The notes under the pieces: model-generated
What the model was told of the DNA's origin: nothing
The model's input: only the letters and a program-made list of their open reading frames with translations
Databases searched by the model: none
Shown here: piece after piece, positions 1 through 37,256 of the stretch
Layout: every line of letters begins with the position of its first letter
Numbering within the stretch: position 1 is the first letter of the stretch
Made by a program: the position numbers and the translations under genes
IMG/VR virus record: IMGVR_UViG_3300042303_000050
Location: 1-37,256 of that record
Origin: a virus
DNA length: 37,256 nucleotides
Strand: one strand, 5' to 3'

Positions 1-298
1 CTTCAAGTGTTGCGATGCGCTGGTCCTTTTCAGCCGTCGCCTCACGGAACTGCTGCTCCAGAGCCTGTCGTGCCTCTTGGTATTTGCCTTGCGATTCGAG
101 TTGCTGTTGCTCGTAGTTGCGCTTGAACTCCAATAGTTCATCAACATTGACCCCATCAGGCGCCTTGGATTTCTTTGCTGCACGCAGCTCTGCAATCAGC
201 TCTTGATTCTTGCGCTCTAGTGCTTCAACGCTGCGCTGCAACGCTTCAGCTTCAACCCCAGTAGTCGCAAACTCTTGGGTTTGTTGTTCATCAGACAT
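1..298 (-). CDS. Scaffolding-like head protein, N-terminal part (cut by window edge)
   Basis: The frame is open from ATG at 298 to the window edge, giving 99 visible residues, so the gene is incomplete. The protein begins MSDEQQTQEFATTG and is dominated by Glu, Gln, Ala, Lys and Leu with heptad-like spacing, predicting a long coiled coil. A charged, soluble coiled-coil protein directly after portal and MuF-like genes is the usual place and character of a phage scaffolding protein, which normally precedes the major capsid gene. That next gene would lie beyond position 1 and is not visible. The scaffold role is inferred from position and composition only; I recognise no specific family motif. 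Confidence 0.65.
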   Translation of the reverse strand, partial: MSDEQQTQEFATTGVEAEALQRSVEALERKNQELIAELRAAKKSKAPDGVNVDELLEFKRNYEQQQLESQGKYQEARQALEQQFREATAEKDQRIATLE

Positions 299-301
299 GG
301 A

Positions 302-316
302 TAAGCCGCAGGCTTA
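302..316 (-). other. Short hairpin in front of the scaffold-like gene
   Basis: TAAGCC-GCA-GGCTTA is a perfect 6-bp stem with a 3-nt loop. It occupies the bases just upstream of the ATG at 298, where a ribosome binding site would be, and no clear Shine-Dalgarno sequence is visible there. It could modulate initiation of the scaffold gene or mark an RNA processing site. No T-run follows, so it is not a standard terminator. Confidence 0.4.
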
Positions 317-337
317 ATTACGCCCTAAGGCTATCAC

Positions 338-637
338 TTACGCTTGCGCTTTTTGCCCGCTTTTGCGTACGCGATTGCTACCGCTTGCTTTTGCGGCTTG
401 CCTTTTTTCATCTCGGTTTTGATGTTGGCTGATACTGCAGCCTGCGACTTGCCCCGCTTCAGTGGCATCTCGCCATTCCTCAATACCTGTTAACAGTGTA
501 GACCCGTCTGCCGTCGCCCAGCCCTTGTCGGTGTAGATAGCTGGCACCCATGCCTCGCCATGCAGGGCTTCAACTGGATCAGAGCTAACAAAAAAGATGC
601 CGCGATTCTCAAAATGACGGAGGCTAGGCAGGTCCAT
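338..637 (-). CDS. Small basic-tailed head-region protein, unknown function
   Basis: About 99 residues starting at ATG 637; a GTG at 646 would add three residues. It overlaps the 3' end of the MuF-like gene (stop at 624). The N-terminal two thirds hold mixed beta-like sequence (RGIFFVSSDPVEALHG, VPAIYTDKGWATADG). The last 30 residues are very basic and Gln/Lys/Arg-rich (DEKRQAAKASGSNRVRKSGQKAQA region), suggesting nucleic-acid contact or a disordered tail. It lies between the head morphogenesis gene and the scaffold-like gene in the same unit. I do not recognise the family; a virion-associated or head-maturation role is inferred from position only. Confidence 0.6.
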   Translation of the reverse strand: MDLPSLRHFENRGIFFVSSDPVEALHGEAWVPAIYTDKGWATADGSTLLTGIEEWRDATEAGQVAGCSISQHQNRDEKRQAAKASGSNRVRKSGQKAQA

Positions 638-1814
638 ATCGTGCACGAAGCTGATCTAAGGTTAGCTCTGAACCGTCATCACGAACTAGCTTGGCGATGG
701 CGTCAGTCGGGCCATACTTGTCGGCAAGTCGGTTGAAGTACGGCACCTTGTTAGCGCCCAATGTCTTGGCCTTGGTCTCAAGATCTTGCTTCGCCAGCCA
801 CTGCCCGTAGGTTTGATCCGCCGGCACCTGGCCACCTGCCGATGCACGCTTTGCCGGCGGTGGTGGGATGAATCCCAGCTCGTCGTAGTCGATCACCGGC
901 ACTGTCGTTGATCTGCAGTTGAAATGCTGCGGCGGAGTCGGACCCTTGCCATATTCAAACTCGCGGCCATCCAATGCACGGCAAATGCTGCTGGTGCGGG
1001 TATCCAGTGTTGCCACATAGCGATACTTCTTAGTGATGTCTTGATTCGCTTCATACACCTGCTGACTAGCTGCATTGGCTACTTGGTTAATGCTGGTGCG
1101 CACAAGACTAACAATCTGATTGTCGGCAACTGCTGTTGCTTGGCCGCCTGCTGCAACTAGCTGCTTCACGGTTTTGGCCTCTTCGCCAAATTCAAGGTTT
1201 CCGATCAGCCGCTTGGCAATGGCTGGCGTCGGCTCATTAGTCAGCAAGCCTTGCCGCACGACTTGCGAGAACCGCTCAGCCTGATCAACGGCAATGCCGC
1301 GGAATGCTTTGGTAACCACTTCGCCATTAGGGAGCGTGATCGTGGCGCCTTGCGCTGCGGTGAGGCTGAACGTCGCCGGTGCACCTTGCACGGCAGCAAA
1401 CAGGTCATCCGACAGCGCCACCACGTTGATCTGTGTTGGATCAGTGGTCACGACTGACTGCGCAAATTGCGGGCTGATCTCTACGGTGCGCACCGCATCA
1501 CGTGCACCTGCTGGCAACGCACGCCGCAGTTGATCGGCCACAAACTCCGACTGCAGCTCTGCAATGCCTTGCAGTTCTAATGCTGTCAGCTCAGTTGCAT
1601 CGCCTGCCCATGTTGCCAAGCTGTCCTTCAGTTGAGCAAGGATCGCCCGGAGCCGCGCTGCTTTGACTGGCGCTGACAGTTCATCAATGGTGCGCAGTTG
1701 ATTGACCGCATCAATGATGATGTCGTTGTAAGCATTGATCACACGCCGCGCAACGCTATTGCTGTAGCGGTTGAGGTCTATTGCATTGCGATATAGCGCT
1801 TCTGGTGTGCTCAT
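624..1814 (-). CDS. MuF-like phage head morphogenesis protein (SPP1 gp7 family)
   Basis: 396 residues, ATG at 1814, overlapping the upstream stop as ATGA. The C-terminal domain at about residues 265-310 carries the family signature: YVATLDTRTSSICRALDG followed by GPTPPQHFNCRSTT, i.e. the DxRTS..C..LDG and PPxHxxCRS elements of the SPP1 gp7/Mu gpF family. The N-terminal 250 residues are largely helical and alanine-rich. Family members are minor capsid components packaged in small numbers next to the portal and needed for normal head assembly or DNA delivery. The position directly downstream of the portal is the canonical one. No toxin-like extension is present after the MuF domain; the remaining ~85 residues are not recognisable. 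Confidence 0.9.
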   Translation of the reverse strand: MSTPEALYRNAIDLNRYSNSVARRVINAYNDIIIDAVNQLRTIDELSAPVKAARLRAILAQLKDSLATWAGDATELTALELQGIAELQSEFVADQLRRALPAGARDAVRTVEISPQFAQSVVTTDPTQINVVALSDDLFAAVQGAPATFSLTAAQGATITLPNGEVVTKAFRGIAVDQAERFSQVVRQGLLTNEPTPAIAKRLIGNLEFGEEAKTVKQLVAAGGQATAVADNQIVSLVRTSINQVANAASQQVYEANQDITKKYRYVATLDTRTSSICRALDGREFEYGKGPTPPQHFNCRSTTVPVIDYDELGFIPPPPAKRASAGGQVPADQTYGQWLAKQDLETKAKTLGANKVPYFNRLADKYGPTDAIAKLVRDDGSELTLDQLRARYGPA

Positions 1815-2065
1815 CGTTCAATGCCAAGATCTTCTGGTTGATAGCCGCTGCGGATGCTGACATTAGCGCCGCGGTTCAATGCAGTAGTAACCAATGCAGC
1901 GAATGCGTCATAACCGTTTTGCCCGTCTTCGTACAGGATCGTTTCGTCAATTTCATCTGGCCTGCCTTCCTTGTACCAGCTGATGCGCACGATGGCTAAG
2001 ACCTGTTCCGGCAGAGCGCTGACGTGATAATCAAGCTCTTGCCTCCTGGGTTTCTTCGGTTCCAT
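1811..2065 (-). CDS. Small acidic head-region protein, unknown
   Basis: 84 residues from ATG 2065 (MEPKKPRRQELDYHVSALP); the frame stays open upstream to 2170 but that part lies inside the portal gene, so the shorter start is preferred. It overlaps the portal stop by about 35 bp and the MuF start by 4 bp (ATGA), implying coupled translation. Sequence such as QVLAIVRISWYKEGRPDEID and YDAFAALVTTALNRGANVSIR suggests a compact alpha/beta protein. No known domain is recognised. Its location between portal and MuF-like protein suggests a head or connector accessory role, but that is only inference. Confidence 0.7.
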   Translation of the reverse strand: MEPKKPRRQELDYHVSALPEQVLAIVRISWYKEGRPDEIDETILYEDGQNGYDAFAALVTTALNRGANVSIRSGYQPEDLGIER

Positions 2066-3476
2066 CCAAATCATCAGGTCCACTAAGCGGTCGGTCACCC
2101 AGTCCAGCAGGTTGTAGATCAAGCCCCGCATTGGCCGTAGCTTCAAGCTCCTCATCCACGTTAAAGTCATCGCCTAGTACATCGCCTTCGGCCAGCTCAC
2201 GCAGCAGCGTTTCCTGCGTGATGGTACCTGCGGTGTAAAGCTGCAGCAGCGCTTGGATCTCCTGCGGCTCAAGGCGCGTGCCAAGGAAGTCACGGTTGAC
2301 ATAGCTGCTGCCAGGAGATGTGTTGTTGCCGATGTACTGCGCATGAAATTGCAAGCAGTTGTCGATCATATCCTGCACGTTCTGTGCAATGACCATCATG
2401 GTGCTGTCGCCTTGGCTGCGATCAATGCGCTTTGCCTCAGCAGTTTCAGCGGATAGCTTCTGGCCCAGCACTGCCGACAGACCCAACTCGTTGATCTGCA
2501 GTGCAAGCTGCTCAAGCCTGCGGAACTGATAATCAAAACTGCGGCCAGCGGGTTCAATGTATTCAGCACGGCCATCAGCAGGGAATGCGATCGCCTCGCC
2601 GGGTCCGGCGCTGACTTCCTCTGCTGCAGATGGGAAGCCATAAAACGCCAGCATCGGCACAGCGCTGATGTGGAGCTGGTTATCGAGGTCGCTCTGGATC
2701 TGATATGCCTTGAGGTTTAGCTCGGCGATGTCTTCCAACGGCGGACGTGACTCCATGAAACCATGCCGCTGCGCATAGGCAACTGAGAAGGGAATCTCAG
2801 AAAGGCTTGTGCGGCCCTCGTCGACAACCTTAAAGTCGCCGTTGTCTTGCTTTTGATGCAGTTGAAACTCACCTGGCGTCAATACACGGATCTGCTCTAC
2901 TGCCTTCTCGCCGAACTCACCATCAGGCACGGTGACCGTCTCGGCTAGCCGCAACTGCGTTAACACCTGCCGGCCTTCCTGCTGCTCAGCGCGCCAGCCA
3001 AGAATCTGCCGTGGTGTGTACGTCACCCAGTAGGGTCTACCCCCATCAGCAGGTGCATCCACCAGTACACCAACGTGGCCATAACGGACCATCTTGCGCG
3101 TGGTTTCATAGGTCCAGACATTTAAATCATCTCCCAAAAGGTTTACGTCAAAAAGCTGCTCACGAATCACATCCGCCGTATCGTCAAGCCGCACTGGCTT
3201 GCGCGTCAACATGCCAGCCAGCATCCGCTCTAGCCGTTGATAAAACGGCGGGCATACGCTGCGTGCTAGGCGGTTGTCGTAGGACTCATCCAGTTCGCGC
3301 GGCTCCTGCGGCAGGTAACGGCGATGCTTGCGGCGCATCCCGTAGGTGCCTTGCAGCAGGTCTTCAATCAAGATCCAATGCGCTTCTTGTGCGTACCACG
3401 CCGTATTGGCATCTTGCACGCGAGTAACGCGGCGCTGCGCAATCGGCCGGTCGTAGTTGTTAAAGCCGGTGTACAT
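2031..3476 (-). CDS. Portal protein (DUF4055-type)
   Basis: 481 residues, ATG at 3476. Size, position after the large terminase, and sequence (WILIEDLLQGTYGMRRKHRRYLP near the start, then SYDNRLARSVCPPFYQRLERMLAG, and VRYGHVGVLVDAP around residue 130) match the DUF4055 family of phage portal-like proteins. The portal forms the dodecameric ring at one capsid vertex through which terminase pumps DNA and to which the neck and tail attach. The C-terminal 50 residues are acidic and low complexity (LDGTEETQEARA end), typical of the disordered portal tail. The family assignment comes from recalled motifs rather than a search, but the role is strongly supported by context. Confidence 0.88.
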   Translation of the reverse strand: MYTGFNNYDRPIAQRRVTRVQDANTAWYAQEAHWILIEDLLQGTYGMRRKHRRYLPQEPRELDESYDNRLARSVCPPFYQRLERMLAGMLTRKPVRLDDTADVIREQLFDVNLLGDDLNVWTYETTRKMVRYGHVGVLVDAPADGGRPYWVTYTPRQILGWRAEQQEGRQVLTQLRLAETVTVPDGEFGEKAVEQIRVLTPGEFQLHQKQDNGDFKVVDEGRTSLSEIPFSVAYAQRHGFMESRPPLEDIAELNLKAYQIQSDLDNQLHISAVPMLAFYGFPSAAEEVSAGPGEAIAFPADGRAEYIEPAGRSFDYQFRRLEQLALQINELGLSAVLGQKLSAETAEAKRIDRSQGDSTMMVIAQNVQDMIDNCLQFHAQYIGNNTSPGSSYVNRDFLGTRLEPQEIQALLQLYTAGTITQETLLRELAEGDVLGDDFNVDEELEATANAGLDLQPAGLGDRPLSGPDDLDGTEETQEARA

Positions 3477-3502
3477 TACAGCGCCGCAGTCATGAATGCA
3501 GT

Positions 3503-3823
3503 TTAAGCAGCAGTCAGCGTAATGCTGTTGCGGCCAATTTTGATGTCAAATTCAGCGCCGGGCTCGTATCCCATCTCGCGCAGGTAGCCATCACCGATTT
3601 GCAGCTTGCCGTTGAATTGCACCTTTGCCTTGTAAGTCAGTCCGCGGCCACGCTTTGCTGTCTTGCTGCCTAGGTCAACGCCTTTGGCTTCCAGCAGCGC
3701 TTCATAGAACTGCGTGAATGCCACGCGATCCTTAATTACGTAGCCGCAAGCGCGCACCAATTCGGACTTGGGCGCATTGCCCAGTTCTTTGACCTTGGCG
3801 AGTAGTTCAGCACCCTTGAGCAT
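3503..3823 (-). CDS. cyAbrB-type transcriptional regulator
   Basis: 106 residues. It shows the layout of cyanobacterial AbrB proteins: an N-terminal helical segment (LKGAELLAKVKELGN, then FTQFYEALLEAKGVDL), a KRGRG linker with LTYKAKVQFNGKLQIG, and a C-terminal AbrB fold (YLREMGYEPGAEFDIKIGR, ending SITL). In cyanobacteria cyAbrB proteins bind DNA through the C-terminal AbrB domain and act as broad regulators of carbon and nitrogen metabolism. Here the gene sits between the large terminase and portal genes in the late unit. This is strong evidence for a cyanobacterial host. Whether it acts on host promoters, phage promoters or nucleoid structure cannot be told. No promoter of its own is obvious. 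Confidence 0.88.
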   Translation of the reverse strand: MLKGAELLAKVKELGNAPKSELVRACGYVIKDRVAFTQFYEALLEAKGVDLGSKTAKRGRGLTYKAKVQFNGKLQIGDGYLREMGYEPGAEFDIKIGRNSITLTAA

Positions 3824-3847
3824 GGGTAGAGTTAATGATTGGCGGAA

Positions 3848-5197
3848 TCAATATAGCCTGATGCCTGTAGATCGCCCAGCACCTGCGTGCAATGGGTTGA
3901 ACTCACGCCAGACCAAGTAGCCGAGCGCATCGTTCATGTGGTCATGGCCGGCATCCTTGTCCGGGTCGCCCTTGTCGGTGTAGCACTGCAGCTCTAAGCA
4001 TTCGATCAGTCGCTTGCAGCGCTGGTGGATGGTGAGCCTGACTTGGCCCTTGCCGTTTTCCAGCAAAGCCTGAACAGCAGCCACGCGATCACGGACGGGA
4101 GGATTTGCGCGTGGTGACTGGTTTGACATGCCGTAGGACTCCAGGATTTGGATATCGGTCTGGCTTGCGTTAGTGCTGCGGTTGCCGCCGCTGGCGTCTG
4201 GGTAGATGTAGATGCGCCGCTGCGGATAACGCGCTTGGATCTCTTGCGCCAATGCATCGGTGTCATGGGCGCCGCTGATCTCATCAATCAGTAGCAGGCT
4301 GCTGCCGCTGCGGACGCCGATCACAGCAGACATGTTGCCAACGTTGAAATCAACGCCAATGCGCAGCGGCTCGCGGTCTAGGTCTGGCAGCTCAGCCACC
4401 ACATGCTTCTCGCGGCTGAAGCGGTCATAGATAGTGCCAGTGGTGAGGTTTACGAACTCTCCATCCAAGTACGCCCGCAGCAGGTTTGGGTCGTAGTTGG
4501 CCTCTAGCCGCTCGATAAAGTCCGGCGGCAGATGCGGGTTATCTGCTGACCGCATCTTGATGAGCTTGCGATCCGCACGCCCTTTGGCGTCCTCGCTGCC
4601 GAACGTGTTCCACATCCAGCGAAAGCCCTCCGGCGTAGATGCAGCGCCAAACTGCCGCACGTTGCCGGAGCGCAAGCGGCCAAGGATCTTAGGGAATGCC
4701 TTATTGGCAATGCTGGGCGTCACCGTGTCGATCTCATCGGCCAGCACCCATGCAAGGTTCAATCCGATGATGCGGCTCCAGTTCTCAAAACTGCGGCACA
4801 GGATCTTAGTATCGCCGCCTGGCAGGTGCAGCATGTATTCCGGCAGCGGCGACGCCCTGAACGTGTACGGGATGTCATACATCTCAAGGAAGTCATCAAA
4901 ATCCGTCATCCAAATGTCGCGAATCAGCGGACCCGTGGGCTCCATCACCGCACCGATGAAGCCCTGATTGGCCGCGGCAAGCATCACAGCCTTAGCGCAC
5001 AGCGCACGGGTCTTGCCGGCGCCATAACCGGCTGAGATGCCAATGATTTGCGTGTCACTGTCATCCACAAACGCAAGCTGGCCAGGGTGCAGGTCAGCGC
5101 GGATGCGTTGCAGCAGATCGCCCGTGTCCTCTTGCGTTGCGACATCCATAAACCCAAGCAGGCTGCCGGGTTGGCAGATGCCGGCAAGCAAGCTCAT
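3848..5197 (-). CDS. terL: Terminase large subunit
   Basis: 449 residues, ATG at 5197 overlapping the small-subunit stop as ATGA. ATPase domain: Walker A GYGAGKT at residues 57-63, Walker B VLADEID at 151-157 with catalytic Glu, and the coupling-type segment AASTPEG near 187. Nuclease domain: first acidic strand RIGVDFNVGN (Asp near 283), second LLLIDEISG, and a late HDHMNDALGYLVWREF block near 418-433 with the final Asp. The protein drives ATP-dependent DNA packaging into the prohead and cuts the concatemer. Lineage by packaging type (cos or headful) cannot be settled from these motifs alone. Length is normal for a compact phage TerL. Confidence 0.95.
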   Translation of the reverse strand: MSLLAGICQPGSLLGFMDVATQEDTGDLLQRIRADLHPGQLAFVDDSDTQIIGISAGYGAGKTRALCAKAVMLAAANQGFIGAVMEPTGPLIRDIWMTDFDDFLEMYDIPYTFRASPLPEYMLHLPGGDTKILCRSFENWSRIIGLNLAWVLADEIDTVTPSIANKAFPKILGRLRSGNVRQFGAASTPEGFRWMWNTFGSEDAKGRADRKLIKMRSADNPHLPPDFIERLEANYDPNLLRAYLDGEFVNLTTGTIYDRFSREKHVVAELPDLDREPLRIGVDFNVGNMSAVIGVRSGSSLLLIDEISGAHDTDALAQEIQARYPQRRIYIYPDASGGNRSTNASQTDIQILESYGMSNQSPRANPPVRDRVAAVQALLENGKGQVRLTIHQRCKRLIECLELQCYTDKGDPDKDAGHDHMNDALGYLVWREFNPLHAGAGRSTGIRLY

Positions 5198-5517
5198 GAC
5201 ATCTCAAACCGCAACAGCTTGGCCTGATCCTCTAGCGCTTTGATTGCAATGCTGAGGTTCCCCTTGGCGCGTGCTTCACGTTCGTAATCCTGCAGGCGAG
5301 CGACAGCAGCAGCAAGCCACTGCGGCCGCTCTAGCTCTGCATCCAACGCCATGAGCTGGCGAGCGCGAGACATGTAAATCTCTGCCTGACGCTCGCCTAC
5401 ATCCCATGTTTCCGATGCAAATCGTATAATTTGCGTTCTACTGTGTGCACGCAAAAGCAGATCGTAAACGGTGTTTACCCGCTGATCTGATTCGGAGTTG
5501 GTGCACTTTTTAGCCAC
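5194..5517 (-). CDS. terS: Terminase small subunit
   Basis: 107 residues, ATG at 5517. An N-terminal helix-turn-helix-like part (TVYDLLLRAHSRTQIIRFAS, then WDVGERQAEIYMSRARQLM) is followed by a helical oligomerisation-like part (WLAAAVARLQDYEREARAK, then ALEDQAKLLRFEMS). This matches the common architecture of DNA-recognising small terminase subunits, and it directly precedes terL with a 4-bp overlap. It would recognise the packaging site and load TerL. The upstream stop (dnaN, 5521) is 3 bp from this start, so it belongs to the same transcript. Confidence 0.85.
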   Translation of the reverse strand: MAKKCTNSESDQRVNTVYDLLLRAHSRTQIIRFASETWDVGERQAEIYMSRARQLMALDAELERPQWLAAAVARLQDYEREARAKGNLSIAIKALEDQAKLLRFEMS

Positions 5518-5520
5518 CGT

Positions 5521-6561
5521 TTAGCCCTTAATTTGCACAGGCATTACAAGATACGTTACACCGTCCACGCCACTAGGTGTCAACACGACGGGTGTGGTTG
5601 CCGTATTGGCGTGCAGCGTGATGGCTTCTGCAGGCTTGAACGCCTTGATGCCGTCTAGCAGGTAGTGAACGTTGAATGCCCATGCGCCATTAGCGGTGCC
5701 TTCCACCTTGAGCAGCTCTTTGCCGTTGTTGGCGTCCGATTCAGCGGTGATGGCGATGGTGCCACCTACAGCTTCCAGCTTCACCACGGAGTTGTGCGCA
5801 TCGGCAATGATGGCGACACGCTCCAAGGCGCGGGTCAGACGGCGGCGGTCAGCGGTGATGGTGCTTTTGAACTCAGCGGGTACCAGCTTGGCCACGTCTG
5901 GATAGGTGCCATCCATGATGCGGCTGTAGATGGTGATGCCATCGCCTGCGTCGATCACGGCTTGGCCTTTGGCAACGGCGATGGTGACCACGCGATCCTG
6001 CAGCAGGCGCATGGTGCTGGCGGGCAGCACGAGGTCTAGGCCATCTGGCAGATCAATGGCGTAACGCATCAGGCGATGGCCATCTGTGGCTTCCATGTGG
6101 CCGCTGCCGAGGTGGATGCCTTGGAGCATCTGCTTGCTGGCGTCGGTGCTGGCAGCTGCCATGCAGGCGCGAATGCCGGCGGATAGGTGCAGCTCGCTCG
6201 TAGCGGCGTCTACAACCGGCAGCGCGGGGTAATCCGCCGCATCAGCCGCTGCAAGCCCGTAGGAGCCCGCAGAAGCCGTCAGAGCGCCATCTGCGAGGGT
6301 CAGAGCCTCATCGCCGTCAAAGCGGCTCACAAGGCCAGCTAGCAGCCGATACGGCAGCGCTACAGCGCCATCGGTCTCTACTGCCGCTGGGATGGTGACG
6401 GTAATGCCGAGATCAAGGTTGAAGCCGGTGATGGTCATGACGCCACCAGCGGCTTGGATCAGGCAGCAATCAAGGATCGGATGGCTGCTGCGGTGGCCAA
6501 CGGCTGGCGCGATGGTGCGCAGCGCGTGATCGAGATCGGCTTGGCAGGTAACAGCTTTCAT
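5521..6561 (-). CDS. dnaN: DNA polymerase III beta sliding clamp homologue
   Basis: 346 residues, somewhat short compared with cellular clamps (about 365-390). The three-fold repeated clamp fold is visible. Domain 1: LDHALRTIAPAVGHRSSHPILDCCLI and MTITGFNLDLGITVTIP. Domain 2: MLQGIHLGSGHMEATDGHRLMRYAI, the typical LxG..l....aTDghRLa segment. Domain 3: NSVVKLEAVGGTIAITAES, ending TYLVMPVQIKG like the VMPxRL end of bacterial clamps. It would encircle DNA and tether the replicase. No polymerase gene is present in the window, so it presumably serves the host Pol III or a phage polymerase outside the window. It is encoded between the control region and the terminase genes. The ATGA overlap with the upstream small gene implies co-expression. 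Confidence 0.93.
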   Translation of the reverse strand: MKAVTCQADLDHALRTIAPAVGHRSSHPILDCCLIQAAGGVMTITGFNLDLGITVTIPAAVETDGAVALPYRLLAGLVSRFDGDEALTLADGALTASAGSYGLAAADAADYPALPVVDAATSELHLSAGIRACMAAASTDASKQMLQGIHLGSGHMEATDGHRLMRYAIDLPDGLDLVLPASTMRLLQDRVVTIAVAKGQAVIDAGDGITIYSRIMDGTYPDVAKLVPAEFKSTITADRRRLTRALERVAIIADAHNSVVKLEAVGGTIAITAESDANNGKELLKVEGTANGAWAFNVHYLLDGIKAFKPAEAITLHANTATTPVVLTPSGVDGVTYLVMPVQIKG

Positions 6562-6767
6562 TTGACGGTGGCGGCAGTGACGAGGCTGGTGATGATGCGT
6601 TCGTAATCAGCGGCGAAGCTATCCACAAGCTCCATGGGTAGCGGTACGCCGTCATCAATGGCGTTGTCGGCAATGGCTGCGGCATACGCCACTGCTTGGG
6701 TCATGGTCTCATGCAGCCGATTGATCACCGGCTGCTGCTTGGCTGGAATGTGAATGAGCGATGACAT
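6558..6767 (-). CDS. Small helical protein upstream of the clamp, unknown
   Basis: 69 residues from ATG 6767 (MSSLIHIPAKQQPVINRLHE); a TTG at 6785 would add six. The stop overlaps the clamp start (ATGA, 6558-6561), indicating translational coupling. The sequence is alanine-rich and helical (TMTQAVAYAAAIADNAI, ELVDSFAADYERIITSLV). It overlaps the 3' end of the RHH gene by about 59 bp. No domain is recognised. Its place suggests an accessory role in replication or clamp control, without direct evidence. Confidence 0.6.
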   Translation of the reverse strand: MSSLIHIPAKQQPVINRLHETMTQAVAYAAAIADNAIDDGVPLPMELVDSFAADYERIITSLVTAATVK

Positions 6768-6990
6768 ATGCAACGAGAGTTTCAACGTGTCGGCGGTTCA
6801 GGTCACCACGCATGAAGGCGCAGGCGTCCGCCACCAGCGCATGGTAAGCCGCCGTGGTCAATCCTGCAACAACCCCACCACTCAAGGCACGCTGCCGGAT
6901 CAGATGCGCACGCGGGATGCAATGCGCTGCTGCTTCAGCGTTCAACCGCGCCAGGTCATCAGCGGTGACATTGATCTTGATTTCGGGCAT
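6709..6990 (-). CDS. Ribbon-helix-helix-like DNA-binding protein
   Basis: 93 residues from ATG 6990; upstream in-frame codons run through the repeat array and are unlikely to be translated. The N-terminus is a good RHH pattern: a short beta strand (PEIKINVTAD) followed by helix DLARLNAEAAAH, a turn with IPRAHLIRQRAL and a Gly, as in Arc/MetJ/CopG-type repressors. The remaining ~55 residues are helical (VVAGLTTAAYHALVADACAF, then HVETLVAYVIAHSH). RHH dimers insert the paired strand into the major groove and often bind arrays of short repeats cooperatively. This gene starts only 31 bp from the edge of the CGGACGCAA array, which makes the array its likely binding site, for autoregulation, origin control or partition. 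Confidence 0.72.
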   Translation of the reverse strand: MPEIKINVTADDLARLNAEAAAHCIPRAHLIRQRALSGGVVAGLTTAAYHALVADACAFMRGDLNRRHVETLVAYVIAHSHSSQAAAGDQSAA

Positions 6991-7020
6991 TTCTGGTGGT
7001 GGTGTGGTGCAAATAGTAGG

Positions 7021-7380
7021 TCGGACGCAAAAACCCTGTCCACGACTGGGTTCGGACGCAAGCGGACGCAAGCCGGACGCAAAAAACCCAGTCATACCAA
7101 GGGAGGACGCAAAAACAGGGTTTTCCCTTACCCCCCCTATATGTGTGTTTTGTTCACGCCGTTACATTCCCCCTCTTGTTTCCATACCTGACTTGATTTA
7201 CCCCTGTTTGCGTCCGAACAAGAGAAAAGGTAGATAGAGACAGGGTTTTTGCGTCCGAAATTTGCGTCCGACTTGCGTCCGACCCGGACGCAACTTGCGT
7301 CCGATATCACGACCACAAGTCCAGCTTGAGACCCGAGATAAGACGCTCACGGGACTTGCCGGAGCCTCTGTCGGACGCAA
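7021..7380. repeat. Iteron-like array: 12 copies of CGGACGCAA in opposing groups (control region or replication origin)
   Basis: I count the 9-mer CGGACGCAA at 7022, 7053, 7063, 7074, 7104 (first base A, one mismatch), 7285 and 7372 on the plus strand, and its complement TTGCGTCCG at 7208, 7249, 7262, 7273 and 7295. Several neighbours are 10-11 bp apart, about one helical turn, so they lie on one DNA face. The left group points right and most of the right group points left, around a repeat-free centre (7113-7207) whose plus strand is pyrimidine-rich. A perfect 20-bp inverted repeat joins 7021-7040 and 7239-7258. A 9-bp inverted repeat, GACTGGGTT (7044-7052) with AACCCAGTC (7085-7093), encloses three copies. 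The last copy lies inside the primase gene. This intergenic stretch, about 315 bp between genes, has no convincing ORF. Candidate roles are replication origin, RHH operator or centromere-like site. Confidence 0.85.
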
Positions 7381-9685
7381 GTTTCGGAAAGATCTGGCGC
7401 AATGCCGGCACCAAAAGCCGCGGCGCCTTGACGGTGCGATCACTTGGCGGGTCCATCAGCCACCTACCTTTATCGTCCAAATAGCCCTCCTCTCGATACC
7501 ACTCCTGCAAGGCATCCCATACGCGCTTTGTTGATACTTGAGCACCCTCTTCATAGGTGAGTCCGATAGAGTCGCAGAAGTCCCAAAGATGGCAGCTGGC
7601 TCTTCTAACGTCCTGCATTGCTTGGCTTCCGGTTGTGTAATCAATGCCATCTGCAATGCTGAGCGCCATGCCTTCAAGCAACCAATTCAGGAATGATGGA
7701 CATATTTGCTGCTGGATGAAGTCGGGATCGTCCTTGAGCTTTGGGTCTGCTTGAAGGTGGTTGGGTTCGGTAGGCGTTGCCATGAAGGTCTTACGAAATT
7801 TGAATACATGAAACCGTGTTTCAATGGCAGCCTGCTCACCAGTTAGCGATGGATCCTTGTTGAGGTTGAAGACAAACAAAGACGACGGAACAAACTGCGA
7901 CTCCTGTACGCCTTTGAGTTCATATGACAGCTCCTCGCCACTGATGGCAGCCTTCAATGACTGGAGGTTGTCAATACTGACAAACTGCGAGTTTTCGCTT
8001 GACCAGTTCACTGAGGCGCCGCGTAATGGCGCGATTGGAAACTTACGGCCCTGGTCGTATTGACGGAAGTCGGCAAGCGTGCAGCTCGTGAAATTACGAC
8101 TGCCAAGAGTATCCCGCAGTGCAGTGCGGATGGTGTCCTTGCCGTTGCTGCCTTCACCGATCATCAGCACGGCACGTGGCCTGCCTCGTGTGGCGCGGTA
8201 TTTAATGAGGTCAAGCCCACTGCCGAGAATGCGTTGCAATGTGTCACGGTCACCGGGCTCTACGGCTTCAAGCAGCCGCCATAGGTGCTGGGCGTTGGCT
8301 TCAGGGTCGTAGTCGTAAGCAGTGACGTAGGTGAAGGCAACTGCAGGGCTGTGCGGCGTAAAGGTCAAATCCAGCTTGCGGCCAGACCATGCCCATGCCA
8401 CCACGCCATTGCGGCAGTTGATGGCATTGGCTGGGTTGACGTCAACCGGCTTAAGCAGTCGCCTCATCCATTGCAGCGCTTCATCCACGTAACGCGGCCT
8501 GCGCCATGGGTATGTGGTGGCGCCTTGCTGGTTGATGACATGCAGCATGGAGAGGAATGCCGCGAGCTTTGGCGCTAGCTCTTCATCCGGCTTGGCTTGG
8601 TAATGGGTGCCGCTCCAGCAGTGCAGTACGCCATCAACGCAAATCCAGCGCTCACGGGGATGGCAGAACACGTGCTCAACTGCAAGCTCTAACCATTCGG
8701 TGCCGGACTTGTCGTAAAGCTGCAGGTTGACTACTTCACCATCATCACCACCAGCAGGCTCTAGGCGGTGACGCTGCGGCGCAAGCATCGGCAGCGCTGG
8801 CCGCCAACCGTGATGACGCGCCCAGTACCAAAACGTTCCAGCATTGATGCGGTCACCACCTGATGTGGCGATTTGCTGCAGCCCTTGCCATTGCGGGCTG
8901 TGCTGCTGCATCAAGTCAATGGCCTGCTCAGCGCTATTGCAGGCTTGGATCAATCCCCAGAAGATATTGCGGTAGATGTGATAGGTGCCGGACCCTGGCA
9001 CGCGAGGTGGTATTGACGCAAGCGCTTCACGGATCTCATCAATGCCGCGCTCTGTGGGTTCTACGTAGTGCTGCGCCGGTTTTTCGTGTTGGTAATAAGC
9101 CTCATTGGGTAGAACGGCTTCAATATCGGAGACGCTGTAGCGATGGCCAGCACTGGTGACCATGCGGCACATCTCACCAAGGCTGCCATCGGACTCGGCG
9201 TAGTAGCTGCCAGGCAGCCGCATGACGCGGGATGAGTTCTTGATGCTGCGGTCTGCATCGCAGTAATCAAGCAACCGCCCTTGCACTAGCTCCCAATGGG
9301 CTGGTGTGATTGGGTCTGCTAGCACCCAGTAGCTGTGGATGGATTTACCGCCGGTATTGATCTGAAACGTTGGTTCCGGCAGCCCTAGCTCTTGCCATGC
9401 GGTGAGCTGCCATTCGCGCGGGCGATCATCCCACTCGGCAAAGAACGCACGGCAGGCTGTGATTTCAGCATTGGTGTCGCCGCCATCGTTGATGACGACA
9501 TAAACGCCGCGGCCTTCGGATTGCCACTGCTTGATCAGCGGCTTGCGAGCGCCACCTTTGCGGCCTTTGTCGTTTGGCTTGTCGGGATGCAGTCGGTGCA
9601 GAAAAGCACGCAGGCGGATGGTGCCTGCCGGTTTGCCGAGTAAGGCGATAAACCGACGGGCTTCGTCAAAATCAACTTCCTTCAT
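7307..9685 (-). CDS. Primase-helicase (primase-polymerase-like N-terminus, SF3/D5-type helicase C-terminus)
   Basis: 792 residues, ATG at 9685. The N-terminal third resembles RepB/AEP-type primase modules: GVYVVINDGG, FFAEWDD near residue 87, TGGKSIHSYWVL near 112, and SRVMRLPGSYY near 152. A middle linker precedes a superfamily 3 helicase: Walker A GEGSNGKDT at 510-518, a Walker-B-like ASVNWSSENS segment, and the sensor-like SLFVFNLNKDPSL region. The arrangement matches phage D5-type primase-helicases that lay down primers and unwind DNA at the fork. The C-terminal ~100 residues (TKRVWDALQEWYREEGYLDD) look like a winged-helix tail. It sits immediately beside the repeat array, which supports a role at an origin. 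Overlap with the upstream RHH gene is 4 bp. Confidence 0.9.
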   Translation of the reverse strand: MKEVDFDEARRFIALLGKPAGTIRLRAFLHRLHPDKPNDKGRKGGARKPLIKQWQSEGRGVYVVINDGGDTNAEITACRAFFAEWDDRPREWQLTAWQELGLPEPTFQINTGGKSIHSYWVLADPITPAHWELVQGRLLDYCDADRSIKNSSRVMRLPGSYYAESDGSLGEMCRMVTSAGHRYSVSDIEAVLPNEAYYQHEKPAQHYVEPTERGIDEIREALASIPPRVPGSGTYHIYRNIFWGLIQACNSAEQAIDLMQQHSPQWQGLQQIATSGGDRINAGTFWYWARHHGWRPALPMLAPQRHRLEPAGGDDGEVVNLQLYDKSGTEWLELAVEHVFCHPRERWICVDGVLHCWSGTHYQAKPDEELAPKLAAFLSMLHVINQQGATTYPWRRPRYVDEALQWMRRLLKPVDVNPANAINCRNGVVAWAWSGRKLDLTFTPHSPAVAFTYVTAYDYDPEANAQHLWRLLEAVEPGDRDTLQRILGSGLDLIKYRATRGRPRAVLMIGEGSNGKDTIRTALRDTLGSRNFTSCTLADFRQYDQGRKFPIAPLRGASVNWSSENSQFVSIDNLQSLKAAISGEELSYELKGVQESQFVPSSLFVFNLNKDPSLTGEQAAIETRFHVFKFRKTFMATPTEPNHLQADPKLKDDPDFIQQQICPSFLNWLLEGMALSIADGIDYTTGSQAMQDVRRASCHLWDFCDSIGLTYEEGAQVSTKRVWDALQEWYREEGYLDDKGRWLMDPPSDRTVKAPRLLVPALRQIFPKLASDRGSGKSRERLISGLKLDLWS

Positions 9686-9858
9686 GCCTGCCCCTTGGGT
9701 TCCGGCATGGTGATCGCGCCATCGCCATGCAATCGGATGGCGTGCTCCAGCAGCAGTCGGATGGCAGCGCTGCGTGAGAGCGTGTCACCACGCCAAGAAT
9801 CCAGCCATTGCAGCTGGTTTGGCGCTAAGCGCAGAGGTATTGGTCGAGCTAATGGCAT
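9682..9858 (-). CDS. Small ribbon-helix-helix-like protein
   Basis: 58 residues from ATG 9858 (MPLARPIPLRLAPNQLQWLD). The pattern is strand (ARPIPLRLAP), helix (NQLQWLDSWRG), turn (DTLSRSAA), helix (IRLLLEHAIRLHG), which fits RHH regulators. It is the first gene of the minus-strand unit and overlaps the primase-helicase start. It faces the plus-strand early operon across a ~70-bp divergent intergenic region, so it may repress one or both. It differs in sequence from the other RHH-like protein at 6709-6990. Confidence 0.72.
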   Translation of the reverse strand: MPLARPIPLRLAPNQLQWLDSWRGDTLSRSAAIRLLLEHAIRLHGDGAITMPEPKGQA

Positions 9859-9876
9859 CGGGTTCCGGCTGGATGC

Positions 9877-9905
9877 TTGACAAGCGTATACGGTTAGTCT
9901 ACGGT
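9877..9905 (+). promoter_or_regulatory. Sigma-70-type promoter for the plus-strand early operon
   Basis: TTGACA (9877-9882), 17-bp spacer, TACGGT (9900-9905). The -35 box is perfect and the -10 box keeps T, A and final T. The predicted start, around 9911-9913, is about 15 bp before ATG 9928. It lies in the short region between divergent transcription units, where a promoter is required. Confidence 0.6.
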
Positions 9906-9927
9906 GTGCAAGCCACACGGCACTGCT

Positions 9928-10092
9928 ATGGATCACATCCCCAAAATCATTCAGATTTCAACCAACAGCAGCGATGAAGGCAAAACGTGCCTTTACGCGC
10001 TTGACAGCGATGGTGACGTATGGGATTTGCAATGGACAAGAGAGGGTTGGATTTGGGTTTGCGTTGGTTCACCTTTTAACGGTGCCCAATGA
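9928..10092 (+). CDS. Small protein, first gene of early operon, unknown
   Basis: 54 residues from ATG 9928 (MDHIPKIIQISTNSSDEGK); an in-frame start at 9904 is upstream of the likely transcription start. The second half, CLYALDSDGDVWDLQWTREG, reads like a beta-hairpin with alternating aromatic residues. The stop overlaps the next start as ATGA (10089-10092), so it is translationally coupled to the helicase-methylase. Being first behind the early promoter it may be an immediate-early host-interaction protein, but there is no direct evidence. Confidence 0.6.
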   Translation: MDHIPKIIQISTNSSDEGKTCLYALDSDGDVWDLQWTREGWIWVCVGSPFNGAQ

Positions 10093-12347
10093 CCTACCAA
10101 GAGTTCCTAGCTTCCAAATCCACTGCAGCACCTGCCGCCGGCTTTGACCCGCAGCAGTTCACCGCGCCGCTGTTCCCGTTTCAGCGGGACATCGTGACCA
10201 TGGCTTGCCGTGTTGGCAAGTTCTGCATCTGGGCTGACTGCGGCATGGGCAAAACCGCCATGCAGCTTGAGTGGGCACATCAGGTGCATCAGCACACTGG
10301 CGGCAACGTGCTGGTGCTCGCACCGCTTGCCGTGGCGCATCAAACCGTGCGCGAGGGCAGCAAGTTCGGCATCCCATGCTCGTTTGCTGCCACGCAGTCC
10401 GAGGTGGAGCCCGGCATCACGATCACCAACTACGAGAAGCTGAGCCACTTCGACCCATCCGCCTTCGACGGCGTGGTGCTAGATGAGAGCAGCATCCTCA
10501 AGGCATATACGGGCAAGATCCGCAATCAGATCATCGAGTCGTTCAGCCTCACTCCATACCGCCTGGCCTGCTCAGCCACACCAGCACCCAACGACCACAT
10601 GGAGCTTGGCAACCATGCCGAATTCATCGGCGTGATGACCCGCACTGAGATGCTGGCCATGTTTTTTGTGCATGACGGCGGCGACACCGCTAAGTGGCGG
10701 CTCAAGGGTCACGCGCGGGACAAGTTCTGGGAGTGGGTCTGCAGCTGGGCGGTGACCATCCGCAAGCCGTCAGACCTTGGCTACGAGGACGGTAACTTCA
10801 TCCTGCCGGCACTGCAGATCCAAGACTGCACGGTTGAGACGCCACGCGAGGCAACAGCAGGTGACGACGGCCAGATGGCGCTGTTTGCCATGGAGGCCCG
10901 CACGCTTAACGACCAACGCAAGGTGCGCAAGGCCAGCCTGCAGCTCCGCGTTGCAGCCGCTGCCACCCTGGCCAACAGCAACACGGATCAGTGGTTGGTG
11001 TGGTGTGACCTCAACGACGAAAGCAAGGCGCTCACTGCTGCCATCCATGGCGCTGTCGAGGTGTCTGGCTCAGACTCCGACGATCACAAGCGGCAAGCTG
11101 CTATCGACTTCCAAGACGGCAAGATCCGCGTGTTAGTTAGCAAGCCCAGCATCTTTGGTTTTGGCCTCAACTTTCAGCGGTGCCACAACGTCGCATTTGT
11201 TGGTCTGTCGCACAGCTACGAGGCGTTCTATCAAGCCATCCGTCGGTGCTGGCGATTCGGGCAAGATCAGCCCGTCAACGCTCACATCATTTACGACGTG
11301 GCAGAAGGCCGCGTGATCGACAACATCCGCCGCAAGGAAGCGGACAGCATCCAAATGGCCCAATCAATGGTTGAAATCATGAAGCAACAAACCATGGAAC
11401 AACTCAAAAAGATCCAGCGCCAAGTGGCGCCGCACATCACTGAGCACAAGTCCGGCGATGGATGGGACATGTATATGGGCGATTGCGTGGAGAGCATCAA
11501 GCAGCTCGACAGTAACTCCATCCACTACAGCATCTTCAGCCCGCCGTTCGCGTCGCTTTATACCTACAGCAACAGCGACCGCGACATGGGCAACAGCCGC
11601 ACTGAGCAGGAGTTCTTCGATCACTTCGCATTCCTTGCCAGCGAGCTGCACCGCGTGATGATGCCCGGCAGACTGATCAGCTTCCACTGCATGAATCTGC
11701 CCAGCAGCAAAGAACGCGATGGCTTCATCGGCGTGAAAGACTTCCGCGGCGACATGCTGCGCATCTTCCAGGCTGCTGGTTTCGTGTTCCATAGCGAGGT
11801 GTGCATCTGGAAGGATCCGGTCACCGCAATGCAGCGCACCAAGGCAATCGGCCTGCTGCACAAGCAAGTGCGTAAGGACTCTGCGCTCAGCCGCCAAGGC
11901 ATCCCTGACTACCTCGTCACCGTGCGCAAGCTGGGCGACAACCCAGAGCCAGTAGTCGGCCCGTTCACGGAGTTTGCTGGTGAGAATCCACCATCCAAAA
12001 GCGGCGACCCGATTAAGGACTCGATCAACATCTGGCAGCGTTACGCCAGCCCCGTGTGGATGGATATCAACCCATCCGACACGCTGCAATATCGCAGCGC
12101 ACGCGCCAATGAGGATGAACGCCACATCTGCCCGCTGCAACTCGAGGTGATCCGCCGCGGCCTGCAGCTATGGAGCAACCCAGGCGACGTGGTGCTGTCG
12201 CCGTTCGCCGGCATCGGCAGCGAGGGCTACTGCAGCATCCAAGCCGGGCGCCAGTTTGTCGGGTTTGAGCTGAAGCCTTCGTATTTCAACTGCGCGGTCA
12301 AAAACCTGACTGAGGTGGCCAGCAATCGTCAAGGAGTGCTGGTGTGA
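10089..12347 (+). CDS. SNF2-like helicase fused to beta-class DNA methyltransferase
   Basis: 752 residues. Residues 1-430 form an SF2/SNF2-type ATPase: Q-like FPFQRDIV (29-36), Walker A CGMGKT (51-56), DESS in place of DEAH (132-135), SATPAP (163-168), and motif VI YQAIRRCWRFGQ near 381-392. Residues about 455-745 form an amino-methyltransferase in beta order: MYMGDCVESIKQL at the start, catalytic SPPF (484-487), and a C-terminal AdoMet site SPFAGIGSEG (704-713) followed by FVGFELKPSYF. It would methylate adenine N6 or cytosine N4, with the ATPase remodelling or tracking DNA. Such fusions occur in other phages and protect phage DNA or aid replication. No cognate restriction gene is certain here. 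Confidence 0.9.
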   Translation: MTYQEFLASKSTAAPAAGFDPQQFTAPLFPFQRDIVTMACRVGKFCIWADCGMGKTAMQLEWAHQVHQHTGGNVLVLAPLAVAHQTVREGSKFGIPCSFAATQSEVEPGITITNYEKLSHFDPSAFDGVVLDESSILKAYTGKIRNQIIESFSLTPYRLACSATPAPNDHMELGNHAEFIGVMTRTEMLAMFFVHDGGDTAKWRLKGHARDKFWEWVCSWAVTIRKPSDLGYEDGNFILPALQIQDCTVETPREATAGDDGQMALFAMEARTLNDQRKVRKASLQLRVAAAATLANSNTDQWLVWCDLNDESKALTAAIHGAVEVSGSDSDDHKRQAAIDFQDGKIRVLVSKPSIFGFGLNFQRCHNVAFVGLSHSYEAFYQAIRRCWRFGQDQPVNAHIIYDVAEGRVIDNIRRKEADSIQMAQSMVEIMKQQTMEQLKKIQRQVAPHITEHKSGDGWDMYMGDCVESIKQLDSNSIHYSIFSPPFASLYTYSNSDRDMGNSRTEQEFFDHFAFLASELHRVMMPGRLISFHCMNLPSSKERDGFIGVKDFRGDMLRIFQAAGFVFHSEVCIWKDPVTAMQRTKAIGLLHKQVRKDSALSRQGIPDYLVTVRKLGDNPEPVVGPFTEFAGENPPSKSGDPIKDSINIWQRYASPVWMDINPSDTLQYRSARANEDERHICPLQLEVIRRGLQLWSNPGDVVLSPFAGIGSEGYCSIQAGRQFVGFELKPSYFNCAVKNLTEVASNRQGVLV

Positions 12348-13000
12348 TGCAGCTCCGCCCCTACCAACAGCAACTAATCAACGACATCCGCCTGCAGTAT
12401 CAGCTAGGGCACAAATCTGTGCTTGCGGTGCTGCCCACCGGAGGCGGCAAGCGGTATGATTCCGTTGCCCGCAACTGTTGGACGATGCCCGGCACCTGCA
12501 AAATTGAAGGCTGCGACAAGCCAGTGGACAGTCACGGTATGTGCGGAATGCACGCCCAGCGCGTGCGTCGCTACGGCGACCCGCACTACATCACCCCCGA
12601 ACAGTCACGCCGAGCTAAAAACCGCGCAGCGCAGCTTGCTCGTGTTGAATCCGTCAAGGAAACGACCTATCGCAAGCGACATGGGCGCCACGAGCATCGC
12701 GTTGTAGCTGAGCAGATGATTGGTCGACCGCTTGAACGCGGAGAAATCGTGCATCACATTGATGGCAACAAGCACAACAACGATCCATCAAACTTGATGG
12801 TGATGACGCAAGACCATCACATCAGAGAGCATTTAGCGCCTGATGCCAAACCTATTGAGTGGAGCGGGCGGGCTATGTATCCGAAAGATTGGGCGACAGA
12901 GTTTGGCATTAGCGTTCAGCGTTTTTACGGCAGGCGCCGCGCCGGTTGGTCTATGGAGCGCATTGCATCAACACCGATCCGCAAATGGGCTAAGCAATGA
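12347..13000 (+). CDS. Helicase N-terminal fragment fused to HNH endonuclease (likely homing type)
   Basis: 217 residues from ATG 12347 (TGATG overlap with the upstream stop; GTG at 12344 is also possible). Residues 1-35 are a copy of the start of the next helicase (LRPYQQQLINDIRLQYQL, then VLAVLPTGGGK) and break off exactly after the P-loop Lys. From about residue 47 comes a Cys/His finger (CKIEGCDKPVDSHGMCGMH), then an HNH domain (EHRVVAEQMIGRPLERGE and VHHIDGNKHNNDPSNLMVMT), then a DNA-binding tail (WATEFGISVQRFYGRRRAGW). HNH proteins of this type are free-standing or intron/intein homing nucleases. The fragment cannot be an ATPase. An internal ATG at 12485 might start the nuclease alone. 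The stop overlaps the next helicase start (ATGA). Confidence 0.88.
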   Translation: MQLRPYQQQLINDIRLQYQLGHKSVLAVLPTGGGKRYDSVARNCWTMPGTCKIEGCDKPVDSHGMCGMHAQRVRRYGDPHYITPEQSRRAKNRAAQLARVESVKETTYRKRHGRHEHRVVAEQMIGRPLERGEIVHHIDGNKHNNDPSNLMVMTQDHHIREHLAPDAKPIEWSGRAMYPKDWATEFGISVQRFYGRRRAGWSMERIASTPIRKWAKQ

Positions 13001-13107
13001 TTGATCTTCGCCCTTATCAACAGCAGTTAGTTAATGAAATACGCGGCCAGTATCAGTTAAGCCGCAAATCGGTTCTTGCCGTGCTCAGCACTGGTGGCGG
13101 TAAGACT
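12455..13107 (+). mobile_element. Probable homing element: HNH gene plus a recoded 5' end of the target helicase
   Basis: The inserted block runs from the break in helicase copy A (after the GGGK codon at 12452-12454) through the HNH gene and on into copy B of the helicase start (12997-13107). Copies A and B agree at 27 of 34 aligned residues (from the position before LRPYQ to the P-loop Lys), yet 15 of those 27 residues use different codons, so this is not a simple recent duplication. Copy B and the following ~70 bp look lower in GC than the rest of the helicase by eye. The right boundary is therefore uncertain and could extend to about 13200. No inverted repeats, target duplications or intron features are seen. 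The reading as an element that repairs the gene it interrupts is inference. Confidence 0.6.
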
Positions 13108-14355
13108 TACATTTTCAGCTACATCGCTCAACAAGCAAGCATTAAGGGAAACAGGGTTTTAATCCTTGTTCACAGGGCTGAACTGCTCGACCAAGCAAGC
13201 CGCAGCTTGCGCAACATGGACGTTGCCCACGGGTTGATTCAAGCCGGCAAGGCAATGGATCTATCCCGCACGGTGCAGATTGCCAGCGTGCAAACCGTTG
13301 CCCGTCGGCTACACATGCTGCCGCGTGATTTCTTCCAGCTCCTAGTGGTGGATGAGGCGCACCACACCACGGCTGGCACATGGGCCAAAACGGTTCAGCA
13401 CTTCCATAACGCCAAGCTGCTCGGCGTAACTGCAACACCGATCCGCTCAGATGGCCGCGGCCTAGGCGAGCACTATCAATCCATGGTGCAAGGCCCAACA
13501 GCGCAGCAGCTCACAGACGCAGGATTCCTTGCGGCTGCCAAGGTGCTGGCACCGCCTGGCTTTGACTCAACCGGCTTGCGTAAGCGCATGGGTGACTTCG
13601 ACCCCAAGGATGCTGAGCAGCGCGTCGGCACAATCATGGGTGACTGCCTTGGCCACTACCGCAAGCACCTGCCAGGCCAGACGGCAATCGCGTTCTGCTG
13701 CAGCGTGGCGCACGCGGAGGCAGTGGCAGCACTCTTCCAGTCAGCAGGCATCGCCGCAGCCAGTATTGACGGCAGCATGGATACTGCGCAGCGCCGGCAG
13801 TTGCTGCAGGACTTGGGCACCGGGAGGCTCAAGGTGCTGACCAGTTGCGCATTGATCGGTGAAGGCGTGGACGTGCCATCAGTCGGCGGCTGCATCCTGC
13901 TGCGGCCTACGGCATCAGTGGCGCTGCACCTGCAGATGATCGGCCGATGCCTGCGCCCGCAACCCGGCAAGCGCGCCGTAGTGCTCGACCACGTCGGCAA
14001 CACGCTCAGGATGGGACACCACTTAGAACCACGAGACTGGACCCTAGATGGCCTTAAAAAACGCGACCGCGAGGTAGCGCCATCGGTCAAGGTCTGCCCG
14101 CAGTGCTTTGCCACTAGTGCCAGTGCGGTGCAGGTATGCCGCGAATGCGGGCATGTATTTGCGCCACAGGAACGCCGCGAGCTGCAGCAGGTGGATGGGG
14201 AGTTGGTGGAGATGGCTGCACGCCAACGCAAGCGGGAGCAAGGCAGCGCCCAGTCCCTCGACGATCTACGCGAGCTAGCGCAGCAACGCGGCTACAAGCG
14301 AGGATGGGCCGAGAGGGTCTATCAGGCCAGACTGGCGAAGCGTTATGGCGGATGA
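12997..14355 (+). CDS. DEAH-type SF2 helicase with C-terminal zinc ribbon
   Basis: 452 residues, ATG 12997. Motifs in order: LRPYQQQLV (Q-like), Walker A STGGGKT (31-37), DEAH (119-122), GVTATP (143-148), SCALIGEGVDVPS, and motif VI QMIGRCLRP (313-321). A four-cysteine zinc ribbon follows: CPQC (367-370) and CREC (381-384). This is the common phage SF2 helicase related to the RecG/UvsW-like remodelling group; it probably unwinds branched or replicating DNA. The start is the second, recoded copy of a 5' end whose first copy is fused to the HNH gene. All helicase motifs are intact, so the enzyme should be active. The stop is followed directly by the VRR-NUC gene, so both are co-expressed. Confidence 0.92.
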   Translation: MIDLRPYQQQLVNEIRGQYQLSRKSVLAVLSTGGGKTYIFSYIAQQASIKGNRVLILVHRAELLDQASRSLRNMDVAHGLIQAGKAMDLSRTVQIASVQTVARRLHMLPRDFFQLLVVDEAHHTTAGTWAKTVQHFHNAKLLGVTATPIRSDGRGLGEHYQSMVQGPTAQQLTDAGFLAAAKVLAPPGFDSTGLRKRMGDFDPKDAEQRVGTIMGDCLGHYRKHLPGQTAIAFCCSVAHAEAVAALFQSAGIAAASIDGSMDTAQRRQLLQDLGTGRLKVLTSCALIGEGVDVPSVGGCILLRPTASVALHLQMIGRCLRPQPGKRAVVLDHVGNTLRMGHHLEPRDWTLDGLKKRDREVAPSVKVCPQCFATSASAVQVCRECGHVFAPQERRELQQVDGELVEMAARQRKREQGSAQSLDDLRELAQQRGYKRGWAERVYQARLAKRYGG

Positions 14356-14709
14356 GTGACTGAGCAGCAAATCCAGCAGCACATACGCATCGCCTGCAGC
14401 AACGGTGACACGCGCCTGTTCCGCAATAACACCGGCACGCTCAAGGACGCCAATGGCCGCCCGGTTCAGTTCGGGCTGTGCAAGGGCAGCGCTGACCTGA
14501 TCGGCTGGAAGCGCGTCACCATCACGCCGGATATGGTCGGCACCCAAGTGGCGGTGTTCGCCTCCATAGAAGTCAAGACCGCAACCGGCAGGCTGCGCCC
14601 TGAGCAGCAGCAGTGGTTGGATGCGGTCCAGGCGGCTGGTGGCATTGCCGGCGTGGCACGCTCGGTCAGTGATGCGGAGACATTGTTAAGAGATGTTGCA
14701 CGGGGTTGA
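14356..14709 (+). CDS. VRR-NUC domain nuclease
   Basis: 117 residues with a GTG start at 14356, immediately after the helicase stop; the nearby ATG at 14352 is blocked by a stop. Motifs of the VRR-NUC (PD-(D/E)XK-type) family: N-terminal EQQIQQHIRIACSNGDTRLFRNN, KGSADLIGWK with the first metal-binding Asp, VFASIEVKTATGRLRPEQQQ with the E-x-K pair, and AGGIAGVARSVSDAE at the end. Phage stand-alone VRR-NUC proteins are structure-specific or nicking nucleases and often follow this type of helicase. It probably works with it in processing branched DNA during replication or recombination. Confidence 0.87.
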   Translation: MTEQQIQQHIRIACSNGDTRLFRNNTGTLKDANGRPVQFGLCKGSADLIGWKRVTITPDMVGTQVAVFASIEVKTATGRLRPEQQQWLDAVQAAGGIAGVARSVSDAETLLRDVARG

Positions 14710-14733
14710 TCAGGGTTGCCGATGGTGTAGGAT
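14706..14733 (+). promoter_or_regulatory. Promoter copy 1 (TTGATC-N16-TAGGAT)
   Basis: TTGATC at 14706-14711 and TAGGAT at 14728-14733, spaced by 16 bp and overlapping the VRR-NUC stop region. The same layout recurs at 15564-15591, with GGTTGA(T/C)C at the -35 and an identical ATGGTGTAGGAT at the -10 side, so the pattern is conserved beyond chance. It would drive the gene at 14964 through a long leader. Confidence 0.65.
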
Positions 14734-14963
14734 GACGTCACGAGGGGAGCGGCCCACTCGCAAAACTCAACCGCCGGGGAACAGAGCACACGACCCGTAA
14801 AAATCGAGCTCAACAGGGCCTGGATAAGCCCACACCGCCGGTTGGTCCGGCACACCATTGATCCTTGAAAACCGAATACTCGCGGGCGTCGTCCGCTCCG
14901 GTGGTGGCCTTCACCCGGCACCCATGAGTCCCGCCGGGGGCTCAACCACCAACCGGAGATCCC
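14734..14963 (+). other. Long structured leader in front of a small gene
   Basis: About 230 bases without a plausible gene between promoter copy 1 and ATG 14964. The sequence is GC-rich with several self-complementary parts: CCGGTTGGT near 14833 can pair with ACCAACCGG near 14950, just before the GGAG ribosome site, and GCCGGG / CCCGGC-like segments lie between. TGACGTCA, a perfect 8-bp palindrome, lies at its start. It could be a cis-regulatory RNA or encode a small RNA. No riboswitch class is recognised. Confidence 0.4.
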
Positions 14964-15161
14964 ATGGACGACATCACCCGCAACGCCCTCGCCCGCGAGG
15001 CCGAAACCGCAGCGTTAATCGCTGAGGTGGACGCGGCCTTCGAGGCGTGGAGCCGCTCCACCGAGCAGCTGCTCACGATGACCCAAGAGATCATCGCGCT
15101 GACTGACTCAATCGAGCACGATCTGGGCAACGCCCAGGCCGCGCTTGAGGAGTGGTTCTAA
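14964..15161 (+). CDS. Small acidic coiled-coil protein
   Basis: 65 residues, ATG 14964, with a GGAG ribosome site 7 bp upstream (ACCGGAGATCCC). The whole protein is a predicted acidic helix (LAREAETAALIAEVDAAFEA, then MTQEIIALTDSIEHDL). It has its own promoter, a long leader and a hairpin behind it, so it behaves as an independently regulated gene, unlike its operon neighbours. The family is unknown. Small acidic helical phage proteins are often host-protein inhibitors or DNA mimics; this is only a suggestion. Confidence 0.7.
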   Translation: MDDITRNALAREAETAALIAEVDAAFEAWSRSTEQLLTMTQEIIALTDSIEHDLGNAQAALEEWF

Positions 15162-15167
15162 GGGCGC

Positions 15168-15183
15168 CGCCCCTTCGGGGGCG
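15168..15183 (+). terminator. UUCG-capped hairpin behind the small acidic gene
   Basis: CGCCCC-TTCG-GGGGCG is a perfect 6-bp GC stem with the very stable UUCG loop, six bases after the stop codon at 15161. It lacks a downstream T-run (CAAGGATTT follows), so it may be a weak intrinsic terminator or an RNA-stabilising 3' end. Confidence 0.55.
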
Positions 15184-15242
15184 CAAGGATTTAGGCCATA
15201 AGCCGGATAGTGCGCCCCGGATCCTCAATCACCTCAAGCATC

Positions 15243-15557
15243 ATGCGTGCACTGATCACTGCAGCAATCCTGCTGCTGTCGCCTGCTCAAGCCCGGCAGG
15301 TGACTGCCACCGTCTACGACGGCTGGTACCACGGGCGCACCACGTACTGCGGCGGCACCTACCGCCACTGGGATGTGTCAGCTGCCCATCCATGGCTGCC
15401 ATGCGGCACGCGCGTCACGGTGCAACACCGCGGGCGCCTGCTCACCGTGCCAGTTACTGACCGCTGCGACTGCGGATCGTTGGATCTCAGCGCTGGCGCC
15501 GCATACCGACTAGGCGTGCCGCTAGATGGCACCGCAACTGTGTCGATTCGTTACTAG
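15243..15557 (+). CDS. Secreted RlpA-like double-psi beta-barrel protein
   Basis: 104 residues from ATG 15243; an upstream in-frame start would spoil the signal peptide. Residues 1-17 (MRALITAAILLLSPAQA) form a clear signal peptide with an AQA-R cleavage site and no lipobox Cys. The mature part has RlpA/expansin-type motifs: TATVYDGWYHGRTTYCGG, SAAHPWLPCGTRVTVQHRG, and VTDRCDCGSLDLSAGAAYRLG. RlpA proteins bind or cleave glycan strands of peptidoglycan in the periplasm. The mature protein has several Cys that could form disulfides. Its place among early genes, not with endolysin, suggests cell-wall modification or superinfection exclusion rather than lysis. Catalytic activity is not certain from sequence. 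Confidence 0.8.
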   Translation: MRALITAAILLLSPAQARQVTATVYDGWYHGRTTYCGGTYRHWDVSAAHPWLPCGTRVTVQHRGRLLTVPVTDRCDCGSLDLSAGAAYRLGVPLDGTATVSIRY

Positions 15558-15563
15558 GCAGGG

Positions 15564-15591
15564 TTGACCACGGCTGCACATGGTGTAGGAT
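15564..15591 (+). promoter_or_regulatory. Promoter copy 2 (TTGACC-N16-TAGGAT)
   Basis: TTGACC at 15564-15569 and TAGGAT at 15586-15591 with a 16-bp spacer. It shares GGGTTGA(T/C)C and ATGGTGTAGGAT with the site at 14706. It begins 6 bp after the RlpA-like stop and would start transcription near 15598, leading into the small-gene and recombination operon. Confidence 0.68.
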
Positions 15592-15593
15592 AT

Positions 15594-15623
15594 GGGGACA
15601 GCAGGCAACCAGTCCTGCACCCC
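15594..15623 (+). other. Leader hairpin downstream of promoter copy 2
   Basis: GGGG (15594-15597) can pair with CCCC (15620-15623), and GCAGG (15601-15605) with CCTGC (15614-15618), enclosing CAACCAGT. This forms a two-part stem at the very 5' end of the predicted transcript, ending 12 bp before ATG 15636. It could protect the mRNA 5' end or act as an operator. Confidence 0.4.
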
Positions 15624-15635
15624 ACCCCGAGAACC

Positions 15636-15794
15636 ATGACCAAGAAACAACCCCGCCTCACCGAAGCCGAGCAGCTGGCTCGCGCAATCCGCCTCCGCGA
15701 GCGTGACCGCGCTGAGCGCGCTGCGGAGGAGGCCCGCACCAACGCCTTCCTCAAAACCTGCTGGTGGTTTGACCAGACTCTGCTCGACGACTGA
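15636..15794 (+). CDS. Small charged helical protein
   Basis: 52 residues from ATG 15636 (MTKKQPRLTEAEQLARAIRL). The frame is open upstream but that part overlaps the promoter. It is a highly charged Arg/Glu helix (RERDRAERAAEEARTNAF) ending in an aromatic KTCWWFDQTLLDD tail. There is no recognised family. It is the first gene after promoter copy 2. The exposed Trp-Trp-Phe tail hints at a protein-binding peptide. Confidence 0.6.
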   Translation: MTKKQPRLTEAEQLARAIRLRERDRAERAAEEARTNAFLKTCWWFDQTLLDD

Positions 15795-15853
15795 GCCCAC
15801 GCGGCCCGCCGGAGCCGCTCCCAATCCGGCAACCACACATTGCGACCCCAACC

Positions 15854-16048
15854 ATGCTCACAACCGCACTGCTGATCATCTGGAAGCTGCTGCTGCCGCT
15901 GCTGGTAGTAGTCGCCGTGATCGACTGGCTCACTGCTTCTGACGACCGCCGCATCCGCGTACTGCGCCGCACTGGCCTGAGCCAGAAGCGCATTGCCGAC
16001 CGCCTCAACCTGTCCACCTATCGCGTCCGTAAGGCGCTGATGGCATGA
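15854..16048 (+). CDS. Membrane-anchored small helix-turn-helix protein
   Basis: 64 residues, ATG 15854. Residues 1-26 (MLTTALLIIWKLLLPLLVVV...) form a strong transmembrane helix. Residues 29-63 (DDRRIRVLRRTGLSQKRIAD, then NLSTYRVRKALM) form a helix-turn-helix like those of sigma-region-4/LuxR or Trp-repressor type. The combination places a DNA-binding motif on the cytoplasmic face of the membrane. The stop overlaps the next start (ATGA), and the next gene also encodes a membrane peptide. The role is unknown; tethering phage DNA or a regulator to the membrane is possible. Confidence 0.72.
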   Translation: MLTTALLIIWKLLLPLLVVVAVIDWLTASDDRRIRVLRRTGLSQKRIADRLNLSTYRVRKALMA

Positions 16049-16170
16049 ACAATCTGAACCGCTTTGCCGTGCTGGCAATCATCTTCGGTGTCTGGGCAAT
16101 GGCCTATGACACCGGCCGCCAGCAGCCTGCCTACAGCCATCACGCCTGCCAAGAGCAACTCAAGCCATGA
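16045..16170 (+). CDS. Small membrane peptide
   Basis: 41 residues, ATG 16045, overlapping both neighbours by 4 bp (ATGA at each end), which supports that it is translated. A single hydrophobic segment, FAVLAIIFGVWAMAY (residues 7-21), is followed by a polar tail TGRQQPAYSHHACQEQLKP. It is probably an inner-membrane protein with a short soluble tail containing one Cys. The family is unknown. It may pair with the membrane-anchored HTH protein encoded just upstream. Confidence 0.65.
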   Translation: MNNLNRFAVLAIIFGVWAMAYDTGRQQPAYSHHACQEQLKP

Positions 16171-16367
16171 CTGAAGCAGACATCTACTGGACATTTGCCA
16201 CCGCCTACCAGCACGGCGGTGGATTCTTCCAAGCGCTAGCGCACGCTGGCCTCAAGGCTGACCCCGGCAACAAGCGCCGCCTGCTGGATGCATTCCCCGA
16301 GCTAGTCGCCACCTACGGCACCGCCAGCCGGATGCACCGCCAGATGCGTAGTGGGGCAGCAGCGTGA
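16167..16367 (+). CDS. Small phage protein, unknown
   Basis: 66 residues, ATG 16167, with 4-bp overlaps on both sides. The sequence EADIYWTFATAYQHGGGFFQ, then LAHAGLKADPGNKRRLLDAF, ending in a basic RMHRQMRS tail, suggests a compact helical protein. It is encoded immediately before the exonuclease in a tightly coupled string. This type of small protein is common in phage recombination operons, but I do not know its function. Confidence 0.7.
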   Translation: MTEADIYWTFATAYQHGGGFFQALAHAGLKADPGNKRRLLDAFPELVATYGTASRMHRQMRSGAAA

Positions 16368-17155
16368 CCAGCAACGCCGACTACCACGCCGACCCCGCCG
16401 TCAGCGCCAGCCACCTGCACGCAGTGGCTAAGTCGCCCTACCACTACTGGAGCCGCTACCTCGACCCCAAGCGCAGCGCACCCGAGCCAACTGCTGCTAT
16501 GCGGCTTGGCTCACTGGTGCATTGCGCAGTGCTTGAGCCAGAGGAGCTTGGCAAGCGCTATGGCGTCTGCGGTCCACGCAACACCAAGGCCGGCAAAGAG
16601 CAAGCGGAGCGCATGGCAGCCGCTGGCATTGAAGCCATTACTCAGTCCGACATGGCACTGGCGCTATCCATGGCGCTGAGCGTGCGACTGCATCCTGCAG
16701 CAGCAGCACTGCTTGCCCATGGCCAGGCTGAGCAATCCTTTTGGTGGGATGACGCCGCTACTGGGCTGCGGTGCAAGTGCCGCCCTGACTGGTACGACGG
16801 CACGACGGTGGTTGACCTCAAGACCACCACGGATGCCGGCCCTGCCGGCTTTGCCCGTAGCGTGGCTACCTTCCGCTACCATGTGCAAGCGAGCCACTAC
16901 CTAGCCGGCTTGCACGGTGCTGAGCGGTTTGTGTTCATTGCCGTTGAGAAGACTGCCCCGTACGCGGTTGCGGTCTACGAGCTTGACGCTGCGGCCATGG
17001 CTGCTGGTGATGAGCTGCGGCAACGCGACATGCGCGTGATTGCCGACTGCCAAGCCACCAAGGAGTGGCCGGGTTACGGCGATCACTGCCAAACGCTCAG
17101 CCTGCCTTCATGGGCATTAACTGCCAACCCAACTATCACATCCGATGACTTCTAG
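16364..17155 (+). CDS. PD-(D/E)XK exonuclease (RecE/YqaJ-like recombination nuclease)
   Basis: 263 residues with a GTG start at 16364 overlapping the previous stop. It opens with ADYHADPAVSASHLHAVAKS (substrate-entry region of RecE-type nucleases), followed by AMRLGSLVHCAVLEPEEL with the conserved GxxxH near residue 50. The catalytic core is CRPDWYDGTTVVDLKTTTD, the D-(x)n-DLK motif, followed by YHVQASHYLAGL, the QxxxY motif. It degrades one strand from duplex ends to expose single strands for the annealing protein encoded next. The pairing with a Bet/RecT gene is the classic two-component phage recombination system. Its stop overlaps the Bet start by 11 bp. Confidence 0.9.
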   Translation: MTSNADYHADPAVSASHLHAVAKSPYHYWSRYLDPKRSAPEPTAAMRLGSLVHCAVLEPEELGKRYGVCGPRNTKAGKEQAERMAAAGIEAITQSDMALALSMALSVRLHPAAAALLAHGQAEQSFWWDDAATGLRCKCRPDWYDGTTVVDLKTTTDAGPAGFARSVATFRYHVQASHYLAGLHGAERFVFIAVEKTAPYAVAVYELDAAAMAAGDELRQRDMRVIADCQATKEWPGYGDHCQTLSLPSWALTANPTITSDDF

Positions 17156-17900
17156 CATCACGCTCTGGACACCAGAGCAAACGCAGCTGATCTCAACCAC
17201 CATTGCGCCTGGCTGCAGCAATGACGAGTTGCGCCTGTTTGCCTACGCCTGCCAGCGCACTGGACTGGATCCATTCAGCAAGCAGATCTACGCCATCAAG
17301 CGTGGCGGAAAGATGACCATCCAAGCCGGCATTGACGGCTTGCGTGCCATTGCTGAGCGCACTGGGCAACTGGATGGCAGCATCACCGAATGGTGCGGTG
17401 AAGACGGCCAGTGGACTGACGTATGGCTTGGCAGCAAGCCACCTGCCGCGGCCAAGACCACTATCTGGCGCAAGGGTGCCAACCATCCATTTACTGGTGT
17501 GGCACGCTTTGCTGACTACAACGCCGGCCAAGGCTTGTGGTCCAAGATGGGAGCTGCGATGATCGCCAAATGCTCTGAGGCATTGGCACTGCGCAAGGCG
17601 TTTCCTGCCGACATGTCCGGTGTCTACAGCACCGATGAGATGCAGCAGGCAGAAGTGGAGCCGGTCACGGTGACCGCTGCTGCTGCGCTCCCAGCAGGCG
17701 ACGCCAAGCTGTTCCAAGCCGGTAAGGCTGCTATTGCCAAAGCCGACACGCTGGACAAGCTGCAAGAGGTGGTAGCGCGCATGGATAAGCGCAAGCCCGA
17801 TCTCAGCGATGAGCAGAACGATGAGTTGCTGCGCCTTGCTGTAGAGCGCGAAGCGGTGCTATCCGACACGCCATCAGAGGATCCCTTCGCTGATGACTGA
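17145..17900 (+). CDS. bet: Single-strand annealing recombinase (Bet/RecT family)
   Basis: 251 residues, ATG 17145. Features of the phage Bet family: LFAYACQRTGLDPFSKQIYA near residue 28, MTIQAGIDGLRAIAERTGQL near 57, the VWLGSKPPAAAKTTIWRKG strand region, and WSKMGAAMIAKCSEALALRK, typical of the late core. It binds and anneals single-stranded DNA, working with the exonuclease encoded upstream and the SSB encoded downstream, in phage replication and repair of broken genomes. The C-terminal ~70 residues are charged and probably a flexible SSB- or partner-binding tail (ending PSEDPFADD). Confidence 0.92.
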   Translation: MTSSITLWTPEQTQLISTTIAPGCSNDELRLFAYACQRTGLDPFSKQIYAIKRGGKMTIQAGIDGLRAIAERTGQLDGSITEWCGEDGQWTDVWLGSKPPAAAKTTIWRKGANHPFTGVARFADYNAGQGLWSKMGAAMIAKCSEALALRKAFPADMSGVYSTDEMQQAEVEPVTVTAAAALPAGDAKLFQAGKAAIAKADTLDKLQEVVARMDKRKPDLSDEQNDELLRLAVEREAVLSDTPSEDPFADD

Positions 17901-18102
17901 ACCATTCCTCACCACTGACGAACTGGCAGCACGTTGGGGCCTGAAGCCAGCAGCCATCAAAAACCAACGTGCACGCGGCATTGGCCCTGCTTACGTCACT
18001 GCACCACGCATTGGCCTACCAGCAGGCACGCCACGTGTTCGCTATCCCCTTGCACAAGTCTTGGCTTTTGAAGAAGCCAATGGCATTACACCACTGAACT
18101 GA
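17893..18102 (+). CDS. Small AlpA/excisionase-like helix-turn-helix protein
   Basis: 69 residues, ATG 17893, overlapping the bet stop by 8 bp. FLTTDELAARWGLKPAAIKN is a MerR/HTH_17-type winged helix start ('tt.elA..wgls..tl...R'). It is followed by RARGIGPAYV and PRVRYPLAQVLAFEEAN, which matches the wing and second strand. Such proteins act as excisionases or transcription regulators. No integrase is present in the window, so regulation of the operon is the more likely role. Confidence 0.8.
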   Translation: MTEPFLTTDELAARWGLKPAAIKNQRARGIGPAYVTAPRIGLPAGTPRVRYPLAQVLAFEEANGITPLN

Positions 18103-18103
18103 C

Positions 18104-18454
18104 ATGAGCCTTTACGCAACCGGCATCGTTCGCATCATCACCGACCCGCAACTACGTGCCTTTGAATCCGGTACCATGGTTGCCAACTTCGCTGGTGGTA
18201 TCCAGGAAGGCAAAGACAAAGACGGCAACTGGATTAATAACGCAATCGACTGCGAGATCTGGGGCAAATCTGCTGAGCTGATCGTTGATAAGCTCAAAAA
18301 AGGCGACAGCATCCTTGTGACCGGTGCCGTACGCCGGCAAGAGTGGAACGACAAGGAAACCGGCGCCAAGCGCAGCAAGCATGTGCTCAGCATCCAGCGC
18401 TTTGAATTCATGCCACGCGGCGCAGCAACCACCAGCGAGGAGCCTGTGTTCTGA
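18104..18454 (+). CDS. ssb: Single-stranded DNA-binding protein
   Basis: 116 residues, ATG 18104. OB-fold pattern: SLYATGIVRIITDPQLRAFE, FAGGIQEGKDKDGNWINNAI, DCEIWGKSAELIVDKLKKGD, and ILVTGAVRRQEWNDKETGAK. It is shorter than cellular SSBs, and the C-terminus (TTSEEPVF) keeps only a minimal acidic tip ending in Phe. It coats single-stranded DNA during replication and during exonuclease/Bet recombination. The tip may still dock SSB-binding partners, though the usual DDDIPF is absent. Confidence 0.9.
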   Translation: MSLYATGIVRIITDPQLRAFESGTMVANFAGGIQEGKDKDGNWINNAIDCEIWGKSAELIVDKLKKGDSILVTGAVRRQEWNDKETGAKRSKHVLSIQRFEFMPRGAATTSEEPVF

Positions 18455-18609
18455 TGAATCAAACCACACTTGACATTGCATTCAAGGAGTGGTGGGAGGC
18501 GTCCTACGGGCGCCCTCCCGGCACCCATGCAGTGATGACACACGTGGCATTTGCCGCGCATATTCTTGAACTTCTGGAGCTGACGCAAGATGATCAACCA
18601 CAAGACTGA
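18454..18609 (+). CDS. Small hypothetical protein after ssb
   Basis: 51 residues (MNQTTLDIAFKEWWEASYGR...), ATG 18454 sharing one base with the ssb stop (TGATG). The sequence FKEWWEASYGRPPG, then HVAFAAHILELLELTQD, is compact and helical with aromatic residues. It ends in a 20-bp overlap with the next small ORF. Tight coupling on both sides supports expression. The family is not recognised. Confidence 0.65.
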   Translation: MNQTTLDIAFKEWWEASYGRPPGTHAVMTHVAFAAHILELLELTQDDQPQD

Positions 18610-18745
18610 ACAGCGCCGTGATGACTACTTGCAGTGGTTGTACGAGCAAAGCGGCCGCACATGCTGCACCTACACCGGGCTATATCAACAGCGCATTGCT
18701 GATCTGGTCCGCCGCGATATGGCAGAGGCTTTAGGTGATGAGTGA
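18590..18745 (+). CDS. Small hypothetical protein
   Basis: 51 residues (MINHKTEQRRDDYLQWLYEQ...), ATG 18590 overlapping the previous gene by 20 bp and the DUF3310 gene by 8 bp. The sequence SGRTCCTYTGLYQQRI, then ADLVRRDMAEALG, is charged and helical, with adjacent Cys. The function is unknown. Its position in a string of overlapping early genes is the main support. Confidence 0.62.
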   Translation: MINHKTEQRRDDYLQWLYEQSGRTCCTYTGLYQQRIADLVRRDMAEALGDE

Positions 18746-18956
18746 TCTCGTCAACCATCCGCCGCATTACAAGCACGGCGACATTGAGTGCATCCAAGCC
18801 ATTAAGGCAGCACTTGGTGATGACGGCTTTCGCGCTTACTGCAAAGGCAACGTCATCAAATACCTATGGCGTGCTGAGCACAAGGGCAACGCCGATCAGG
18901 ATTACGGCAAAGCCGACTGGTACATGCGCAGGTTGCTGCTGCATGTAGATGAGTGA
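18738..18956 (+). CDS. DUF3310-family protein
   Basis: 72 residues from ATG 18738 (GTG at 18735 is an alternative). It has the full DUF3310 signature: VNHPPHYKHGDIECIQAIKA at the N-terminus, GFRAYCKGNVIKYLWRAEHK in the middle, and DYGKADWYMRRLL at the end. The family is widespread in phages; it has been described as nucleotide-kinase-like, but its function is not settled. It is encoded among replication and nucleotide-metabolism genes, consistent with a nucleotide-related role. Confidence 0.88.
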   Translation: MSDLVNHPPHYKHGDIECIQAIKAALGDDGFRAYCKGNVIKYLWRAEHKGNADQDYGKADWYMRRLLLHVDE

Positions 18957-19134
18957 TCCGTTTAAGCGCGGCGAGGCAAACTACGCCGCGTTTCTTACAG
19001 AAGATCACGTACGCGAACTACGCCAGTTGCGTGTTGCTGGTAACAGCTACAGACAACTGGCAGAACGCTACGGCATCGACAAAAAACACGCATGGCGCAT
19101 CTGCCAACGCATTGCATGGAGCTGGCTTGAATGA
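18949..19134 (+). CDS. Small homeodomain-like helix-turn-helix protein
   Basis: 61 residues, ATG 18949, overlapping neighbours by 8 and 4 bp. LTEDHVRELRQLRVAGNSYR, then QLAERYGIDKKHAWRICQRI, is a clear tri-helical HTH of the Hin/resolvase type with little else attached. It probably binds DNA as a small regulator of the early operon. The target is unknown. Confidence 0.78.
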   Translation: MSDPFKRGEANYAAFLTEDHVRELRQLRVAGNSYRQLAERYGIDKKHAWRICQRIAWSWLE

Positions 19135-19520
19135 CTGACTATCCCATCACTCCGCCGCCGGAGCGAGTAGAACCAAGCAACACACACCTTTGTCAGCTCT
19201 TTGACGGATTAGAGCACTGCTTTTCTAAAGAATCCCAGCGTGATTACCTCAGGCAATGGATCAGAGACTGGACAACTGACAAAGTAAACCGCGCCGCTCA
19301 ATGGGGTGCAGATCAGGAGCTGGAGGCGTGCTGTGAAGTGCTTGCTCGTGAATTAATTTGTGATGGCAAGCATGTTGCAACAGATCTCCGTATGATTCGC
19401 CGGCCCAAGCCGCCGAGCTTGAAGGAGCAGGCACTAGAGACGCTGAAATATCCACAAGATTTTTGGAGTGAAGCTGAGGTTGACACCATCCGCCGCGCAC
19501 TGGAGCAACTCCCCGATTAG
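19131..19520 (+). CDS. Hypothetical protein with cyanophage-type ITPPPE start
   Basis: 129 residues, ATG 19131. The start MTDYPITPPPERVEPSN resembles the 'ITPPPELV' opening of many small proteins in Synechococcus genomes and their phages. The middle, DYLRQWIRDWTTDKVNRAAQ, then WGADQELEACCEVLARELI, is helical with a Cys pair. The C-terminus is PPSLKEQALETLKY with acidic helices. The function is unknown. It supports a cyanobacterial host. The 24-bp gap to dcd carries no obvious signal. Confidence 0.78.
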   Translation: MTDYPITPPPERVEPSNTHLCQLFDGLEHCFSKESQRDYLRQWIRDWTTDKVNRAAQWGADQELEACCEVLARELICDGKHVATDLRMIRRPKPPSLKEQALETLKYPQDFWSEAEVDTIRRALEQLPD

Positions 19521-19544
19521 CCAAGCCCACTATTTATTCAACCA

Positions 19545-20075
19545 ATGACAATCCTCTGCGACTACGAGATCAAAGCGCTGTGCACCGACGGCATGGTGCC
19601 GAATTACGACGAGGCATTGATCAATCCTGCCAGCCTTGACCTACGGCTTGGTGACACGATCATGATCGAGTCTGCCGAAAACCTAAACATGCGGCCGCTC
19701 AGCATTGCAGGACGCACGGCAGAGAACCCTTACGAGCTGAAGCCTGGGCAATTCATCCTTGCGCAGACGATTGAAGTGTTCAACATGCCGGAAAACATTG
19801 CCGGCCTGTTCTTCCTTAAGTCAAGCCGCGCGCGGGAAGGCTATGAAAACCTGCACGCCGGTTACGCAGATCCTGGCTGGCATGGCAGCGTGCTGACTTT
19901 GGAACTGAAGAACTCACGCCAGATATTGCCGCTGCCGCTTTGGCCTGGCTTAAAGATCGGGCAGATGGTGTTCTTCCGCATGAGCCAGCAGCCGGTGACC
20001 AGCTACAGCGTCACAGGCCATTACAACTTAGACATTACGACGACGGCCTCGAAGCAGTTCTTCAGCGGCATCTAG
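19545..20075 (+). CDS. dcd: dCTP deaminase
   Basis: 176 residues, ATG 19545. Family motifs: an early ALINPASLDLRLGDTI block, LKPGQFILAQTIEVFNMPEN, SSRAREGYENLHAGYADPGW, and GSVLTLELKNS with the catalytic-type Glu. Trimeric dCTP deaminase converts dCTP to dUTP, feeding dTTP synthesis, and is related in fold to dUTPase. Some phages use it to raise thymidylate supply. No thymidylate synthase or dUTPase is visible in the window, so it would feed host enzymes. It could also be a bifunctional dCTP deaminase/dUTPase, which the sequence alone does not settle. Confidence 0.9.
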   Translation: MTILCDYEIKALCTDGMVPNYDEALINPASLDLRLGDTIMIESAENLNMRPLSIAGRTAENPYELKPGQFILAQTIEVFNMPENIAGLFFLKSSRAREGYENLHAGYADPGWHGSVLTLELKNSRQILPLPLWPGLKIGQMVFFRMSQQPVTSYSVTGHYNLDITTTASKQFFSGI

Positions 20076-20264
20076 GTGCCACTGCTCTAGACCAGTCCGC
20101 AACGCTGCCGACGCTTCTTGCGCAAGCCAGTGGATTTGAGACCGCTGGCTTGCTTCTTGCTCGGCTATCAACAGCGCATATTCCAGCAGTCCGCCCCAAT
20201 CTGCTGCAGCATGTAACGCACGCAGCTGCGCAGCATTGGCAGCGCCGTGGAATTGTGCTTCCAT
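20028..20264 (-). CDS. Possible antisense small protein between dcd and sigma genes
   Basis: 78 residues from ATG 20264 (MEAQFHGAANAAQLRALHAA); a start at ATG 20288 would add eight and its codon would overlap the sigma factor ATG on the other strand. The composition looks like a genuine helical protein (WGGLLEYALLIAEQEASQRS, then WLAQEASAALRTGLEQW). The plus strand here has no better candidate to fill the 211-bp gap between dcd and the sigma gene. It overlaps the dcd end by 48 bp. It lies alone against the direction of the operon, so a control role or a false ORF are both possible. Confidence 0.45.
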   Translation of the reverse strand: MEAQFHGAANAAQLRALHAAADWGGLLEYALLIAEQEASQRSQIHWLAQEASAALRTGLEQWHLDAAEELLRGRRRNV

Positions 20265-20286
20265 TGTATGCACTAACGGATTCTCC

Positions 20287-21213
20287 ATGTCTGACGCTAT
20301 TGGCGACTACTTAAACAGTATCGCGCGGTATCCATTACTCACACCGCAACAAGAGATACAACTTGGCCGCCGAGTTTCAAAGTGGAGAGAATTAAAGGAT
20401 CTTGAAAGACCTTTAACAACACAAGAACGCCGCGAGCTGCGCAGCGGTGAGCGCGCGCGGCAAAAGTTCATGCAATCCAACCTGCAGCTTGTAGTGCATG
20501 TTGCACGCAAGTACAGCAGGCGCAACACGCAAACGCTTGACATGCTGGATCTGATCCAAGAGGGCAATATCGGTCTTGCGCGCGCGGTCGAGTTGTTTGA
20601 CTACACCCGTGGCTACAAGTTCAGCACCTACGCCTACTGGTGGATCCGTCAATCCATTGGCCGCGCATTGATTCAATACGACCCAATCATCAGGCTGCCG
20701 CTTGGCGTGCATGAAATGCTGATCAAGCTCAACAAGACAGCGCAGGCATTTGCGCAAGAGCACGGACGCACAGCAACTATGGCGGAGCTTGCCGCAGTGC
20801 TTGATGTAACCCCCAAGATGATATCTGACACATTGCAACAGTCGTATCGGGTCACAAGCCTTGATAAGCCTGCGCAAGATGAATCATCTAACATTCTTGA
20901 CATCATTGCCGATAAAAGACAATACGACGTTGAATACGATTGGCAGCTTGAAACGGTGCGCGACTATTGCGATGAGCATTTAGATGATCGCACTCGTGAA
21001 ATCATCTACGCACGCAACAGTCGCAATCCAGTGCCATGGAATGACCTAGAAAAGCGCATGGGCCTATCACGTGCGCGCATGTGCGAAATACAAAGGCGTG
21101 GCATCAGCCGCCTTCGTATGCTGATAGGCAACCCGCTGGCAGGCACCCCACTTGGCGCCAACAATACAGAAAGTCGGGAACGTCTGGAGGGTCTGCCTAG
21201 CGGGAATGTGTAA
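20287..21213 (+). CDS. Sigma-70 family RNA polymerase sigma factor
   Basis: 308 residues, ATG 20287. Region 1.2: DAIGDYLNSIARYPLLTPQQ. Region 2: FMQSNLQLVVHVARKYSRRN, LDLIQEGNIGLARAVELFDY, FSTYAYWWIRQSIGRAL. Region 3: EHGRTATMAELAAVLDVTPK with SYRVTSLDKPAQDE. Region 4 (about 232-281) is less standard: PWNDLEKRMGLSRARMCEIQRRGISRLRML. It most resembles cyanobacterial primary/group-2 sigma factors. In region 2.4 the position matching E. coli Thr440 (a -12 contact) is Gly125, while the Gln437 equivalent (Gln122) and the melting Trp pair are kept. It could redirect host RNA polymerase to phage promoters, perhaps for the late minus-strand genes. It is the last gene of the plus block. Confidence 0.92.
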   Translation: MSDAIGDYLNSIARYPLLTPQQEIQLGRRVSKWRELKDLERPLTTQERRELRSGERARQKFMQSNLQLVVHVARKYSRRNTQTLDMLDLIQEGNIGLARAVELFDYTRGYKFSTYAYWWIRQSIGRALIQYDPIIRLPLGVHEMLIKLNKTAQAFAQEHGRTATMAELAAVLDVTPKMISDTLQQSYRVTSLDKPAQDESSNILDIIADKRQYDVEYDWQLETVRDYCDEHLDDRTREIIYARNSRNPVPWNDLEKRMGLSRARMCEIQRRGISRLRMLIGNPLAGTPLGANNTESRERLEGLPSGNV

Positions 21214-21236
21214 AGATCACCAGCAAGAATGGCAGG

Positions 21237-21554
21237 CTAGGGTGTTTTATCATCAGATGCTTGAATCCAGTGCAGCACAGCAAGCTCACGATCTAGCAGA
21301 TAGGAATCCTGCTGATTGAACCACTGCTGCCATTCTTCGCTGCCCTTTTTTCGATTGCATGGCCTACAAGCTGGCACAAGATTAGTCGTCACAGTAGCTC
21401 CACCTTTGTGGCGTGGCTTGACGTGGTCTAACGTGTCAGCTGCATCTCCGCAGTAAGCGCATTGATGCTGCCATGCCTCAAAGATTTGCTGCCTGAATCT
21501 ATGTTTTGCACTGCGTTTCGGGATGAGGTTTGCGCCATCAATGCAGTGATCCAC
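21237..21554 (-). CDS. HNH endonuclease
   Basis: 105 residues with a GTG start at 21554. This is a classic zinc-containing HNH: CAYCGDAADTLDHVKPRHKG, then TNLVPACRPCNRKKGS, with CxxC pairs, the His of DH, central Asn and final Lys-Lys. The N-terminal LIPKRSAKHRFRQQIFEAW is the usual lead-in. Phage HNH proteins of this size aid terminase cutting or act as homing nucleases. Here it follows the endolysin, not the terminase, and converges with the sigma gene 23 bp away, so a free-standing homing nuclease is plausible. Confidence 0.88.
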   Translation of the reverse strand: MDHCIDGANLIPKRSAKHRFRQQIFEAWQHQCAYCGDAADTLDHVKPRHKGGATVTTNLVPACRPCNRKKGSEEWQQWFNQQDSYLLDRELAVLHWIQASDDKTP

Positions 21555-21563
21555 GCAGTGGCT

Positions 21564-22622
21564 TCAATAATCCCATCGTACCTTTGGCTTGCCGCGACGC
21601 ATTCCTAAATGCACAAATCCCTTAGGTGCGCCGTAGCCAAGAGAATGCGGCCAGTTCTGATCGCACCACTCTTGTACGTGGTTGATGTTGACCTCACGGA
21701 TATAGAAATCAACCGCACCAACGTCAGGTGCGTCATATAGGTGCTCGCTGCCGCTGGATCCACCTACCGCTGCATTGATGGCACGCGGGCGATAGCCGCT
21801 GGTAATGACAACAGGCTTGCCGCCAAACTTGACACGTGCACGCTCAAGGAATGCCGCTAGCTCTGCTGCCGTGTCGAGCTGATATTGATGGTCAAAGCGT
21901 CGTGATTCTTGAAACAGCGCAAACTCGCCAAGCTGCACGTGCGGTGTGATGCGAGCTGTAAATGCGCTATTCGGCGACAGCTTGGCTGGATCCTGCTGCT
22001 GCTCACCAGCCCATAGCCTGCCTTCTGCGCGGCGACGACGCAGCAAACCTGCCTCTACGGCACTGCCTGGGTTGCGGTACAACTCCATTGCCGCTGGCAC
22101 TGCCTGCCAGTCTTTGCCGGCAAGGCATTTACTGATCGTCTCAAAACCAGTGCTGCCGTAGAACCCGGCGCCAAGGTTATAGGCGAAGGAGATCAAAGCG
22201 CATTGCTTATTGCTCGTCATCTCATTCCAAAACGGCACGCTGTTGCGCAGTTTTGCGGCAATGCGCTCAACCTCAAGCGCCAGCAACTGATCGGCATCAA
22301 TCACGGTGATCTTGTCGCCGCGTTGCACCTTGCGGCCATCTGGATACCGCGTGGTGCCGTAGCCAATCGTTGCAACGTCCCATCCGTGCAATGGGTCCGG
22401 GTATGCACTGAGGTGCACGCCCTCAAACTCTTTAATGAGATTTATGGCTGGCTCATAATTATGCAACTTGCCGCCAGCTTGCCAGGTCTTGTACCAATGC
22501 TGATCCCTATTGAAGACTTCAGGCGCAACCTTTAATAGCTCAGCTTCCAATTCAGACACGGCTGCCATTTGATGTGGCGTGCCGTGCTTGTAGTATTTAA
22601 ACAGGTCGGATAGCTTGATCAT
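21564..22622 (-). CDS. Two-domain endolysin: GH24 lysozyme plus M15 peptidase
   Basis: 352 residues, ATG 22622. Domain 1 (about 55-215) is a T4-type lysozyme: LIKEFEGVHLSAYPDPLHGW and TIGYGTTRYPDG, with Glu67, Asp76 and Thr85 spaced like the catalytic triad, then ALISFAYNLGAGFYGSTG. Domain 2 (about 240-350) is a zinc D,D- or L,D-carboxypeptidase of the M15 group: VVITSGYRPRAINAAVGGSS, SEHLYDAPDVGAVDFYI and FVHLGM give the His, Asp and His ligands. It would cut both glycan strands and peptide stems of peptidoglycan at lysis. No signal peptide is seen, so export needs a holin; two small membrane proteins are encoded just upstream. Confidence 0.92.
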   Translation of the reverse strand: MIKLSDLFKYYKHGTPHQMAAVSELEAELLKVAPEVFNRDQHWYKTWQAGGKLHNYEPAINLIKEFEGVHLSAYPDPLHGWDVATIGYGTTRYPDGRKVQRGDKITVIDADQLLALEVERIAAKLRNSVPFWNEMTSNKQCALISFAYNLGAGFYGSTGFETISKCLAGKDWQAVPAAMELYRNPGSAVEAGLLRRRRAEGRLWAGEQQQDPAKLSPNSAFTARITPHVQLGEFALFQESRRFDHQYQLDTAAELAAFLERARVKFGGKPVVITSGYRPRAINAAVGGSSGSEHLYDAPDVGAVDFYIREVNINHVQEWCDQNWPHSLGYGAPKGFVHLGMRRGKPKVRWDY

Positions 22623-22804
22623 CGCTTAACCAATGGAGTGACAACACCAGCAAGTACTTCAATAGCCCTATAAAGCTTGACCGCAAGTTTGGCGGTTTTT
22701 CTTAGTGCTTTGTTGTCTTTTGGTGTTGGCGTCAAGTTGACCACGATCAACGCGACGCCATGAATGGCGACTGCTAAAGCAACGTAATCAGCAATGCGAT
22801 CCAT
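22619..22804 (-). CDS. Small single-span membrane protein, candidate holin
   Basis: 61 residues, ATG 22804. The N-terminal half is one hydrophobic segment (YVALAVAIHGVALIVVNLTP); the second half is basic (DNKALRKTAKLAVKLYRAIE) and ends VVTPLVKR. It overlaps the endolysin start as ATGA, a typical holin-endolysin arrangement. Small size, membrane segment, charged tail and position argue for a holin or antiholin. The sequence family is not recognised. Confidence 0.72.
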   Translation of the reverse strand: MDRIADYVALAVAIHGVALIVVNLTPTPKDNKALRKTAKLAVKLYRAIEVLAGVVTPLVKR

Positions 22805-22806
22805 GG

Positions 22807-23055
22807 CTAAGCATGCGGCCGTCCCTCTAGTTTAGATACCCTTTGCTCAACCGTATTCAGCCGCGTAAATGTCTCTTTGCGGTCTTCTTTGATGTCGGTG
22901 TGAAGCACTTCTAGTTGAGTGGCAATATGCTCTACTGCGCTGGTCAGCCGAATGACCGCATCACGCGCTTCGTCATTGCGGCGGCTAAAGCCCATTGCGC
23001 CCATTGCGGCAACGGAGATCGACGCCCCGGCGATAGCAGCGATCAGCTCGATCAT
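22807..23055 (-). CDS. Small membrane and coiled-coil protein of lysis module
   Basis: 82 residues, ATG 23055. Residues 1-23 (IELIAAIAGASISVAAMGAM) form a membrane segment; residues 35-78 (DAVIRLTSAVEHIATQLEVL, then ETFTRLNTVEQRVSKLEG) form a coiled coil. The layout is like XhlA-type or spanin-like lysis helpers but inverted compared with XhlA, where the membrane part is C-terminal. It is encoded 2 bp before the candidate holin. It could be a holin partner or spanin-like component. Confidence 0.7.
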   Translation of the reverse strand: MIELIAAIAGASISVAAMGAMGFSRRNDEARDAVIRLTSAVEHIATQLEVLHTDIKEDRKETFTRLNTVEQRVSKLEGRPHA

Positions 23056-23176
23056 GCAATTAGCTTAGCTATCTGCTTAGCTTGACACCTAAACCCTTTT
23101 GAGGCGTTTAGGCGATCCGCAGTGGCAGGCTGCGGTGAGGCCGGCACCGCGTGAGGACCGGCCACCTGCCACCCTT
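23056..23176. other. Hairpin-rich intergenic region in the lysis module
   Basis: The stretch holds two stem-loops. CCTAAAC (23088-23094) pairs with GTTTAGG (23106-23112). A longer stem has an outer TGGCAGG (23123-23129) pairing with CCTGCCA (23165-23171) and an inner GGCCGG (23139-23144) pairing with CCGGCC (23158-23163). It separates the gene ending at 23177 from the lysis genes starting at 23055. It could be a partial terminator, processing site or RNA-stabilising element. AGCTAAGC also occurs twice near 23060-23080. Confidence 0.6.
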
Positions 23177-23482
23177 TTACCAGGGCACACCTGCAGCCTT
23201 GCTAGGGCTGCGCTGCTCGTCAATCTGCTGCTGCAGGGCTGCCTCGATCTCGGCAACCTTTTCGTCACCGCCTAGTGCTTCCTTGACCCAGCCGATCACA
23301 GTTGGCTCGTCGAGTTGGTTGTACGGGATCAGGTTGTCGGGGCGCTGAAAGCCGATGCTGCCATATGCGCCAGAGGAATATGCCTCATCTGAGGCATTGA
23401 CGGTGTAGTGGGCAGTAAACACAAAGCCGTCGTCGGTTTCGCGCTCAAGGGTATTGATACCCCAAACAAAGTTGGTGGCCAT
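23177..23482 (-). CDS. Small tail-region protein of cyanophage type
   Basis: 101 residues from ATG 23482 (MATNFVWGINTLERETDDGF); an upstream in-frame start at 23506 is less likely. VFTAHYTVNASDEAYSSGAY, then GSIGFQRPDNLIPYNQLDEP, gives a beta-rich core, and EKVAEIEAALQQQIDEQRSP a C-terminal helix ending SKAAGVPW. I recall closely similar proteins in marine and freshwater cyanophages, usually near tail genes and of unknown function. It is probably virion-associated. It supports a cyanobacterial host. Confidence 0.8.
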   Translation of the reverse strand: MATNFVWGINTLERETDDGFVFTAHYTVNASDEAYSSGAYGSIGFQRPDNLIPYNQLDEPTVIGWVKEALGGDEKVAEIEAALQQQIDEQRSPSKAAGVPW

Positions 23483-23533
23483 GGTAAAAACCGTGTTCAG
23501 TAGCAAGTTAGTAGGAGTGCAACCAGTTGAGTA

Positions 23534-23566
23534 GGCCGGTTGCCCGCCTAGCGACGTGGACCGGCC
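23534..23566. other. GGCCGGT/ACCGGCC hairpin related to the one at 23139
   Basis: GGCCGGT (23534-23540) pairs with ACCGGCC (23560-23566) around a 19-nt loop. On the minus strand it starts TTGGCCGGTCC, like the GTGGCCGGTCC start of the stem at 23139-23163. Two similar hairpins flank the 23177-23482 gene, one on each side, suggesting a repeated RNA element. Confidence 0.55.
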
Positions 23567-23613
23567 AACTTCAAACTTGAATCAAATTAGAAGTTGACTA
23601 GAGAAGGTGACTA

Positions 23614-23793
23614 CTAGGGCTGGTACAGGTATCGCTGAGGGGATGCCTCGTCTTGGTTGTAGACCAGTTCCCTGTAGTTCTTGCCCCTTCCAATAGGAAC
23701 GGCAATGGTGGAAGCATAAGCAGGGATGCGGATGCACTTGCCATCAGCATCACCTCCTACAAGTTCAACCAGTTTGTGTTTGAGTTGTGGCAT
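23614..23793 (-). CDS. Small tail-region protein, unknown
   Basis: 59 residues (MPQLKHKLVELVGGDADGKC...), ATG 23793, stop at 23614. Good beta-type alternation (KCIRIPAYASTIAVPIGRG) is followed by KNYRELVYNQDEASPQRYLY. A GGAGG run inside the gene is coding (Val-Gly-Gly). The sequence has the look of a real small cyanophage protein: conserved-style polar and aromatic residues, no low complexity. It fills the otherwise empty gap between its neighbours and runs in the same direction. The function is unknown. Confidence 0.68.
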   Translation of the reverse strand: MPQLKHKLVELVGGDADGKCIRIPAYASTIAVPIGRGKNYRELVYNQDEASPQRYLYQP

Positions 23794-23807
23794 AGAAGTG
23801 GAAACGT

Positions 23808-24080
23808 TTAGCCGATCTTGATGGCACCATCGGACATTTGAATCTTGGCGTCGCCAGTCATCTTGATTCTGCCACCTTCTTTGGTGGTGATGGTGACACC
23901 TTCAACCAGTTCGGAGGCGTGCTTGACCAGCTCGGTCACGTCTTCGTCGTTGTCTTTGGCGCGGATCTCAAGCTTCGTCGCAGGAGTCCGAGTCTTCCAT
24001 TCTCCGTTCCCGTCAACGCGGGCGTACTCTTCGCCGCCTGAACGAAAGACGAGATCGTTGTCGTAATCTGGTTCGGTCAT
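23808..24080 (-). CDS. Acidic beta-rich tail-region protein, unknown
   Basis: 90 residues, ATG 24080. EPDYDNDLVFRSGGEEYARV, then ATKLEIRAKDNDEDVTELVK, and a C-terminal run VTITTKEGGRIKMTGDAKIQ ending GAIKIG. The alternating pattern suggests a beta protein, perhaps a small baseplate, fibre or fibre-chaperone component. It is encoded right after the fibre gene and behind a hairpin-rich leader. No family is recognised with confidence. Confidence 0.72.
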   Translation of the reverse strand: MTEPDYDNDLVFRSGGEEYARVDGNGEWKTRTPATKLEIRAKDNDEDVTELVKHASELVEGVTITTKEGGRIKMTGDAKIQMSDGAIKIG

Positions 24081-24102
24081 GGTTTCTAGGGAACTGTGGC
24101 CA

Positions 24103-24258
24103 GGGGCAGGAGGTGCAAACTCGCTGCCCCACCACTATACGCTTGACGCGGGCGATTAGACCATATTGGTGACATCAACAAAATGGTCTATGGGAAGCCA
24201 CTAGGGGATCACGGATTAACAGCAACGGATCTTGTGGATCATGAAGTGCCAATCCGTG
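24103..24258. other. Three inverted repeats between fibre gene and next small gene
   Basis: The region 24081-24285 contains three perfect inverted repeats: GGGGCAG (24103-24109) with CTGCCCC (24124-24130), TAGACCAT (24157-24164) with ATGGTCTA (24183-24190), and CACGGATT (24210-24217) with AATCCGTG (24251-24258). On the minus strand TTGTTG-N17-TAATCG, between about 24180 and 24152, could be a weak promoter for the gene at 24080. The repeats may be a terminator for the fibre transcript, operators, or both. Confidence 0.55.
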
Positions 24259-24308
24259 AACGACAAGTGAGTAGGACTAAGAGGTCTAGGCGATACCAGC
24301 ATTTGTGA
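24183..24308 (+). CDS. Possible small plus-strand ORF
   Basis: 41 codons (MVYGKPLGDHGLTATDLVDH...) ending in a basic RQVSRTKRSRRYQHL tail. It runs opposite to all neighbours and overlaps the fibre gene end by 23 bp. The composition looks protein-like, but there is no clear ribosome site and it contains two arms of the inverted repeats. It may be a remnant or chance frame; it is listed because the stretch is otherwise unassigned. Confidence 0.25.
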   Translation: MVYGKPLGDHGLTATDLVDHEVPIRERQVSRTKRSRRYQHL

Positions 24309-26439
24309 GACGCTGTTCTAGAACTTCGATCTTGGCGATGGCTTCTTGCAGTGCCTTAGTCAGCACAGCAGTCAGCTTTTCGTAGTTGACGCCAAGCGGG
24401 ATGTCTTCAGTGTCTTCCTCGTTCTTGGTTATGACGGACTTAGGTCCGATAGGAACAAACTCAGGCAGGACGCCAACAAGTTCATCTGCAATAAAACCAA
24501 TCTCGTCGCGTTTATCGTCTGTGCGGAAGTACTTCCTAGGTTGAAGCAGTTTTACAGCGTCAACGCCATAAGGGCAATCAACAATACTTTCTTTTACGAG
24601 TCTACTTGAAGTGTCATAAGTGACGATCCCAGTAGTTGTGTTGTACTTCAAAGTGCTATTGCCAGCGCCTGATGCAATTACAGTGCTTGCAATGGCAAAT
24701 GTGGACCCAGGGTCCGCACTGCTGCCGACGCCAAAACCGCCAAAAACACTTATGGTCCCGTTGGCTCGAATCCTCATTCTCTCCGTCGGAGAAGACGCGC
24801 CATCCGCAGTAGTGGAGAACACTAAACAGCACGGCATGTCGTTAGCGCCGGGGGTGCCATCTACGAATGTTGAGATAGATGCAGCGTTGATAAATCCTGT
24901 GCCGTCATGGCCTCTAAAACGAATTGAGCCAAGCTCATTACCACTTGCTACGGCAGTTGTAGATCCAAGTGCGGTGCTACCAGCCCTCGACAAGAACAGG
25001 AACGATGCACCGTCGGCACTGGAGTTGGTGTAATCGGAAATAACCTCTATTGCAGGAGTTGAGCCACCAAGATCTTCGATCTGCAGCTTTACCCCTGTAT
25101 TAGAGTTGCGCGCAGTAGACGTGCCAACTAAAAGCCTGCCGCTGGTGTCGATGCGGGCGCGTTCGGTTGCAGAGCCACCAGAAGGCTTGGTAAGAAACGC
25201 CAAGTAGCCGTCAGCCCCACTACCGCCGCCAGCAGCGTAGATCTGAGCAATAGGGCTTGCCCAGGCTGATCCAGAACCATTGTACTTCTCAAAAGACAAA
25301 CGAACGCCTTCACCGCCAGTATCACCTGGAGATGTAATCGTTCCACGCGATTGCCTAAACTTATAGGTTACGTCGCCAGAATCTACGCCAGCAAAAATAA
25401 CAGGTGAGTTGCTATTTCCTCCGGCATGTAACGCCGCTTCAACGGTAGTAAAGCCAATCCCTACTGCTCCTGTTCCAGTTATGCGAACACGCTCAGTATT
25501 ATTTGTACCAAAAACTATTGGATTAGTTGACGTGGTATTAAGTAGACATGCGTAACCGGCACCAGTACCAATAATCCCGCCATTTCCATCGCCTTTCTCA
25601 AGTCCGAAATATGCCCAATCGCTGCTGTTACCCGTAAACTTAATGTAAGAAGGAACTGTTGTGGAGCTTGCCTCAATGTTTTGTATTGCCCCACCGCCGT
25701 ACAAATGTAGCAAGCTGTTAGGGCTGCTAGTCCCCAGACCTAAGCGGCCACTGGAGTCCAGGCGCATTCGCTCGTTGCTACCGCTTTGCCATACGTATTG
25801 AGGAGCACTACCAAGGCTATATGCAGTATTAAATACAATTTCGTTATTAGTAGTGTCTGATGCGCTGATTGTGAGGCCAGGATTGTAAGTCCCGCCGACT
25901 CGTCGAGCCCTGAAAAGCTCTCCATCTGAAGATCTGGAAATAAAAAGCGGAAGTGCATTAGAGGGTGTAATGCTGACAGTTCCACTCGCATCAACAAACA
26001 ACCGCCCCGTACCATTAGTCGAGATGGCTACTTGGTCTGCACCGGGGGAGTAGATGCCGGTGTTGGTGTCGCCGGTGAAGCGCAGCGTTGGTGCTGCGGC
26101 ACTGCCCAGTGGTACGGTCAGCGTTGAATCGAGCGTGGCAGCACCGGTTACATCAAGAGTGCCTGGTACATCAACGTTGCTAGTCCACTCAACACCAGTG
26201 CCGGCTGCATCGGTTTGCAGCAGTTGACGCGCTGCACCATCCTGCAGTTTGCTAACAGGTAACTCGCTGATGGTTGCAGTGCCGTCATTGGCGACCTCTA
26301 CATCGCCGTTGATGATGCCGACTACTTCTCCGACCGTGGTCTTTTTGGTGCTAGTGGCGCTGACATCAACCACTGGCAGCTCATCAGATGCGGCAGGAGG
26401 CGTCAGGGCTGCCAACTGAGAGATCTTGACGTTAGCCAT
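24286..26439 (-). CDS. Tail fibre with C-terminal S74 intramolecular chaperone
   Basis: 717 residues, ATG 26439. The N-terminus (MANVKISQLAALTPPAASDE, then DELPVVDVSATSTKKTTVGE) is the virion-attachment type common in cyanophage fibres. The middle is long, repetitive beta-rich sequence with recurrent 'NTGIYSPGADQVAIS' and 'RARIDTSGRLLVGTS' elements. The last ~115 residues (SSRLVKESIVDCPYGVDAVK, RKYFRTDDKRDEIGFIADEL, ending in a coiled coil) are a Peptidase_S74 domain, which guides trimer folding and then cuts itself off at a Ser near its start. It recognises the host surface. Confidence 0.9.
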   Translation of the reverse strand: MANVKISQLAALTPPAASDELPVVDVSATSTKKTTVGEVVGIINGDVEVANDGTATISELPVSKLQDGAARQLLQTDAAGTGVEWTSNVDVPGTLDVTGAATLDSTLTVPLGSAAAPTLRFTGDTNTGIYSPGADQVAISTNGTGRLFVDASGTVSITPSNALPLFISRSSDGELFRARRVGGTYNPGLTISASDTTNNEIVFNTAYSLGSAPQYVWQSGSNERMRLDSSGRLGLGTSSPNSLLHLYGGGAIQNIEASSTTVPSYIKFTGNSSDWAYFGLEKGDGNGGIIGTGAGYACLLNTTSTNPIVFGTNNTERVRITGTGAVGIGFTTVEAALHAGGNSNSPVIFAGVDSGDVTYKFRQSRGTITSPGDTGGEGVRLSFEKYNGSGSAWASPIAQIYAAGGGSGADGYLAFLTKPSGGSATERARIDTSGRLLVGTSTARNSNTGVKLQIEDLGGSTPAIEVISDYTNSSADGASFLFLSRAGSTALGSTTAVASGNELGSIRFRGHDGTGFINAASISTFVDGTPGANDMPCCLVFSTTADGASSPTERMRIRANGTISVFGGFGVGSSADPGSTFAIASTVIASGAGNSTLKYNTTTGIVTYDTSSRLVKESIVDCPYGVDAVKLLQPRKYFRTDDKRDEIGFIADELVGVLPEFVPIGPKSVITKNEEDTEDIPLGVNYEKLTAVLTKALQEAIAKIEVLEQRLTNAGIA

Positions 26440-26487
26440 GGAGGGCAGCGCAAAAACTAAGCTGCTTGAAGTCTAAGTGCAAGGCGT

Positions 26488-26640
26488 TTACCGATTGCGT
26501 GTAAATTGATCAAGAAACCATTCTTGATACTTTAGCGGTTTTTTGCTGGTTTCAATGATAATACGCCGCTGTTCTAAAGATATTTCATACGTGTGCAATA
26601 AAGCTAAAATTTGAGCGCACATTGCTTCGGAGTGAGTCAT
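26488..26640 (-). CDS. Small hypothetical protein between spike and fibre
   Basis: 50 residues (MTHSEAMCAQILALLHTYEI...), ATG 26640, stop at 26488. It is a helical sequence with a basic tail: SLEQRRIIIETSKKPLKYQE, then WFLDQFTRNR. The start overlaps the stop of the 23-residue peptide ORF upstream (ATGA). AT content looks higher than in the flanking genes, hinting at a different origin. The function is unknown; similar tiny proteins between fibre genes may be assembly helpers. Confidence 0.6.
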   Translation of the reverse strand: MTHSEAMCAQILALLHTYEISLEQRRIIIETSKKPLKYQEWFLDQFTRNR

Positions 26641-26708
26641 ACAAAAGCACCTGTGCCAGCCTGGATGAAACCTCCACCCAGGTCGGCTAAGTCACGAGTT
26701 TTTGTCAT
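26637..26708 (-). CDS. 23-residue peptide resembling a spike/fibre N-terminal segment
   Basis: The ORF from ATG 26708 reads MTKTRDLADLGG, then GFIQAGTGAFV, and overlaps the next gene as ATGA. The QAGTGA part resembles the QTGTGAVQRTVESKL linker at about residue 62 of the neighbouring spike, and cyanophage fibres often begin with a similar LADLGG... segment. It may be a real micro-protein or the remnant of another fibre gene's 5' end. Confidence 0.4.
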   Translation of the reverse strand: MTKTRDLADLGGGFIQAGTGAFV

Positions 26709-26711
26709 TGT

Positions 26712-28301
26712 TTATGCTGCTTGTGTTACTAATTTCCAGCCAGTGCTTGTACCATCAGTTCCCTGTTTGACATAGAGGTTTCCAGAATCAGTGCGTAGCA
26801 GAAGACTTCCCCTATCTGCGATTACGTTCCCTTCTGGATTGCCACCATATGGTTTAATCAGAACAGTACCAGCTCCAGCTCCGACAAGGCTTAATGCACC
26901 AAGGTTATCAAGTGTAGCTCTAGTAGTACCTTCAACCTGTAGAGTCAGAGGTGATGTGCTTGCATTTATAAAATGTGGTGTGGTAGTTCTTTCAAACGCT
27001 GCATCGGCGGTAATGCGGCTGTGGTTTCCAATAACCCGACCGTCTGAACTCCCTGGCAACAGCAGAGCAGTGACACCACTAAGCTGACTTATGATACTGT
27101 TGTCAGCAATCCAATAGGTTTGTACAGTATTTAGATAGACTGGATACTTAGTGCAGATGTTAGTATTCTGAGGGCCACCACGGAGGGTGTTTCTATGAAT
27201 CCAGACTCGACTAACGTCAGTGTTTGCGACTTGTCCTTCAGCAAGAATAATTGCACCGGCAGCTCCGTCCCCACCATCAAGCCAGTTATCAATAATCTTG
27301 ACATAGCTGATGGTGTCACCATTACCCACACCAGAGTTAAACGGTTTGAGGGTAATAGCGGCACCGTTAATGCCAGTCTGGTCAATAATGTTACCGGAGA
27401 TAAGGATCTCAAGTCCACATTCGATATAGATGGGGTTGGCGCCAGAGGCTGTATTAAGAAAAGAGTTATTGAGAATCCTCACACCTTCCGGTTGTTGCGG
27501 TGATGCACTTAGAATATCTCGTTTAAGCCAAACAGACTTGCTGCCACCCAAGACATAGTTGCCGGCAATGTACCCATTCATTGCCCAATTGGCACCAATA
27601 ATAAAATTTGTACAGTCAATTGCGTAGCAGTCAACGACACGATATGAGTCGGTTCGGAGGGTAATTGCTGCAAACCAGTTGCTAAAGAAGCATGACTCAA
27701 CGGCTTCATAACCGTTATTATTGTCGCCTCTAAACTCTATAGCAGTGGCGTTAATGGCTCCACTAGACTCAATACTAAGGTTTCTGATGATGGAAGTAGA
27801 GTCATTGAAATAGAAAAGCGCTTTGTTTGAGACTCCAGATGTTGCCTGTATAACTGCACCACCTCCGACAGCTCCTGTGCCACAAAGCTCAATAAGACTT
27901 AGCGGCCCAGTTCCAAAGACATTGATTGTGTTTGATACCTTGTAGATACCATCTGGGAATTGTACAGTACCTCTAGGGAACGCAGCATCAATAGCCGCTT
28001 GAATAGCAGCCGTATCATCGGCAACACCATCTCCCACTGCCCCGAAATCTTTAACACTTACCATATCTCGCAGCTTTGATTCAACGGTGCGCTGCACAGC
28101 ACCAGTACCGGTTTGGGTAAATTGCACACCAGCAGCGGTGCCGGTCGTAGTATTTTGAAATTTGCGGATATTGCCAGCCGTGTCCTTGGTGTAAAGCTCA
28201 GCATCTGCTGCGTTAATGGCAATTTCGCCTACATCAATATCACCCGCCGTAGGTGGAGTGCCGGATACGGTGCTGTTCTTGTGGGTGATCTTGTAGGTCA
28301 T
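26712..28301 (-). CDS. Tail spike with pectate-lyase-like beta-helix
   Basis: 529 residues, ATG 28301. N-terminal attachment part: YKITHKNSTVSGTPPTAGDI, then ELYTKDTAGNIRKFQ. After the QRTVESKLRDMVS linker comes VKDFGAVGDGVADDTAAI and AAFPRGTVQFPDGIYKVSNT, the standard start of a Pectate_lyase_3 right-handed beta-helix in phage spikes. A long series of short parallel strands follows (NNSFLNTASGANPIYIECGL and similar). The end, LLLRTDSGNLYVKQGT and GWKLVTQAA, is a small C-terminal cap. It probably binds or cuts the cell-surface polysaccharide of the host. Substrate and active residues cannot be read from sequence alone. Confidence 0.88.
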   Translation of the reverse strand: MTYKITHKNSTVSGTPPTAGDIDVGEIAINAADAELYTKDTAGNIRKFQNTTTGTAAGVQFTQTGTGAVQRTVESKLRDMVSVKDFGAVGDGVADDTAAIQAAIDAAFPRGTVQFPDGIYKVSNTINVFGTGPLSLIELCGTGAVGGGAVIQATSGVSNKALFYFNDSTSIIRNLSIESSGAINATAIEFRGDNNNGYEAVESCFFSNWFAAITLRTDSYRVVDCYAIDCTNFIIGANWAMNGYIAGNYVLGGSKSVWLKRDILSASPQQPEGVRILNNSFLNTASGANPIYIECGLEILISGNIIDQTGINGAAITLKPFNSGVGNGDTISYVKIIDNWLDGGDGAAGAIILAEGQVANTDVSRVWIHRNTLRGGPQNTNICTKYPVYLNTVQTYWIADNSIISQLSGVTALLLPGSSDGRVIGNHSRITADAAFERTTTPHFINASTSPLTLQVEGTTRATLDNLGALSLVGAGAGTVLIKPYGGNPEGNVIADRGSLLLRTDSGNLYVKQGTDGTSTGWKLVTQAA

Positions 28302-28327
28302 GGCAACAGTGCCTTATGGGTAGCAGT

Positions 28328-29467
28328 CTAGCCTTCGCGCAACTGCACCTCGCGCACGGTCACAAAGTTTGCCGAACCAATAATCACATCCGTGGCGCGA
28401 ACACTGACAGCGCTACTCGTCAGCATAATTTGCGCTTTGTAGTACAGGTCGCCAGGCAGCAGCATTCCGGTATAGCTAGTGCGGTCTTGCGCATCTCCGT
28501 CAATCATCCAAAACTCAGCCTCAGCCTCAGATTGCTCGTTGGTGTTCAGCAGCAAGCGCAGCACGTTGCTTGTACCGAGCGTTGCCAGTGCGGTTGAATC
28601 AAGGGTGAAAGCGGCAGGAGCCGGCGTTACCTCGGCATTGTCGTAGGCAGTGGTTCCAGCGCTGCTGCCACTCACTGCAGCATCGTTGTAAGTAATGTTT
28701 TCTTCAACGCCAAAAAACACATAGGCATTGGCGTATTCGCTGCGACTGACGATTGCGGTGTTGCGGGTGTCGCGTTCCTCGCGCTCAATAAAGAAATCAA
28801 ACGTGCCACCACCTTGCACCAGCGACTTAACGCCATCAAAGAATTGATCGCCCAATCCGGTGGTGTCAATTTCGCTGGCGTTGAGGTTAAGGCTCCAGCT
28901 TTGCAGGCAAGCCTCTAGCTTCCATTCGTTGACAAGGCGCAATTCAATCTGGCCAGAAGGATCTAATGCAAAATCGGATTGATCAATGTCTTCTCGCGTC
29001 ACGTCATTAACGCCAGCCAGCGCCGCTGCTCGCGTGCGATAAAACGACAGCCGATTAAGCTGATCAACGTGTACGTACAGCCGATTGCGGTACGGAGTGA
29101 TGTCTGCATCCGACTGCACGGCAAACACATTGCCGTCTTCTGTTGTCAGTACATCGTTATTTTCAGTCGATAACCAGCGAAATGGGCGCAACAGTCCGGC
29201 AGGGTATGCCGTGCCGTAACCGACCATCTCGGCATAGTCTTGGTAATCAAAGATATTGGCGTAACTGGGAATTAGCGGATCGCTGTACAGATTTGCGTTT
29301 GGCCAATTATTTGTGCTTGCAACCTCGACAAGATCGCCGCTGCGGAATCCTGTCGTTGTCAACGAGATGATGTTCTTGTCTTGGTTCAGCGCAGTAATGT
29401 TCACCGCAACTGGCGATGGCGCCGAGCGGCTTAAAACGATTTTGCCGTTAGTACCAAGAACTGCCAT
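28328..29467 (-). CDS. Tail-tube-like structural protein, large form
   Basis: 379 residues, ATG 29467. N-terminal 130 residues form one domain (GKIVLSRSAPSPVAVNITAL, then FRSGDLVEVASTNNWPN). The central part has a tail-tube motif: LQSWSLNLNASEIDTTGLGD and VKSLVQGGGTFDFFIER, the 'W.l......idtT.lgd......gg..f.f..' pattern. The C-terminus, MLLPGDLYYKAQIMLTSSAV, then FVTVREVQLREG, is beta-rich. It is encoded directly after a smaller protein with the same motif. It is a candidate major or decorated tail-tube protein or a late tail-tip component. The position downstream of the tip gene is unusual for a main tube gene. Confidence 0.72.
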   Translation of the reverse strand: MAVLGTNGKIVLSRSAPSPVAVNITALNQDKNIISLTTTGFRSGDLVEVASTNNWPNANLYSDPLIPSYANIFDYQDYAEMVGYGTAYPAGLLRPFRWLSTENNDVLTTEDGNVFAVQSDADITPYRNRLYVHVDQLNRLSFYRTRAAALAGVNDVTREDIDQSDFALDPSGQIELRLVNEWKLEACLQSWSLNLNASEIDTTGLGDQFFDGVKSLVQGGGTFDFFIEREERDTRNTAIVSRSEYANAYVFFGVEENITYNDAAVSGSSAGTTAYDNAEVTPAPAAFTLDSTALATLGTSNVLRLLLNTNEQSEAEAEFWMIDGDAQDRTSYTGMLLPGDLYYKAQIMLTSSAVSVRATDVIIGSANFVTVREVQLREG

Positions 29468-29469
29468 GG

Positions 29470-29847
29470 CTAGCTAGGCGCACCCGTGAACTGGAATGCC
29501 ACATTGGTGCTGGTCACGTCGCCGACAGAGACGGACGTGCCGACTTGCGTGATGAACACGCTGCCGGCCAGTGTTTGCCCTGTGCCAACAGTTAGCGTCA
29601 CTGCGATCGGCGTCTCACGCGAGCTAGCGGTGTTCAGCACATTTGCAATCAAATTGCTTTTGATTTCCGCTTCATAGATGAACGTCGCATTACCTGTTGC
29701 TCCAATCAGGCCAGGCGTATATGTGCGACTGTACTCACCAAGGTTTGTGGTCTCAAGCGCATCACGCGAGATGTCTACCGTGGCGTTACGCACCACTCCG
29801 GTGTACCCGTTAATGGTGAAGTTGCCGTTAGCGCCTGTGTATGCCAT
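29470..29847 (-). CDS. Tail-tube-like protein, short form
   Basis: 125 residues, ATG 29847. The motif VRNATVDISRDALETTNLGE, then YTPGLIGATGNATFIYE, is the core of phage tail-tube proteins (a strand pair, 'e.tnlge', then 'pGl.g..g.atf.y'). This is followed by TPIAVTLTVGTGQTLAGSVF and a C-terminal strand (NVAFQFTGAPS). It probably stacks as rings or caps the tube. It shares its motif with the neighbouring 379-residue protein, so the two look like paralogues or two forms of one fold. Spacing to both neighbours is 2 bp. Confidence 0.72.
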   Translation of the reverse strand: MAYTGANGNFTINGYTGVVRNATVDISRDALETTNLGEYSRTYTPGLIGATGNATFIYEAEIKSNLIANVLNTASSRETPIAVTLTVGTGQTLAGSVFITQVGTSVSVGDVTSTNVAFQFTGAPS

Positions 29848-29849
29848 GA

Positions 29850-30254
29850 CTACAGTCTAAGCTCAGCCACCAGCGCCACACGCACATTGCTGCGCCCAGG
29901 GCTGCCGGAGCTTTCGATGCTTGGCGGCTCTTCAGCGAAAAACCACTTCAGCCCTGCGCCGGTTGCGCTGCCGTCAAGCCATGTTGTCAACGTAGAGGAT
30001 GCGCCGCTAAACAATGCCGCGGGCAGCGTCAGATCAGTTGTGGCACCTTTGGCTGAGTTGTATGCCTGCGCAATAGCGGCCGCGTTGTCGTCGGTGATGT
30101 TGTCAAAGCCGAGGCTGAGTTGCGCTTGCGATGGGCGGCTGCCCCATAGCCGGCGCGTTGTGACGCCAGATTGTGACGTGATTCCGCTTGTCGGCCATCG
30201 CGGTGCCGTAAAGCTTCGACTGGTTGGCGTGATGCTTGGAAATGCGACAGCCAT
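29850..30254 (-). CDS. Small tail protein following the tip gene
   Basis: 134 residues from ATG 30254, sharing TGATG with the tip stop; a GTG at 30257 is also possible. It begins MAVAFPSITPTSRSFTAPRW, with GVTTRRLWGSRPSQAQLSLG and FDNITDDNAAAIAQAYNSAK, giving a beta-sandwich-like start and a helix. It ends in RVALVAELRL. This 'PSI.PTSR.F..' type of protein recurs near tail-tip genes of cyanobacterial phages in my recollection. It is probably a minor tail component. The exact role is unknown. Confidence 0.72.
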   Translation of the reverse strand: MAVAFPSITPTSRSFTAPRWPTSGITSQSGVTTRRLWGSRPSQAQLSLGFDNITDDNAAAIAQAYNSAKGATTDLTLPAALFSGASSTLTTWLDGSATGAGLKWFFAEEPPSIESSGSPGRSNVRVALVAELRL

Positions 30255-33200
30255 CACTCGATCACCCAGTTGCCGGCAGTATCAAAGCCGTTTGCCAGCT
30301 CCAAAACACCTGAGGCGTTGGTTGGCATGTGAACTGCTTCAATGTTAAACGTGCCTTCCTCGTCTGGTGTAATCCGCTCGATCTGGTAGGTACGCACCTG
30401 CGTGCTGGGCAGCTTGACGGTGAACACCACGCCAACCGGAGTGGCTACCGTGCCGCCGCCGCTTACGGTCAACGTTGCATCGGCTGGCGGCGTGCCTTCT
30501 GTGCCATCCCATGCGATCACGTTGTAGGCGCCATCGGCCAGAGGCTTGGTGCTGACTAGTGCGCCATCGGCCGTGACGACGCCATTGTTGAATTCGTCGT
30601 ATTGCGTCTCATCCATTGCCACGCGGATGTAGTCGCTAGGTCCAAGTTTTGCTAGTGCGCCTTCATGGGTTGTGCGGAAGCTGATTGCGTGCGTCGGAAT
30701 GCGGCGCATCCGGACGATGAACTTGGCGGCATCAATCGCGTGCGCACGGCTAGTGACATAATCGCTGAGATCGAGCGACTCAACTGGATCGGTTGCGGTG
30801 CCGATCGCCTCACGCACCAGCGCTTCGCGCTCAGTCGGGAAGATGCCGGGATTAGTCAGATCAGTACTGGCGCGCTCTTCGCGGTAGCGCACACTGACTT
30901 GGATTGGCTCGCGCTCCTCAGGCTCAAGGTATTGCAGCTTGAAGCTGCCCTCAACGATATTGCCGGCAGTGAACAAACCCTTGATAGGCACTGCCGTGAA
31001 CTGCAGGGCCGGTCGCAAATAGAACTTGCCGTCGCTCTCGCCAAACACCAGCAGATGGGCGGCTGCGGTGTCTGCTGCCCACTGGCGAAGGTTGACGCGA
31101 TCGGCTTGCACGCCATCGAAAAAGTATTTGCGGTCGTAGCACCAATCCGCCGCTATCTCAAAGGCGTCAAGGTCGATCATTTCATCGGTGATCAGATCAC
31201 CAGCGCCGTAGGTGGCATTAGTCATCAGATCCAGCAGCACATCGGGGAACAGATGCGTGGCGCCAACCGCAAGGCTATTGCGCAGGCGCCGGCAGGTTTT
31301 GCCTCCGGTTACGTAGCAGGAGAACTGGCCGAACTGCTGCCACTCAACCGAACTCATCACGTTGATGCCTACCAAGGCCAAGTCGTCGTAGACCGGGGCG
31401 CTGCTGTTGGGAACGATCTCATTGATGTAAACCACTTCATGCTCAGGTCCGCTGCCGGCGCTGCTTTGGGCCTCTTCATAAACAAAGGCTTCCGCAAGCT
31501 TGCCCCATGTGTCGAGGTAGCTGCGATCTGCTGCGCTGCCGTAGTTGCTTGGATCCAGCTCAGGGATACCTTTCCCTTCACCGCGTACTGCGGCAATGGC
31601 AAACTGCTCAGCTGTGCGCGGCACTGATTCACCGTTAAAGGCAACGGTGACCGAACCATCAGTCACTACCTGCCGGGTGCTCAGTCGTGCATCTAGGACG
31701 TAGAGGGTATTGATACCAGTGCCTGCGCGTACCTCGAAACCAGATAGCGGTTCAATGTTGAACTCCCACTGCTTTAGCGATGGCATGTTCAACTGCACAT
31801 AGTTGAATACGTTTTGCTGCGTAGCGCCGCGAATGCCGTAAGTGTTGCTCAGGATCGTGAATGCACCGCCGCTACCGGCTTCGCGGTAGCCGATCTTGAA
31901 GAAGCTGTAGCGCTCTTCGGTGGTGGTGATCGTGTTGCTTTGGAAAACATCCACCTTGAGAGTGGAGCCGCGCTCGATGATGTCGTTTTTGCGGCTAAGG
32001 CAGGCGCGATTATCAGCTTGGGTAAAGCTGATCGAATCCTTGAGATTGCAGAATCCGTTGATGCGGATCCCGATGCGCGAACGGATACCAAACTCAACCG
32101 CTTGACATGGGCGCGTGGTTGAAACGCTTGCGATGGCGCAACGCAAAATATGGCCATCGGGCGCTGTGGCGACGTTGCGCAGTTCGTAACTGCCCGCTAG
32201 GTAGTCATCGCCATCGCGCTCAATGTTGGCTTGCGTATTGAGCGTGACTGATCCAGTGCGCACAGTCGTAAACACCGCAGTGATTTCAGTGCCGCTGCCG
32301 GTAGATATATCAGCCTCTGAAACAAACACTTCGTCCGTGCGGCTAGTGCAGATTGCAAGCGCTGAGCCGACCTTGTAGAGCTCGCCTGGGATGATCGCAT
32401 CGTCCCATGTCTTTTGGCGGCCTGCAACGGTGCCAGCTACATCAGCGCACTTTTCGATATGAATTTGCGTGGCATCAAACTTTAGGTTTTTGGTGACAGT
32501 GATGGTGCCATTGCCAGTTACGCTGGTGCCGTCTTGAATTCTGAAGACTGGCGTTTGGTTATTGTTGACCGCATCAATATCAATGTCGCCTCCGCCGCCG
32601 CTAGCGCTAACGCTAGTCACAACAGTGACACCATCTACAACTGCCGTGGTTGTAGTGAGGCTGACGTTGCTTAACGTTGCTCGTTTAATCTTTTGGGTTG
32701 CTTTTGTGCGGACCCTGATTTTGACGGTGTACTTGCAGACCGCTTCGTCGTCGTCGTCCGTGATGGCAGGATTGGTAAAGGTAACGCGGAACTTGCTTGC
32801 TTTTAGCACTTCAATATCGGTGTCGATATTATCGCTGTCGTCGTAAACGCCGAGCCCAGTTGTATCAAAAGTAAAAGTTGCGTTTAGCGTACCAATGCCT
32901 TCGGAGTCGATTGTTACGCTGTTGACAGTTGCACTCAGTCGGCTTTTTAGATCTGAAACTGATTCATCGTCGTATTCGTAAACCCACTTTGCGCGGCTGT
33001 CTTGACTTGCTGGTTTGTTGTAACCAGCAGCGCCTTCTTTTGTGATCTGCTCTTTGCTGACGCTCCATGCTGCCGTATTGGTCAGCGTGCGTAGATCGCG
33101 GCTAAACTCCGTGTCCTTGTCGCTACTGGGATAGAGCTTGTAGGTAATTGTGCTGCCGACGCTGCCGACGCTGCCGCTGACCAATCCGCTGCGGCTGCTG

Positions 33201-34147
33201 AAATAGGTCTGCGCCTTCTTGCGTTGTGCCCATGCAACATCGTCAATCTTGCACTTCACTTGCGCATCGCCGTCTTCGCCTTCGGGCACCAACTGCGCTT
33301 GTACACGCGGACGAATCACTGGATTGACCTTAAAGCCAAAGTCATTACCGATGAGCGTGTAGACGCCAAAGATTGTTTGATTACTTGGGCGAGTGGCGCT
33401 GCTGAAGTCTGCCGCCCAGCTGCTGCCACGACGCACCATGAACACATCGGATCCGCCTGCGTTTTGCGCGTTGCCCACATCACTGGCCGCAGCACGACCA
33501 AAGATTTGATCACCGGATGCAATGCGTGTGGTTAAGCCACTACCCACTCGGCCATAAACGGTGAGCCTGCTTCCGGCGCTGTTGGCTGTGCTGTTGCCAA
33601 AGTCGTAACTAGCCAGTGTGTTGCCGCCAGCCGCAAAGTTTTTGGCGTCAATGCCGCCAATCGGGCCTTCGCCGATCATGAAGATGGCACGCAGCAGCTG
33701 GCTACCGCCGAGGCTGTAGATCTGACTCCACAGCATCGGGGTGCTTACGCGCACGCCGCCGTAGGTTGTGCCGCTGATGGCCTCACGCAGCGCATACACC
33801 AGCGGGATGGTGCTGCCCAGTGTGGTGATGTCCTGCGTGCTGTCGAAGCCGTAGCGCGGGGTATAGCGCTGGTTGTTGGTGATCGGTGCATCGCTGCGGT
33901 TGCGTGCCTGCAACTGCGCCGGCCGGCCACCTTGCTGCTGCGGAACGCTTGGCTTCAGGAATGACGCTGCAATTTGAAAGCCAATGCCAATCACGCTGAG
34001 GGTGATGGCGATGATCGTTTCAACGCCTGCAACTACTGCCGGCTCCGGCTGCTCCTTGGCATGTCGCGCCACTTCAGCCTTGAAGTACAGATACTGCTCG
34101 TCTGTCAGGCCCAGCAGGCTTGCGAGGTAGCGATCAGAAGGCAGCAT
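30254..34147 (-). CDS. Tail tip/host-specificity protein (lambda J-like)
   Basis: 1297 residues from ATG 34147 (MLPSDRYLASLLGLTDEQY), sharing TGATG with the upstream stop; the frame is open to 34198 but overlaps the previous gene. A hydrophobic helix (TIIAITLSVIGIGFQIAASF) lies near residue 60. The middle is large and beta-rich. A J-like tip module is clear in the C-terminal third: LDLMTNATYGAGDLITDEMI, then DAFEIAADWCYDRKYFFDGV, EGSFKLQYLEPEEREPIQVS, and repeated fibronectin-like strands toward the end. J-type proteins form the tail tip ring and central fibre, and contact the receptor. Position after the L- and K-like genes matches the lambda order. Confidence 0.88.
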   Translation of the reverse strand: MLPSDRYLASLLGLTDEQYLYFKAEVARHAKEQPEPAVVAGVETIIAITLSVIGIGFQIAASFLKPSVPQQQGGRPAQLQARNRSDAPITNNQRYTPRYGFDSTQDITTLGSTIPLVYALREAISGTTYGGVRVSTPMLWSQIYSLGGSQLLRAIFMIGEGPIGGIDAKNFAAGGNTLASYDFGNSTANSAGSRLTVYGRVGSGLTTRIASGDQIFGRAAASDVGNAQNAGGSDVFMVRRGSSWAADFSSATRPSNQTIFGVYTLIGNDFGFKVNPVIRPRVQAQLVPEGEDGDAQVKCKIDDVAWAQRKKAQTYFSSRSGLVSGSVGSVGSTITYKLYPSSDKDTEFSRDLRTLTNTAAWSVSKEQITKEGAAGYNKPASQDSRAKWVYEYDDESVSDLKSRLSATVNSVTIDSEGIGTLNATFTFDTTGLGVYDDSDNIDTDIEVLKASKFRVTFTNPAITDDDDEAVCKYTVKIRVRTKATQKIKRATLSNVSLTTTTAVVDGVTVVTSVSASGGGGDIDIDAVNNNQTPVFRIQDGTSVTGNGTITVTKNLKFDATQIHIEKCADVAGTVAGRQKTWDDAIIPGELYKVGSALAICTSRTDEVFVSEADISTGSGTEITAVFTTVRTGSVTLNTQANIERDGDDYLAGSYELRNVATAPDGHILRCAIASVSTTRPCQAVEFGIRSRIGIRINGFCNLKDSISFTQADNRACLSRKNDIIERGSTLKVDVFQSNTITTTEERYSFFKIGYREAGSGGAFTILSNTYGIRGATQQNVFNYVQLNMPSLKQWEFNIEPLSGFEVRAGTGINTLYVLDARLSTRQVVTDGSVTVAFNGESVPRTAEQFAIAAVRGEGKGIPELDPSNYGSAADRSYLDTWGKLAEAFVYEEAQSSAGSGPEHEVVYINEIVPNSSAPVYDDLALVGINVMSSVEWQQFGQFSCYVTGGKTCRRLRNSLAVGATHLFPDVLLDLMTNATYGAGDLITDEMIDLDAFEIAADWCYDRKYFFDGVQADRVNLRQWAADTAAAHLLVFGESDGKFYLRPALQFTAVPIKGLFTAGNIVEGSFKLQYLEPEEREPIQVSVRYREERASTDLTNPGIFPTEREALVREAIGTATDPVESLDLSDYVTSRAHAIDAAKFIVRMRRIPTHAISFRTTHEGALAKLGPSDYIRVAMDETQYDEFNNGVVTADGALVSTKPLADGAYNVIAWDGTEGTPPADATLTVSGGGTVATPVGVVFTVKLPSTQVRTYQIERITPDEEGTFNIEAVHMPTNASGVLELANGFDTAGNWVIE

Positions 34148-34521
34148 CAGCGAAAGGTGTAAAAGCGAAGACTTGGCATATACGACAGCGGCACCCATTG
34201 GACGCCACGTCTGTGATGCACCAACAAAAGCCCATCATCTACAACGATACTTACGCCAAGGCCGGCTGGGCCATTGCGGATCAGCGTTACGGCGTGCTGC
34301 TGCGGGCCATCAAGTTCAACGGTGCCATCACGCCATAACTGCTCCAGCTCTGGCCAATGCTTCTGTTCGGCAAGCTGCAGCCACTGTGCATTCATTTGTG
34401 GGTGTGCAATGCCAGCGTCATCCAAGATGCGCCACACCATCACCAGGCAGTCAGCCGCGACGCCATCATCAGGATCGGCGCCAAACTCATGTGGCAGCCC
34501 AATCCAACGTTTCCAGTCCAT
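34147..34521 (-). CDS. NlpC/P60-like tail assembly protein (lambda K-like)
   Basis: 124 residues, ATG 34521. It begins MDWKRWIGLPHEFGADPDDG, then GVAADCLVMVWRILDDAG, giving the catalytic-type Cys in an AADC helix start, and later GLLLVHHRRGVQWVPLSYMP, giving the His. This matches the compact NlpC/P60 fold used in phage tail tips for tail assembly or peptidoglycan cutting at DNA entry. It is located between the L-like and J-like genes, the lambda K position. Four-base overlaps with both neighbours indicate coupling. Confidence 0.8.
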   Translation of the reverse strand: MDWKRWIGLPHEFGADPDDGVAADCLVMVWRILDDAGIAHPQMNAQWLQLAEQKHWPELEQLWRDGTVELDGPQQHAVTLIRNGPAGLGVSIVVDDGLLLVHHRRGVQWVPLSYMPSLRFYTFR

Positions 34522-35000
34522 TAACTGATCACCACGTTGCCGGTGCTGGGCAAGGCGCCAACAATGCCAGTGGTTAGGCGGCGCTTAGGGATGTCGCCTT
34601 TGGTGGCATCAAGCGGACTGGAAAGCTTAAGGATCACGCGCTCGGTGTCCATTTCGTACTGCGCCACGCGCCATAGCTCAGACCGCACCAATGCATCATC
34701 AGCAAATGTTTCTGGGTCAAGGCTGACGGTTTTGATGTCCAGCAGCCAGCGCGACTCAACTGCCTCAGCAAAGATGTTGACGCTGATCGGATCCAATCCT
34801 GCAACAAGACTGGATTCGCTGCGGTCGCCGCCCTTACTGCCAGCGCCCAGCGTGTAGCCGAATGGCGCAAACGCATAAGTCACGCTGCTGTAGGTGCGTG
34901 TTTGATTGATGGAAAAGTTTTGATAGGCGTAAACCGGCGAGGTTGGCGTGCCGTCGCTTTGCAGGAAGCGTGCGTAGTTGACGAATGCAAATGTGCTCAT
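34521..35000 (-). CDS. Minor tail protein (lambda L-like position, DUF1833-type)
   Basis: 159 residues, ATG 35000 overlapping the tape measure stop (ATGA). Sequence: STFAFVNYARFLQSDGTPTS at the start, then FEAVESR-type beta segments (SVNIFAEAVESRWLLDIKTV), VILKLSSPLDATKGDIPKRR, and ending GALPSTGNVVIS. The central 'L.L.SPlda....iP.r..' line is shared by L/DUF1833-like minor tail proteins. It probably forms part of the tail tip around the tape measure end. No Cys cluster is present, so the iron-sulfur site known in lambda L is lacking. Confidence 0.72.
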   Translation of the reverse strand: MSTFAFVNYARFLQSDGTPTSPVYAYQNFSINQTRTYSSVTYAFAPFGYTLGAGSKGGDRSESSLVAGLDPISVNIFAEAVESRWLLDIKTVSLDPETFADDALVRSELWRVAQYEMDTERVILKLSSPLDATKGDIPKRRLTTGIVGALPSTGNVVIS

Positions 35001-37213
35001 GCCATGCCTACGCGCTTACGTGTTTTTACTGAATTTTGCAGTGTTTGCAGTGTAAGCGCCCTGCCGCGTTCTGCTGCCAACGCAATGCCACGCTGATGCT
35101 GCTCAGTGGTGACGTATTCAACGCCATTAATCACGGTCGATTCGTATTTCACCTCGATCGGTTTTTGCTGCATTGCGCTACCGCCAGCATTCATCTGGCG
35201 ATTGGCAGTTTGCTGATTCAACATCGCCCGCGTGTCATTGCCTTGACGGTTTGTGGCTTGCTGGGCTAATGCGGCGCGGGTATCGGCATTGGATACGACG
35301 CTGCCGCTAACACCAGGCACAAACAACTCGGGACCACGCTCGCCGACAATGTAAGGCTGGTTGCCGCTGACTGGGCCGCCGTTGGCGCGACCTGGCAACA
35401 GTGAAGGCAGAAAGAATCCTTCCGCAAAGCCAGCACCTCCGGGCATTGCTACTGGACCTCCCCCGCTAAATAGCCCGCCGCCTCCGCCGCCTAATGCCTT
35501 GAGAATTGTTTGGAATATAATCATCGCCATTTGCTTAGCAATGATTTCTGTTGCCATACTAATAAACGCACTGCCAATACTTTTAAACGCATCAGCCAAA
35601 GCTTCCTCAGTTGATTTGGCGCCAGTCGCAATGTCTTGGAACGCAGCGCCAAAAGCGTCGCCTATGGCATTGGCGCCAGTGACGGCCATATTAATTGGAT
35701 TGGTCAGTGCTTGCAGTTCTTCCCTATATTTAGCTATTTGCTGCTCGCCAGTATTTGGCATCAAGTTGATGTCAGTCCTAAACGCGCCAGCGCCGCCAGG
35801 TAGCATTTCATCCGCTGTTAAGCCTGCGCGCTTGTAGTATTCTTCAAGCTGTTTTTTGATTTCATCAGTTTGGAGCTTTAGCGTTTCCAGTCGTTTGATT
35901 TCATTGTTTAGATCTGTTAAATTGATACGCTGCTCTGCGTTTTTAAGTTCGCCAATCTGCTTTGCTCGATCCTCGAAATCGTATTGAATTTGCAAGCGTT
36001 TCCGCTCCGTTTCCGAAGCTGTGTCTAGTAAAACTACTTGACGACTAAATTGCGTGCCGAGTTGATCGCCAACTTCAAGCGATCGTTCAAGCTCTTGCCG
36101 TAGCTTTTCCGCTTCACGCGCTGCTTTTTCGGCCGCTTTTTCTGCGTCTGATTTACCACCACGACCTTTGCCGCCACCGGCTGCGGCGCCCAATAAAGGC
36201 GGCAAAGTAGTAATGCTTGGTGCGGATGGCGTCCTTGCTTGCTGTTGGCGCAGTCTGTAATCCGCTCGCTGCTGCTCGATATTTCGCTGACGCATGTCAG
36301 CCATCATGCCTTGCTGTGTGAATGGATTAAGCCTCATGGCTCGCACCGCTGCATCAGCATTTCGCGCAAATTGAGCTTCTCGATCTCTGGCGCCGCCAGC
36401 GTTATTAGCTTCGTCTAGGATTCGTTGTATCTCGCTAACGACGGCAGTTGCTTGAGTTAGCGCCCATTGAAAAACTGGCGCTAAAGTTCTGCCAATAGTT
36501 TGCGCTAATACTTGGATTGAATCCTGCAATGTGCTGAGTCTGCCGTTTAGCGTATCACTCTGAGCGATAGCGCCATTGGCATATTTACCGCCGGCATCAG
36601 TAAGTTTTTGAATTGCGAATTCAACCGCTTCTGCGCTGATGCGTCCTTTTTCAAGTGCCTTTTGGAACTCCTCGCCGCTTAAACCATATTCCTCACGCAA
36701 TACCTGCTGCAGTGCAACACCACGTTCTTGAAACTGCAGTAGTTCTTCGCCTTGTAACCTACCCTTTGCCTGAACTTGTCCATAGGCCGTAACCAATCCT
36801 TGCAGTTCGGCTCCGGTTGCGCCGCTGACATCCGCAAGCCTGCGCGTTGTTTCAACGACCTTATTTGTCTCAACTCCAAACGCCTGCAGTCTCTTGGCTG
36901 AATCAATCAGCTCTGAACTAGTAAAAGGCGTTACAGCACCAAGTTGCTGCAGATCTTTGATGATCTGCCCAGCTTTTTCTGCGCTACCTGTTAAAACCTG
37001 AAGGCTGCGTGTTTGGGTTTCAATTTCAGCTGCATTAACAAAAACAAACTTAGCGGCTTGAATAAGAGAAAACGCAGCCGCAAGCTTGCCTATCGCGCCA
37101 CCAAGATCGCCTATTGCACGCTCTGTTTGCTGCGACTGCGACTGAACCTCGCGCAGCTTGCTAACCGCGTTGCGGCTGTCGACGTTAATGGCAACGTTGG
37201 CGACAACCGACAC
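34997..37213 (-). CDS. Tail tape measure protein
   Basis: 738 residues with a GTG start at 37213 behind an AGGT ribosome site. The N-terminal 270 residues show the tape-measure N-domain: NAAEIETQTRSLQVLTGSAE, TPFTSSELIDSAKRLQAFGV, TRRLADVSGATGAELQGLVT, QGEELLQFQERGVALQQVLR. The middle is a long coiled coil (KAAREAEKLRQELERSLEV). A hydrophobic stretch (AMIIFQTILKALGGGGGGLF) and a Gly-rich segment follow near residue 570. The protein sets tail length and may be ejected with DNA. At about 0.15 nm per residue it predicts a tail near 110 nm. It fits a siphovirus. The genes downstream are L-, K- and J-like. Confidence 0.93.
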   Translation of the reverse strand: MSVVANVAINVDSRNAVSKLREVQSQSQQTERAIGDLGGAIGKLAAAFSLIQAAKFVFVNAAEIETQTRSLQVLTGSAEKAGQIIKDLQQLGAVTPFTSSELIDSAKRLQAFGVETNKVVETTRRLADVSGATGAELQGLVTAYGQVQAKGRLQGEELLQFQERGVALQQVLREEYGLSGEEFQKALEKGRISAEAVEFAIQKLTDAGGKYANGAIAQSDTLNGRLSTLQDSIQVLAQTIGRTLAPVFQWALTQATAVVSEIQRILDEANNAGGARDREAQFARNADAAVRAMRLNPFTQQGMMADMRQRNIEQQRADYRLRQQQARTPSAPSITTLPPLLGAAAGGGKGRGGKSDAEKAAEKAAREAEKLRQELERSLEVGDQLGTQFSRQVVLLDTASETERKRLQIQYDFEDRAKQIGELKNAEQRINLTDLNNEIKRLETLKLQTDEIKKQLEEYYKRAGLTADEMLPGGAGAFRTDINLMPNTGEQQIAKYREELQALTNPINMAVTGANAIGDAFGAAFQDIATGAKSTEEALADAFKSIGSAFISMATEIIAKQMAMIIFQTILKALGGGGGGLFSGGGPVAMPGGAGFAEGFFLPSLLPGRANGGPVSGNQPYIVGERGPELFVPGVSGSVVSNADTRAALAQQATNRQGNDTRAMLNQQTANRQMNAGGSAMQQKPIEVKYESTVINGVEYVTTEQHQRGIALAAERGRALTLQTLQNSVKTRKRVGMA

Positions 37214-37216
37214 GAC

Positions 37217-37256
37217 TTACCTACGGCTTTGCTTCATTCTAGGATCCTGTTCTTCG
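37217..37256 (-). CDS. C-terminal end of gene upstream of the tape measure (partial; probable tail assembly chaperone)
   Basis: The minus-strand frame entering at the window edge reads EEQDPRMKQSRR and stops at TAA 37219-37217, three bases before the tape measure GTG. An acidic-then-basic C-terminus directly before a tape measure gene is the usual place of the G/T-type tail assembly chaperone. Only 12 residues are visible, so the identity rests on position alone. Confidence 0.45.
   Translation of the reverse strand, partial: EEQDPRMKQSRR

Follow-up and report, generated by a model that had tools for sequence, protein, structure and literature searches.

The array of short repeats found directly behind the primase-helicase gene of this phage is, with a probability of about 85%, its replication origin, at which the phage's own PrimPol-SF3 helicase would bind the iterons, open the centre of the array and prime. 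Comparison with related loci provides the basis for this assignment, namely the position of the array, its conservation, its mostly opposed arms, its link to the helicase, and the joint change of the repeated word and the helicase C-terminal domain. An iteron origin of the SaPI and SCCmec Cch2 kind, bound by the phage's own helicase, appears to be the best reading, and the array is most likely the origin because the SaPI/Cch2 and pRN1 precedents place the needed element 3' of the gene. The window comprises all 37,256 nucleotides of IMG/VR record IMGVR_UViG_3300042303_000050, and its features are collected in Table 1. A picocyanobacterial host is likely, because the terminase shares 74-79% identity with its counterparts in cultured picocyanobacterial siphophages (S-H1, KBS-S-2A and MED4-117) and the record also encodes an AbrB-like regulator and a sigma-70 gene. 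Among its other genes, a single 752-aa gene (10089-12347) encodes both a DEAD/ResIII-type helicase and an N6/N4 DNA methylase domain, fused in one protein.

Table 1. Features of the repeat array and of the neighbouring genes (positions in the window).
Feature	Position	Strand	Remarks
Left iteron group	7022-7112	+	CGGACGCAA at 7022-7030, 7053-7061, 7063-7071, 7074-7082; AGGACGCAA at 7104-7112
Right iteron group	7208-7303	-	TTGCGTCCG at 7208-7216, 7249-7257, 7262-7270, 7273-7281, 7295-7303
In-gene iteron	7372-7380	+	Within 3' end of helicase gene
Perfect 20-bp inverted repeat	7021-7258		Arms 7021-7040 / 7239-7258
G-run core CATATAGGGGGGG	7131-7143	- (helicase-sense strand)	
Centre motif TGTAACGGCGTGAACA	7151-7166	-	Recognisable in many, not all, relatives
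Element 2 CCCAGTCATACCAAGGG (reverse CCCTTGGTATGACTGGG)	7087-7103	+	Between two left iterons
Terminase gene	3848-5197		About 2 kb from array
DNA polymerase III sliding clamp gene	5521-6561	-	Three Pfam domains
Small RHH-type gene	6709-6990	-	Own Pfam match weak; L054 homologue matches RHH_1
PrimPol / D5_N / DUF5906 primase-helicase, 792 aa, proposed initiator	7307-9685	-	Domain matches
C-terminal part of helicase, residues 701-792	7310-7585	-	Winged-helix-like in model, proposed iteron reader

A word count over the whole record found 11 exact copies of CGGACGCAA and one copy with a single mismatch between 7022 and 7380, in agreement with the initial annotation, which had described twelve 9-mers, one of them mismatched, within 360 bp. 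The rest of the record lacks exact copies, so the word is not equally frequent across the genome, and contains ten further one-mismatch matches at scattered places. Moreover, a scan of the whole record identified the array as its densest 8-mer cluster, with 11 copies in 350 bases against 4 in the runner-up. The two groups are mostly opposed, as had been proposed: all five copies of the left group, which is the far arm seen from the helicase gene, point rightward, while the right side holds five leftward and two rightward copies, one within the right group (7285-7293) and the other inside the gene. Start-to-start spacings are 31, 10, 11 and 30 on the left and 41, 13, 11, 12, 10 and 77 on the right; the earlier figure of 10-11 bp holds inside the tight clusters and fails elsewhere (e.g., 31, 30, 41 and 77). 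The perfect 20-bp inverted repeat reported before was recovered as well. The array fills the gap between the helicase gene and the small RHH-type gene (6991-7306), and only its last copy is intragenic. This copy codes for helicase residues 769-772 (LASD), which fall within the putative wing of the C-terminal domain, and is kept by all CGGACGCAA relatives listed. The centre of the array is moderately AT-rich (about 57-60%). No DnaA box lies within or beside the array, the closest one-mismatch box being at 6619, and the cumulative GC skew over the whole record gave no origin signal; it is uninformative in this respect, because it tracks gene direction. Rfam produced no match over the window, and the array gap has no DNA-level similarity to annotated phages.

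The protein encoded next to the array combines a PrimPol domain with an SF3-type helicase. Its N-terminal PrimPol domain matches the solved S-2L PrimPol structure (E 1.7e-38), and its helicase part matches Pfam D5_N and DUF5906 above cut-off, as well as PHROG DNA primase families. A weak sequence match was also obtained to the solved 797-aa "DNA primase" 7ola/7om0 (E 0.007), which we take to be SaPI5 Rep. The full-length AlphaFold model was unusable (pLDDT 58), and residues 635-792 were modelled from 54 sequences (pTM 0.58; wing part pLDDT 70-85). The end of this model is predicted, with moderate confidence, to form helices and a beta wing, and its top PDB matches, although weak (best E 0.03), are RFX winged-helix DNA-binding domains.

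Searching IMG/VR yielded 68 loci with helicase relatives, to which an alignment query added further loci, and the full-length relatives were cut down to 26 representatives at less than 93% identity. In all 26 the primase-helicase gene has the array immediately on its 3' side; relatives having the same genes without the array, a result that the initial annotation had named as contrary to its proposal, were absent from this set. The layout is shared too: the array starts near the helicase stop, with copies pointing mostly away from the gene, followed by the centre and then by copies facing back. Most relatives carry 8-12 exact copies, fewer being present in the L054 group, and within a group the 9-mer is kept almost letter for letter, although one arm can hold both orientations. 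A reverse scan of IMG/VR for two CGGACGCAA within 30 bases gave a consistent picture, since among the matches listed the arrays of at least five copies either adjoined the helicase gene or lay at the edge of a contig or locus, beyond which the helicase would be expected, with the exception of L171. In this locus (L171:5570-5735), part of an unrelated element that also has an integrase-like gene, six CGGACGCAA copies cluster around the 3' end of a 978-aa gene, itself unrelated and primase-like by eye; since a pattern search retrieved the locus, its sharing of the word may be coincidental. The four copies of L111 belong to a repetitive coding stretch of an unrelated gene and were discarded.

We then focused on diverged relatives of the helicase, in which the layout is the same and the word is changed in all copies together. 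In L054/L065/L206-L213 and, separately, in L055/56/57/60, CGAAGGCAA replaces CGGACGCAA, and CGGAGGCAA is the array word of L215. Helicase residues were scored when invariant with CGGACGC and different in both CGAAGGC lineages. From position 740 onward 8 of 27 residues qualify, against 9 of 415 elsewhere (p 1.1e-6), or 5 of 23 and 9 of 415 (p 4e-4) once residues 768-773, the codons of the in-gene iteron and their neighbours, are left out; these p-values are a guide only, because the sites share a phylogeny and so are not independent, and the separate word changes are few (two or three). Compared with the CGGACGC group, the L054 helicase is 60% identical over residues 301-500, 86% over 501-700 and 45% over 701-792; its residues 301-700 are clearly nearer to the CGGACGC group than to the L055 group, and 701-792 are nearer to neither. 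As judged from the alignment and these two or three word changes, word-linked residues concentrate in the C-terminal, winged-helix-like domain.

Similar arrays are found behind other cyanophage primase-helicases. PrimPol-VapE helicases (Pfam PF05272) gave 465 pattern matches, and many of their loci (L220-L299) carry arrays of TAGGAACA, GTTCCAAC, GGTTGGAC or AGGTAGGA directly behind the gene and flanking a G-run, while some have no clear repeat. The equivalent 3' position is occupied by a GCCTAACCT/GGTTGGGCA array in the cultured phage S-LBS1 (L300) and by CCGTTCGG/CCGTTAGG copies at about 17.65-17.95 kb in the cultured phage S-H1 (L302), whose primase is of the zinc-ribbon/Toprim type; many S-H1 relatives (L418-L476) bear their own words at the equivalent place. 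The deposited S-LBS1 genome terminates inside the array (L300:4167-4545), and about 125 bases of the array recur at a distance of about 254 bases; either the repeats or circular permutation may have caused this during assembly. The word "repeat" is absent from the main text of the S-LBS1 paper (PMC6157547).

The initial annotation had left the choice between a replication origin and a site bound by RHH proteins. RHH proteins bind phased short repeats, which counts toward the idea that the neighbouring RHH protein coats the array, either as an operator repressing the replication operon or as a partition site segregating the genome; moreover, the RHH-type gene immediately adjoins the array, and its L054 homologue matches RHH_1. 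Nevertheless, an RHH-family HMM found no relative in the available sequence of 13 array-bearing loci (L023, L051, L053, L055, L056, L057, L060, L070, L122, L154, L183, L187 and L215), and RHH relatives also adjoin arrays of other words in L054, S-H1 and L419. The array is tied to the helicase, not to the RHH protein, because those 13 loci have arrays and no RHH relative, and we consider the operator or centromere explanation quite improbable. The origin alternative of the initial annotation gains good comparative support from the position in 26 of 26 relatives, the co-changing word and the two further families. Neither the RHH gene nor the sliding-clamp gene is beside the array in L051, L055, L056, L060 and L084, as if both genes were lost or gained jointly, with L023 seeming to be an exception. 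Packaging (pac) or transcription control could also be imagined for the array, as the terminase gene is close and the gap could hold regulatory signals. However, the array stays behind the helicase in L055, L056 and L060, where clamp and terminase do not come next, and arrays lie behind VapE-type helicases in other gene neighbourhoods, so that such a function is very hard to credit.

It could also be argued that a large stem-loop is extruded from the opposed arms, and that the helicase recognises this structure and not the word. The pRN1 plasmid, with its PrimPol-SF3-winged-helix protein, requires a stem-loop of 100 nt immediately 3' to its replication gene (PMC4234260). In agreement with such a scenario, single-stranded DNA folding of the array is far better than that of shuffles (z -6.9), and in six relatives the spacers contribute pairing beyond the iterons (z -1.3 to -5.9). 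Opposed binding sites, however, fold by themselves, and the folding potential appears to be explained largely by the opposed words. Moreover, near letter-for-letter conservation of the 9-mer and the presence of both orientations in one arm would be needless for pure structure; rather than a conserved fold without conserved sequence, as expected for a pRN1-type origin, a strongly conserved word was found. Because the word is strictly conserved, the helicase probably reads sequence, and recognition of structure seems improbable.

Besides the iterons, two elements recur in the arrays. We found a helicase-sense G-run of at least 5 in 25 of 26 relatives and in 19 of 20 PrimPol-VapE loci, as compared with 8-10% of control stretches; it is less constant in the S-H1 type, where 9 of 21 loci have a G-run, 11 a C-run and 15 either. 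In 25 of 26 representatives element 2, CCCTTGSTATGACT, occurs between iterons with at most 3 mismatches (0.02 per region in shuffled sequence), and its orientation differs between lineages. An exact 14-mer occurs in the S-H1 array (17705-17718), several further phages have CCCTTGSTATGACT(GGG) within iteron arrays built of other words, and element 2 also occurs in L313, L414, L326 and other loci. The element is not origin-specific, because many copies are intergenic without an array. This applies to many of the 110 exact IMG/VR matches of a longer 18-base form, ACCCAGTCATASCAAGGG, and to unrelated phages including ones of 158-164 kb; the intergenic copies in these array-less, cyanomyovirus-size records refuted element 2 as an origin-specific signal. 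The 14-mer occurs three times in a 163-kb contig, and the 164-kb Synechococcus phage S-B68 has a stretch resembling element 2 at 70549-70588. Rfam returned only sub-threshold matches, away from the element, at eight element-2 loci. A hairpin with a covarying outer stem was not upheld, as it showed only a weak excess over permuted flanks, and the inner CCC/GGG pair is no proof of a hairpin because it was part of the search pattern. One might speculate, and we hold it to be rather unlikely, that these origins are built in two layers. One, made of the iteron word and the helicase C-terminal domain, would be replaceable, its two parts being exchanged or re-tuned as a pair; the other, made of the G-run core and the hairpin-like CCCTTGSTATGACT element, would be fixed. 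The fixed layer would stay while the initiator type changes, and would therefore serve something host-encoded, such as priming or helicase/polymerase recruitment in picocyanobacteria.

Taking the array as an iteron origin, the following sequence of events can be proposed. The phage PrimPol-SF3 helicase would bind the 9-bp iterons through its C-terminal winged-helix-like domain, and two hexamers would probably load, one per opposed group. ATP-driven helicase action would then open the centre, at the conserved TATA/G-run segment, and the two helicases would move apart, giving rise to bidirectional forks. The fused PrimPol domain would prime for the host replicase, possibly helped by the adjacent phage clamp.

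The kind of origin is already known from the staphylococcal islands SaPI and SCCmec. What seems to be new are the opposed arms around a G-run, the several initiator types with matching words, and the shared second element; searches of open-access papers for cyanophage iterons, and for cyanophage PrimPol and origins, returned no description of such an origin. Our results provide a precise origin candidate for a large uncultured virus family and for two cultured phages (S-H1 and S-LBS1). Moreover, they offer a natural series of word/helicase pairs from which the recognition code of D5-type helicases could be read by binding assays, and they suggest that the replication modules of related phages sharing a cell could thereby stay separate.

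Among the known systems, phage P4 uses two separate sites, and its ori/crr repeats are bound by the C-terminal part of the alpha protein. Both the use of two sites and the type of primase distinguish P4 from the phage described here, although the alpha protein is also a fused primase-helicase initiator (PMC7145576), as we propose for our protein. In the Sulfolobus plasmid pRN1, the essential origin element immediately follows the gene of the PrimPol-SF3-winged-helix protein ORF904 on its 3' side (PMC4234260), and a pRN1-type origin has also been proposed for phage BIP-1. Our phage resembles pRN1 in having a PrimPol-helicase, with a winged helix predicted from the model only, an element 3' of its gene and a small regulator gene in the operon. 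It differs in that the pRN1 stem-loop shows little sequence conservation and no reported iterons, whereas the word is strongly conserved here. SaPI Rep and Cch2 use their C-terminal domains to recognise iterons that lie immediately behind their own genes, and in vitro the isolated C-terminal domain of SCCmec Cch2 binds the repeats that follow its gene (PMC7581432). Cch2 is a D5_N/Primase_Cterm helicase and ours is also of the D5_N type, with repeats downstream, but Cch2 has three 5-nt intergenic direct repeats instead of twelve 9-mers, and its primase is a separate protein. The SaPI origin is described in the passage of that paper citing Ubeda 2007 as lying downstream of rep and holding several copies of a short word (PMC7581432). 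Likewise, the array in this record, for which the origin role is inferred, is directly downstream of the helicase gene and has 12 copies of a short word; the helicase core is of the D5/SF3 type, and SaPI5 Rep is a primase-helicase fusion as well. With regard to C-terminal specificity, the word and the C-terminal residues change together here, in two or three events only. Differently from SaPI, which is a satellite island, the present record is a phage with its own structural genes and an N-terminal PrimPol, and its iterons are split by a conserved G-run into two mostly opposed groups, accompanied by element 2.
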